NCBI RefSeq assembly: GCF_000203815.1 | Contig: NW_004457735.1 | Location: 186,001 to 250,000, forward strand | Reading direction: 5' to 3' | Length of the DNA stretch: 64,000 nucleotides | From: Cavenderia fasciculata | Taxonomy: Eukaryota; Evosea; Eumycetozoa; Acytosteliales; Cavenderiaceae | Shown here: positions 1 to 64,000 of the stretch, in pieces | How the letters are laid out: the number at the start of each line of letters is the position of its first letter | Numbering within the stretch: position 1 is the first letter of the stretch | Translations under genes and position numbers: made by a program | The notes under the pieces: generated by a model | Seen by the model: the letters and a program-made list of their open reading frames with translations, nothing else | Databases searched by the model: none | Told to the model about the DNA's origin: nothing

Positions 1-3000
1 CCACCTCGTCCTGCGCCATCAGCACCAACAACATCAAATGCCACTCCTCCTCCACGACCACCACCAAGTGTAAATAGATTATCAAACCAATTTAGTCAAC
101 AACAAATACAAGACAATAATGGTGGTGATGCACCAGCACCTCCACCACCAACAAGACAAAGATCTTACACTCAAGGTAATGTTGGTGGATCTTCTTCTTC
201 TTCTTCTTCCTCTTCTCCATTTCAACTTCCTCCATCCCCACCTTCAAGAACAACACCTCCTCCATCAACCAATGATTCTTCACCACCACAACCACAACCA
301 CTATCATCAATGTCAAGACCAAGACCATTGTCATCTCAATTCTCACAACCTCCTGTACAACAACAACAACAACCACTCCAACCAAGACCTCAACCTTTAC
401 AACAACAACAACAACAAAATAATAATAATATTCCAATCAGAAATAACAACAATAGTGTGATAAGACCAAATATGACTTTAAAGTCATCTTCAACAGCATT
501 ACCAACTTATGTATCATTACAAGAATTACAAAATAATTTAGAAAAACATAGACAATGTAAGTAGAAAAACAAATAATTTAAATTTTAATATATTAATTAT
601 TTATTTATTTAATTTTTTTATTAGTATGGGATAATAGAAAATGGAAGATAGTTAGAAAATATGAAAAGAGTGTAAGAATGATTGCTGAAGAAGTTAAAAC
701 GATAGAACCTGGAAATTTAATGTTTAAACTTACCATGTCAGTACCAGCCACTACAATGATTCAAACGGTTAGATCTTCGTCGTACGAGTTGGTAGATGTA
801 AACTCTAATTTACTATCAACAGCTAAAATCATTGAAACTGGTTCGGGTCATCAAGTCTATCGAATTGAATATCAACTTTCTCCCTCTATTACACATGTCA
901 AAGCTGTTTATACAACAGAGGTGGACAATTATTCGCTAGATATGGTTGAAGATACTCAAAATGACCAATCTTATGTCCCCGAATCATTGGATCCCCAATC
1001 CTTGGAATACACCAATACATTGGAGAGTCGTGACCCAGTCATATTCGATACACCAGAATTCAAACAATTTATTGATCGAGAACAACTGAATCGCAAGCAA
1101 TTGCAAGATGGATCATATGAAAGTGACCTATGTTTTATGTATCGTGTGTCATTGTGGATCTATGCCAATATTCAATACGATGCTTCGTTTAATGGTGCCA
1201 AACCTCTAGAGACTGTTGCTCGTGGTAGAGGTGATTGTGGATCACATACCAATCTATTTGCTGCTATTGCTCGGTATCATGGTATTCCAGCAAGAACGGT
1301 TGTATGTCGATCCAACACAAACAAGAGTACAGCTTGGGGAACCTATCATGTAAAAAATCAATTCTACCTTTCTGGAATTGGATGGATACCCTATGACGGT
1401 GCCTACAAGGATGGCAACCCATTTCACAAGAGAGCATTTGGCAAAGATTCTTGTGATTGGATGATTCTACATAATAATTATATTTACGGATACGAAGATT
1501 TACATGATCAAAAATCATCATTCTTTTGTCAACTTGCTTGGACAATATTTGGTGGTAATGGTACTTGGAAAGATTATAAATCAACACCATCTCATAGAAT
1601 TGAACCAATTGATCCTCCTCCCAATACATCTTCACCTACTCCATCTAGATTTTTATCAACACCAACACCATCAACAACAATATCAAAACCATTTTCGTCT
1701 CAACCTTTAAAACCAAATGTTATTAATAATCAAAATAATAATAATAATGGTGGTGGTGGTGGTGGTGGAACAAAAATTAAGATTTCTCCTTTTGGTGGTA
1801 TATCTGGAAATATTTTAAGAAATGTTGTTTCAAATTCAAATAATAATAATACTAACAGTAATAATAATAGTAGTAGTGGTAATTCATTATCAAAATATAA
1901 AACAAATTTACCACAATATATATCACTTGATGAACTAAGAAATAATCTAGAGAAACAAAGACAATGTAAGTAGATTCAATATATCCATGCATATGTCTTA
2001 TATATCATTTATTAATCTCACTTTTTTTTTTTTTTTTTTTTCTAGTATGGGATAATAAGAGATGGAAGATTATAAGAAAATATGTAAAGAGTTGTAGAAT
2101 TACAATGGAATATGGTAGATCATTTGCAAGTGGACAAGTTGGTAAATGGACATTCTATATGCCTGTACCAACATCATCGATGATTCAAACGGTCAGAGCA
2201 GCTTCGTATGACTTGGTAGATGAACATTCAAATATTATCGGATCGAGTGAGGTGGTAGAGGCAATCGAATCAAAACATCAAGTATACAAGGCCACCTATG
2301 AGCCAAGAGTCAATGAAAAGGCTGCTTCGGCCATCTCATCAATCTACACAATCGAAGTTGATTGCTATGAATTGGAGATTCAAGAGATTACAGATGCAAA
2401 CGATCATTCCTACGTACCAGAACAACTGGATCCTCAAGAACGTGAAAACTCGCTACAAAGCCAAGGCAAGGTAATATTCGATACTGCAGAGTTTAACGAG
2501 TTTATCAATAATGAGAAACTGTATCGTATGACATTGCAAGACGGTACTCAAGAGAGTGACCATTGTCTAATGTATCGTGTTTCCCTTTGGGTATTTGCAA
2601 ACATTACCTATGAATCTGGGTGTGGAGGACAAACCCCTCTAGAAACTTACAAGAACAAAAAAGGTGATTGTGGATCGCATTCCAACCTCTTTGCAGCGAT
2701 TGGACGATACCACAGTATTCCAACTAGAATCTTGGTTTGTCGTTCAAACAGTAACCAACAAACAGATTGGGCTACACTACATATAAAGACACAGTTTTAC
2801 TTACCATCTATAGGTTGGGTACCCTATGATGGTGCATACAAAGATAGAGGAGCATTCCACAAAAAAGCGTTTGGCAATGAAGAATCCAAATGGATCGCTT
2901 TCCACCACAACCCCATCAGAGGACATGCAGGCAAGTCAAACCAACAAGGAATTAGTTATCAAAGCTGTTCATTTGAATATAGTTATAGCAGCTCTCAAGG

Positions 3001-3070
3001 AGGCTCACGACCTACTGACGTTTCAAATTCAGTGTCTCACCACATTGAAGATATCACAGGCCCTATTTAA
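1..3070 (+). CDS. Proline-rich protein with two tandem transglutaminase-like domains (5' end outside window)
   Basis: Exons <1-556, 625-1965 and 2046-3070; 973 codons are visible and the start lies left of the window. The first 150 or so codons are Pro/Gln/Ser-rich low complexity. Two copies of one module follow: a leader (LP-Y-[VI]-SL-EL-NNLEK-RQ, then LWDN--WKI-RKY-KS) and a transglutaminase/papain-like core. Each core keeps a possible Cys-His-Asp triad: GDCGSH, then TYHVKNQF or TLHIKTQF, then YDGAYKD. Both introns cut the same Leu codon (T|TA) of the leader, so exon and intron were duplicated together. A Gly/Asn-rich spacer joins the copies. Family knowledge: such cores act as cysteine proteases, transglutaminases or non-catalytic scaffolds. 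The substrate is unknown. Domain call firm, function open. Confidence 0.85.
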
Positions 3071-3166
3071 ACTAAAACTCAATGATAAGTGAAATGTGTA
3101 ACATCATCTTTTTTTTTGTCACGTGAAATAAAGTGTTAATTTGTATATTTACAGATAGATCTTAAG

Positions 3167-3195
3167 AGGGGAGGGAACCTCCCTTGCTTTTTTTT
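3167..3195 (+). terminator. Hairpin followed by T8
   Basis: An 8-bp stem (AGGGGAGG against CCTCCCTT, with one G-T pair) around a GAA loop is followed by GC and eight T. It sits about 100 bp after the stop codon of the transglutaminase-like gene. It could be a 3'-end signal of that mRNA or the end of a small RNA. No promoter for a separate RNA was found, so this is a structural observation only. Confidence 0.3.
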
Positions 3196-3984
3196 ATTGC
3201 TTAGGTCTCGTTCCATTTCAAACTACCCGACTTTTTGCCCCCAAAATTGAAGGTGGGTGTGAAAAGAGGTGTCGTGGCTGGCGATTCTTTTCGTTGATCT
3301 CATTGGGTGAGGGTTGCATCATATGACAGAGACGACTCTTATTATGGAAGCATGGGGTTCGACAATAAAAATCAACAGTTGATTTTTCGAATCGATCAAA
3401 GATCAGCTGATTCAACCCTTTTTTTAACCCATCTGTCTGACTCTTTAAGAAAGACTCCAAAACCGTGATAGAGCCGTTCTTTTTTTTTGTTTTGCAGCAT
3501 GAACTTGAAACCATCAACCTACAATTTCAACAAAGTAGTATCTATCTCTGCTGGTGCAGCCCCCCGCTATGCAACAAGATGTTGAGATGATGGATTATGA
3601 CAATTAATTAATTAATAATATATGGGCATCCATCATAATGAAACTAGCCATCCATCCATCCCCGTTACAACCTTCCATCGCACTACCATTGGTGGTGAAA
3701 TTAGCACTTACTTTTTCATTATGCTTCTCTAACCATTAACCTTTTGTTTTTGTTTTTGTTTGTTATTTTATTTTAATTTATTTATCTGTTTGATCAAACA
3801 ATCAGCAAAGACCCTCCCTCCTGTACAGACCGAGTATATAATTCGTTTTATTGTTTATACTACACCCACTTACTCACTCACTCAACTTCACAATCTACTC
3901 TTTCCATTCTCCAAGAGTTCAACACACACACACATCTCACTCTCTCACTTTTACAAAGAAAGTATATTTTTGTTGCAGGGGCTA

Positions 3985-3999
3985 GCACCCACACCCACC
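3985..3999 (+). promoter_or_regulatory. CACCCACA-type G-box-like pair
   Basis: Two overlapping CACCCACA/C units lie 360 bp upstream of the start at 4355. In Dictyostelium the G-box binding factor GBF recognises G/T-rich elements of the TGTGGGTG kind, the reverse complement of this motif. Binding here is inferred from the motif alone. Confidence 0.3.
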
Positions 4000-4354
4000 A
4001 ATCAAATCAAATTATATCAAGGTTAAATCACCATCATCAATCATCAATCACCGTTGTCTTGGCTATAAAATAAAAAAAGGTAAGATTTGAGTTATTATAA
4101 ATAAGGATTGTGTTAGAGAATTGTTCAGACAGGCAGAAAAAGAATAGATAGACTCTCAACAGACGGTGATGGACAAAGAGTTTCAGTTATTGGGGTTCCA
4201 TTATGTCACCTGTTTCCTACTACTGATGGTCACATCCGCCCGCCAGAATTAATTGATTTGTTTAAAACATTTGTTATTTATTTATTTATTAATTTATTTA
4301 TTTGATTGTACCCCGTTTATATTATACTTTTAGGAAACCAATTTAGAAAAAAAG

Positions 4355-6382
4355 ATGGTAGATAAAATAATAGGACACTATGGCATGATGACCCAAAAAA
4401 TAGTAAAAATAATCATTGTATATTTAATAACTTTAACATTATATAGTAGTAGCAGTAATAATAATAATAATAATCATGGTTTCATGGTTCAGGCAGCATT
4501 CAATAACGACACCAACAACAATAATAATAATATAACATCACCATCACAGTACACATATCAAGACACTATTGTATATTTCAATTCTACTCAAACTGTAGGT
4601 ATATATACGTCACCCTCTCTATTTACTCGTGTTTACGGAAAAAAAGAAAACCGTTACATCTTTATTATAATCGATGGGCGGATGGACAAGTCGTCTATTT
4701 TTGTCACACGGTTTCAGGTGACAGGAAAAAAAAAAAACAAAAACTCGACGACAAGTCAGAAAGAAATGAGATCAATGTTGGGTTCCAAAAATAACCTTGA
4801 TCTTCCATCCTTTCCCTTTCATTATACCCTATCATCTCATCTTTAAATTTAAATATAATATCAATTATTAATATTTTAATATTTATTTTTAATTATTTTT
4901 TTGTAGATTTCAAATTCTATAACAATATTTAATTGTAGTGTATATATTAATGGAGGAACTATATTTGAAGATGGAGGATTTGTCCAGGTTGAATCATCAG
5001 TGGTATATGTTAGAACTTTTCCATTTTTCTTTTCACCTGATCAATGGAGTATGGTAGATTCTCCGATGGAGTTTGGTGTCGTTGGCAATGGTATCCTGGA
5101 TCTACCCATCTTTGTGTTAAACAATGATTTTTTCAGTGTTGTTAAAAACGTACCATCCATCTCTGCCTCTAAAGCCACCTTTATACAAGTGTATGATGAT
5201 ATTGCACCTCATCTCTTGCAAGGTGTGTCGCTGACGATCAACGACAGGGCTAAATTACAATTCCTCCAAAGTGGAAGAAAACCAAAAAACTTGGTCATTT
5301 CCAACGCCACCATTCACATCAACTCGTCAACATCCGAGTTTAACATCGAGACCAACGTCTATTTCAAGTCGGGTTCAATTTATCTCGCTGATAATACAAC
5401 TCTAGAAATATCACCAAATGGTCATTTATATTTACAAGACAATAGTTTGATACAAGGAAGTGGTTCAACCAATAATAATAATAATAATAATCGAGCAACC
5501 ATACATTTATTAAAAGGAAAAATATCAAATTATAATAATTTATCAACAGAGTTGACAGCAACACCAGCATCAATAGTATCAAATATACATATAACTGGAA
5601 ATGGTGTTATATCAGCTGGAACCAATCAATTAATTTTAAATAATACTATAGTTGGATCATTTGATAAACCATCAAACCTTACAATTGAAAGTGATTTACA
5701 ACTTGAAAATAATTCAATCATTTATATTTTTATTTCAAATACAACCAATTCAATTTGTATGTTGACAATATCAAAATCAAAAGAATTTGTGAATAATTAT
5801 TAATAATTCATAATTAATATTTAAATTTGTTTAGATAATATATCAAAAACATCAAGTATAACAACAAAAGATAATTCAATGATTAGGGTAAATGTAAATA
5901 TAGAATCATTGACTGAAAAATATTCTGCCAATGTTATTCAATTTTATGGTGATGATGATCAAAATAATAATAATAATAATAATGGAAAACAAATAGATTT
6001 AGAAGGAGGAGATGAAATTAATTTTGATTTGGATAATGTTCAAGTTTACGATATATCAGATGGACAACAAAAACAATGTCTTTTTGACTTGGATATTACT
6101 TCAAACAATACACTTAGAGTTTCATATAGACACAACTCTTACAATTGTGAAAGTGATGGCGGTATTAGTACTGGATCTATCACGGCACTGGTCATTGGAT
6201 GTGTAGTACTATTTGTATCGGTACTAGCCATTATCATATTCAAATACCGTCGGGCTAGAATTACAGTCATGTTTAGAAGTTCATCAATCGACGAGGAAAA
6301 TGGTGGTATTGCCATGACCAGATCTGTCAGTACTCTAAGATTATTTATTGGTGGAAAATTAAAAGAAGTGGATGAATATTAA
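4355..6382 (+). CDS. Secreted-type single-pass membrane protein
   Basis: Exons 4355-4594, 4907-5756 and 5835-6382 give 545 aa. The first intron (312 bp) joins YFNSTQT to ISNSITIF in phase 0; the second has a GTATGT donor and joins NSI to YNISK. The N-terminus carries a long hydrophobic segment (KIVKIIIVYLITLTLY) followed by polyN, which fits a signal peptide or anchor. The middle is rich in N-x-S/T sites and short beta-strand-like repeats. Near residue 470 a transmembrane helix (TALVIGCVVLFVSVLAIIIF) precedes KYRRAR and a short cytosolic tail. The topology suggests a cell-surface glycoprotein. I do not recognise the family. The long first intron is unusual for this locus and deserves transcript support. 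Confidence 0.75.
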
Positions 6383-6426
6383 ATATTAAATATTAAATAT
6401 TAAATATTAAATATTAAATATTAAAT
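6378..6426. repeat. Tandem 7-bp repeat (ATTAAAT)n
   Basis: About seven head-to-tail copies of an AT-only heptamer begin at the stop codon of the membrane protein gene and run into its 3' flank. This is simple-sequence DNA of a kind common in these genomes. Confidence 0.9.
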
Positions 6427-6658
6427 AGAAAAGACAAAGAAATAATTAAATTAAATTAAATTAAATTATCCATATTTTATTTAGAAAACACGATCGATAC
6501 ACACACACATATATATATATATATCGATATAAATATACATTTATAAAACATATTTAGCGAAATTGTAATAATATTATAATAAATAAATAAATTAATAATA
6601 TGATCATCTCAACTTGATCAAAAACTGATTATACTACAAAAAAAAATGATTATGATTA
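6427..6658. other. Convergent intergenic spacer
   Basis: Short AT-rich spacer between two genes that converge. It holds CA and TA dinucleotide runs near 6499-6524 and no coding signal. Confidence 0.6.
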
Positions 6659-7405
6659 TTAATTATTGTTGTTGTTTAGTTTTGAACCAAATAATTTAGT
6701 TAAAAAAGAGGTAGTTGATTTTGTTTGTTTTGGAGGATTGATTAAATCATTTAGATAATTTACAATTTGATCTTTGTTTGTTGCTACTTTTGCAAATTTA
6801 ATGGCATCTTGTAAATCATCTGTTGTTAGTTCTGTATCATCATTATCGATAATACTGATCTTGAATTGTAAAAAAAAGTTGATTTGGTTTGATGATTATT
6901 ATTATTGTTTTTATATTTGATGTTTCCAAATGGACCATTTGAATGTTCGATGATATATTTGACAACAGGTAAATGATTATTCATAATAGATAATCTTAAT
7001 CCATTGCGACCACATTTACAATTCTTATTGGTTTCCAAGTATTCAATGATTTCCAAACTACCTGAAAAACATACTCTATCTATTATCTTTGTTCTGTATC
7101 GATATGAAAGCGAGTTAAAGTCAATGTGACTTGTCACCTTTAAAAATGTATCCATATTGGTATTGGTTTGAAGAAAGTTGGTGAATCCAATTGATATAAA
7201 TTTCAGTGCCGATGGGAATGGTTGATAACAATTTGTTGCAAATTGTTGTCTATAACCAATAAGATTATAGTATCTATTTGATACCCAGAAATCAAAATAG
7301 TTACTATCCAATCGTAATGACATTAATCCTAACGTTTGATGAATTATTCTAACTTGATCAAATATATTATTCCTTATAACCATTGATCTAAATACTGTTA
7401 ATATA

Positions 7406-7442
<37 letters not shown>

Positions 7443-8165
7443 TATTATTAATATTTTGATTATTTTGATTATTATTTTTTTGATTTTTAATATTTAAATT
7501 AAAATCAATAGTTGCAAATGTATCAAATATATGACCATCTCTTTGAATAAATGAATAATAATTTAATATATTATGTTCAAAAGCTTGAAGGTTTGGATCC
7601 AAGATTGAAGATGCCTCGAAATACTCTACACCAAGAGATTGAGCCAATTGGAGGGCCGTTTCAAGTGGTACAGCTCTTTTATCAACCAAGTCATTCTTTG
7701 TACCAACAACAACAAACAATGTCCTTTCACCAGAACAAGCCAACAATTCCAACTGTTCATGCCATGATCTCACAGATCCAAATGACTCTTTACTTGTAAT
7801 ATCATATACAAATGAATACCATTGTAGATCCTTTTACTATTCTTGAAGTTGTTTCTTTGGCTCCTACTGATGTATACTAAATAAAATCAAATCAATTATG
7901 TATTAATTAATAAGAATATGAGATGATATCATCTTTATTCTATCTTTCATCTTTCTTCTTTAGTACCTACCAACACTTCATTGATACATCTAACTAATAT
8001 ACCTATATTAATGTTATTTGGAGTATTATTTGATTTCAATTCAATTCTACCATGACCATTTACGTAGTCTTGACCTTGAGATACATCTAGTAGTGATCGG
8101 ATGAGACTCTTCTTGCCTGCTTGTGGGTCACCTGCAAACAATATCTTGAGTGTTGATATTATCAT
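6659..8165 (-). pseudogene. Rab-like GTPase/ankyrin fusion gene with two frame breaks
   Basis: Exon 1 is 8165-7971, the intron 7970-7877, exon 2 starts at 7876. Exon 1 encodes a P-loop-like GDPQAGKKS. Exon 2 begins YTSVGAKETTSR, matching the Rab switch II region, and reads to MVFI. The next motif, VYDITSKESF, follows in another frame: one extra T near 7810 (CATTTG) breaks it. After that come the GTKND base-recognition motif, a polyN linker, the box FRSMVIRNNIFDQVRIIH and two ankyrin-like repeats. A second slip in a T8 run (6870-6877) cuts off a conserved-looking tail (DDLQDAIKFAKVATNKDQ) that ends at 6659. Either this is a recent pseudogene or both homopolymer slips are assembly errors. Confidence 0.6.
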
Positions 8166-8385
8166 AGCTCCTCTCTTTTTGTTGTTTTGTCTATCTATCT
8201 ATCTATCTATCACTTTTATCTTTCTGCTCTCCTCTCTCTCTCTCTCTCAGAGGGACAAGATGTAATGATGTCTTTTGGTGAGTATAGATATATCTAGATA
8301 TAGATTCATTCTAAAATGAGCAACCCAAAACCAAATTAATAATAATAATAATAATAAATATTTGTATTTATATCTTTCTCCTACA

Positions 8386-8456
8386 GCAGTATCTCAAAGT
8401 GATCAAAGATGATATTCAATTCAATGGTCGATTCATTGATGTTGCTCTTTCAGATG
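8386..8456 (+). repeat. 71-bp stray copy of the LRR-TIG-EGF gene's last exon
   Basis: Positions 8386-8456 match 12622-12692 at 70 of 71 bases (one A/G difference). The flanks are unrelated on both sides. It has no start, splice signal or domain of its own, so it is a gene fragment rather than a gene. It lies between the divergent GTPase-like gene and the parent gene. Confidence 0.9.
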
Positions 8457-8728
8457 TATCCAATCACAGCCTTTTAGTTAGATTCAATAATAAAATTAAA
8501 TTCATGATGGTCAACCAGTTCCATTTCATCTATAGATATATCTGTTCGGAATATCCGAATTTGTGTGCTTTGCGTTGGGGACTCAAGATATTTTTTGCGA
8601 TAAGTATCTGATACAAAGTCTATAAATATTGTTGATGATGTTCATCATACCCAAGTTTATTTATCTAACTGTTATATTTTAATGAGAGAGAGATAGAGAG
8701 AGACATCAACATACAGATAGTTGCTTAC

Positions 8729-11700
8729 ATGGATCACTCATTCCATCCTATTTTAATATTACTAGCAGTAGTTTCATTACTATGTGGTACAACGTTATCA
8801 CAAACATTGAACCAAGAAGAAGGTATGTACATTAAAAAACTTGAAGTTCATATATTGTGTGTGTATTAATATTTTTTTGTACTTTGGAACACTCAGCTGA
8901 TTCTACCACACTAATCTCGCAGTATGTATGATGATATTTAGAGATAGATAGAATAAATAAATTGTTCTAACGATTACTACTATTACTATTCACTCTTGTA
9001 CACGTATAATTATAAAGACAATATGGATTATTTGTACCACCAGCGACGATATGCCAATCACAGTACTATGTATGCTCCCTTAACGTGACAGATGGACAGT
9101 ACCATCTTACTGAAATGTATGATATTATCATTAATGATATTCAGATCAACAACAACAACAGCAAGCAAGCACAAGCATCATGTTCATATTAATAATATAT
9201 ATATTATTTGTTTCTTTTCTTTCCTTTCTTATTCTTCTTCTTCTTTTTAGTACATTGGGGTTGAATTCGATTGATTATACTCCTGTTGGAATGCCCAATC
9301 AACTTTATTTAAATCTTCCCGAATTGACTTCATTTAGGCTTATTCAAAATGTTGGTCGAGAGGTAGCCAATGTTTCTCTCAATCTTTTAGAATCCCTCAA
9401 AACGCTTAAACAATTGCAAACGATAGTGATAGAGAACGACCCAACCATCAACTATGTGCCTCCAGACTTTACTGATTTCCCAAGGTTGTCCCTGTTCAGT
9501 TTGAGTTGTCCAGGCTTGACGTCTCTTCCCTCGAATCTTCTCAACAATTCGGCAGTGGCTACACTTGCCATTTTGAGACCAGTCCTATCGCTGGTCATTA
9601 GTCCCTCCCTCTACCTCCCCCAACTAGCTTCTTTTAGAATCTCTTTAAATTGCACTGGTCCATCACATTCCATCAATTTTACACCAAAATCATTTCCTCT
9701 GTTATCAACAGTGTAAGTGTCAATCAAACTATACAAGATAGAATGGCAATATTAATATTAACACACTTTGATATCCATATATATATTTTTATATATATAG
9801 TAATATTTTTACAGTTGAAAATGCAAACATTACAGTACATTTTAATTTAATTCGTCAATCCTCCATGTATGGTTATTAATCACCGGTCGTGTGCTGTTGT
9901 GGTTGCTTGTTTACTAATATATTTTTATTATTATTATTTTAGAACTTGTATGGGTGCCAGCCCATGGAACCAGGGTCAATGTCACTTACGTATTGGAAAT
10001 GCATCTGTTATTACAAGTTTGTATGTAGAGTTATATTAATTAGCGATTGATCGATCAATCGATTACTAATTTATATATTATTTTATTATTCCTATGATAG
10101 AGGATTGGCAGGAACCAGTTCTTCATTTTGGCCTGCCCCTATTACAAGTACTACTTATCAATCACTATCATTCCTGGCGTTGGAGAATATGGGGTTAACC
10201 AATTTCCCAATTGTTGGACCTTATCCACCTTTATTGTCTATTTTGTAAGCATATATATATATTCCCTCTCAGCTGAACAAAACAAGAATATATTTTTTGA
10301 CTAATATATATATATCTCTAATATTTAAAGAAACCTAAGATACAATCATCTTTTATCGATTCCATCGATACCACAAAGTTTGAGACAATTAGATTTGGAT
10401 GGTAATAATTTAACAACATTGAATGTTACAATGGTTGGTGCTCACACTGGATTGGAAGTTTTGAGAGTTTCAAACAATACACAATTCATTGGTCCAATCA
10501 CCGAGGACTATTGTGCACATCAACTCAATGTTCTTTATACTCTTGTCGAGTCATTACCAGATTGTTTTTGGTGCTACATCAATGCATCAAATGTCGGTCC
10601 TTATGTCCTGACCTCTTTAACATTCCCATCCAAGTTTTTTTGTAATGGTATGTAATATTTTTATATATTAAATTATTTATTTATTTTATTTGATTATTTT
10701 TTTACTATAGTTACAATTGAAAATGCTAATAATATTGTAACAAATAATGGAAAGTACACTTTGATAGGCAAAAACCTTGGTTGGGGTTATGAGGATGGGA
10801 CTTTTGATTATTTACTTACAAAGGTGGTTGCAAATAGTAAACTAGATATTGCCTTTAGCGGTATATCAAACGTTCCCACCAATTTTACATTGAATTTGTT
10901 GCCATTTGACCCAGAGCCACAAACGCAGATTACAGTTGTAGAGGGTGGGGTTGGGATATCCTCTTTATCCCTCCAAACATTTATCAACGAAACCGGTTCT
11001 GAATCGTCCATTCTCTTAAAAGGCACTTTTAATAACTACTTTGTTCATTATGGAAGAGTTGGCTCTCGCAACTGCAGCTTTTTGGTGTTTAGCCCTCCAA
11101 ACGAACAGATGTGCATCATGTTTGATCTGTCACCCGGTACTCATACCCTCACCTTTTACAACGATTATTACAGCACATCGGCGGTGTTTCAAGTGGCCTC
11201 TTTTCCAAAAATCGATTCAATCACACCATTGCCTGCCGCGATTGGATCAGTGATTACATTGTCTGGTAATTTTGGACCATCAGTAACACCCATCACCGTT
11301 AAATTTTACAGTGCAACAATATTCGTTTCAGATTGTCTAATTGTTTCATTTGCACCGTCGACCATTGCCTGTCAAGTAAATTCACCATTGGTAGACCAAA
11401 TAGCAGTCGCAGTCTCGGACGGCACCAATACTGGTTCAATACTAGTCTCTAACCAACTTATTTGTCAACAATCAACCAACGATTGTTATGGAAACGGTAT
11501 TTGTGGTGTTGACGGTATATGTGTTTGTAATAGCGATGGTTATTATAATAATTGTTCAAAACCATATCCAATCATATCATCTGCCAGTTACAACTCTACA
11601 ACCAACAACATAATTAGTATCAATGGTGATTTTGGACCATCTATATCATCATTTGAAATTGTATCAGTCAAAATTAATAATACTTACGATTGTTCGGTCG

Positions 11701-13024
11701 ACTATAAATCACAATCATTAATCATTTGTACCTTGACCAACCAACCAAATTATGGATTATCATCAGTTCAATTACAACTTGATTCATTGAATACTAGTGC
11801 AAGGAATATTTTATATCTTCGTAGGCCTGGAAATGGAGGTAATAATGGTACAACAACAACAACAACAACAACAGGAGGAGGAGGATCAACAACAGGTTCA
11901 ACAACTTCCACCTCGGGTGGATCAACAGACACACCACAACAATTATGTATCCAACAAACATCGAATTGTTATGGTCATGGTAAATGTGATGTAAACGGAA
12001 TATGTCAATGTGATAAGGATTACAATCCAGTTGATAATTGTTTTACAAAGTGTATGTTATCTAAAAAAAAAAAAAAAACAATTATTTAATTAAAAAGTAA
12101 TATTAATTATTAATTTATTTTTATTTAATTTATTTAGTTATCAATACAACTATTACACCAAATACAACAGATCCAACGGTATCATTTGATATTGATGGAA
12201 TTGATTTCCAATTTGAAGTTGTATCCATTCAAGAATTGGATTTTGATAGTAATGTTGTCAGAGAATTATTTATTTCAAATTATACTTGGATTGTCAATGC
12301 TGCAACTAATAATATGACAACAACTGTTGATTATCAATTAAATACAACTTTATCTTCTTCAATCCTATTCCGATTAGTCAATGTATTATCAACGATATCA
12401 TTCTCGACACAAGCAAGAGATATTCAATTTGGAGATCAACAACTTCACATCAATCCAAATTCGATAAAGTTGGCAATCAATATTACAAATTGGCAATATT
12501 CATCAAATTTAGCAACACTCAGGGTTGTATTCAGAACAATCATCATCAACAATCAATCTGTAGAATTTGATTGCAATCAAAAAGAGATTGAGCCATTGTC
12601 CTATGATTCATTATCATCATTGCAGTATCTCAGAGTGATCAAAGATGATATTCAATTCAATGGTCGATTCATTGATGTTGCTCTTTCAGATGGCCGACCA
12701 ACCTATTCACAAACACAACTCATTTCAATGACACAATCAACCGATATTCAGGAACAATCGATTGCACTGATTGGTATCAACTTGCCACAATGTCAATCAT
12801 GTGTTCTCGATCCTGATTTCTCACCATTATTAATCGACAAGAGTAATGATAGTGGATGTGACGGCGGTAGCCAATCGAATAACTGGAGAATCATCGTTGG
12901 ATGTGTTGTTGGTGGAGTTGGTGCTGTCGCTATTACAGCAGCTGCGATCATCGCCGTCAAAAAGACACAAGCCAAGATTAGATTCAACAAACAGATGCAT
13001 ATGAAACTTCAAGCAATGAATTAG
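8729..13024 (+). CDS. LRR-TIG-EGF type I cell-surface protein (ComC/tiger-like architecture)
   Basis: Nine exons: 8729-8822, 8897-8921, 9018-9116, 9251-9712, 9943-10020, 10101-10244, 10331-10647, 10711-12051 and 12138-13024; 1148 aa. Order: signal peptide (MDHSFHPILILLAVVSLL), leucine-rich repeats through exon 7 (for example LRQLDLDGNNLTTLNV), IPT/TIG-like beta domains in exon 8 (TLSGNFGPS, SINGDFGPS), two EGF-like knots (CYGNGICGVDGICVC and CYGHGKCDVNGICQC) around a Thr/Gly linker, a further extracellular domain, and a C-terminal helix (IIVGCVVGGVGAVAITAAAI) with a short basic tail. This matches dictyostelid families used in cell-cell contact and recognition. Exons 3-6 are all phase 2-2 and divisible by three. 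Adhesion or recognition is inferred from architecture only. Confidence 0.85.
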
Positions 13025-13183
13025 GTTACAGCGTATCATCACAGATATTCCTTTTAAACGAATCCTGATTACAATTGAAATAAAAATAAAAGAAAGAATC
13101 ATGTGACCTGAGCAAACAAACCCAAAATAATCATACTATTAATAAATATTTATATTTGTATTTATTATTATTTTAGGTGTGAA

Positions 13184-14600
13184 ATGCGAAATGATCATCA
13201 ACCTATTAAAGTCTTTGTTATAGGGTCTACTCTGTTTGACAAGTCATCCTTAATATCAAATATCTTTCTCCTACCCTACGTAACTCGTAAAGATGACGAT
13301 GTGTTAACATTCTCAGATATAGCTCCTGAAAATGTATTGTATGATAAATCAATCGATCTGATCAATATCAAGTGCGTAGGTATATTATTAGTAGACTCTA
13401 TATATATATATAGATGATATAGATAGCTGTTTACTAATATTTATAAATTGATTTTATAAATATATTTAGTATCTTCGAATGGTTCCAAAGTGTAATATAA
13501 AGGTGATTATATATGATGTATCAAACAAAGAATCATTTGAAAAAGTAAAAGAGTATAAAGAGATTATTGATGCTATGGAAGACATTGATAGTAAAGCATC
13601 GACTATATTGGTTGCAATGAACTGTCATCTAAACGACAGCAATGGTAGAGTTGTATCTTCTAGTACTGGTCGTGGATTGGCACAGTATCTCAATATTGCT
13701 TATTACGAACATGATACTGATACTGCTAAATCTATAAGAGAATCATTCAATGAAATTATTTACAAACAATTCAATATTACCTATATCAACAACAACAACA
13801 ACAACAATCCACTCCCAAATTTTAAAACAATTAATTTAAATGTTATTAAACCTCTGGCCCTTTCTCTTCCTCTTCATATTCCTCCTCCCCAACCTCATCC
13901 TCTTCAACTTGATCAATCAATATTACAAAGAGTATTTAAATCAAAAGTAATAATGAAAGAAATATTTAATCAAGTACAAGAAATACACAAGAGAATAGGT
14001 AGATGTTCAAACAAACTAAGTTGTAATGATGAGGAGTTTTGGTGTTCATCTCCATATCTTGTACCATTGGTAGAGTATAGAGAGAGACATGGATTTAAAC
14101 CTCTAATATTTAGAAGACATACATTTGGATTTGGAGTATTCCTTAGAAATCAATCATCCAATTTTGTTTTGGTACGTAATAGTTTTGTACCAATCTATAC
14201 AATGACTGAAAGAGAGAAAAAAGAGACAATCAATGATGCCTGTATAGGTGGTAATGTTGCAGTGGTAGAATATCTTCACAAGAAACTTGGATATCATTGG
14301 TCAGTAAAGGGGTTCCTATTCTCGATAGCATTCAATCATTTAGAAGTCACCAAATACATTGTAGCAAATTCGATTAGAAAAAAGGAGTATATACCAACCT
14401 CCTCTTCTGCACCAATGGTGGAACAGCCCTTTACTTTGACAGATGCAATCATCAAGCTTGCATTACAAGCATGTGATGACTTTTCACCAGACCGACAACA
14501 ACATTATCAGTTCATTACCAATTACTATAAAACCAAAGCCAACCTTTCATTTATGGATAGATTATCTCAAACTTTATTTTCAAGTGATCGTCCCAATTAA
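13184..14600 (+). CDS. Degenerate GTPase-like domain fused to ankyrin-type region
   Basis: Exons 13184-13375 and 13470-14600 give 440 aa; the join reads INIKC to YLRMVPKC in phase 0. The N-terminal 165 residues follow a Rab fold (KVFVIGS, IIYDVSNKESFEKVKEY, NCHLND). The P-loop reads GSTLFDKSS without the GK pair, and the base motif is NCHLND rather than NKxD, so nucleotide binding is doubtful. A polyN/Pro linker leads to the box VFKSKVIMKEIFNQVQEIHK and two ankyrin-like repeats (GGNVAVVEYLHKK, FNHLEVTKYIV). The gene starts 160 bp after the surface-protein gene and is paralogous to the genes at 6659-8165 and 63102. An acceptor-like TTTTAG just before the start allows an unseen upstream exon. 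Confidence 0.75.
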
Positions 14601-14748
14601 TCACTATAAACTCTGTACATAGTTTGTATATATATATAAAATATAAAATATAATATTTAAAAATATATAATAATTAGATTTATTTAAAAAAATGATTTAA
14701 TTTTATTAATTTAATATTACTTGTAGACTTAGTTAATAATAGTCCTTC

Positions 14749-16671
14749 TCATTCACTTAATCCTTGTAGAGAGAGCAACGTTCTCCTCATTTCTTCCACC
14801 TTTTTAGTTTCCTCTGGATGTTGAATGAGATAAGTGTCAAGAGCAGATTGCATAATGACTAGTTCTTCGGCAGTAGTGACATGATATTTTTCATTTGATG
14901 CCATTACAAACTTGTCACATGGATCACCATTGAACAACTTGTCAAAGAATTTGCCGATATCATGGAATACTGATTTAACCGATTCCCAAAACATCTTGAC
15001 TACACCAATGATGATTAGAGCTGCCGTTAAAATAAGACATACTGGACCAGACCAAGAAGTAGCAGTCATAAATGTTAGGACAAGTACACCAAATTCAAGG
15101 GCAAATTCTACTACACTGACTGCTAGCATTCCCCAATCTTGGTTTTGTATGGCTGTTACCATGTCATAAACTGTAAAGGCCATACTGACTACGACTAAAA
15201 CCGCTGTGACATATTTTACAATCCACCCAAGCTTGTAGTATTTGGCAAACTTGGAAGTTTTGCCAGTAGAGACTGCTTGACGAACTGGAGGGTATTGAGG
15301 GGTCATTAAACTTTTCACCTTTTGACCAATCCAAAGATAGGCATTGTATCCAGTTCTAGAGGCTTCAACAATCGATGTTATGGCATCGACACCTGATACA
15401 GCAGCGTTGACCCAAGCCATAACCTTTTCGGCTGTTGATGCCTTGTCGTATGATTTGAACCCAGCATAGATACTAGCAGCACTACAGAGAATGAATATAC
15501 CACAGACTGCACGATACATTTTTTGGTCTTTCCAAAACTCTACAAAAGTAGGGTCGTTATCCAAAAAGATACCAGTTTTCTTTCGGATTTGAACCAAGAA
15601 TCTAGCACTGTCAAATGTTAGAACGTGTTGAGCACTAATACCCGCTGGCGCCGTACCATCGAAATATAACCGATAAAGAGCTCTTGATATTTGAAGTGAC
15701 ATGGATGCAACGGTACCTTTGAACATATCTTTTGCCTTGGTCATAGTGGTGTACCATTCATGATCCTTGTTGGCCAATATCTTTTTAATGGATTTTTTGG
15801 TCACTTGAGTAAAGAGACGATGGACCTTTGGTGAATTCTTGATGGCGAGAGGACCGATAAGAGCGAATAGCAGCGAGTAGTATTCGTTGATGACGGTGGA
15901 CGAAAGGTTGAATGAAGGATCGACGATATCCAACTTGGCTTTAAGTTCGGTAAACTTTTTATTGTCATCAAATTTGGTAGTATCATCCAATTTACCTTTG
16001 ACCTGATCGAATAGACCTTCTACCCAAGTTGATTTGTAAGTGTCTGCCAAAAGATAGGTTTGGATCTTTGGAACCATCGTATCCGAGTTGAACATGTATG
16101 GAAGAAAACTTGGACATTTTACAGCAGTGGCTATAAACGTTAATCTCATCAGGATGTTTGTAATGGGTTTAGAGCATTGAAGTTGTTTAAATTCTTTTTC
16201 AACAATATCACCTTTGACTCTACTTGGTGTTTTGGTGTCTTTGTTTTGTTGAAAGATCGATGCGAGTAACCATAAGTTGGCGTACTTTGTGAGTTCGGCC
16301 GAATACCCAGTATCGACAAACGTTGCGAGAATGTCAGCACTAAGAGTTGGTTTGGTAGTGTCCAATGCCTTCAAACCTTTTTCATCGAGATGATACAAAA
16401 TAATATTCATCAAATAAGAGTCTGCCTCTGCTTTGACAATATCATTTTTAGTGGTTACACTGGTTGTTGCATCTGTCGTAGATGTAACTGTTGTAAGAGC
16501 TATGAAAGCTTCAGCTGTCAATGTAGATACATCAGTTGTTGCATAGGTACTATATTTTGATGATATTTGTGTTTTTCTCCATGTTTTAAAATCATCAATG
16601 AATGATGTTGTTGTTGTTGTTGTTGTAGAAGGATCAACTGTTACTGGATCTGGTGTTGTAGTTGTTGACAT
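14749..16671 (-). CDS. Membrane protein sharing an N-terminal domain with the divergent H-lectin gene
   Basis: Intronless, 640 aa. After a Thr-rich leader, residues about 25-330 resemble the first 330 residues of the neighbour at 17294: shared words include F--W, GLKAL--TKPTL-AD, WLL and EL--KLD. The C-terminal half differs. It carries a hydrophobic stretch near residue 395 (AVCGIFILCSAASIYAGF), another at 475-510 (YVTAVLVVVSMAFTVYDM) and a long hydrophobic hairpin at about 520-570. No signal peptide is visible. I do not recognise the family. The membrane segments suggest an integral or membrane-inserting protein. It shares a 622-bp promoter region with the lectin gene, so the two may be co-regulated. 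Confidence 0.8.
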   Translation of the reverse strand: MSTTTTPDPVTVDPSTTTTTTTSFIDDFKTWRKTQISSKYSTYATTDVSTLTAEAFIALTTVTSTTDATTSVTTKNDIVKAEADSYLMNIILYHLDEKGLKALDTTKPTLSADILATFVDTGYSAELTKYANLWLLASIFQQNKDTKTPSRVKGDIVEKEFKQLQCSKPITNILMRLTFIATAVKCPSFLPYMFNSDTMVPKIQTYLLADTYKSTWVEGLFDQVKGKLDDTTKFDDNKKFTELKAKLDIVDPSFNLSSTVINEYYSLLFALIGPLAIKNSPKVHRLFTQVTKKSIKKILANKDHEWYTTMTKAKDMFKGTVASMSLQISRALYRLYFDGTAPAGISAQHVLTFDSARFLVQIRKKTGIFLDNDPTFVEFWKDQKMYRAVCGIFILCSAASIYAGFKSYDKASTAEKVMAWVNAAVSGVDAITSIVEASRTGYNAYLWIGQKVKSLMTPQYPPVRQAVSTGKTSKFAKYYKLGWIVKYVTAVLVVVSMAFTVYDMVTAIQNQDWGMLAVSVVEFALEFGVLVLTFMTATSWSGPVCLILTAALIIIGVVKMFWESVKSVFHDIGKFFDKLFNGDPCDKFVMASNEKYHVTTAEELVIMQSALDTYLIQHPEETKKVEEMRRTLLSLQGLSE

Positions 16672-17293
16672 TATTTTTTATACTATAATTTATTTAGAAA
16701 TAAATACAAAAATAATAAATAATAAATACTCTTTCTAAATTTTTGAAACCAACCAAGGAAGGATATACTTAATTGCCTTTCTTGATTTGATCAAAATTAA
16801 AATATCTCTACCAAACCAATTGGAAGCCTTCCAGTTTTCGTTGACCCTTTTCAGAGTACCCCCCACTCAGTTGCTCACGAGGATCATTTGAGATTTTTAC
16901 CAACTGCTTGACAATTAATGAATGCCCATCACTTGTACACGTGGGGTTAATTAATTGAACCGACAGACACACCGACCGATATTTATTTCATTGCTTTAAA
17001 ACCATTGCTCGCACCATTTTGGTGCTATAGCTTGTAAAGTGGCACCCGACACTTTTCCCAAACCAACCGGTTTTTTTGCAACCTCTGAAAGATCGTCTTT
17101 GTTTCTAAATAAGGGAGGTTTAGATATCTTTGTACAACTTCAACTTGGCAAACGATAACAACATTGATGTCTCCTACTCACCTAAGGAAGAGCAATGAAG
17201 CTGCTGTTAAATCAAATACTAGTATTATCATCATACCATTTTATTTGTAAAGAAGAATAGTAAAGAAGAGAAGTCAACTTCATATTTATCACA
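16672..17293. promoter_or_regulatory. Bidirectional promoter region of the paralogous pair
   Basis: A 622-bp non-coding stretch separates the two divergent starts. It has T- and A-rich runs next to each start, a C-rich block near 16858-16865, an ACACGTGG word near 16938 and a perfect inverted repeat GCACCA-TTT-TGGTGC at 17011-17025. Its role as a shared promoter follows from layout only. Confidence 0.5.
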
Positions 17294-19600
17294 ATGGCAG
17301 CACCACACGAAATAGTAACAACATTCCAAAATTGGAGAAGGAATAAATTAACACAAGAACACCCAGAGTTTGCAACGATGGATAACAGTGTGTTGACAGT
17401 ACCAAAGTTCTTGGCATTATCTACATTTGATCCAGATACGCAAATCGATATTGTAAAGACTAGAGCTGAACAATATTTTATCGATCTTGTCACCTATCAT
17501 GTTGGCGACCTTGGTTTGAAAGCTCTCACAATGACCAAACCAACTTTGAATGCAGACTTGGTAGCACTTATTCAAGACCCAGCCATCACTCAATTCTTTA
17601 CAGAGTATTCTCCACTTTGGTTATTACAGGCTATCTATCATCACGAGGTTGGACCTTACAAATCAGATATCAAAGGTGGATCGGTGGAAGATGAGATGTT
17701 TGCAATTAATCGTGGCAATATATTCATTCGTATCACTATGATGTTGTATCATATTGCACTCAAAGAATTGGTTCCCGAACTACTGCCATACATCTATTGG
17801 AGTGATCTCAATGTCTTTCAACAACGTGTCAGAGTCTATTTTAACAACGCAGACAATACTAGAAATTGGATGATCAAAGCTATTCAGTGTCAAGATGCTA
17901 GTGTCAGTAGAGAGCCACGGTTCTTTAATGCATACCTTTTCAACGAACTCAAAACCAAGCTAGACCTTTTACAACCAAATAATCGTCTTTCCAATGATTT
18001 ACTTGGAGTGTACATGTACTCGTTGCTCTCTTACTATGCCACCAAGAATCTCATCAACTCTCCAGTCAATAGAAGAATCATTATTCGTTCAAATGAAATT
18101 ATTCTACAAAGAATAACGTCTAATCCAGCCAACACGAATAACCCAACTATCGCAACTGCAATGTCTGCACTTGCATGTGACTTGCCAACATTTATCGGAA
18201 AAATGTCTACTCTTGTCGCAAAGATGTCTTTGGAAGTTCCTTTTGAACAAGTTGTTCCAACTGACAGTACCTTTCAATCTTCTGCAACACCATTTGACAA
18301 ACAGTCCCTCGCCACCACTGAATTCTCAGCACTCCAAGATGATGCCGCCTTTATCAGGTTTGCCAACGCTATCTTTTGTGCTTGTCATGTTGGTGTGTTG
18401 GCCTATGGCATTCTCAATGGTCAAAACCAAGTCGATATCATCAAATATGATCCATCTCTAGTTTATGTAGGTGAAGGTTTATTCATCTATAAATATGCCG
18501 ATGGTATTGACCAAGGACGTGTATTTACAGTGATGGGTGACTTTCTTAGAAAGTTAACCAATGAAATGGCCAAAGATGCCACCGATGTATTCTCTGCCTA
18601 CCAAAACTTTATTCCAAACCTCGTCCTTAGAAAAACCAATCAACATATCATGCGTCTAGTTCCATCACTCTACATTCTCACTCGAGACCAACAGGCACAT
18701 GTACTTTTTACAAAGTCGTCAGATGAAATATTGGATTGGTCCGAACTCGTCATTGACTTGCACATTATGGATGAAAATGAAATAGATAATTGTGTTCCAG
18801 GTCTATTTACAGTACTCAAAAAGGCGTCATGTGCCGGTCCATCAACTGCTCTCATTCTAGGTGTTGGTCTGTACGGTCTGTCTGTTTGCTCTAGAGTATT
18901 CCCACAATTGGAAATGACATTTAAACTCTACAAAAAGGCACTCTTGACCAACTCTACTGCACCCGATCCAATCGACCAGTTTATCGATTCAGTAGACGAA
19001 GACCTCAGAATCAATTATGACAATGACCAATTCGATCACAGTGGATGGGAGAGTTACCACGAATCATTAGACCCAATCATTCAAAAGGGATTAGACATCT
19101 TGATTGAAACTGAAAATGATCACCTCAATGACATGTTTAAATTACTTGGAGAGATGGAAAAGAGAGCCATTGAATTGGAATACAACAAGGTTAGAACTCA
19201 AATTGTAACGGTTGCCAATCACGTTAGTTCTGTCACTTCAGGAGCTTTTACCAGAATAGAAGGATCACAAACCAATGTGGTTGTTTCTAGACCAAGTAAA
19301 ATCATTGCCATGGTTCAATTCTTTTCCGGTGTTTTGAACAATCCAAATGGTGGAGTTAGTGTTGATGTAACATCTGCACTCAACAATCAGATTATGACAA
19401 ATGGTGGTATGAACAGTTATCCATGGCCTACTGGCACTTCAATTAGTCATTGTAGAGATTTAATGGATGGTTTTTCTATTACCCAAGAAATTGTTCAACC
19501 TGGAACCCATCAATATGAAATTAGAGCAAGAATAAGAGCTGGTGCTGGTACTGCCAATATTAATGCTCCAGGTGTAGTTTTATTCATTGTTCCATTGTAA
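17294..19600 (+). CDS. Large protein with C-terminal H-type (discoidin-like) lectin domain
   Basis: Intronless, 768 aa. Residues 1-330 match the N-terminal domain of the divergent membrane protein. A middle region of about 300 residues follows, with one hydrophobic segment (TALILGVGLYGLSVCSRV). A short helical linker (MFKLLGEMEKRAIELEYNKV) then leads into an H-type lectin domain of about 120 residues (MVQFFSGVLNNPNGGVSVDV, MTNGGMNSYPWP, QYEIRARIRAG) ending at the C-terminus, as in discoidins and Helix pomatia agglutinin. That family binds GalNAc/Gal and trimerises. There is no signal peptide, which fits discoidin-type non-classical release. Sugar binding is likely; the purpose of the large N-terminal domain is unknown. 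Confidence 0.85.
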   Translation: MAAPHEIVTTFQNWRRNKLTQEHPEFATMDNSVLTVPKFLALSTFDPDTQIDIVKTRAEQYFIDLVTYHVGDLGLKALTMTKPTLNADLVALIQDPAITQFFTEYSPLWLLQAIYHHEVGPYKSDIKGGSVEDEMFAINRGNIFIRITMMLYHIALKELVPELLPYIYWSDLNVFQQRVRVYFNNADNTRNWMIKAIQCQDASVSREPRFFNAYLFNELKTKLDLLQPNNRLSNDLLGVYMYSLLSYYATKNLINSPVNRRIIIRSNEIILQRITSNPANTNNPTIATAMSALACDLPTFIGKMSTLVAKMSLEVPFEQVVPTDSTFQSSATPFDKQSLATTEFSALQDDAAFIRFANAIFCACHVGVLAYGILNGQNQVDIIKYDPSLVYVGEGLFIYKYADGIDQGRVFTVMGDFLRKLTNEMAKDATDVFSAYQNFIPNLVLRKTNQHIMRLVPSLYILTRDQQAHVLFTKSSDEILDWSELVIDLHIMDENEIDNCVPGLFTVLKKASCAGPSTALILGVGLYGLSVCSRVFPQLEMTFKLYKKALLTNSTAPDPIDQFIDSVDEDLRINYDNDQFDHSGWESYHESLDPIIQKGLDILIETENDHLNDMFKLLGEMEKRAIELEYNKVRTQIVTVANHVSSVTSGAFTRIEGSQTNVVVSRPSKIIAMVQFFSGVLNNPNGGVSVDVTSALNNQIMTNGGMNSYPWPTGTSISHCRDLMDGFSITQEIVQPGTHQYEIRARIRAGAGTANINAPGVVLFIVPL

Positions 19601-20012
19601 AAATAAAATTAATTATTATAATACAAATGGAATTATTCCTTAGTTTAATATTTATTTTTTTTAATCATTTTTACTACCTCTCAATTTCTTTTAGGGCGGA
19701 TGATCATTATGGTGTCACGTGTTATGAAACTGCCTTTTCATACCAGAAAATATCGGTTGCCAAAAATGGTTGCACGTGGAATCCAACCATGGTGCCTTTT
19801 GAAATAGAAGGGATCACCACCCCCCTTATCCATTTTGGAGATTTTTTTCGTTGACCATCAAAAATTGGGCAAGTTACAAAAACGTTGGCTGCAAAGGAAT
19901 GGACGAAAAAATCTCTGTCCGATGAGCCATCATAACCATGGATAGTTATTATAGTAAATTAATTTGTTAGTTGCTTTGGTTGAACACACAAATAAAAGTA
20001 AAATAAATAATA
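19601..20012. other. Intergenic, no gene seen
   Basis: 412 bp between two lectin genes on the same strand. One 75-codon ORF beginning with a hydrophobic run is present but has no promoter spacing or similarity to support it. The DNA is otherwise AT-rich with no repeats or RNA signatures that I can see. Confidence 0.5.
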
Positions 20013-20982
20013 ATGGCAACATTAGTTTTTAATAGTAGAGTAGATGGTTATGAATTAAATTATAGAAGTGATGGTAATGTTACCTATACAAAGAATGGAG
20101 CATTATTATGGACTGTAAGTACTCTAAATAAACAGATTAATCAGCTGATTAATAAATACTAACTGCGATGATCATGTACATTCACTTATCTTATCTATCT
20201 TTTAGCAACAATGGATGTCTACTTGGTCAGATTATTTAATGTTTAAAACTAGTGATGGTAGAGTTTGTTTAGTATCTTATATGGATGCTAATGGCTTTAT
20301 TAGTGGTGATATACTTACAGATACTGGATTTACTCCTTTACTTCGTTCATTGATTGATCAAAACTTGGACTTTCAATACTTTACAGAGTTTTCCAATAAG
20401 AAGGATGTGATCGTTGCCATGAATAAAAATGGTGGTCGTAAATACTACACCATAGATATTCAAGGTGCAACACTCACAGAATTTACTCCATGTTGTGGAA
20501 CCACTTCAGAATTGTACAAAAAGTTTATGGATTTGGAAAAGAGACTTTCCAAGATTGAGACATCCAAAGTTACCACTCAAGTCGTCAAAGTCAATGCCCA
20601 TGGCAATCCAGTCTCATCTGCAGATTGGCAACCAATTAATGGATCACAAGCCCAGATTGTCATTAGTCGTCCAAGTAAAGTGGTTGCCGTCGTTCAATAT
20701 CACTCTAGTGTCAATTATAATTCCAATGGTACTGTTAGTATCGATGTAACGTCTGCCATCAATGGAAATATTATGACAAATGGTGGACTCAACAGTGAAC
20801 AGTGGCCAGTTGGTGTATCAATGAGTCAATGCAGAGATTGGACCAATGGTGTCTCTGTCACCTCTGATACACTTCAACCAGGTTTCTATCAATACGACAT
20901 TAGAGCTAGATTAAGATTCGCCGCTGGCAATGTGGGTTCATGTAATGGTCCAGCTGCTTTAATCTTTATTATGCCATTGTAA
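20013..20982 (+). CDS. Discoidin-like H-type lectin with a short N-terminal beta domain
   Basis: Exons 20013-20114 and 20206-20982 give 292 aa; the phase 0 join reads ALLWT to QQWMSTW. Residues 1-140 form a beta-rich domain; LNYRSDGNVTYTKNGALLW weakly resembles a bulb-type lectin repeat, but the full three-repeat pattern is absent. A helical linker (LYKKFMDLEKRLSKIETSKV) precedes an H-type lectin domain (VVQYHSSVNYNSNGTVSIDV, MTNGGLNSEQWP, QYDIRARLRF) like that of the 768-residue neighbour. The linker position fits a trimer-forming coil. No signal peptide is present. Likely role: soluble oligomeric galactose-type lectin for adhesion or microbe binding (family knowledge). Confidence 0.85.
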
Positions 20983-21035
20983 AATAAATAAATAATAATT
21001 ATTTAATTAATCAATTTAAAACAAATATTATTTAT

Positions 21036-21242
21036 TTATTTAAAGTTTTCTTGACATAAACGCACATTGTATTCTAACGTATGTTGGCAGTATAGGTCTT
21101 CTGGAGTGTTGGTGGCTATAAGGCATGCTTGAAAGTTTGACCTGGCTTGCTCTAAACATTGGCGTCGGGTAGTTGCATTGACATGCAGACAAATCATTGA
21201 AATGATTACCATTACAAAAAGGAGTGATAATAATTTGTTCAT
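21036..21242 (-). CDS. Small secreted four-cysteine protein
   Basis: 68 aa. A clear signal peptide (KLLSLLFVMVIISMICLHV) ends near residue 24. The mature part has four cysteines (29, 40, 52, 63) spaced C-x10-C-x11-C-x10-C in helix-like sequence, which suggests two helices pinned by two disulfides. The same core spacing occurs in the protein at 30587-31134. It ends 53 bp after the lectin gene, tail to tail. I do not recognise the family. The signal peptide and even spacing make this more than a chance ORF. Confidence 0.6.
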   Translation of the reverse strand: MNKLLSLLFVMVIISMICLHVNATTRRQCLEQARSNFQACLIATNTPEDLYCQHTLEYNVRLCQENFK

Positions 21243-21462
21243 TTTGGATAATGTTGGTTGAATTGTTTGTTTGTAGTTTTTAATTCTTCTAGGGTTTCTC
21301 TCCGAGACTTGAATAACAACATATATGTTGGTTGTTGTTATTTGGTGTAATTGTATACTACTTTATATCTAGAACTCAGTATGAAAACTGCTTAGTTTTT
21401 AAAACCAACAAACACCAAACTAAAATCTAGTACTATCTTTCGATATCTATTACACGTGTAAT

Positions 21463-21580
21463 AATGTTGGTTCATGTAATGTAATGGTCCAGTTGTTTTA
21501 ATCTTTATATATATGGCCATTAAAGTAAAACAAATGATTTTAATTAATTTAATTTATACAAATATTATTTATTATTAATT
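21463..21580 (+). pseudogene. Decayed copy of the H-lectin gene 3' end
   Basis: From about 21470 the sequence follows the end of the lectin gene at 20930: GGTTCATGTAATG, then GGTCCAG-TG-TTTAATCTTTA, then a CCATT region in place of the terminal ATGCCATTGTAA, then AT-rich flank with ACAAATATTATTTATTATT. Small differences and a 5-bp repeat separate the two. The copied part covers the last 15 or so codons plus 3' flank. It points to an earlier tandem lectin copy here. Confidence 0.7.
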
Positions 21581-21630
21581 TCTTTTTTTTTATACATTTA
21601 TACATGCATGTTATGTTAATTTAAATTAGT

Positions 21631-22887
21631 TTAAATTTGAGGAGCAGGAGGTAAATATTTGGATAAAAGGGTAATTATTTTTGGAGCGTCTTCACCTTGT
21701 GCCATTGTTATTGCATCTCTTATATTGGTGACTGTAAATGTTTGTTGTTGGTTGTTATTATTATTTGATATTAGAAAAGATACAGTTGTGAAATGATTGT
21801 TTGCAGCAGCACCACAGAGAGCTATTGATGTACACCCTTCTGTACGACTATTGAATAGGTACTCTACTATATTTACAAATCCATTCCGGCTGGCTCCATC
21901 CACAGCTATAGTGGTACACCCTTCAGTTCTATTTCGATGTAAATAGTCAACTACACTGAGGTGACCATTAGATGCAGCCCAATCCATAGCAAACTGACTA
22001 CACCCTTCACTTCTATTTGAATTTAGGTATTCTACAACCGATAGATACCCATTTTTTGAGGCGGCATCCAATGCTCTAATAGAGCATCCTTCAGTCCTGT
22101 GAGTATGTAAATACTCCACTACACTTAAATGACCATTAGCTGCAGCTCCATCCATCGCATCTTTTGTGCATCTACCACCTGCTCGATGCAATCTATCTAC
22201 CACTGTGAGATGTCCATTTTCAGATGACTTGTTCATTGCTCTACGTGTAAATGTTTCTTTTCGATGTAGTAAATACTCTACCACTGATAGATGACCATGT
22301 TCCGATGCCAGATCAATAGCATCTGTTGAACATCCACCCTTTCTTCTTAGTCTTCCATACAGATATTTAACTACCTCTACGTACCCGTTACTTGCAGCTA
22401 GATCAATAGCATGTTTGCATGTCAAGTGAGGATACGTCTTTATGAGGAATTGAATAATATCCAAGTTTCCAACAGCCGCCACTTTATCGAGTATATCTAC
22501 ACTGTTATCGGCGGTGGATAACTTGAATTCTCGATGCCATCTAAGTAGATGTTTGAGTGTTGGTAGTGTTGCATTGGGATGATAACAGAATCGTTCTATA
22601 TCCAAATCAGAACGATTTAAACTCTTTATATGTTGTTTGAGAAAGTCAAATGGCATAGCATAGTGAGCTATGAGACGATCTAATGGTAGAGTATTCCCTT
22701 TTCTCCATTTATCTGGTTGCAACCTATTCTCTCTACTACACAGATCATATATATGATTAAATATAATCCGTTGTAAATATTTAATTCTAAATATTATTAT
22801 AAATGTTGTTGTTGTTGTTACTATTTTAACTTGTTGCATTCTTAAAGATGAACACACAAATAATAATAATGAAAAGATTGAAAGCAC
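21631..22887 (-). CDS. Ankyrin-type repeat protein
   Basis: Up to 418 aa. The far start at 22887 gives a hydrophobic leader; Met17 (22839) is an equally good start because the family box (FRIKYLQRIIFNHIYDL) then lies close to the N-terminus, as in related genes here. About eight degenerate ankyrin-type repeats of 28-31 residues follow, with the core A--NGHLSVVEYL and the inter-repeat phrase NRTEGC repeated at regular intervals. A polyN stretch near the end and a short tail complete it. Such repeats bind proteins; the partner is unknown. Very large families of this kind exist in dictyostelids. Confidence 0.8.
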   Translation of the reverse strand: MLSIFSLLLFVCSSLRMQQVKIVTTTTTFIIIFRIKYLQRIIFNHIYDLCSRENRLQPDKWRKGNTLPLDRLIAHYAMPFDFLKQHIKSLNRSDLDIERFCYHPNATLPTLKHLLRWHREFKLSTADNSVDILDKVAAVGNLDIIQFLIKTYPHLTCKHAIDLAASNGYVEVVKYLYGRLRRKGGCSTDAIDLASEHGHLSVVEYLLHRKETFTRRAMNKSSENGHLTVVDRLHRAGGRCTKDAMDGAAANGHLSVVEYLHTHRTEGCSIRALDAASKNGYLSVVEYLNSNRSEGCSQFAMDWAASNGHLSVVDYLHRNRTEGCTTIAVDGASRNGFVNIVEYLFNSRTEGCTSIALCGAAANNHFTTVSFLISNNNNNQQQTFTVTNIRDAITMAQGEDAPKIITLLSKYLPPAPQI

Positions 22888-23109
22888 ATTTAAAAACTGA
22901 GAAAATATTTATAAATCATATGTGGACAACATTAGAATTCTAATGTTTTAGTAAATGTAATAAATATAAACATAAATATAAAAACAATCAAATTATGTTT
23001 TATAAATAATAATTAAAGTTTATTTTGTTTTTGGAAATAATAAATAAATATATATTTGTGGTATTTATTATAAGTAAATAATTATTTAATAAATATTAAT
23101 ATTAATTGT

Positions 23110-23155
<46 letters not shown>

Positions 23156-23235
23156 GTGTTGTTGTTGTTGTTGTTTGACTATTAATATTACCACTGGTGT
23201 TAGACATCAACATTATTATTATTATTATTGTAATT
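22888..23235. other. Intergenic with a long (GTT)n tract
   Basis: AT-rich spacer between two minus-strand genes. Apart from the trinucleotide tract listed separately I see no gene; the polyN ORF read through the tract is a by-product of the repeat. Confidence 0.6.
23108..23177. repeat. (GTT)n/(AAC)n microsatellite
   Basis: Two GTT tracts separated by TGTG, about 70 bp in all, in the 3' flank of the Q/S/P-rich gene. Outside coding DNA, so length here should be free to vary. Confidence 0.9.
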
Positions 23236-24714
23236 TTAATTGTTTGTAATTCTTGAGCCAAATGATTCAAAGTTTTGTCTTAACCCTTCGAAATCGAATG
23301 GAATTGGGTGGACTACTTCTGTATTATTATTGGTATGAATATGTAAAGGACTCGATGGACCTTGTTTTTGTGGAGTAGAAGGACGTTGGTAGGGAGATGG
23401 GGGACGTTGATAGGGAGATTGAGATCGTCTATAATTTAAAAGACTAGACTGCTGTTGACTTTTCGAAGCTACATCTGGATGGATGTTACTTGTTGTTTCT
23501 GGTGAGAATTGGTGGTAGGTAGATGATGATGGTGATGATACCTTTTCACTTGCAAATAAATTCGGACTACCATGGGTAGATGAAGCATCTGACATAATTA
23601 TAGTGTCTGGTGCTTGTTGGAAAAAAGATGATGATGATGATGATGGTTGTTGTTGTTGTTGGTGTTGTTGTTGTTGTTGTTGTTGGGTTGGTTGATAAAT
23701 TGGTCTAGCGTTTGAGTTGTTATTCATTTGATTATGATGTTGATTATGAAACATCAATTGTTGTTGTTGTAGTTGATATTGGTAATTTTGGATTTGTTGG
23801 TTGTATTCTGCCGCTGATGAAGAAGAAATTTCATTAAATTGTGGGTATGGTTGAAATTGTGGTTGTAGTAATGGAGTGGGTGGATATGGAGGTGTAATTG
23901 ATACTGATATTGGGGATGATGACGATGATTTGGGATTTCTTGGTTGTTGTTGTTGTTGAGGTTGTTGTTGTAATGATACTACAGCCACTTGAGTAGGTGA
24001 CTTGTTTCTAGAAGATGATGATGTTTGTTTAATTATAAAACCATCATTTATATCATCATGATGTTTACGTCTGGAATGACCCTTGTCAGAGAGAAAGTGT
24101 CGGAGTATGATGGAACTGTCTTCAACATTTTGGTCATTCTCTGACGAGAGACTATACTCAAACATTCTCTTTTGGCTCTGTTCATTATGAAGTGTCATCA
24201 TCTTTTTAAATCCAATTACATTTCCAGTTTGAGTCTTTAGAATTTTGATTTCTAAAAAAACAAAAAAAGAAAAAGTAAAACAAAAAAAAAAAAAAAGTAA
24301 TTCATTAATCTCAATATTACTCTCTATGGAGGATCTTTAAATTATATATATAGTCTATTTACCATTTTGTTTCCATTCACCATCTTTTGTAGTACGAAAT
24401 AACTTCTTTGATAGAAATGAGAATTCCAATGTTGCAATAATATGGATTTCTCCCTCTTCTTTTTGGGTGATTGATTTTGGATGGAAATAGTTAGTAAAAA
24501 AAATAATAATAATAATAATTGGTTGTTTCTTTTTTTTCTTTTTTTTAAATAATTATTTACCCACAACCTCATCAAGAAATGATCTTTCAGTGATGACTGG
24601 AATATTTAAAGAGTTAAACTGGATGGTTGTAGTAGAGTTTTTTGTGTTTTTAAACAACCGCAGAATTTCAATATATTCCAAATCTTTGAATCTTTTGGAA
24701 AGGGTGGCAACCAT
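23236..24714 (-). CDS. Q/S/P-rich protein with a compact N-terminal domain
   Basis: Exons 24714-24561, 24458-24363 and 24251-23236 give 421 aa. Exon 1 starts MVATLSKRFKDLEYIEILRL, exon 2 runs EEGEIHIIATLEFSFLSKKL, exon 3 starts EIKILKTQTGNVIGFKK. Both joins are in phase 1, which supports the model, although the first intron ends in an unusual AAAAAG acceptor. The first 105 residues form an ordered alpha/beta-looking domain. The remainder is low complexity: Gln runs, Ser runs, then the repeated SPYQRP (three units). I do not recognise the domain. Intrinsic disorder with polyQ would fit a regulatory or scaffold protein. Confidence 0.7.
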
Positions 24715-27346
24715 TTTGGACAACAGAAGAATCGATTCTCACCTAGGTGTTGTAGGGATATAGGTAGGTAGGTGTGACCACACAGCCACAACTTTAAAGT
24801 TTTTAAAAAATAATTTAAGATGATAGGTAGGTTGTTTGGTTTGGTTGGGTTTGGTTGATTGGTGATTGATTAAATATATAAAAAAAGCAAAAAGGCAACG
24901 ACCAATCAATTAATTGCTTGGTTGTTGTTGGTTTATATATATTTATATATATATGTAAATAAGAGAATATATATATATATATTTATATTTAAATGATCGA
25001 TCACTACCACTGATGATGGTGATGGATATAACCCATTCTCTGCTGCTGCTACTGCCAGCCAGCCAGACAGACAGACATTGTTAACTTCACCAACCAAAAA
25101 TAACATATTGTTGGAACATTTTTAAATTTTGTTGTTTGGTTGGAGATGCGCTTGCATCAATTCAACTTTCATGTGGGTTGTAATGATCTTCGACAGTATC
25201 TGATGAATATAATGATTGATGAATGGTATGCACCATGTGGATTCACATCATCAAAATTCTTATACGGAATTGACCATCCAATTCAGTTCTAATTGACTTG
25301 TTGTTGGGTGCATGTTGCGGTTGTGGTATGATGATTGGTGTTGTTGTTGTTGTTGTGGAAAACTAACCTGATCAATCCCTTTGAGTGTGCGTGATGGTGA
25401 TAGTAGGTGATTGAAGCAAAAACATGTTTTTGTTCTCCTATTCCTCCTATTACTCACCTTGTTGTTGGGTGTGTGTCTGCGTGGTTATGTGAATCATTAT
25501 ATTATGTTTGGTCATCTTCACCTTTATCATCATCATTTTCTTGTTCTTGTATGGGTTTTGCTAAAAATACCCTACCCCTCCCCTCCTCCTCCTTGAATAT
25601 TTTGATTGGTTCCGCACCCACATTTTTGAATTAAATGATTTGGGTGAAGTGTTGAGTGTGAAAAGCATTTTCATGATCCCAATTTTTTTGATTGATTGAT
25701 TGATTGGGAAACACCCTAATCAACAATCAACCCACCACTACCCAAAAGAAGTTGAAATGCATTAATGATACAAGCTCCTCCAAAAAGACATCCATCCATC
25801 AATAAATAACCTGAAAACACCTAATTTGTCCACACATTGATCCTTGTAGATCTATTCTTCTCTCCTCTCCAATGTTTTATAGATGGTTTAAAAAAAATCA
25901 TTATTAGATTCTCTTCTTCTTCTCTTCCTCTTCTTCTTCTTGATGACAATGAGATTGATGATATTTGATGATGCAAATGATGATGCAAGAGAGGGGAGTG
26001 ATGAAAGAAGAAGATGATGATAAATGTGAAGGTTTGGTTGAACAATCAGTTTGTTTCTCTATATTATCTTGATCATCTGATACGTGGCTAATTGTATCCC
26101 AAATTTAGCAGTGGTTCAACCTACCTACCTACTGGAATTACGATTATTATTAATATTCATTTTCAACAACAACTTTGAGAAAAAAAAAACCATGGTTTAT
26201 CTTTCCATCATATGATAGGTTAACCCAGTGCCACTCACCATTATTATTATGGATGATGACAATATTGCCAGGAGCATTCAGCAGCACCATTCTGTGACAT
26301 CCGTAATGCTTCTTCCTTGTTCCTGTTTCCTCTTCTTCTCTTTGTTCTGTGTTTTGTGGGGGGGGTGAAAAAGGAAAAGGTAAGGTTTGGGAAGGGTTCT
26401 TTCAACATGTTGGTGTGTTGATGGAGGTTTTCAATATTGATTCAATTATTAAAAATAATACGCCGTATAATAATAATAATAAATATTCATAATAATAATA
26501 ATAATTTTGATTTTCCAAGATGAATATATCACAACTGTGTTGTTGAGTAATCTGATTTGTACAAATTCAGTCGCACTCTTGTTCCACTATAATTGTTATT
26601 ATTATTATTATTATTATTACTCGTCGTGGTTGGTTGGTTATTTTAATATATGTATAATGTCAACACCACTTTTAAAAAATTGGATCTTGTAAATATTCTA
26701 ATATTAATATCTATAGATAATATTCCACTTGTTTGTTTTAGAATAATCTGTGTTTGTGATGTTTGTCGATGAAAAAGTTTCCATTTATATATTATTTGTT
26801 TAAACGTAAAAGGTAACTACCAACTACCTTTTATCCAAATAAGGGTGAAGTAGTGAGCATTGCAATGTTGTTGGATGGTTAAATGATATCATCATCTTGC
26901 AAGATAACAATAATTACTACTAAAACTAACAAGTCAGTAGCATTAGGTTAGGTTACATTTAATACAAGCAACAATTGACATGATGATGATGATGAGGATG
27001 ATCTTCTTCTCCAATCATGGATAGACTCGTCAAACTTGAAGGGGCAGTACTGGTTCTGCCTATCAATCTGTAATCATCATTCACAATCCAGAACAATGAA
27101 TATTAGTTACCTACCTATCTACCTACCTACCTGACTATCTGTTTATTCATCTTCAATGAGTTTTAACTGAATATAGAAAGAAGAAGAAGAAGAAGAAGAA
27201 GAGTATGGAATAACAAACTATAAATACCGTAGTATTGCTTTCTTTATACCATCATCACAAAACTAAAACTAAAACTACTAACTACTAAAAAAAACTTAAA
27301 GTACTACCTCCTTCTCCTCCTCCTCCTCCTCCTCACCACCATTAAA
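24715..27346. other. Long non-coding region (2.6 kb)
   Basis: No ORF here has convincing coding bias, splice partners or a family match. The stretch has many T/G-rich and A/T-rich runs, TTGGTTG-type words, a CACCCACA motif at 25615-25622, CT- and GAA-repeats (25916-25940, 27181-27201) and TACC repeats (27104-27131). It is the longest gene-free stretch in the window. It may hold the control region of the small gene at 27347 and of the 24714 gene, or an unrecognised RNA. Confidence 0.5.
25615..25622 (+). promoter_or_regulatory. CACCCACA G-box-like motif
   Basis: Exact match to the CA-rich half of GBF-type elements, inside the long non-coding region. One 8-base match can arise by chance; listed because of its place in a large putative control region. 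Confidence 0.2.
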
Positions 27347-27557
27347 ATGTTATTCAGTAAGTATACAAATACAATACATTATATTCCATCTTTCTAATAT
27401 TTGTTCTATTGTAGAATCTATGACACAACTATGTAACTTTCAACAAACTACTACTATGAATAATGACTTGTTGAATAGTTCCTCTACTACAACTGCTACT
27501 ACATCACAACAAGGAGTGAATAATATTGCTTGGATGCGTTGGAGATCTAGATACTAA
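27347..27557 (+). CDS. 50-residue two-exon protein
   Basis: Exon 1 is only 10 nt (27347-27356, ATGTTATTCA), the intron is 27357-27414 (GTAAGT to GTAG), exon 2 is 27415-27557. The product starts MLFKSMTQLCNFQQ, is rich in Thr/Ser/Asn/Gln and ends NIAWMRWRSRY. Dictyostelids have many small developmental genes with exactly this plan of a tiny first exon and short low-complexity protein (for example the hssA/sigN-type genes), but I cannot assign it to one. The aromatic and basic end is distinctive. No signal peptide. Confidence 0.6.
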
Positions 27558-28046
27558 TATAGTTATATTCACTCTCTGTCTCTCTCTCTCTCTCTTCACC
27601 AACTTTTGTCGATCATCTTTCGTACAATATATGCTAAAATTGAATTTCTTATTCTCTTCTATCTATCTATCTTTCTCTTTGTGTCATCATATATTATATC
27701 ACTAGTATACAAATAAATACATCTTATTAATATTTAAATTCTATAAAATACACTTCGAAGCACTTATAAACTTGAAAAGCTCAAATATGGGATGGAGTAG
27801 GAGCAGGTGAGAAAAAAAAAAAAATAATATTAATCTGTTTTTTTAGACGAACGAGACTTTTGAAAACATCTCCCTCTCATGCTCTAATGAGACGAAAGTA
27901 ATTACTTTACGCGACAAACAAACAAACGATCACACGTATTATTAATTAATAATATTATTCATACATATTCTTCTTACTCTTGTTATTATTACACACACAC
28001 ATATATATATATAATATCACAACACAAGAGAAGAGAAGAGAAGAAG
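27558..28046. other. Intergenic, no gene seen
   Basis: CT-rich run after the small gene, then AT-rich DNA with A-runs and a GA-rich leader (28027-28044) just before the RRP9 start. No RNA gene or ORF can be supported. Confidence 0.6.
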
Positions 28047-30491
28047 ATGGATAGTTTCTTTGCAAAACCAAAACCTTCGAGAGGAGGAGGAGGAAGAGGT
28101 GGCTCATCATCAAGAGGTGGGTCATCCTCTAGAGGAGGCTCATCATCAAGAGGTGGAGGAGCTGTCGCAAGAGGTGGAGGAAGAGGAGGTTCATCGAGAG
28201 GTGGTTCATCATCCAGAGGAGGTGCAGGAGGAGCCATGACAAGAGGTGGAAGGGGTGGTTCGTCGAGAGGTGGACCATCAAGAGGTGGTTCATCTAGAGG
28301 TGGTTCATCGTCAAGAGGAGGACCATCAAGAGGTGGTAGAGGTGGACGTGGAGGAAACAATAATAATAATAGTAAAAAGGATCAACCACAGAAACAACAA
28401 CAACAAGAGGATGATGACGATGAAGATGAAGAAGAACAAGACAGCGACAATGAAAATACTCAAAATGGAAATGGAAAGAGATATAGAGATGATGATGATG
28501 AAGATAATGAAGATGAGGAAGATGAAGAAGATGAAGAAGAAAAACAAGAAAAACAACAACAACAACAACAACAAGAACAACAAGAAAGAATGATGAATCA
28601 ACTTGTTGATGAAGAAGAAGAATCGGTCGATGAAAAACGTATTAGAATCGCCAAGGAATACTTGGCAAAGATTAGAGAAGCCAAGGGAGAGTTGGATATG
28701 GATAGTGCCATCAAAGACGATTTGCTCAAGCAACAAGGAAGACACGCCCGTCTTGTCAAAGACACTGTCCAAAAATTAAGTATCACCGACAAGAACATCA
28801 CATTGCTCAGAGGTCACGATCAACCTGTCACCTGTATTGCCATCAGTGATGATTTGAAATATATATACAGTGCTTCAAGAGATTGTATTGTAAAATGTAT
28901 GTATAAACTATATATAATCATTAAATCATTCTTTTCCGATTATTAATTCAATTGTTTGTTTGTTTGTTTCTTTTTTGTTTATTTTAGGGAACATGGAAAC
29001 TCTATTAAAGGAAAAGAAAATACGTGCAATTTATACATCAAAGAAAAAGAAACGTGATGAAAGAGAGTCAATGAGAAAGAAGAAACAACAACAATACCAA
29101 AAACAACAAAAACAACAAGACAAGCCAGTCGTCCAAGACGAAAAAGATGACAAGGTTATTGGAAGTGACAAACCTGCTGTTTCCAATGGATCGGGAGAAG
29201 ACAAACAATATACTGATAGTTATACTGGACGTATATTTGCAATGGCGTTGAGTGACGATGGTACATTGTTGGCAACTGGTGGAGAAGAACGTGTCATCAA
29301 GGTATGGGATACCGCCAACTTTAAGTTGTTGGAGACATTCCGTGGCCATCGTGATATTGTTAGTGCTTTGACCTTTAGAAAGGGGACACATACTTTGTAT
29401 AGTGGGTCACACGACCGTACTCTCAAAGTATGGGATCTCGATCAATTGGCATTTGTCGATACTCGTTACGGCCATCAAAGTCCTATCCTCGCTATCGATG
29501 CATTGTCAAGAGAGAGATGTATCACTGCCGGTGAAGATAGATCCTGTCGTATTTGGAAGATCCCCGAAGAAACCCAACTCATCTATCGTTCCCATTCTCG
29601 TCCAATCGACTGTATCTCCCTTCTCGCCGAAGATCACTTTGTCTCTGGTAGTCAAGATGGTGCCATCTCGCTCTGGAACGTTAACAAAAAGTCACCCATC
29701 TATACCCAAAACAAAGCTCATCCAAACGGTCCCATGCATTGGATCTCTTCAGTTGCCTGTGTCAAGTTTGGCGATCTCGTCGCCTCTGGTTCATGTGATG
29801 GTCATATTAAACTTTGGGGTATTTTTGATACTAAATTAAGATTAGTTAATACTATTCCTTTGGTATGTATACTACAACACAACATAACATATAATATAAC
29901 AACAAACATTTACTAACTTTGTATTATTATTATTTTTTGAAAATATTATATTTTTAGAATGGATTTATAAATGGAATGGAATTTTCAAAGGCAGGAGATA
30001 TGTTGGTAGCAGCTATTGGACAAGAACATAAACTTGGAAGATGGGCAAAGATCAATACTGCCAAGAACGGTATTGCTATTGTTAGATTGGATGCATGTCA
30101 AGAAATGAAACCAATCCAAGAAGATGAAGTAGAACAACCTGAACAACCTGAACAAGACGACCAAGAAATGGAAAATCAATCTGATCAAGAAGAACAAGAA
30201 CAAGAACAAGAAGAGGTTGAACCACAACAAGAAGAACCACAAGAAGAAGAAGAAGAAGAAGAGGAAATAGATGAGGAGGCATTAGAAAAGGAATTAAAAC
30301 AAGATGACGATGAAGAAGAGGAAGAGGAAAATGACGATATTAAAAGACAAGTAGCCGACGAAGATAATACTTTATATATGGGTAATAGCAAGGGTAAAAA
30401 GTCAATGAAAGCACTTGGAGGCTTAAAGAAACAAAAATTAAATAATAATAATGGTGGTTTTAAATTATTATCGTCAAAGAAAAAAAAGTAA
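28047..30491 (+). CDS. rrp9: RRP9/U3-55K, WD40 protein of the U3 snoRNP
   Basis: Exons 28047-28896, 28988-29862 and 29958-30491 give 752 aa. Joins read CIVK-W-NMETL (phase 1) and NTIPL to NGFINGME (phase 0), both matching human RRP9. The C-terminal part has seven WD40 blades, including FRGHRDIVSALTFRKGTH, ALSRERCITAGEDRSCRIWK and the family end AAIGQEHKLGRW. Just before them lies the conserved helical RIRIAKEYLAKIREAKGE. RRP9 binds the U3 box B/C motif and is needed for early 18S rRNA processing in the nucleolus (family knowledge). Odd points: residues 12-100 are RGG/SRGG repeats like the GAR domains of fibrillarin and nucleolin, then an acidic/Gln tract; the C-terminus has a second acidic tract and KKKK end. 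The total is well above the human 475 residues. Confidence 0.95.
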
Positions 30492-30586
30492 AATAAATAA
30501 CTAAATAACATAAATAATAATAATAATAATTTGGCTGGATATATTACAATTTATTTATTTACAACTTTAATATTTATATTTATATT

Positions 30587-31134
30587 TTACTTGTCTCTTT
30601 CAATACTACAAAACTCGACACAATACTTTGAGAAAAAAAAAAAAGATGAATTGTTAATCAACCATTAATGGAATTAGGTAATTCCGATGAGAGGATGATG
30701 GATGATTGATTGATTGATTGATTGATACATACTCTATAATCAGTAGCAGATCTCGAAAAACATTTCAATAAAATAGCCATTCCCTGTCGATTGGAATAAC
30801 ATTCAGTTTTTGCATGTGTATAGTTTTGTGAACATAGATGAATACATGGTTGCAATGTTGCTGGATCATATGAAGATCTATGGTTATTATTATTATTATT
30901 ATGATCATTTATAATATTGATTTTGGTATCTTCTTCAGAGGATGAGGATGATGATGGTGGTGGTGATAAGGAGGATACATCGACGATGACGGCAGGAGAG
31001 GTATTGGTGATAGATATAGATATTGGATCACATACTACAAATTGTAAAATGATAAAAACCATCAACAACAATCCTATTTTTAAAAGTCTTTTGTCTAGAC
31101 TACTTTGAGTCTTAGTAATCTTTGTCGATTTCAT
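30587..31134 (-). CDS. Secreted six-cysteine protein
   Basis: Exons 31134-30733 and 30625-30587 give 146 aa. Without splicing the frame runs into simple sequence; with the GTATGT donor and the CTCAAAG acceptor the end becomes DYR-YCVEFCSIERDK. A hydrophobic leader (LLKIGLLLMVFIILQFVV) is followed by a Ser/Pro/Asn-rich spacer and a cysteine domain at residues 97-140: C-x3-C-x10-C-x12-C-x10-C-x3-C. The symmetry, completed only by exon 2, supports the splice. It matches the C-x10-C pair of the 68-residue protein at 21036. Likely a disulfide-pinned helical hairpin, exported. No known family recognised. Confidence 0.65.
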
Positions 31135-32236
31135 ATTTGTTTTTTTTTTTCCTAGGTATAGATAGAAAGAGTGTGATTAAATATTATAGAACCATAGAAT
31201 AGATGAATATGTGTTGTTCAAAAGTAGAATTGAAGAGAATAAAAAAGAATATTAAATTTAAAATATTTATATCATTTTTGTAACTGACAGAGCCATCCCC
31301 CACAGTTAGACAACAACATCAAACACACCACCCTCCTCAAAACACATGCTCCTCACACCCCCTCTATGTGGCACAATGTGACCGAGTGAAGAGAAAAAGC
31401 CATCATACCCATGCCAATACATATATATATATTCGACAAAGTACTTCGTATATCATTTGTTAATCATTTTTAAAAAAATCTATATGTAAAAATAATAATA
31501 ATAATTATTATAAGATGGTTTCCAAAAATAATAAATAGTACAACGAAAGGATGACAGTTACCAAAGCAAAAGTGAGTCGACTCTACACCAAAAATTATTT
31601 TTTGATCATCTGTCTGTCTCTCTGAAAAAGCAAGGATTTCATTGAATTTCTGATGTGTTGTAACTTGTGAGTTGAACCCTAAAATAGGCAAGCAAAGAGA
31701 TGATGACATGTTGGATGCAGCCTTCTATATATGAACGACGACAAAACAGAACAACAAACAGCTATGAACATTTAAATAAGAGTGTTTAGTAGTGAGTGCA
31801 AACATGATCTTATCGTAAAATAGTTGTTACTTTAAAACGAAACCATCTTCTTTATAACCATCCATCATCATCATCATATTATTTATTATTTATTTGTTCA
31901 CCAAGAGAGAGGTTTAATTAATTTTCGATAAGACACACTTCATTGAGTTTCCATCCCCCACTCGACACAGCTATCTACTCACCAGTTTTTATTAAATCAT
32001 CATTAGCATCAGCATCAGATATATATTTATATTTATATATTTATACTTTTATATATTAGATTGTTAAGAGTAGGGTTTGGTCAAATTTAATTTAATTTAA
32101 AATTACATAACGCGATCGAGATCGGTCTTGCCTACCCTGTAACATTATTATTATATTATTATTATTATTATTATATTAGTCGAGTGTATCAACAGATAGA
32201 GATAGAGAAAGAGAAAGAGAGATAAGATAATCAAAA
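31135..32236. other. Divergent intergenic region
   Basis: 1.1 kb between the secreted-protein gene and the LRR gene, which point away from each other. It has AT-rich runs, a CA/CCCC-rich patch (31290-31385) and TTA repeats near 32145-32178. A 79-codon minus-strand ORF at 31470-31709 ends in a poly-Ile run from a repeat and is not convincing. Confidence 0.5.
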
Positions 32237-35200
32237 ATGGTATTCTCAGCAGTCAAGAATTTTGTTGGTATGTTTTGTACAAGAGGACTATAAACACCTG
32301 TCTAGATAGATAGATAGATGGTCGATTGGCTATATTTAGAAATATGTAATATTAATGTGATGTTTGTTTGTTTGTTTGTTTGTTGATATGTATATGTCTT
32401 GTATAGAGAAGAACCAAGATTTGGATAAAAGAATTAGTAGTTTAAAAGGAAAGATTAAAGATAGTTTTCAAGTACAGATCAATACGAGTAGTGCATCGTT
32501 TGGTAGTTGGGGAGGTGGTAGTTCATCACCGGGTGGAAGTGGAGGAGGCAACAAGAAAACAAAGAGAGATCGTGCCTATCAACTCAATTTTGAACAATCA
32601 CTACATCAATTCCTTCCTCCACCTCTACCAGTATTGGCACAAATACAAAAGGATGCCATCATGAAGCAGGTACCCGTTGTCACAGACTATGCAATCACAC
32701 CATTTTCATTTTATTTTGAAGAGATTGAAGAAGCCTATCCAGTACCCAATGCTCTGGTAGATGAAGATGATCTACCTCAAATACCAGAACCGTCAGAGGG
32801 AATGCATCCATACGGGTTTGACACGGTTCAATACAATGCTCGAAAAACTTCCTCACCAGTCGAAGACGTCAAACCAAACTTTCTCAAAGGTAATCCTAAT
32901 CCAATGAAAACATTCAATCAAACTGCAGAACTTGAACGTGTACTTTCTTATCAAGACCTCGTAACACGTCTCAATTTAAATAATGTAACTTATATTTGTA
33001 TTGCCGATTATCCCCTAACAACTAAAACAAAGAAATTATTATGGAAAAAGGTAAAAAAAAAAACTATTAAAACAAACTATATATATATATATATATCTAA
33101 TTACATTACTTACTAATTTACATTTATTTTTGTTTAGATTCAATTATGTCCATTAATTGAAACATTGATTTTAAAAAATGTTGGTATTGGAGGTGTACAT
33201 AAACAAATTAGACTTCCAAATTTAAGATTCTGGTATGTTTATATTTTAAAACAAAAAAAAAAGAAAAAAAGTGACACTAATATTTTATTTCTATTTATTT
33301 TTATTTATATATTTTAGTGACTTATCACAAAATAGAATTAAAACATTAAGATCAATTAGAAAGATTACAAAATATTCAAAATTGTTGGAAGTATTTAATT
33401 TGACAGGAAATCCATTGGTTAGAGAGGGAAGTGATTATTTCCTTAGATTACATGCAGCTTTACCAGTGTTGGAAACCATCTCACAGAAACAAACACCTGT
33501 AGAGGACCGTATCAAGGCGATCACCTTTTATGGTGGGACAGTGGAACGTGGCAAAATCGAACATGTACGTTGGGCATTGAATTTGGACAATGTACCAGAT
33601 ATTCGAGCACTCAGACCTGTACATCCAGGTTGGTTGCCACAGAATTTGACACAACTCATCATGTCCAATTCACAGATTAGATACTTTTACGTTGGTAATA
33701 TGGTGTCGTTGAGGCACTTGGATTTGAGTGGCAACCTCATCTATGAAATCACAACGGCCGGGTTTGAAAAATGTGATAATCTATCGGTACTCAACCTGTC
33801 CAACAATGTGTTGCTGCGTATGGAGATGCTCAATGTATTCGAGTTTACACCATCGTTGCGTAATATCAACTTGCAGGCCAACCCTCGCTTTGAAAACTAT
33901 CGTATGAAACTCATTTATATTACGCGTAACATCAAGGGAACGAATCGTGCGACGGGTGTGGTGCAGATTGACGAGGTGCCAGTCACACGTGAGGAGCGTA
34001 TTCGGGCAATCGAGCAGTTTGAGCCGGCCGCCAACGGCAGCGGCGGCTCCAACACGGCATCGATCTTTAGATGGCGGTTGCTGCTGATCGAGCGGTTCGG
34101 ACACAAGCAGCTGCAGTCGATCCCCGACTATTTGACGCGTGTAAAGTGTGCGTCGTTCCCCAAGTCGGCGCTGTCGCTGTGCGACGTGTCGATCTTTACC
34201 AATGTGCAGATTGTCGACTTTTCAGGCAACCAACTGACCGCCTTTACGGGATTGGCGAATCTCGCCAAGTTGCGTATACTCTATCTGCACGACAACCCCA
34301 ATCTCGAGACCAACTCGGTGCTCGTGCAACTGGCCAATCTCGAGCGTCTAGAGTCTGTCTCGTTCTTTGTCAACGACCCTTCGCACTCGCGATCTACACT
34401 CTCGAAAGAGTACCGTGCGCGACTCCTCACCACGGTCATTGCCAAGAACCGCAACCTCATGTTGATCGACAGCACACCCATCTCGTATCTCGAGCGTGTC
34501 GACGCATACACCAACGCCGGGTTCCCACGTGAAGTTGTTGAAAAGTATCGCTTCTTTTTGGCGTTGACGGTCAATTGCACGATGCACTTTAACCGAGAGA
34601 TCCAACCCGACCAAGTCGAGATTGGCAAGCAGTACGACCCAGTTGAAATCACCGGTCTGCGTCGTCTGCGCGACTGGCACCTCACCAGCGAGGCATGCAA
34701 CTTTTCCTACTTTTTCAACGTCACCGATATGGATCTCAGCAACAATCTGTTGGTCGATATTGCCAATATCGGCCTGCAGACACTCGTCAAGCTACAACGA
34801 CTCTCTCTCATCAACAACCAGATCCAAACACCCATCCCCATCGTCGCACAGATTCTCGATCAACTCGTCAGTCTCGAGACATTTGCCATTCGTGCAAACC
34901 CCATCATGCAGTCTCCCACAGACCGTCTTGCGCTCATTGGCAGTATGGCCACCATGAAACAACTCGATCAAACCCTCAAAGTAATCGATACAGAGATTAC
35001 CATCTTTGATAAAGTTGAAGGTTGGAAGGTTGCTGGTGGTTCAACAAGAGATGCTGAAACTTTTAAATTATCTTATATTACTTCTGTTAAACAATTAAAT
35101 CTTTATGAAAATACTGTATGAAATAGAAAAAATAGAACAAAAAAGAAAAAAAGAAAGATATATTCTCTAACCTTTTTATTTATTTATTTTTAGTTGGTAA

Positions 35201-36274
35201 CATTAGAATTAGCAGATTGTTCATTGGAATATTTGGATCTAACACCATTTATTAATTTAAAGGCATTGTTGTTACCAAACAATCGATTTTCAACAATGGA
35301 TCAATTACAATCGTTAAAGACGTTAAAAGACCTGTTTGCACTCGATCTTAGATACAATGAATTAAAGTTTGTCGATGATATCAAAGACCATGTGTTGGCA
35401 CTGCCGTCACTCCAAGTGGTTGGATTGATGGGTAACCCCTTCACGGCCAAGAACGACTTGTCCAAATACAGAGTTAAACTATTATCACATATCACGCCAT
35501 TATTCCAAACTCATCGTTATCCACTTTGCATATTAGATACTACCGAAATACTTCCTGAAGAAATCACAGAGGCTGCTACCATTGCTGCCAAAAATAATAA
35601 CAATAATCATCATCATCATCATATCACCACCAACACTGTTACGACAACATCAACAAATAGTTTAAATTCAAATGGATCATCAAGTGGAAATGGTATCATC
35701 AACAATAACAACAACAACAACAACAACAACATCGTTTCAGAAGACAAAAAAGAACTTTCATTCAATATTTCTATACTTCGTCGTGCTCTTTTCGTTTCTC
35801 CACCTGAATCACTCACTGAATTGGATCTTGGTAGTTGTGGACTTTCCCATTTATTCCTTCAAAGATTCCCAAATCTTGTTGTTTTAAATTTATCTGATAA
35901 TTTAATCTCTGATAATAATCTTAAAGGTAAAAGAAAAAAAAAATAGAAATAATTTGTTATTTATATTAATATATGTATTTATTATTTTTAATTTAGAGAG
36001 TGGAATTAATGTATTACAATCATTAAAAGCATTGGATATTAGAAACAATAGATTAAAGGATTTGGGAAATCTTGGACGTGTCATTGATTTATTGAATCTA
36101 GAGATACTCTTTATCGAAGAGAATACATGTTATGACAAGGACAACGAAAAGGATAGAATTAGATTCTTTAAGAAACTAACAAACACCAAGATACTTGGTA
36201 CAATGAAATTCTTGAATGGAACTGCCATTACAACTGTAGATGTTTCAAAGTTTGGTAAAACAAAAAGAAAATAA
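32237..36274 (+). CDS. Large leucine-rich repeat protein
   Basis: Six exons: 32237-32267, 32407-33050, 33138-33232, 33318-35115, 35194-35926 and 35997-36274; 1192 aa. Joins run phase 1, 0, 2, 0, 1 and keep LRR register (LRF-C-DLSQNRI, LYENT to LVTLEL, NNLK-E-SGINV). After an N-terminal region of about 230 residues without repeats come LRRs in at least three blocks: HLDLSGNLIYEI, LNLSNNVLLRM, VDFSGNQLTAF, MDLSNNLLVDI, LDLRYNELKFV, LNLSDNLISD. The layout, with 20-24-residue repeats and segments containing GNP[LF], is of the SDS22/U2A'-like LRR class, typical of cytosolic scaffolds. No signal peptide or membrane segment. Exon 4 is strikingly GC-rich. Partner unknown. Confidence 0.85.
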
Positions 36275-36404
36275 TCAAATATTCAACAACTTTTGTACAA
36301 ATAATAATAATTAATAATAATAATAAATACAAACAATATTACATAGCGTATATAATTTAAATAATCGTTTAATATTCCTATATTTATTTAATTAATTTCT
36401 TTAA

Positions 36405-37450
36405 TTATTGCATTCTTGAACCCAAAGCAAAGAATTTAATTTGATTATCTAATACTTTGTAATGAATTGGTTGAATGATATCAAGTGAATGATTTGTTTG
36501 ATTCTTTTGAAGGAATGATATTTGACCATCGATATCTTTAGAATAACCAGTTTGAAGTGAATTAACCATAATAGTAATATCTGATTCATATTGTAATAAT
36601 TTAAAGAATGTATCATCATCATTACAATCTGAATGGAATAATACAACTATACTACAATTCTAAAAAAAAAAGAATTAAAAAAATACAAATATTAGTAACT
36701 AAACATAAACATGGAATCATTTGGATATAATATATATATATATTTAGTTTTACATACTTGATTATCATTTACATAACTATGAAGATATTGAATTAAATTT
36801 AATATATCTAAATTATAATTATTTCTATTATTATTATTATTATTTTGATTTTGTTGATTGTTATTTGATAAATTATTAAATGTATTTAAAATATTGATAT
36901 TATCAATGATAAAAGTAGTTTGAGATAAAGGATTATAGTTTAGACGTTTTTGATGATCTTGTGTAAAGAGAGTATAGATATGTTGAAGGAATTGAGAGAA
37001 TGTTGGTTGATTGTTGAGTAGACGAGTGATTGGGAATGGTTGAAAACCTTTAGAGATGTTATCGAGTGTTGGTTCCTCTTCTACACCTTCTTCTTCCATT
37101 TGTTGTGCGTGTAAACGATCTATCCAAGAGTATGGTGATGATGACATTCCATTGATAAAGCTAAACTTGTTCTTTGCGTTTTCATTCTGTAGGTTGTATC
37201 CCAACTTTCGACCGACACTATTGTAATGATAGAAACTTTGATTCAGTGCCAACAAACATACTCCACTATCTGATTGCTTTGAACTAGCTTGCAATAAATG
37301 ATGAATGATGAATGATCCTTCAGCTTGAAGTGTATCTGTCAATACTATAAGCTTTCCTACTGGTATTGATGGTTTTGAATTGTTATCATCTTGTTGTTGT
37401 TGTTGTTGATTATTACTCTTATACCAATTTAAATGACTAAATAAATCCAT
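36405..37450 (-). CDS. elp6: Elongator complex subunit ELP6
   Basis: Exons 37450-36758 and 36659-36405 give 315 aa; the join (DNQ to NCSIVVLF) is phase 0. The segment GKLIVLTDTLQAEGSFIIHH followed by LALNQSFYHYNSVGRKLGYN matches ELP6, and exon 2 ends HYKVLDNQIKFFALGSRM like the family C-terminus. ELP6 forms the Elp4-5-6 RecA-like hexameric ring of Elongator, which acts in wobble-uridine modification of tRNA (family knowledge). As usual for ELP6, no Walker A motif is visible. Insertions of Gln/Asn low complexity occur at residues 13-25 and about 195-220. It sits head to head with the EttA-type gene, 219 bp apart. Confidence 0.92.
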
Positions 37451-37669
37451 CCTTATATAAATATATATATATAATCTTATATTCTTTATTATTATTTGAT
37501 CAAATGAAGATAAGATGAATGAATTAGAAAGGGTGTTTGCAAAAAAGGCAAGAAAAATGTGTTTGAGAGGTAGACCTTACGTTTGTCGTGTCGCAAGTAG
37601 TCATTGTCATTATTAATACCCCACAGATACTACACATATAATACGTATAGATATATAGATAGATAGATC

Positions 37670-37834
37670 ATGATAAGATTAAATCAATCTATCAATCTAA
37701 CTAAAAGATTGATATCTTCATCATCAGTATCATCGTCAGTGTCAACAAAGTTTAGTGGAAGTGGTCTAAGTCAATCATATGTTAGAGACACAAACATTCA
37801 ATATGAATATAATATAGATAATAGAATAGTAAAG

Positions 37835-37865
<31 letters not shown>

Positions 37866-39730
37866 TACTCAAATCAAATACACCATTATACATTGACAGA
37901 AATACAATTAAATCAACAACTAAATATAATTATTCTTCAAGTATGTGTTTGTTTGTTTGTTTGTTTGTTTACTTTACTTTACTTTAAAGTTATTAACTTT
38001 TTTGATTCTACTTTTATTTTCTAGAAAAGGGAGGACCTATAAATAAACAAGGAGTAGGTAATGAAAGAGTAGCATTATCATTGGTATCGGTACAAAAGAA
38101 ATTAGAGGATGGTAGAGTATTGTTAAAGGAGACTTCATTGTCATTTTTCGATGGATCAAAGATTGGTTTATTGGGAAGTAACGGTAGTGGAAAGAGTACG
38201 TTGATGAAGATTCTGGCTGGTGAAGATACAGAGATTGATGGAGAGGTGTTGATTACCAAAGGACTGTCAATTGGCTATTTGGCACAGGAACCAGAGTTGG
38301 ATCATGACAAGGACGTTGAAGGAAACATTTTTGATGGTCTATCAGAGGAAAAGGCAATCTTGGACGAATATGATGAAATCACTGATCGTTTGGATGAAGA
38401 AGAGTTGAGTGACGCCGAGAGAAAAAAGTTATTGGTCGACCACAAAAGATTACAAAACAAGATTGACAAGGAAAAGTTGTGGGATTTAAAGAGAAAGATT
38501 GCCATTTCGATCGATGCACTCAACTGTCCGCCAGGTGACAGCTCAGTCGATACATTGTCGGGTGGTGAGCGTCGTCGTGTCGCATTGGCACGTTTGTTGA
38601 TTGCTAACCCCGATATCCTCTTGCTTGACGAACCAACGAATCATTTGGATGCTGAGAGTGTCGCATGGTTGGAGCGATTCCTCAAAGAGTATCGTGGAAC
38701 CGTCGTTGCGATTACTCACGACCGTTACTTTTTGGATAATGTCGCTGGTTGGATTTTGGAGGTGGATCGCGGTAGTTTGATCCCGTTCAAGGGCAACTAC
38801 TCGGCATGGTTGGCACAAAAAGAGTCGCGTCTGGTGGCCGAGACGAAAAAAGAAGAGGCACGTAAAAAGGCACTCAAACGTGAACTCGAGTATCTCAGAC
38901 AGGGTGCCAAGGCACAGACTAAAAAGAATAACGCGCGTATCACAAAGTACAACGAGTTGGTGAGCTCTGCACCGGAAAAGTATCGTGAACCTGGACGTAT
39001 TGCCATCCCCCCATGTCCGCGTCTCGGTAACTTGGTGATAGAGGCCAAGGGACTGACACACGAATTCGACGGACGCACATTGTTTGAAAACTTATCGTTC
39101 AACGTCCCACCTGGCTCAATCGTCGGTATTATCGGACCCAACGGTAGTGGAAAGTCTACACTATTCCGTCTGTTGACGGGTGACCTCAAGCCAGAGACAG
39201 GAACCATCAAGATTGGTGAGACTGTTCGAATGGGTCATGTTGCACAATCACGTGCATCGCTCGAAGACGGCCGCACCATCTTTGAGGAGGTGGCCGATGG
39301 CAGCGACTATATATCAATGGGTGGTTACCAAGTACACGTCCGTGAATACTTGTCACAATTCAACTTTAAGGGTGTCGAGCAAGACAAGTATATCGGATCG
39401 CTCTCTGGAGGTGAGAGAAACAGAGTTCACATTGCCAAGATGATCAAACGTGGTTGCAACGTACTATTGTTGGATGAACCAACCAATGATCTCGATGTAG
39501 ACGTACTTCGTAACCTCGAGAACTCATTAGAGGATTTCCCAGGCTGCGCAGTCGTTATTAGTCACGACCGTTACTTTTTAGATCGTCTCTGTACGCATAT
39601 CATCGCATTTGAAGGTGGTTCCAAAGTACATGTTTTCGAAGGTAATTACACTGAATACGATGAAGATCGTACTCGTCGTTATGGTAAAAGATCAGATGCT
39701 TCATCAAAGAAATTTAAAAGAATTCTTTAA
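37670..39730 (+). CDS. ettA: EttA-type ABC-F ATPase with organelle-type N-terminal extension
   Basis: Exons 37670-37940 and 38025-39730 give 658 aa; the phase 1 join reads YSS-K-KGGPINKQG. Two ABC cassettes: Walker A GSNGSGKST and GPNGSGKST, signatures LSGGERRR and LSGGERNR, Walker B ILLLDEPTNHLD and VLLLDEPTNDLD. The exact strings ESVAWLERFL, GTVVAITHDRYFLDNVAGWI and FNFKGV identify it with bacterial EttA (YjjK), not the cytosolic eukaryotic ABCF1-3. EttA binds the ribosomal E site and gates the first elongation step by ATP/ADP level. Residues 1-100, absent in bacteria, are basic and Ser-rich (MIRLNQSINLTKRLISSSS), like a mitochondrial presequence, then polyN. Inferred: a mitochondrial translation factor of bacterial origin. 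Confidence 0.93.
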
Positions 39731-39785
39731 AAACTAAAAATAAATCGACTGATTGTTCGCTACCAAGATGAACAAAGAGGAATGC

Positions 39786-40046
39786 TCAGAGAACGATAGG
39801 TATGGTGTAGGCTGCAGTCTTTCCACTACCAGTTCTAGCTTTTGCAAGTATATCTTTTCCTTGAAGTGATAGAGGTATAGATTTTGCTTGAATTAGCGTT
39901 GGATGTTCATAACCAATCTTTTTAACTGCTTTAATGATTCTCATACCGAGACACATCGATTCAAAAGTAGTCTCTCCATTGACGAGTGATTCACTAATAT
40001 TTGAATTATTCGATTTCCCGGTAATTAATGTTTTACTTAGATCCAT
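39786..40046 (-). pseudogene. 5' stub of a DEAD-box helicase gene (DDX56/Dbp9-like)
   Basis: 86 codons: start, then FESMCLGMRIIKAVKKIGYE, the Q motif (PTLIQAKSIPLSLQGKD) and motif I (AKARTGSGKTAAYTIPIV), then a stop. All later helicase motifs (DEAD, SAT, HRIGR) are missing, and no donor site that would extend it is visible. Beyond the stop the DNA is the 3' flank of the EttA-type gene. It looks like a truncated duplicate of a nucleolar DEAD-box gene; if the 86-residue product is made it cannot be a helicase. A usual protein of this family has about 550 residues. Confidence 0.8.
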
Positions 40047-40220
40047 CTCTCTCTTTCTCGTTATCTCTCACTCTTTTTTTGTGTGGACGATAAAAGGATG
40101 AGGCGAAAAATTGATTCGTTCGTCTTTCAAAAGTTGCATCAAAATTAAAAAAAAATGAAACAAACAATATCATCTTTTCTATTTCATTATTTGTTTGTTT
40201 TATTTATTTAGTTTAATATT

Positions 40221-42401
40221 ATGAAAGAGAATAATTATTATTTAGACTTTAGAGTAATAATACGTAGTTTTGTATTACGTAAACTTATATTTCAACATGT
40301 ACAAAAGTTAAATAATAGATCGATTGAAGGTGATGCTCAAAGAGGAGTGACATTGTTAAGATGGGAAGAGTTGATGTGTAGACCAATACATTTACTCATT
40401 CAACACAAGTCAATTCAATTGGTTAAAGAGTCTATGAGACTGTATGCACCATATCACCGATTCTTGTTTGATTTGTTGCAGGTAGCAAACGCAAAGAGAT
40501 TGGCTATGGGAAGAAACCCATCAAAGTTGATCGATCTTGCTGCATTACACAACTCGATGGAGCTTTTACTCTACTTTCACAACGAATTTGAATTGGATCT
40601 AATGTCTACAACTGCTGGTCACTCTCAGACTAAAGTATCATCGTGTATAACCGATACTTTGATTGGTGACTTTCCAAAATATGCAAGACAGTCGGCTATG
40701 AGAGCTGCATCTATTCGATTCGAAGTTGAACTAGAACATACTGGTGGTGACATTAAAGAACGATCGTTTGCTACAAAGCTTGCTGTTGCTCATGCCGTAA
40801 AGAACAATAATTTCGAAATGGTCAAGTTCCTCCTAGAGAATCGAAGTGAAGGGTTTGACATGACAGCTATTGACAATGCCACCAAACTAGGACCCTTTTC
40901 CAATTTGAAAATGATCAAATACATGCATGACAAGTGTCCTCTTGCATTTGGTGATGGAGTAGCAGGCTGTCTTGGACCATTTGTATCGGCTGTTAGAGGT
41001 GGATTTGTTCAAGTGGCCGAATGGTTTATTAAACACAAATATTATTTTGACCCAAACCGAACAAATTGGTTGTATATAGATTGGGCAGCCAATTCAAGGA
41101 GTTTGGAAATGGTTAAACTCATGTTTAAACATGGTCTAGTCAATACTAATTGGTACAATGCAGACTTGTACACAAAGATTAGTAATCGTGGTGATTTTGA
41201 TATTCTAGAATATCTAGAAAAAAACCGTCCCCCAAATATACCATCAACAATCAATATAGAGGAAATTAAAAGAGTATCATCAAACCATATAGAGCAAATA
41301 GGACTATTTGAAAAGATCAAAAAGGGAGACATACAAGTATTCAAAAATGACCCATCTAAAATCAAACTATTGGATCTTGGCTACAGTTCGCACATCTTTA
41401 AATATTTGGGTGATTCTGGTGATGTTGATTTCTTTAAAATCCTACACCAACACAATACTCATCCCGGTATCTACAGTTCAACCGAGTTTTTCTATGGTTT
41501 GGTGGATCGTCTCTTGTATCTTCATTATTCAGGTTCGTTGGAGCCGGTGCGAGAAAATGGCTTTTTGGAATGTCTAGACTATCTCTTGGAAAACAAACTC
41601 ATTAGCAGATTGAGTTTTGTCGAAGCTGCCACTGTACATTGGAGTGGTGATGATGACTTGCTTTCTCGGTTCCCTTGGATATCTCATTCGGTGGGTTTGA
41701 TCCCTGAATACAAACTATTCAACATTATTCACAAAAATGCTCTCAAGCCAGCTGGATACAAGCGCATCATCCAAATGCATCTAGAACAACGAACCTTGGG
41801 TACCCCTTTATTTCAAGGATTCAGCTATGCATTCCAATTCGATGTCGATCTCATCAAGAGTATTTATCAATTGGATCAAAGTCCAAAGTTGTTTGCCGAA
41901 TTTACTCTTGCAGGTGTCTTGGAGAAATGCAATAATCCAAAGGTTCTATCGTTCCTAGTTAAAAACAATGTCATACAATTTCCACCAGGTGACTCTATAT
42001 CATCACTATTCCTCACTCAAACCATGCCAGTTCAAAATTTAATTCATCAATTTAACAAACATCAAGAATATCAACCAGAGGCCGAACGTACTACTAGTAG
42101 CAGTATATTCGATCAACATCCAAATCAAATATACCTTTCGTTGGTACATGCCATATCCAAGTACAATTTCAAGAGTATCAATTATATTCTAAAAAATTCT
42201 CCAATCCAACCTTTGGTCGTCATCAAAAGAACTCTTAGTCATTTAAACCCGTCTGATACACTCTTGTCTGGTAGAGAGCCTTCTGTTTGGACAAAATTCT
42301 ATTCTATATACATTCTATTGTTATCTTATGGAATGGACTTACACGATTTTTATTATCTTTTAAAATTACCATTATCTGTTTATACTGCTAATGATATTTA
42401 A
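40221..42401 (+). CDS. Ankyrin-type repeat protein (726 aa)
   Basis: Intronless. The N-terminus has the family box (IRSFVLRKLIFQHVQKLNNR) at residues 12-32. Degenerate ankyrin-type repeats follow from about residue 95: AVKNNNFEMVKFLLENRSEG, AVRGGFVQVAEWFIKHKYYF, AANSRSLEMVKLMFKHGL, ISNRGDFDILEYLEKNRP. The second half is helical without a clear consensus, though it keeps short ankyrin-like echoes (FDVDLIKSIYQL). No signal peptide, membrane segment or catalytic motif. Role: protein binding by family analogy. It starts 174 bp from the divergent helicase stub. Confidence 0.8.
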   Translation: MKENNYYLDFRVIIRSFVLRKLIFQHVQKLNNRSIEGDAQRGVTLLRWEELMCRPIHLLIQHKSIQLVKESMRLYAPYHRFLFDLLQVANAKRLAMGRNPSKLIDLAALHNSMELLLYFHNEFELDLMSTTAGHSQTKVSSCITDTLIGDFPKYARQSAMRAASIRFEVELEHTGGDIKERSFATKLAVAHAVKNNNFEMVKFLLENRSEGFDMTAIDNATKLGPFSNLKMIKYMHDKCPLAFGDGVAGCLGPFVSAVRGGFVQVAEWFIKHKYYFDPNRTNWLYIDWAANSRSLEMVKLMFKHGLVNTNWYNADLYTKISNRGDFDILEYLEKNRPPNIPSTINIEEIKRVSSNHIEQIGLFEKIKKGDIQVFKNDPSKIKLLDLGYSSHIFKYLGDSGDVDFFKILHQHNTHPGIYSSTEFFYGLVDRLLYLHYSGSLEPVRENGFLECLDYLLENKLISRLSFVEAATVHWSGDDDLLSRFPWISHSVGLIPEYKLFNIIHKNALKPAGYKRIIQMHLEQRTLGTPLFQGFSYAFQFDVDLIKSIYQLDQSPKLFAEFTLAGVLEKCNNPKVLSFLVKNNVIQFPPGDSISSLFLTQTMPVQNLIHQFNKHQEYQPEAERTTSSSIFDQHPNQIYLSLVHAISKYNFKSINYILKNSPIQPLVVIKRTLSHLNPSDTLLSGREPSVWTKFYSIYILLLSYGMDLHDFYYLLKLPLSVYTANDI

Positions 42402-42988
42402 AAAATTTAAATAAATATTAAATTATTAAATTTTTAATTATCCTCGAGATCCGGGTAGTAAATAAATCTAAAAATAAATGGGAAATTATTAAATGAGTTG
42501 CTATAATGATTGTTGTTTCTTTGGCTTCTCCTAGGTCCTTCCTTCATAGCCACTGACACATTCATCCACGCCTGTCGGGAACCTTCAATAGGCCTGGTTC
42601 CTTTTCTAACTTACTTCTACCTTCATCTTAATTAATTGTCTAGATTGGTTTAAGGAACGAGTTGCTCATAAGATATCTTGATGCTACTGATAATATTGAT
42701 GATGCCTAGACAATTCGATTGCGATCATACACTATTGCCTGAAGTTTTGTTTATTCACTCTTGAATCTACCAATGTTGTGACAACACACTTTGACTGTTT
42801 TTTTTTTTTTTTAAAGTTATTAATAATAAAAAATATAATACAATGGGTATATTTTTCTTGGACTATACCACTTTTCTTTCGATACATTGTTATAGATATT
42901 ATTTGTTATTACAATAACTATTGTACACCAATGTATGTATATATCAATATTAGAAGAAAAGAGTATGTACTGACTATCTGTTCCTAAG
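42402..42988. other. Intergenic with inverted repeats
   Basis: 587 bp with no ORF of value. It includes unusually GC-rich patches for the locus (42441-42456 and 42535-42600). One short hairpin can form from GGAACC (about 42581-42586) and GGTTCC. A perfect 10-bp inverted pair AATTGTCTAG/CTAGACAATT lies at 42634-42643 and 42706-42715. Possible remnant of a repeat or an unrecognised small RNA. Confidence 0.45.
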
Positions 42989-43500
42989 ATGGAAACCCTC
43001 AATTCCCACCACGAACCACCTAATTTAGATATCCAACACACCGATGAAGAGACATCATTAGAATGCACACACAATCACAAAAGACAGAGACCTATGTCAA
43101 ACGATCAAATGATCGTTCAATCTTCCAATGTTGTCAACGGGTCGACTATTCAAAACCTTCAAGGAGTATCAGCCATCAATGCTGCCATCAATGCTGCCAT
43201 CAATGATGCCATCAATGATGCCATCAATGCTGCCCTTTCCCCCCTCAAGAACAATATCCTTTCGATCGTTCACAACGAAAGGGCCAGAGCAAACAATGCT
43301 CGCGCCTTATTGGGAGGTAGTCCACTTACACCAATCCACAATATAGACAATATTGATCCATCATATTTTCCAGCCACCCGACATGATATGTGGACCTCTC
43401 TCTTGCTCAAGTTAGTAGCATTCTCGATCACTACGGTTTAAACCATGGTCTCCCACCCTCAGTTGAGGAAAAGATCTTAGTGTTGACAATCTTTATCAAC
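42989..43500 (+). mobile_element. Broken repeat-like ORF, possibly retroelement-derived
   Basis: A 150-codon ORF (42989-43441) starts METLNSHHEPPNLDIQHTDE, contains a basic patch KRQRP, a run of five near-identical 12-bp units (43172-43231) and the segment ARANNARALLGG. Coding potential of the same style continues past its end, so the copy looks broken. Style and layout recall ORF1/gag-like proteins of DIRS-type tyrosine-recombinase retroelements of dictyostelids, but I cannot confirm the family. No terminal repeats or enzyme domains are visible next to it. Treat it as a small fossil fragment of uncertain origin. Confidence 0.35.
43172..43231 (+). repeat. Five tandem 12-bp units
   Basis: Units of GCCATCAATG[CA]T repeat five times without gaps, encoding Ala-Ile-Asn-[AD] five times. 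It lies inside the broken ORF. Confidence 0.9.
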
Positions 43501-43612
43501 ATGGGATGAGCAATTCATCCATAAACTTCACTAGTATTGAAACTTCATAATTTTTACTTTTTGTAAATAAATAAATGTTCTTTCTTTGATCCAATTTGAT
43601 TTATTTCTATTG

Positions 43613-45128
43613 TTATTGTTGTTGATGTTGTTGACCAACAATAACCTTTCGTTGATAAATATATTTCAAGTCTCTTGTTGAACCAATGAATTGAAATTGA
43701 TCGTCTGGAGCATTGAATGTATAAGGAACTGATCTTTTATAAGAATGGTCATGACTGAGAATGATTTTTTGGAGTGTCTTTACGTCGTCTAAATTGTTGA
43801 GAGTTTCACCAGCACCATAGGGATCGACCGATTTAAATGGATATGAGGTGATATCGGGGAAATATCCAATATACACCTTCATTGTGTGAATGGTTGGATT
43901 GTCAATGAGAATCGATCGAAGAGGAACTCTATAAAAGGTTGCCAACTTTTGTAATCGTCCACGTGTGAATCGAATCGATGTGATAAAGTCAATGATATAG
44001 ACCGACTTTAGATTAGGGAATAAATCAATATCTTCGGAATCCTTGAGTGTGATGGTAGTAATATTGCGTTTGACGCTATCTTGCAATTTCTTGATATTAA
44101 AAGTACGTGGTACAATTAATTTACGTAATTGTTGTGATTTGATAGATGATTCATCCAATCCTTTTAAATTTGCTTTTAATAAATCGATTGATGTAATATT
44201 TTTAAAAGTATTCATCCAAGACCAATCTATTGTTGAATTCTCTGATTCATTTTCCCAATATAATGAAACATGTGTTAATGGTGAATCGGAGGAGGAGGAG
44301 TCGGTCTCTGATTCGTTCACTTGATAATGATGAGCAAGACTATTGATGAATAATTGGGCACCTTGGAATCTAGTGAGATTGGTAAACATGGAAGTTGGGA
44401 GTGAGAATAGTTTGTAGGCATTGTCGTCTTCACAAAGTCGAGTGATTCCATTGTACTTGGACATTGTGAATTGACATGGTGACAAGTTAAAACTACCTCT
44501 GGACGAGTGACGATTGATGGTGAGTTGGTTCAACAAATGGTTGGTGACATAATGAAACATGGCACGATTGACCAATCCCAAAGACAACCGTTTGTTGTAT
44601 TCCTTTGGCAAAGGGTAATCACAGATCCTGTACTCTGCATTATCGTCATACTGGGAATGTACCAAACACTCTTGTTTTTGTTTTCTATAATTCCATAATA
44701 CCAGTGGGTTGTCCAACCCATAGTCATGAGGATACACAATATTCTCATCTACCTTGCAACTACACATATGATCTGTATATGATTCCCAACACATTCTTGT
44801 AATCATCTTTAATATATATGTTGGAAATATTGGTCTATCATTATTAATAACATTATTATTATGATTATTATTATTAATATTATTATTTGTTTGGAAATAA
44901 TTAACTTTTAAAATTATTTTTTTGATGGTTGATTGTTGTTTGTAAATTGAACCGTGGTAATCATATCCATACAATTGAAAGAATTCTAATATTGCATCAG
45001 TTACATCTCTTTTATAATCCAATACAATTGTTTCCACTTGTCCATTATTTAAATCTTCAAAATTTGGTAAATCACAAATTACCAAACCACTCTCATCACT
45101 GTCTACTCCAAAATCACTATTAATATTT

Positions 45129-45175
<47 letters not shown>

Positions 45176-46423
45176 ATGTTGTTTAATTCTAATTGATTGA
45201 ATAGTTGAATGATTTCTTGTAATCTTTTTAATTCCTGGGTATAATCCATCGTTGGATTGTGTTATAGTTATCTTGTTGATATTATCAAATGGTAGCAAGT
45301 TGTCATTATAATTATTACTATTATTATTACAATTATTGTATCCAGTTAAATAAAGATGTTGTAACATTATAAATGATTTACCATCTATTTGTTGTTGATG
45401 TTGTTGAGATATCATATGATATGACATTTTGACTACCGATTGTTTAACAATTAATTGAAGATTATCGAGTAATTGAATATTGATAATACTATCATCTGAA
45501 CGTGGTAAGAGTAATTTTCGAATGGGATGGTTTAGGGAGACTGCTAAATCATAAATCTCGCTATGATAATTCTTGTATTTGTAATTGGACAAGTCAAATG
45601 AGACGACTTGATGTGCAAATGGCATGACAAGGTTATGGAAAGATTCCTGGCATTTGAGAGATCCTCTTAACCTTATACTTGACAATCTCGGCATAAGAGG
45701 TGGGAGATTCTTTACATGGTCAAGACTATGTGATTGAAATCCATCATTATCATAGACACCAGTCTCGACCATTAACGATTCAATTTTATCCAATGGATTA
45801 AAAGTTGATTGTGGTAATGATCCAAAACCTCCAAATAAAGAGTCAAATGTATCTGCTGATGTGATAGAGACTGATCGAATCTTTTTCAATGGAGAGTATT
45901 GGTTTTCAATATGACCAATCACTTGATTGACTGCTGGAGTCTTGGGTACTCTAATATGATGGAACAAGGTATTGGCGACAAATGCAAATGATTGTTTACT
46001 GACCAATGCTAATTGTAGTCTCCAACGATACCTATCTGCACTTTGATGATAATAGTTTGATCCGTCGGGACTTGAAAACGGGTTGATTTTCATGCGAGTG
46101 TGGTGTGTTGGGTCGTATTGAATATCCCTCTGCATAAACAACTCTGTATAGATACTATGCATTGGACACGATGCATTGAATCGTCTCCAACGATCGACTA
46201 GTTGCAGCTTAGAGTACAGAGATTGAACATGACTCTGATTGGAATGATTGTTTCGAATCCTTTGAACCAATTGATTTTGACTGTCTGATTCAGAGATTGA
46301 CGTGATACACATACACAAATCAACTCCTCTCCAAGCTTCTTGAAATATTTTACCAATTAACCACCATGGTAAATTTAATTGTTCATCAACATCATGAACT
46401 TGATTGAATGTATTGATTTTCAT
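43613..46423 (-). CDS. F-box-like/LRR-like protein with two CxC-CxxH modules (936 aa)
   Basis: Intronless. Two modules of one kind. Module 1: LPWWLIGKIFQEAW (residues 18-31), C37-x-C39, C86-P-M-H89, then RWRLQLALVSKQSFAFVANT near 135-152. Module 2: FPTYILKMITRMCW near 533, CSC near 554, ECLVH near 586, then RLSLGLVNRAMFHYVTNHLL. The ends of each module look like F-box helices 1 and 3. The inserted C-x-C...C-x-x-H could bind one zinc ion. Each module is followed by 300 or more residues of weak beta/LRR-like repeats (VSLNHPIRKLLLP, DLFPNLKSVYIIDF). PolyN runs break the second segment. F-box proteins of dictyostelids usually recruit SCF ubiquitin-ligase substrates; here that is inference. Confidence 0.75.
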
Positions 46424-46796
46424 TATTCTCTAATACTACTATTTATACAAATGTATTTAATTATTAATAAATTGTCTAAATTAATTTATTATTATTAATA
46501 TTATCAATATTTACCTCTTGTTTAATATTATATATTTTTGATGATTCTTTAAACAAAACAGTGTGTGTGTTTGCATTGGTGGGATATTGTAGACACGACT
46601 AGTATTTAGTGTCCATGATAGACACCAACCGAAACCTATCAAAATCGAAAAAAAAAACAAAACATCCCATTGGATGATTCGTTATGCGATATTCTTTGCC
46701 ATTCTATCTGTCCACCAGTCAAAAAAAAACGAATCAAAATTTGATTTTCGACCAGATGTAGATATATTTAGATCTTTTGTACAGTACCCCAACTGA

Positions 46797-46827
<31 letters not shown>

Positions 46828-47324
46828 GGTTTCGATTATATTAGAATAATAGCTTAGATAGTAATGAGAAGAAAGGTAATAAATGTGATGTACCTACCTA
46901 CCTACCCCATTAATGTGCATTTATACTAGTTGTTGAAATAAGAGAGAAGTATCATCTGTCTGTCTGTCTGTCTAATATCTTATATATTATATGTGTATGT
47001 TGGCTTCTACTTCTGATAGGGTTAAACCTTATCTCTTATAAATAAGGTTGTTATGTTGCATGTTAACACATTGTTATGCACATATAGATAAAATATATCT
47101 ATGAATAATATAGAATTAGATAATGCGTGCAAAACAAATGATCAGCTGTCAGAGGATGAGGCATTTTATTTATTCACTTTTTTAATTAAAATGTTTTTAA
47201 TTGTGAATAAATAAAGATCATGTGACTGACTTGAATGAATATATAGGTATACTATATATCTAAATCCAACTTTCAACGTATTTACGGTCTTTGTTCTTGG
47301 TGAGTATGTTTTTTTAGTTTTTCT
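46424..47324. other. Intergenic, no gene seen
   Basis: AT-rich DNA between two minus-strand paralogues. It holds a run of 28 A (about 46800-46827), TACC and TCTG repeats (46892-46906, 46957-46972) and no ORF with coding character. Confidence 0.6.
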
Positions 47325-47331
47325 CCCATAA
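47325..47331 (+). promoter_or_regulatory. DUSE-like motif CCCATAA
   Basis: In Dictyostelium, many small non-coding RNA genes (snRNA, snoRNA, class I RNA) carry the upstream element DUSE, with core CCCATAA, some 60-65 bp before the transcript. This is the only CCCATAA or reverse complement I noticed in the window. A structured GC-richer stretch follows within 200 bp. Confidence 0.4.
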
Positions 47332-47389
47332 GATATCAATTACTATAAAAAATGTGAAAACTAATCATCTGATACAATATATATCAATT

Positions 47390-47600
47390 CTTGAGGCTTT
47401 GCATGTGCAAATATGGGTGCTTGTTACTTCGAATTCTATCAAATATCATGAAATTTTTCCTTCTAGAAGAAAGAGTCTGTTAACAAAACATCAGTTTATG
47501 TGTAATCAACTACTGCGTATAACCTGAAATCACCTATGGAGTGGTGCCTGCGATAGGCTCCCTCTTGGGTGATTTCAACCCCAAGCCCCGCTGTCACAAC
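47390..47600 (+). ncRNA. Candidate structured non-coding RNA
   Basis: Start set by the usual DUSE distance, end by return to AT-rich DNA. The core is an elaborate hairpin: TGAAATCACC (47525-47534) pairs perfectly with GGTGATTTCA (47568-47577); inside it GGAG (47538-47541) can pair with CTCC, or GCCT (47546-47549) with AGGC around GCGAT. A palindrome TTTGCA-TG-TGCAAA lies near 47398-47411. After the hairpin the sequence is CCCC-rich and includes GTCACA, which could be an ACA box. No match to tRNA, U1-U6, SRP or U3 was found by eye. It could be an H/ACA-like or dictyostelid-specific RNA. Confidence 0.35.
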
Positions 47601-47637
47601 AATCCTTATTATTATTATTATTAATATTTATTATTAA

Positions 47638-50262
47638 TTATTTTCTTTTTTGTGTGAAAATAAATTTAGTTTGATAATTTGTACTTGCAAAGTACTTGTA
47701 GTGATGGGTGTCGATGATGCGTTCAATAGAGGTTGGTAATTGGTTGACTTGATTTTGGCGGGATTTGGAGATGATGATGGTTTGTAGAGTTGGTGGGATG
47801 GTATCTGGAATAGACAAGATTGTATTGGTGATGGTTAGAGATGAATTGATCTTTATAGTTGTAATGGATGGGTTGGCAAGTAATATCTTGTTGATAACCT
47901 CTGGAACAACCATAAAATGTGCAAAACACATTCTGACAATGGTCGGTGGGAATATTGGTGTGAGGATACTAGATCCAGCTATACGGTTGATTGTAATACT
48001 CTTTAGATTTGGGTATTGCTCTGCCATACCTTGTGACTCGTCAATTTGATCGGATGGTTTAAACGAGACTGCTTCAAGTTGTTGTTTGATGGTATTGGGT
48101 AGATGAACGAGCATTGGAGAATCTGCTAAATTGACAAACAACTTTTTGAGATGAATGAGATTTGCAAAGCTTTGCATATCTGTTTCTTTTAGTTTGAGTG
48201 ATGTGTAGGAGCAGTCCAGAGACACTAGTGTACTGTGAGACAACATTTGTGTGAGCCAAACGGACCCATCTGAAAACAATTTGATGTGAGTCAGTTGCTT
48301 GGGGAGTGGGTCGAATGGAGGTAACTCGTATCCTTCATATCGTGTGATAGATGATGCCACACGATTATTATCTGCCAATGATTGATAAAACTCTTTCTTG
48401 TCACGGAAAAAGATGGTTTCCAATCGATTGACATTCTTTAACAGACAATAAGGATTATCAATATGATTTTCGAATCCATCTCTTGAAGCTAAATGATTCG
48501 ACGTGAATAAATTATTACTGATATATTGAAACAAGTTCTTGTTGATAGTTGACAACTCTAATTGTCTTTTCTGTATTTTAATTGGTTCCAAAAACGTTGC
48601 AACTTGATGATACCGATGTAGTGGACATTGTTCAACCATTTGAAGGAATTTAGAAATGATCGATGAACTTCTTAATTCCTCCACCTTTAGACTCTCCCAT
48701 CGATTTAAATCCCAACTACAAGTACAGCGACTATACCCATTCCAGCATTCTTTAATTATTTGATAAATGATTCTATTTGGTAATTTTTGATTATTAATTT
48801 GATTATTATTATTAATATTTTGATTATTTTGATTTTGATTAATTTTAATTATAACCTTTCTATTAAAAGATTTTTTTGAAGATATTAATGAAGCATAAAA
48901 GTTTAAACCTCGATTATTTAAATATTCTATATCATTTTGAAAAAGATCAGAATTGAAATTTAAAATAATGATTGTGTGAACATTTGCCAAATCCTCTGGA
49001 ATTAATTTAATTAATTGTTCAAATGTTCCCAATTTATAAACTAATCGAACTACTTTGATTTGTGGATTGACAGTAAAAAATTGTGATGGTATGAATCCAA
49101 CTCCACTAAATGTTACTCTTTTAATGGTTGATGATAGTTTAATGTTGTCAGATGTGATTGATTGATTGTCAAATTGTAATGGTGAAAGGGGTGGATAAAT
49201 AATGATATGATTTAATTTGGTGAAATGTTGGGTTTCAGATGATAGATTAGAAGATATTCTAAAGCAAGTTGCCTCTAATGACTGTTTGACAATAGTTGGT
49301 AGATCAATTAATACCAAATGATCTACCATGTGAGGTGGTAACAAAAGCTTTTTAAATGGACGTCCTTGGTTGAGTGATGTTAACATGTCTTGTAACTTTG
49401 AATTACTGTCTGTAGCATTATTATCCAATTCTTTTAAAGTGACACGTTGAAAGTCAAATGAATCGACAAATTTAAATGACTTGACAAATAGGTCTAGACG
49501 GGAAGGCAACAACGAGTGTGATACTAGTTTAGTGACATTTGGCATAACCTCTGCCAATAGAGTATAGTCTGTTATTTTACCATACTCATTTTCAAGTTCT
49601 AATTTGGTGACTTTGTTAAACTTTAGATGGTATGGCGAAATGGTCGACTCCAAAGGTTGTACTAGGTCCATGAATCTTTGTAGACTGAATACACTTAGTT
49701 TAGTGTATCCATTACTACTACTAACCCATGACTTGTTGTAGGAGCTGAGGTCAAAGTCAAGAGAGACACTATTAAACAAATGACCTTTGATAAAACCAGC
49801 AACTTGTTTGGAGATGGTAGCAAGATTTAGACGCCATTTATACCTATCATTGTCATAGTAGGTGTTGAATAGATTGGAAGAAGTGACTGGTGAAGGTTTT
49901 TGGTTGTTGTTGTTGTTGTTGGAGTTGTTGGTGTTGTTGTTTATTTCATCCATTCCACCTTTATAATGGTAGATTGGATTATCAAAGTAGTTGGTTTGAT
50001 TGTATAGCGAGTGAAGTGGACATGATGCATTGTATCTCTTCAAATAGCTCAAGTGCTGTAGATACTGTAATGGATGATAAGTCAACATTTTCTCTCTTAT
50101 ACTACTCTCGTACAATGTGTATCGAAACGGTCTAGTTGACTGATCATCAATAACACATGTACAATAATCTATACTCTTCCAAGCAATCTCTAGTATACGA
50201 TTAATTATAAATGTTGGTAGCCTACCATCACTACCACTACCATCACTACTACTTGTACACAT
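47638..50262 (-). CDS. F-box-like/LRR-like protein with two CxC-CxxH modules (874 aa)
   Basis: Intronless paralogue of the 936-residue protein 1.2 kb downstream on the same strand. Module 1: LPTFIINRILEIAW (residues 15-28), C34-T-C36, C81-P-L-H84, then KWRLNLATISKQVAGFIKGH (142-160). Module 2: LPNRIIYQIIKECW (494-507), C513-T-C515, C546-P-L-H549, then RQLELSTINKNLFQYISNNL. Between and after the modules lie beta/LRR-like stretches (VDSFDFQRVTLKEL, NLKSITINRIAGSS). PolyN at about 110-120 and 478-492. Same reading as for its neighbour: an F-box-like adaptor with an embedded possible zinc site. No TM or signal sequence. Confidence 0.75.
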   Translation of the reverse strand: MCTSSSDGSGSDGRLPTFIINRILEIAWKSIDYCTCVIDDQSTRPFRYTLYESSIREKMLTYHPLQYLQHLSYLKRYNASCPLHSLYNQTNYFDNPIYHYKGGMDEINNNTNNSNNNNNNQKPSPVTSSNLFNTYYDNDRYKWRLNLATISKQVAGFIKGHLFNSVSLDFDLSSYNKSWVSSSNGYTKLSVFSLQRFMDLVQPLESTISPYHLKFNKVTKLELENEYGKITDYTLLAEVMPNVTKLVSHSLLPSRLDLFVKSFKFVDSFDFQRVTLKELDNNATDSNSKLQDMLTSLNQGRPFKKLLLPPHMVDHLVLIDLPTIVKQSLEATCFRISSNLSSETQHFTKLNHIIIYPPLSPLQFDNQSITSDNIKLSSTIKRVTFSGVGFIPSQFFTVNPQIKVVRLVYKLGTFEQLIKLIPEDLANVHTIIILNFNSDLFQNDIEYLNNRGLNFYASLISSKKSFNRKVIIKINQNQNNQNINNNNQINNQKLPNRIIYQIIKECWNGYSRCTCSWDLNRWESLKVEELRSSSIISKFLQMVEQCPLHRYHQVATFLEPIKIQKRQLELSTINKNLFQYISNNLFTSNHLASRDGFENHIDNPYCLLKNVNRLETIFFRDKKEFYQSLADNNRVASSITRYEGYELPPFDPLPKQLTHIKLFSDGSVWLTQMLSHSTLVSLDCSYTSLKLKETDMQSFANLIHLKKLFVNLADSPMLVHLPNTIKQQLEAVSFKPSDQIDESQGMAEQYPNLKSITINRIAGSSILTPIFPPTIVRMCFAHFMVVPEVINKILLANPSITTIKINSSLTITNTILSIPDTIPPTLQTIIISKSRQNQVNQLPTSIERIIDTHHYKYFASTNYQTKFIFTQKRK

Positions 50263-50573
50263 ATCTATCTACTATTATAATATATAATATATATAAATAT
50301 ATATCTCTTTTTTTGACAAAGATGATAAGTTGGTAAACTAAAAAATAATCATGATTTTAGTTGATGGAGGACAGTTTGAGAAAGAAAAGTTTACTTTGTT
50401 TCTAAAAATGGGGTATGAGCTGATTCGACCATTGATCAAATTCGCTGAAGCTATTATTATTTTATTTTTTATTTTTATTGGATATTTTAAAGTTTGTATT
50501 TTCTCTAAACCGTCAAGTACTGCTAGTAGTTCTTTTTTTTTATTATTCAACAAAAGAGAGAGAGAGAGAATAG
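50263..50573. other. Divergent intergenic region
   Basis: 311 bp between the 874-residue protein gene and the ankyrin-type gene. An 83-codon plus-strand ORF overlaps the next start and has a hydrophobic run, but AT-rich composition and overlap make it unconvincing. Confidence 0.5.
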
Positions 50574-53500
50574 ATGGATACAACATTCTATTCAATATTT
50601 AGAGTATTGACAATTAGATTAGTAATATTTAGAAATGTTACGGTTATACATCAAAGGATTAAAGATGCACATGCTGATGACAAGACTATAGGACTGAGAT
50701 TGAGTAGTCCAAAAGTTAAAGTAAATAATGATTTGGAGATTAGAAAGGGAAAAGAGTTCCACACCTATATCAATCTATACGAATCGTTACGATTTGGAAG
50801 AACAGACTTGTTTTTCAAATACTACAACTCGATGATTGTAGACGGTGCTGATCAAGAATACCAAGACAATCAATTTAGAAATGATACAGAGTTGGCAATC
50901 GTCGAATCAAAAGACGGTAATGGAAAAGTCAAGACCTACAGTAAATTGGATGAAACAAACGGTGACATCCTACCATACCCAGTCAAACCACTGACACTCA
51001 TTCAAAGATCGATGGTCTATTTTACAGTGGCACTGTATACCAATAATATACCTCTATTACATTATTTAATCGATAGACTTGGTCTGACGTCGAATTACTG
51101 TCAACATTGTCAAGATCATCATATGACTGGATTGTCAAGATGTGTTAGTCGCAAGGATAGGGATAAGGATATCCCATGTCACAACCATCAAATGATTACA
51201 TTCTTTAATACTCACGAAGCACTTAGTTTAATGCCGGGTCCACAAAATGTGCATGTCGATACAGTTAAACTTCTTTTAGAAGAATATAATCTAACTGCTA
51301 TTTTGGCAATACAACCATTGGTATCGGCAGTTTTAATCAAGTGTGTGGTTAAATGTGATGTTGAAGCATTGCAATTAGTCCATACAAAGGTATCAAACAA
51401 GCCTGCTGTGACGGCAGCAGAGTGGAATGGAGAGAGTGACGGAAGTGAATATAGCGGACATGGTAGCTCGTCTGCATCTGACCAATCATCATTCTACGGG
51501 TCACCTGCCAAGGGCGTGTTAAAGGCGTTTCATTTGTTTCTCGAGAAACGACCTGCATCCGAGATACTACCCATTCTCAAGTACTGGACAGAGAACCGTG
51601 TTGGCTCGGTCGAGTGGAGTCAGGTGTTTAGAAGTACGTGTAGTCAACGTGACCGCGATGGAAACAACTATGACTCGGTATTTGACTATATGCACGAGGA
51701 AGGAGTGATTACCAAGATGAAAGCAACCTATACCATCCCGAGTGGAGTGTGTACACAGTCGATGCATATCACCAAAATGCTATTCCAACATTATGGTCAA
51801 ATGATGAATCGGTACGCTACCAACTTGTACGCCGGTGCAGTCTCTAGTGGTAATTGCGAGGTTGTCAAATACATCTATGACAATCACAACACCTACAATC
51901 TACCTCCAACTCTTTTAAACGATGCACTTGAAAGAGGTCATGTTGCAATGGCCTATACCCTCATACATGATATTTGGCCAATTAAAACTATACTAGATAG
52001 TAGTAGTGATAGTAGTGAAAGTAGTAGTGATGGTGGTAGTGATGGTGAAAGTCTTACAGAACATTCAAGCGAGGAGGAAGAGGAAGAAGAAGAAGAGGAG
52101 AGTGAAGGTAGTAATAGTAGTCGTCATAGTATAACAATCAAACAATCAAGAAAATACATTAGCAACAAACATCGTCGTCGATCAAAAGCAAAAAAAGTAC
52201 CCAAAGAAGAAGTAATTGTTAAATGGTCAGCCAAAACAATTAAATCAAATAGTGTACATTTACAATTTGTCAATTCAATACTAGAACAACATGAACGTGT
52301 AAATTGTACATTTGAAAAGGTGTATGGCAAGGCAATCAAAGCTAAACAATTTGATGTAGTTGCTAGAATAGACCAGATTATGAGTCTGTGTCTAGCACCA
52401 TGGTATCAAACCTTTAAAATTGACTATCACTATGCATTGGTACAAGCCGTCAAGATTGGACACATAGAATTGGTAGAGACAATCATTACAAGTCATCATC
52501 CAAAGTTTATCGTTTCACACAATAATTATCGACTATTTACAGAGACGGCGATTGGTTTGGAAATATTTAGAATCATTGCATCAAGATCGAATCCTGGTGA
52601 TTTGTTTGTTGATTTTGGAAGTAATAGTAATTTTTGGTATCATCCAGAGATTCCAAGATTACTATTCAAATACAAACATTATCAATCCTACCTAGATGAA
52701 CCAAATCAAATTAAAAGAAAACCAGTAAGAAGAGCACCTACAGACACTGAAAGCGAAAGCGAGAGTAGTTCAAGTGAATCTACTAGCTCAATGGAAGATT
52801 CCTATTCATCGAGTTCACCACAAAGAATTCCACCAATGATCAAACAAAGTAAATTATTTAAAATTGCTATCATTGGTAATGATATTGAAGCTGTTCAATT
52901 ATTACAACCTACAAATCAATTTTTTGATATTAATGATATTATTGGTAAATAGAAAAAGAAAAAAGAAAAAAAGAATCATATTTATTAATTTAATTATTTA
53001 TTTGATTTTTAGGAATTGGATGTGAAACTGGTAATTTAGAAATGATAAAATGTTTAATTAAATTGGGATACCCAGTAACCAAATTAGTTTCATTGATTGA
53101 TAGTTGTGGTGAATGTAAAGATCGTGACAAGGCATTTGAAATGGTTTATTATTTTATCGATCATTTCAACTATCGTTTGAAAAGGGATGATATGTTGTCT
53201 GCTGTTACTCTATTTTCAGATCCACCATTTGAACAACACACTATTGGTTTATCAAGTATACTACAAAAATCACAACAACAACAACAAGACGATGTTACCT
53301 CTCCATCTAAAAGAAATTTTGGTGTATTTATAAAATATTTGATTGCAAAGTTGGACAAGGAATTCCAAGATACTAAATCAAAACCATATCAAGAACCAGT
53401 TGATGAGTTTGCTCCTCTACCTCCTCCTTCTTCTTCTTCTCATCATCTTCCTCCACCACTACAATTTAAAGTAATGCCTAAAAAAGAATATAATGCATCA

Positions 53501-54151
53501 AATTATATTCAAGAGTATTTTACAGAAGCTGATATGGTAAAGATACTACTATCTCGTGCATTTAATCGTAATAATGCTCATGTCATTGAATCAATCATTG
53601 AAATCATGAATATAGCATGTCAAGAAAAAATTGATCATCTCCAAGTAGTTAAAGATTTGGAAAAGAGCTTGGAAATTGGTAAATCTAAATCTTCATCATC
53701 ACCATCAAAAAAGAAAAAGGTTTATTTAAAATCAAACTATAAACCACTTGTAAAAACTCTGGAATGTCCTAAAAACTATCATTTCGATGGATATCATAAT
53801 CATGGTCAAGAATTATTACCTTGTTTAGATTTATTTTATTATAAATCACATATTAATATTCAAAATATTATTAAATATAATCAAAATAATAATATTAAAA
53901 ATAATAATAATAATAATGATCAAGATAAACCAATAATAATATTTAAAACAAAACCAGTTAATCCTTCAACTTATAGAGATATGGTATATGCAGCTTATAA
54001 ATATGGTTTAATAGATTTCATACAACAAAGACAAAGATACAAATCAGAATATCCAGATACCTATTTTGATTTTAAATATGTTGCAAAGAAAACAGCTCAA
54101 CCTGCAATATCATCAAACAAATCAAAAAAGAAAAATTGTATAATACAATAG
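50574..54151 (+). CDS. Ankyrin-type repeat protein (1169 aa) with acidic Ser-rich inserts
   Basis: Exons 50574-52944 and 53013-54151; the phase 1 join reads NDIIG-G-IGCETGNLEMIKC, itself an ankyrin-like unit, so the intron lies within a repeat. N-terminus: family box FRVLTIRLVIFRNVTVIHQR at residues 8-27. Degenerate ankyrin-like helices follow (AVSSGNCEVVKYIYDNH, ALERGHVAMAYTLI, AVKIGHIELVETIITSHH). A Ser/Asp/Glu-rich insert (about 478-515) leads into a basic patch, KHRRRSKAKKVPK, and a second Ser/Glu-rich tract lies near 720-755. A His/Cys-rich patch (NYCQHCQDHHMTGLSRC) occurs near 182. The tail is Lys/Asn-rich and ends KKKNCIIQ, with a CIIQ end that resembles a prenylation CaaX box. Role unknown. 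Confidence 0.8.
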
Positions 54152-54543
54152 AGATAGACTGACCGATGGTTGATAAGGATTAATCCCTATCTTTTGTATA
54201 TCTATAATCTGTAATAGTAATCACTCAATAAAATGATCAATCAAATAATATTATTGAAAATCAAATACATGCCCACCTAGTTGGGAATTCAATGAAACTT
54301 GCATTGTTGTAAAAGTTTGGTGAAACGTTGTCCGACCCAAGCAGTTAACAAAAATATTTTTTAAATGTGTTTCATCACATCATCAACACCATCATCTTTG
54401 CGCAGTGGACAACAGACCACCTATGTAACTTTGTAAATAGTTTCAGAGAGAGTTATAGTTTTAGACATTACATTACATTACAATTTATTAATTATATTTA
54501 TTTATTTTTGTACTATTAATTTAATAAAATTTAGTGAGATAAT
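54152..54543. other. Intergenic, no gene seen
   Basis: 392 bp of AT-rich sequence between two plus-strand genes; no ORF, repeat or RNA signature that I can support. Confidence 0.6.
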
Positions 54544-56702
54544 ATGAGTGGATCAGTTGTAAGTACTTTATTTAAAAATGAATCAACTTTAGATATTAAT
54601 AAATAAATATATTTATATTTATATTTGTATTATAGAGATCAAATATATTTATACAACAACAACAACAACAACAACAACCTCCACCACCACCCAATAGAGG
54701 TAATAGACAACAACCTCAACCTCAAGCACCTACATCAAAAGCACCATCACTTCAATCAATAAACAATCAAAACTATAATAACAATGTAAACAACAATCAT
54801 AATTATAATCAACAACAACAACAACAACAACAGAATTATAACTATAATCAAAGTTATAATCAGAATAATAATCAATATGTATCATCACCTCCTCAATCAT
54901 CATCACCATATTATCAAGACAATAGTAGTAGTGGTAGTTACAATGATAATAATTATGTTGTATCATTAGAAAAACAATATCATCAATTATCTATTGATGG
55001 TGCAAATGAACCAACTACTGTACCTGTATCTTTACATAAACCATCCTATACAAGTAATACTACTGCTACAACTACAACTATTCCATATCAACAACATCAA
55101 CAAAAAAAAGATAATAATAATATAATATTGAACAAGATAAATGATCAATCACATTCAAGAATTGCATTGGCATCAATTGGAGTATCAGCGGTTGGAGGAG
55201 CAAATGTATTGGCACATTTACCTGAAACACTATTATGTGATCGTAACTACATCTCAACGATTCAATACACTGAAGTGATATTAGAGATTAGAGAAGCATC
55301 GATCAAACCATTACAATATGGTGAAAAGTTTAAACCAATCTTTGAAAAGACTCCATTGGTCATTTACAAGACCATTGTAGAGGATGTAGTGATTATCCAA
55401 ATTGGCAATGTATTCATATACACTAATATGCGAGAGAAACCATGTGTTAGAATATATGGATACCACTACCTATTGTCTGACAATTACAACAATTATTTCA
55501 TTGTAAAGATTGACAAGGACAGTACACCACAAGAAGATTTGGATAAATTGGAAGTACTACTCATGTACTATACAACTTATTACCGTCTACCTATTAAAAA
55601 GACGTATACCGATGACACGGCTAAAAAGATGGAATCGGCATCTGGTGGTTTGGAAAAGGGTAGTTTGGTTGTTAGCAAAGGACTGGTTTCTGGAGGTCAG
55701 TACTTTGCAAAGGGAGCATCCAAGATTGGTGACTTGTACAAAAACAACTCTAAAAAATATGAAGGTCCGGAAATGACAGAAGAGCAACGTCGTGCTTTGG
55801 AAGACCCCAACCATGAAAGCAACAAGAGTGTTAGGGACGCGGAAAAGTTTGCCAGTGGAACGAGCTCGGTTAAAAAGGGAATTGTGGGAGCATTTGGATT
55901 CGCGGGGTCCAAGATATCGCAAGGTGTCCGAAGCACAGACTGGTACAAAGAACGCGAGGAAAAGAAGAAACAAGAGGAATCAGAGGACAAGGGAAAGAGC
56001 GAAAAGAAGTCGGCGGCCGGTGGAGTAGGGTCGGCAGGATTATCAGCATTTAAAAACGTTTGGGGTGGATTAGAGGAAGGTGTATTAATCTCGGCACGTG
56101 GTGTACGTGATGCTAGTGTCGATGCCAAACGTCATACCAACGGAGACTATGAAGCTGAAATATCAAAGAGAAAATGGAATTCTGCTGGTAACCTAACAGT
56201 CAGTGTTGTCAATGTAGTGTCGATCGTCTCTACTACTTGGATCAAAGGTGCATTGTATGCAGCTGCCGGCGCCATCTCTTATGACCCCGATGTGGTGCAA
56301 CATCTTAGTGGAGCGTGGTGGCGAGCTGGTTGGTTAGCCTATCGCTCCGATCTACTCAGTGGTGTTGGATGGACACCTCGTTGGGTCGTCCTCAGAAACT
56401 CAACCATTGCCATCTACTCCTCACCACGTGATCCACCTGGCAAACCGCTCATGCACAGTTACTTGACCAAAGTAAAAGGAATCAAGAAATTAAAACCAGA
56501 TCGTATTCAACGTGATCATGGATTTGAAGTAGTAACCACCTCAAAATCACTCTATTTCTCCACCTATACTCCCGAAGTTGATTACTCTCATGAACCAAAA
56601 TACCAACAAATAGATTATGCTCAAGAACTATCCTATTGGGTCGACAGTTTATTAAATGTTCAAACTTTTGTTGGTACTTTATTAGATGATGAATCTAAAT
56701 AA
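54544..56702 (+). CDS. Spartin-like protein: senescence domain plus C-terminal PH domain
   Basis: Exon 1 is 15 nt (54544-54558, MSGSV), exon 2 is 54636-56702; 693 aa. Residues 6-165 are Gln/Asn/Pro/Tyr low complexity. A conserved N-terminal part (IQYTEVILEIREASIKPL) leads to the senescence/spartin core with its Gly-rich, lipid-facing helices: KGSLVVSKGLVSGGQYFAKG near 340, later LISARGVRDASVDAKRH and VSVVNVVSIVSTTW. The C-terminus (about 572-680) is a PH domain: RAGWLAYRSDLLS, TPRWVVLRNSTIAIYSSP, HGFEVVTTSKSLYF. Spartin family proteins act at lipid droplets, endosomes and in lipophagy or lipid transfer. The PH addition is inferred to aid membrane targeting; spartin in animals has an MIT domain instead. 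Confidence 0.8.
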
Positions 56703-57032
56703 ACAAAAATAAAACAATATATAATATATTTATTTTAAAGACAATTAGTTAGTTGTTTTGATTATTATTTAAAAAAAATATTTATATCTACAAGTTGTCC
56801 ATTTATTTTAATAAGTTAATATTTTTGACCAAATTTATTCTATTATAAATATATCTTGGTTGGGGTGAGTAGACTGAATGTGATTAGTTAATGGTGGATG
56901 GATGGATGGATGGAATGGTGAATAATTATTTAATATTACAATTTATAATTAATAAAGAGGAGATTGGAAAATAACCATACTTTATAAAAAGTATAGTATT
57001 GTGTGTTGGGATGTTGGTTTTGTGTGAAGAAA
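56703..57032. other. Convergent intergenic spacer
   Basis: 330 bp between the 3' ends of two genes. Contains a GGAT repeat (56892-56913); otherwise featureless AT-rich DNA. Confidence 0.6.
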
Positions 57033-57151
57033 TTAAAGACCCATCTCTCTCATTGTAACTGATAACAATACATTCATTTTATCATCATAGAAAATGGGAT
57101 TGATCATTTGATGGAATGATGGGAGTTGTACCATTGTAGCATGTTTGTTGT

Positions 57152-57235
<84 letters not shown>

Positions 57236-58290
57236 GATGTTGATGTTGATGTTGTTGGGGTGGTGAATGATAGAGTTGTTGGATTGGAACAGATGAACGG
57301 TGGCTTGGACTACTACTGTTGCTGCTGTTATCATCTACATAAATACTATATACAGATGCCAATGTTTCAGCTGCAGAATGACAACCATGATCATAACTTG
57401 CATTGTTGTCAATTTCCATTTTATCGGCTGCACATTCCTCTTCCTCCTCTTTTTCCTCTTCCTCTTGTTCTTTCTTTACCTGAGAAGCATGACCGGGTGA
57501 ATACATTAAAAGATCTTGTTGGATTGATACACCAATGGACTCTACTTGGCTATCTTCAACCGATGTTTCTTCATCATCATCTTCACTATAATCATCATCA
57601 TCAGAATGATGGATTAAACGTGGTGATTGGTTCACTACAGAGTCGTATCTCTCTTCTTCATTGTCAGCATCTTGATCAGAGTCATGTGAATCCAAAGGAG
57701 TACTAGGACTACTAGCAACAGAAGATGAATTGGAAACCTCGGCATCAACTGATTTGGTAACAGGACGACAACGACGACGACTTTGGAAAGATCTCTTTGG
57801 TGGCATCGATCTTGTTTCAGGTTTAGCTTCCGCTTCGGATTCGGACTCGGACATTTGTTGTGGTTGTTGTTCTGGCTCTTGTACTGGCTCTTGTACTTGT
57901 TCTTGTACTGGTGCTTGTTCAGGTTCCTTCTCTGGTTCTTGTACTGGTTCTTGTTCAGGTTCCGACTCTTCAGACACTTGGTGTTCTGGAATCCACTTTT
58001 TCAATGTACAACTACGACGTGGTCTGTTGGCCATGATCCAGCGTGTTGGAGCTACTTGGGTTGGTGTCAGTCTCTTTGGGGTAGATGCAACGACCTCTTG
58101 TTTGACAGATACCACTGGCTTTGGAGTGGCTGGTTTCTTTAGAGTGACTGGTTTCTTGAGAGTGGCTGGTTTCTTCAGAGTGGCTGGCTTCTTTGGAGTA
58201 GGTTTACTCTTTGGTGGTGGTGTTGGTGTTGGCTTTACCTCTGGTTCAGGCTCTTCTTCAGATGATTCTTGCTCGGATTCAGATGACTCC

Positions 58291-58322
<32 letters not shown>

Positions 58323-59210
58323 AGATGACATCATTTGATCCAACTCTTCATCATCCTCATCGTCAGATGGTTCAGTTTCCTCAGATGAGCTTGGTACATT
58401 TCTTGCTTTCTGACTTCTTGTTATGATTCTTCTGGTGGTAAGAACAGCAGCTGGTTGACGTTTCACTCTAGGTACCGACGATGCAGTACGAGTAGTAGTA
58501 GTAGTAGTACTGGTACTAGATTCAACCTTGAGAGCCTTTTTAACAATAGGAACACGTGAATTAATCTTTTCGAGACGGTCTACAGCCCTTTGGAGTACTT
58601 GTTCAACTGAACATTTCTCTTCTGATTGCTATATAAATAAATAAGAGATATACATAAACAATATTAATATTAAATAGTTAGTTCTCTTTTTTGTTGTAAG
58701 CAAACAAACAAGTAAGCATAGCAAACATACACTAACCAATAGATCAGATAACTTGTCTAGTAAAGCCTTTCTCTTCTCTCTACCTCTTCTTTCACTATCA
58801 TTGTGTGCTCTTCTTCTTTGTTCACTATAAATTAAATAACAAAACAAAACAAATAATAATAATAATGTTAGTTCACATGGTTGATTGAGCACATGATGTA
58901 TAGTATATGGTGGTACATACAGTGTCTCACGAGCAGGTGATAGTCTTTTCTTGTTTGAGGTTCCTCTTCTACTGTTATTTGGACTATAGTATAGGCATAG
59001 GCACAGACAGACACAGAGCAGCAAGGTAAAGGCATCACACAGAGAGCAGGAGCAGCAATATCAGATGAGAGATTTAAAAAAAAAAAAAAAGAAAGTGCAA
59101 GTTCAAAAAAGTTAGTACCTACAGTGTCGACGTCGACACTTTTAGTGAGAGAGATATTTTTATCTCATTTATATATATATTATTATTTATTTGTATACAT
59201 ACTTTGCCAT
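57033..59210 (-). CDS. bHLH transcription factor with long acidic and polyQ tail
   Basis: Exons 59210-59203 (8 nt), 58983-58921, 58824-58737 and 58628-57033; 584 aa. All joins keep frame and build one domain: EQRRRAHNDSERRGREKRKA (basic region and start of helix 1), LLDKLSDLL, then QSEEKCSVEQVLQRAVDRLEKI (loop and helix 2). The basic region holds His31, Glu35 and Arg39, the H5-E9-R13 set that reads CACGTG-type E-boxes. The remainder is low complexity: acidic/Ser stretches (about 125-170), Pro/Lys repeats with TLKKPA units, Gln-Glu-Pro repeats, a second acidic region and a polyQ tract of about 30 residues. Nuclear by inference. bHLH factors are rare in dictyostelids as far as I recall. Confidence 0.8.
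57153..57237. repeat. (TTG)n, polyQ-coding tract
   Basis: About 28 uninterrupted TTG units on the plus strand, read as CAA (Gln) codons of the bHLH gene. The pure run makes it length-unstable in principle. Confidence 0.95.
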
Positions 59211-59583
59211 TTTAGAGTTTGTTGGTGAGAAGTTGTTAGTTGTTAGAAGAAGTACTAGTTGTTGTTGTTGGTTAGTTTAATGATAAGCATGTGACAAAGA
59301 GTGCCATTTTATAGAGAGGGGGTTGTGTGCTCTCTCCTCACTAATTCATGACTGACCGATGTCTCGCCCTCATTAAAAATCGGTCAGTCATAGTTGATAG
59401 GATCAAGCTAAATAGGATCAAGCTGTGCGCCCCAACAAGATCAACTATTAAAAAAAAAAAAAAAAACAAAAACCAAGATGAGAGAGAGACAGGTGTCTTT
59501 GAACTTGCTCGAGTTGTTCGATCGAACCAAACAAATAATTAACAAAATAAATAATAAATAATAAATAATAAATAATAAATAAT
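59211..59583. promoter_or_regulatory. Divergent promoter region of bHLH and TFB4 genes
   Basis: 373 bp between two divergent starts. It holds a T/A-rich run (A18 near 59450), an inverted pair around ACTGACCGAT...ATCGGTCAGT (59350-59390), and AAATAAT repeats before the TFB4 start. The inverted pair has 10-bp arms and about 20 bp between them and could be a dimeric binding site or cruciform. Confidence 0.5.
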
Positions 59584-61085
59584 ATGGATAATGGTAAATA
59601 GATGTTAGATGATAGATGATGTGAGAGCAACGCAATGATTTAGGAATCTTGAAAAGAAAAGAAGATAAAGACCGATCTCATTAGAAACAAAGCGTTGATT
59701 TAATACTATAGTGTGATTAATCTTCTTTTGTTCATTCATTCATTTGTAACTATTACTATTACTATTATTACTATAGTGAATGAAGATGATGATACTAGTT
59801 TATTAGTGATCATTGTAGATTTAAATGCATATAGTTGGGGGAAACAAGTAGAGTTGGCAGAACAGAATATAGATAGTACAAGTGGTAGTCGGTTCATTAC
59901 TCTATCTACCTTTTTTGAACATTTGGTTATCTTTATCAATGCCTATTTGTTGTTGAATCAAGAGAATCAAATAGCTGTTATATCATCAAATGTTGGTGAA
60001 AGGTAATTGTTATTATTATTATTATTATTCATCGTTCCCCTTCAAATCATTCATTCATTCATTTCCCTTACTTTTTACTAATAAACATTTACTTACTTTT
60101 GTTTAGTTCATTTATATATCCGTCAAATCATGTAGATACTAAAGATAAGAGTATATCATTCAAGATATCACAATCATTAAATAATATATCAAAACATTTA
60201 ATTGAAGGTAAATAGAAAGAGAGAGATAGAGATAGATTATCTATTTACTTTAAAGATCATCCCTTAACATTTTTTAATCTTTATATACATAGAGATTCAT
60301 TTAACATCTGAAGAGAATTCATCATCTTCATCATTTTCGGCAGCCATGTCACTTGCCCTATGTTGTAAGTTAAAGTCGAACCAAACAAATAGAATAGAAT
60401 AGTAATAGTAATAGTATACTAACCTATCTACATGTAGATATAAATAGAATTAAAAAAGACAACTCAACGATTAGATCAAGAATATTGGTATTCAATATAT
60501 CACCAGATGTTTCAACACAATACATTCCAGTGATGAATTGTATATTCTCGGCACAAAAACAGAGTATTCCAGTAGACTCTTGTATACTCACATCGACCGA
60601 TTCCACTTTTCTACAACAGGCATCTCATCTTACAAATGGAATTTATCTTAGACCTCATCGTCAAGATCATCTTGGTCAATATTTATTGGTACGATATGAA
60701 ACAAGTTTAATAGACTATAATAGACTTTATATTAACCAATCTTTTATATCTAGTCATCTTTTTTAATTGATAGTTATTCTCGAAAATTCTTAAACGTACC
60801 AACTTTAAAGACTGTAGATTACAGAGCATCTTGTTTTTGTCATAAAAAAATTGTTGATATTGGATTTGTTTGTTCTGTTTGCTTATCAAGTATGTTTTCA
60901 CCAACAAAAAGACATCTTTATTTAATCTAATCTAATCACAACTCTTTCTATTTATTATAACTATAGTTTATTGTAAATACTCTTCATCATGTACAACTTG
61001 TGGAACTAAATTCACAATCAAATTTAATATTAATCAACTCAAGACCTCCTCCTCTTCTTCTTCTTCTCAAAGTGAAAACAAATAA
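59584..61085 (+). CDS. gtf2h3: TFIIH core subunit TFB4/GTF2H3 (p34)
   Basis: Seven exons: 59584-59593, 59777-60002, 60107-60207, 60293-60364, 60438-60688, 60754-60889 and 60967-61085; 304 aa against 308 in human. It starts MDNVNEDDDTSLLVIIVDLN, like human MVSDEDELNLLVIVVD. The vWA-like domain holds NQENQIAVISSNVGERSFIY, SRILVFNISPDVSTQY and FSAQKQSIPVDSCILTS. The C-terminal C4 zinc finger follows: VDYRASCFCHKK, GFVCSVCLSIYC, SCTTCGTKF. TFB4 pairs with p44 in the TFIIH core for transcription start and nucleotide-excision repair (family knowledge). The intron at 60689 must use the acceptor at 60753; the later TAG would break the frame. Confidence 0.95.
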
Positions 61086-61122
61086 ATGAATGAATGAATG
61101 AAATGAAATGAAGGAATTAATT

Positions 61123-61211
61123 AATTCCTTTATCTGATCAGATTATCTTGCTTATCGTACCGATAACCGTATTATTATCATAATAACTGTCCCTAAACAA
61201 CAGAGAGCGAT
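61123..61211 (+). repeat. Repeat copy A (short form)
   Basis: Matches copy B at 62593-62896 in two blocks: 61123-61146 equals 62593-62616, and 61147-61211 follows 62827-62896 with few differences. A 210-bp middle part is absent here. Both forms can be read in one frame as SDYLAYRTDNRI or SDYV...LAYCTDNRI, then IIITVPKQQ. It lies 38 bp after the TFB4 stop. Confidence 0.85.
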
Positions 61212-61336
61212 ATAAAATCATATGATTATATAGTTAATATTATTATTTATTTACTTTTAAATTAAACATTATTTTTAATAGTTTTATATATATGCTCCGT
61301 TCAACCAGGAGTGTTGTTGTAAGATTGGGATTAGGA
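61212..61336. other. Intergenic, no gene seen
   Basis: Short AT-rich spacer before the end of the next minus-strand gene. Nothing supported. Confidence 0.6.
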
Positions 61337-61774
61337 TTATGATGGAAAAACCTTTAATAGTTGGAATCTCTCGCCAGAAAGAATACTGGTTCTATCTTGG
61401 TTTGAGAGAGATTGTTTTGGTACAAGATGATGTTGATTAGGACTGTCCCATTTGACCATTAAGTTGTCTTCAATGTTTTCATAAACGCCATCTGTATTTG
61501 GAATTAATTCCTTTGTCATATAAAGATAATACTCACAAGAATTCAATTCTGTAAACGATCCAGTCTCGTTTGATAGCTGAGCATTATAGAAATCCAACTT
61601 TTCTTTTGAAAACTGTAACAAGCTTTTGTATGCTTCAACCAAGATTGTTCGACACTCTTCGTCGCATTGTGGTCCCAGCTCTTCAATATCCGTCCAATCT
61701 ACCAGATCTTTAAGCAATGTATCACCTATATAATCTTTATATATTTTAAATCGATTGTGTTCCTGACACACCAT
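61337..61774 (-). CDS. Hypothetical protein (145 aa)
   Basis: Open frame with normal amino-acid mix, few low-complexity runs and an acidic, helical look: FKIYKDYIGDTLLKDLVDWT, CDEECRTILVEAYKSLLQFS, CEYYLYMTKELIPN. Three of its Cys lie close together (PQCDEEC and NSCEYY). No signal peptide or membrane segment. I recognise no family. An upstream exon cannot be excluded because the start is near an AT-rich run. The composition makes it likely real. Confidence 0.5.
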   Translation of the reverse strand: MVCQEHNRFKIYKDYIGDTLLKDLVDWTDIEELGPQCDEECRTILVEAYKSLLQFSKEKLDFYNAQLSNETGSFTELNSCEYYLYMTKELIPNTDGVYENIEDNLMVKWDSPNQHHLVPKQSLSNQDRTSILSGERFQLLKVFPS

Positions 61775-61890
61775 TTCTTGATTGATCTATTGGATAGCTT
61801 TTTAACAAGTAAATATAGTATTGTGTTTTTGTGGAGGAGAATGATGAGATGATTCCCCAAATGTGAGTCACATTTGTTTTTTATTTCTTT

Positions 61891-61924
61891 TTGATCACCA
61901 CACCCCACAAGTTCTTGGTGATCC
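61891..61924. repeat. Short inverted repeat
   Basis: TGATCACCA and TTGGTGATC form a stem of 8-9 bp around ACACCCCACAAGTTC. It lies in a stretch (61860-62060) with ORF-like composition on both strands but no gene that I can model. Function unknown. Confidence 0.4.
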
Positions 61925-62115
61925 TCTTGCAGGTGATGTTGTTTGTGATCCTCTTGTCATTGAGTTGATTATCATCATCTTTAAGAATGATTTGAATATC
62001 TTTGTTTTTTCAATCGAAGGGATTGATGAATCTATATTCGTAAAAGATATTTGAATTTTAGTTAGAAACAATTAATTGTTTTTAAAAAGTGAGTATAACA
62101 TACCATTGTTTGAGT

Positions 62116-62280
62116 TTAAGCCTCTAAATATTCTTTGTACTGCTCGTGGCTCTCATTGTCCTTTGTTAATTGTATTGTATCAATAATACCAATAAATGGA
62201 TTTGTAGTTATAGTTGTAGTTGTATTTTGATTGTTTGTTTGTTGAAGTTGTTGTTCCAATTGAGATGTAGAACTAATTAA
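62116..62280 (-). CDS. Orphan terminal exon of a small gene
   Basis: After a T-run and TAG acceptor (62283-62281) the frame reads LISSTSQLEQQLQQ, a Gln/Asn/Thr stretch, then NPFIGIIDTIQLTKDNESHE and EYLEA before the stop. Coding character is good. The first exon is not clear: ATG ACG AAT at 62350-62342 would join in phase 0 but needs a GTTGAC donor, unlike the GTA donors elsewhere here. Predicted product about 58 residues in that case. No family recognised. Confidence 0.4.
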   Translation of the reverse strand, partial: LISSTSQLEQQLQQTNNQNTTTTITTNPFIGIIDTIQLTKDNESHEQYKEYLEA

Positions 62281-62592
62281 CTAAAAAAAATAAAAATTCC
62301 AAAAAGAGGAAAGGCGTGCCGTGCCAATTGTTGGTGTCAACATTCGTCATTTTGTATTAAAACTAATAAAAGGTACTCTCAATCATTTTTTCGAACAATA
62401 ATAATAATAATCCTTTTAAAATCAAATAAAAAAATAATTAAATAAATATTGTTTCAAGAATAAATCTAACTTCTATAAAATATTGATTTGATTCATACAC
62501 GTGAACAGATCCTTCATCAAACCAACCAACTAGTAGTTATATATAGTTATCATACTAATATTTTTTACTATTAGTAGTTTTTAACTGCAGTA

Positions 62593-62979
62593 AATTCCTT
62601 TATCTGATCAGATTATGTGATTATTAAAGGGGATTGCAACAATTGTGATGAAATATCTGATATCGGAGAAACACATGCAATAGACCGATTCGGACTTTGC
62701 CAAAACAATTTTATTTTTTTAAATTATTTCCATTTTGATGAAGATATTTTGTTATTTTCAAACACCCATCGATTGCCCACTACAACGGAAATTCAACAAA
62801 AAACGAAGGGATCAAAACAACACAATCTTGCTTATTGCACCGATAACCGTATTGTTATCATAATAACTGTCCCTAAACAACAACAAAGAGCGATAGATAT
62901 CCTATCCCAACCCCCTATGGCTTTCTTTGTTTGTTTGTCCGCACATCTCTTCAAATCTACGTTTGGAGTCCGACAATGA
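62593..62979 (+). repeat. Repeat copy B (long form) with a 120-codon ORF
   Basis: Long form of the repeat at 61123. The ORF from 62617 to 62979 reads IIKGDCNNCDEISDIGETHA, FGLCQNNFIFLNYFHFDEDI and CTDNRIVIIITVPKQQQRAI. No ATG stands at its head and stops lie just upstream, so it is probably a gene fragment rather than a gene. It ends near the promoter of the GTPase-like gene at 63102. Family not recognised. Confidence 0.6.
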
Positions 62980-63035
62980 AGACAAACTGACAACCAAACA
63001 AACCAACTTGTTGCAAACATACTAATAACATAGTA

Positions 63036-63037
63036 GA

Positions 63038-63070
<33 letters not shown>

Positions 63071-63083
63071 CAGATAGATAGAG
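63036..63083. repeat. (GATA)n tract
   Basis: About eleven GATA units, one changed to GACA, end 19 bp before the start of the GTPase-like gene, so they fall in its promoter or 5' leader. Similar (TATC)n tracts occur upstream of the gene at 8165. Confidence 0.9.
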
Positions 63084-63101
63084 ATAATAGTAGTATACAT
63101 A

Positions 63102-64000
63102 ATGTCAACACCTAAAATAGTACCCTTTCGAATCGTTTTTGGTATGTTTATTGATCATCATATTTAAATCAAATATACTAACTTTACTCGGTTTTTTGTA
63201 ATTAAGTGGGCGATGGAGGGAGTGGTAAAACAACATTAGTTCAAGGTTTGTTTGATGTCGAACCTGTACTTGAAAGAGAGTCATTTAATTATCCTTATTC
63301 TCCTGCTGAAAGATTCTATGATCAATCTGTATCTGCTTTAAATATTCAAATTGTATGTCGAGAATTCATATATTAAGAGTTGGAGTCAGAGTGAGTCATC
63401 ATATGCTTACTTACTTACTTACTTTGTTTTTTTGATATAGTTCATTTATAGAGCACAAAGATTTGATAGACGTCAAAATCAAGCTTATGGTACTGCTAGA
63501 TTGGCAGTGGTAGTGGTTGATGTTACCAATCAAGTGTCTATATCGAACATTGGCAATTGGTGTGGAGAGATTGAAAGATACAGTCATGATAATATACATG
63601 TACTGGTAGTTGGAATGAAATGTGATGTTGATGAAGAGGACAGAGTCATGTCCAAAGAAGAGATCAACGCAAAGATTAAAACATTCTCTAACCACCAATA
63701 CATTGAAATGTGCCGAGACGATTTGCATAAGAAAAAGACAGAGTTTATGCATATTGTAAAGAATTGCTTCAACGGTGAAGTGATGTCTTGTTATTCAACG
63801 GTACAACCATTTTATAGTCGTACTGGTCAAGGTACCCCCGCACAGTTTGGTGCTGGATTGTATGGTGCATCTGCACGTTTACACTTGGATGCGATTCGAT
63901 GTGATGATTCCCACCACCTACCATTTCAACTACCGGTTCGTAGAGTCACCTATACTATTGAAGCAGCTGCCAATAACAACTCTCAACCAATATGTGATCA
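63102..64000 (+). CDS. Rab-like GTPase-domain protein (3' end outside window)
   Basis: Exons 63102-63141, 63207-63352 and 63441->64000. Joins: IVF-V-GDGGSGKTTL (phase 1, just before the P-loop) and LNIQI to FIYRAQRF (phase 0). The P-loop GDGGSGKTT is intact and the base motif is GMKCDVD (TKxD-like). The switch II DxxG motif is not visible: the sequence goes from NIQI through RAQRFDRRQNQ to VVVVDVTN. A longer C-terminal region continues past the window. The phase 0 intron sits at the same place as in the genes at 13184 and 8165, so the three are paralogues; this is the one most likely to bind nucleotide. Confidence 0.75.

Follow-up and report, generated by a model that had tools for sequence, protein, structure and literature searches.

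Which kind of domain is the module that two neighbouring genes of Cavenderia fasciculata each carry twice, with three Cys and one His enclosed between its ends? The original prediction saw in it an F-box split by a possible zinc knuckle. We analysed the window, a stretch of 64,000 nucleotides (C3:186001-250000), and searched the genome (30,995,898 bases on 21 contigs) for relatives. The module is a real, conserved F-box-like variant with a Cys3His set in its insert, undescribed as far as our searches show. The reading we favour, with a probability of about 0.6, is that each of the two proteins is a tandem F-box-LRR-like receptor of the SCF type whose split F-box holds a Cys3His site, most likely for zinc.

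Two modules and two repeat regions in each protein

Protein A is encoded by a single open frame of 936 aa on the minus strand (43613..46423), in which module A1 and repeats are followed by module A2 and repeats. Protein B has the same order, with modules B1 and B2, in a single open frame of 874 aa (47638..50262, minus strand). Both proteins and all four modules were located as originally described, and the shared C-x-C ... C-x-x-H set was confirmed in each copy. Module A1 (aa 12-157, 45953..46390, minus strand) carries C37/C39/C86/H89 with a profile score of 83.4, and module A2 (aa 526-633, 44525..44848, minus strand) carries C554/C556/C586/H589 with a score of 78.7. The corresponding residues are C34/C36/C81/H84 in module B1 (aa 12-166, 49765..50229, minus strand; score 89.7) and C513/C515/C546/H549 in module B2 (aa 485-588, 48499..48810, minus strand; score 92.6). 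From first Cys to His, the stretches with these conserved columns lie on the minus strand at 46157..46315 (A1), 44657..44764 (A2), 50011..50163 (B1), and 48616..48726 (B2). Between the Cys pair and C-x-x-H there are 46, 29, 44, and 30 residues in A1, A2, B1, and B2, respectively, and the second pair of A2 reads C-L-V-H. Within the window, above-threshold profile matches fell on proteins A and B only. The G+C content of the window was 0.26 to 0.44 in 2-kb steps, and the ORFs are Asn-rich.

The modules are followed by repeats, all on the minus strand. The first repeat region of protein A, between its modules (44849..45952), contains Asn/Gln-rich low-complexity stretches; this region, the second one of protein A (43616..44524), and the first one of protein B (48811..49764) are called LRR-like by analogy only. 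The second region of protein B (47641..48498) was predicted to form an LRR-like solenoid with block pLDDT values of 42 to 80. In the low-confidence model built for the second half of protein B, strands recurred about every 25 residues downstream of the module. A Foldseek search with this model gave TIR1 and SKP2 entries, two each, as its four best PDB matches, at low TM-scores. These results moderately support an LRR-like fold of the repeats. Each protein consists of two units, each a module and putatively LRR-like repeats.

The modules themselves were modelled less well. With the four window modules as input, AlphaFold2 gave a mean pLDDT of 43.2 and a pTM of 0.24, with 140 of 162 residues below 50. 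In the model for the second half of protein B, residues 1-179 were likewise nearly all below 50. Helices were predicted at both ends of the module, at pLDDT mostly below 50.

Relation of the module to the F-box

F-box and F-box-like domains (PF00646, PF12937) of F-box/LRR proteins such as SKP2, TIR1, and Ctf13 have an LPxxI..I helix 1, an L..[IV][SC]K.. helix 2/3, and an LRR-like solenoid after the domain, and the C. fasciculata proteins resemble them in both helix patterns and probably in the solenoid. They differ in the long insert with its conserved Cys3His set and in having two F-box-like units per chain. Pfam F-box models had no match in 12 whole family proteins, and when 37 intact modules were scanned, the single F-box match (E 0.11) was below the cut-off. 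The intact modules matched 20 Pfam families in scattered single or double matches, none outstanding; among these were the CHC2 zinc finger of DnaG, twice (E 0.048), and PigL_N, once (E 0.0018). When the genome was searched with the two F-box models, none of the matches listed (80 and 106) was seen by eye on a family gene. Since intact proteins and modules miss the cut-offs of PF00646 and PF12937, we name the module F-box-like and do not file it as an F-box member. Such a miss would follow from a long insert behind helix 1; once the insert was excised, and only then, helix 1 (LPxxI..I) and the helix 2/3 part (L..[VI][CS]K..) fell into F-box register.

We therefore compared insert-excised modules with 20 ordinary F-boxes taken from the same genome by profile comparison (hhalign). 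A length-matched cut, which was picked with the F-box spacing in mind, aligned over 36 columns without a gap at 76% probability (E 2.2e-5, for one comparison), and none of 300 column shuffles reached the real score. With this cut, the LPW-type modules alone gave 36% and the remaining modules 75%. With a cruder cut, the probability was 15% and the score 15.9; the highest score among 60 shuffles was 14.8. The choice of cut was checked by varying the join over 32 points. Real scores ranged from 15.8 to 23.9 (median 16.4), all above the best of each of 15 shuffled versions, which was at most 12.8. In a scan of 30 excised modules against 24,736 Pfam models, F-box-like (best E 5.1e-4) and F-box (best E 1.8e-3) each matched 3 of the 30. 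Only F-box models recurred; three other families matched once each. The claim that the outer parts resemble F-box helices therefore held for modules with the insert removed and not for intact ones, which stay below the Pfam cut-offs. F-box ancestry of the modules is likely, though not proven, and these alignments support it moderately.

The resemblance in LPxxI...ISK may also be no more than that, the module being a helical domain of other descent that binds a metal, and the proteins LRR adaptors that work without Skp1. The failure of F-box models on the whole proteins and intact modules is in line with such an origin, as are the low confidence of the module model and a PDB sequence profile search with the excised alignment, which gave five matches (best E 0.21) and no F-box chain. 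The gapless register match to F-boxes of the same genome, above all shuffles, argues for F-box descent instead, as does the fact that F-box models were the sole recurring Pfam families for excised modules; the first matches of the downstream domain were, weakly, F-box/LRR receptors. We consider an unrelated domain possible but doubtful. DNA primase and Mdm38, which the 37-module alignment matched in the PDB sequence profile search (both E 0.22), were taken as chance.

F-boxes with inserts between their helices are on record. PMC9485057 describes them in Ctf13, Amn1, and others and states that inserts make F-boxes hard to detect; according to PMC5771398, Ctf13 belongs to the F-box/LRR proteins and has an expanded domain surrounding its F-box. 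The novelty therefore lies in the conserved Cys3His set that the insert carries, and not in having an insert. Searches of the open-access literature brought up no description of the module, nor of any F-box carrying a Cys3His insert, which does not prove that none is in print.

FNIP-repeat proteins (PF05725) are also a large dictyostelid family with LRR-type repeats. A protein of this kind (L088), near a family gene on contig C18, has an F-box-like start, read by eye as LPFTILKEIYNYL...TCKRL. According to PMC4334915, a family of 'Zinc finger, B-box domain and FNIP repeat-containing protein' has 55 members in D. fasciculatum. FNIP repeats had no match in the 12 family proteins, four FNIP stretches that were read had no significant module match, and the FNIP matches, among those listed, fell on genes other than the family.

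The Cys3His set across the genome

The 37 seed modules were gathered by a pattern requiring CxC and CxxH, so that the invariance of Cys and His in them is by construction. We therefore rebuilt the profile after masking the four Cys/His columns as X, and ran it over all frames of 60 loci of the same genome, the masked profile still being built from motif-selected seeds. It gave 89 non-redundant matches, of which 78 were complete modules; the 11 incomplete ones were dropped before residues were counted. Three of these 11 (in L028, L034, and L048), which start at or before the CxC position, lacked CxC, and the others were truncated at one end or the other. In the 78 complete modules, the four aligned columns held Cys 77, Cys 77, Cys 76, and His 76 times, and all four residues were in register in 76. 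The most conserved column was Ile18 (78 of 78), the four Cys/His columns ranked next, and the next most Cys-rich column held 10 Cys. One exception (C10:237582) has C, C, W, and G in the aligned columns and is probably misaligned, because CxC and, further along, CLIH are both present out of register. In the other (C2:1538507, in L034), none of the four residues is left, and they are likewise absent from an incomplete second module of the same gene. When one representative per cluster was taken, the set was in register in 57 of 59 (70% identity), 32 of 34 (50%), and 19 of 21 (40%). Relatives without a conserved Cys/His set would have spoken against the zinc module as first proposed; across the genome, the set was kept.

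The two pairs are fixed in the alignment of the 78 modules, and the distance between them varies from 11 to 71 residues; 21 to 67 residues separate the second pair from the ISK helix. A metal clamp would be expected to show this pattern of constant pairs around a loop of unconstrained length.

Which type of site this would be was considered from known signatures. The CCHC zinc knuckle has the signature C-x2-C-x4-H-x4-C. The Cys3His motif is not a zinc knuckle of this type; zf-CCHC_6 matched 1 of the 37 modules weakly (E 0.21). The SWIM zinc finger (PF04434) has the signature C-x-C-x(n)-C-x-H and so, like the family, has CxC ahead of a C and an H, with the three Cys and the His in the same order. 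Its second pair differs from the C-x-x-H seen in all four window modules and in 76 of the 78 aligned ones. SWIM was absent among the Pfam matches listed for the 12 whole proteins and the 37 intact modules, and the seven SWIM matches of the genome all lay away from family loci.

The Cys3His set may hold a [2Fe-2S] cluster rather than zinc, in which case the adaptor would act as a switch that responds to oxygen, redox state, or iron. CDGSH/NEET proteins, with the signature C-x-C ... C-D-G-[SAT]-H, bind [2Fe-2S] by Cys3His, and the family shares this ligand set and its order. However, the family has C-x-x-H, mostly as C-P-x-H, and not C-x-x-x-H; CDG is absent, and the loop is longer and variable. 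Zinc is also the commoner metal at such sites. In favour of a cluster, FBXL5 is an F-box/LRR receptor with metal cofactors, although PMC12475580 places its 2Fe-2S cluster in the LRR domain and the di-iron centre in a hemerythrin-like one, neither of them inside the F-box. Oxygen-dependent control of the SCF system in Dictyostelium, described in PMC9485057, would suit a cluster as well. We judge a cluster in place of zinc to be quite improbable.

It is less probable again that the Cys and His bind no metal and are kept for disulfides or packing. Near-exclusive Cys/Cys/Cys/His at these positions and one joint loss of all four are typical of a metal site. The ORFs of proteins A and B begin with MKINTF... 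and MCTSSS..., and because a signal sequence was not evident by eye in either, disulfides are unexpected. These results suggest that three Cys and one His most likely hold one zinc, which would clamp the base of the variable loop.

An expanded family and its proposed function

Protein A matched 35 stretches of the genome, protein B 43, and three relatives 64, 59, and 47. Pooled, the matches of these five queries merged into at least 99 non-overlapping stretches, at least 50 of them of 1.5 kb or more, in at least 44 clusters on 15 contigs. The pooled list leaves out some short, weak, or repeated rows, only the best candidates were scored, and genes and fragments are mixed in it; the counts of stretches are therefore lower bounds. 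Tandem arrays were clear, for example at C16:9-46 kb (14 stretches) and C21:885-903 kb (7). The two genes thus belong to a large, fast-duplicating, expanded family. Searches that reach close relatives only brought up no relative in viral contigs, where 42 pattern stretches came up for protein B and 53 for the close sub-alignment A3, or in bacterial and archaeal genomes, which yielded 18 stretches.

A tree was built from 46 of the 78 modules, taken from 23 frames with two complete modules each. Its best split (support 0.945) parted first from second modules for 43 of the 46; the exceptions were three second modules of the C16 array, which were placed elsewhere. Mean identity was 0.32 among first modules, 0.32 among second modules, and 0.21 between first and second ones. 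This separation and these identities make it probable that an internal duplication of the chain preceded the expansion of the family.

Module and repeats were compared in 29 pairs, which formed four close groups and covered 17 of 24 prepared proteins. The module was more alike than the repeats that follow it in 26 of the 29 pairs for the first half and in all 29 for the second half, and dN was lower than dS in 58 of 58 module comparisons. A conserved docking module with faster-changing repeats is what would be expected of a family of substrate receptors. In-frame stops, as in a birth-and-death family, occurred in a number of matches to proteins A and B and the three relatives, but decaying duplicates whose shared motif reflects common descent alone are hardly credible, given complete two-module frames of 747 to 1014 aa, dN below dS in every module comparison, and a motif in register in nearly all representatives at 50% and 40% identity.

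These results are consistent with tandem F-box-LRR-like receptors built on a split F-box. The predicted layout of the module is a helix 1 of the form LPxxIIxxIxxxW, C-x-C, the variable loop, C-P-x-H, a linker, and a helix 2/3 of the form RxxLxLISKxxFxxI. The zinc clamp would keep together the helices that the insert separates. Docking on Skp1 would fall to the module, as in an F-box, and the capture of target proteins for SCF-type ubiquitination and degradation to the faster-changing solenoids. Skp1 had two matches in the genome. In Dictyostelium, 38 Skp1 interaction candidates are predicted to be F-box-like if insertions between the helices are allowed, and 24 of the 38 have LRR or other receptor-like domains, as reported in PMC9485057. 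The proposal therefore fits known biology.

A wider reading would make the family a new class of F-box, in which a Cys3His metal clamp in a putative Skp1-binding domain is duplicated per chain and forms a fast-evolving, tandem-arrayed repertoire of 50 to 100 copies in one amoeba lineage. These receptors could recognise foreign or non-self proteins and have them destroyed, and the metal or redox state could gate entry to the ubiquitin ligase; we offer this as speculation and think it distinctly unlikely. If a conserved metal-type site does lie in the insert of an F-box, it would show how the domain tolerates insertion, and binding to Skp1 could become metal- or redox-dependent. The family would then add to the dictyostelid genome a large set of probable SCF receptors that the scanned Pfam models miss.

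Variation among family genes

Two adjoining family genes, L015 and L050, were located on contig C21 of the C. fasciculata genome (884785-890643). Across 340 residues of the first repeat region, the two genes showed zero differences in protein and codons, and identity in the remaining regions was 83%, 93%, and 59%. This uneven identity reflects either gene conversion or an assembly artefact. A dense tandem array of family copies was found on contig C16 (9050-45703), in which several copies contained in-frame stops. In the family gene L034 (contig C2, 1537235-1538950), the Cys/His set was missing from both module matches. L034 may have been freed from the requirement for the set or may be a gene in decay.

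Surroundings of proteins A and B

Proteins A and B are bracketed by two plus-strand ankyrin-repeat ORFs, at window positions 40221-42401 (clear Pfam match, E 7.6e-9) and 50574-52952 (weak Pfam match). A Cys/His-rich stretch, YCQHCQDHHMTGLSRC...CHNH, was recognized by eye within the latter and may be a further metal site. Beside protein A, a plus-strand ORF of 150 residues (42989-43441) carries a short internal repeat of the INAAINDAIN type; a Pfam scan of this ORF gave zero matches.

An FNIP-repeat protein next to a family member

The FNIP-repeat protein L088, which has an F-box-like start, lies on contig C18 (1555300-1557400). The frame of a family member was found at 1557860, 708 bases after the end of the last FNIP match among those listed for L088. 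This closeness suggests a common origin or a shared neighbourhood of FNIP and family proteins.
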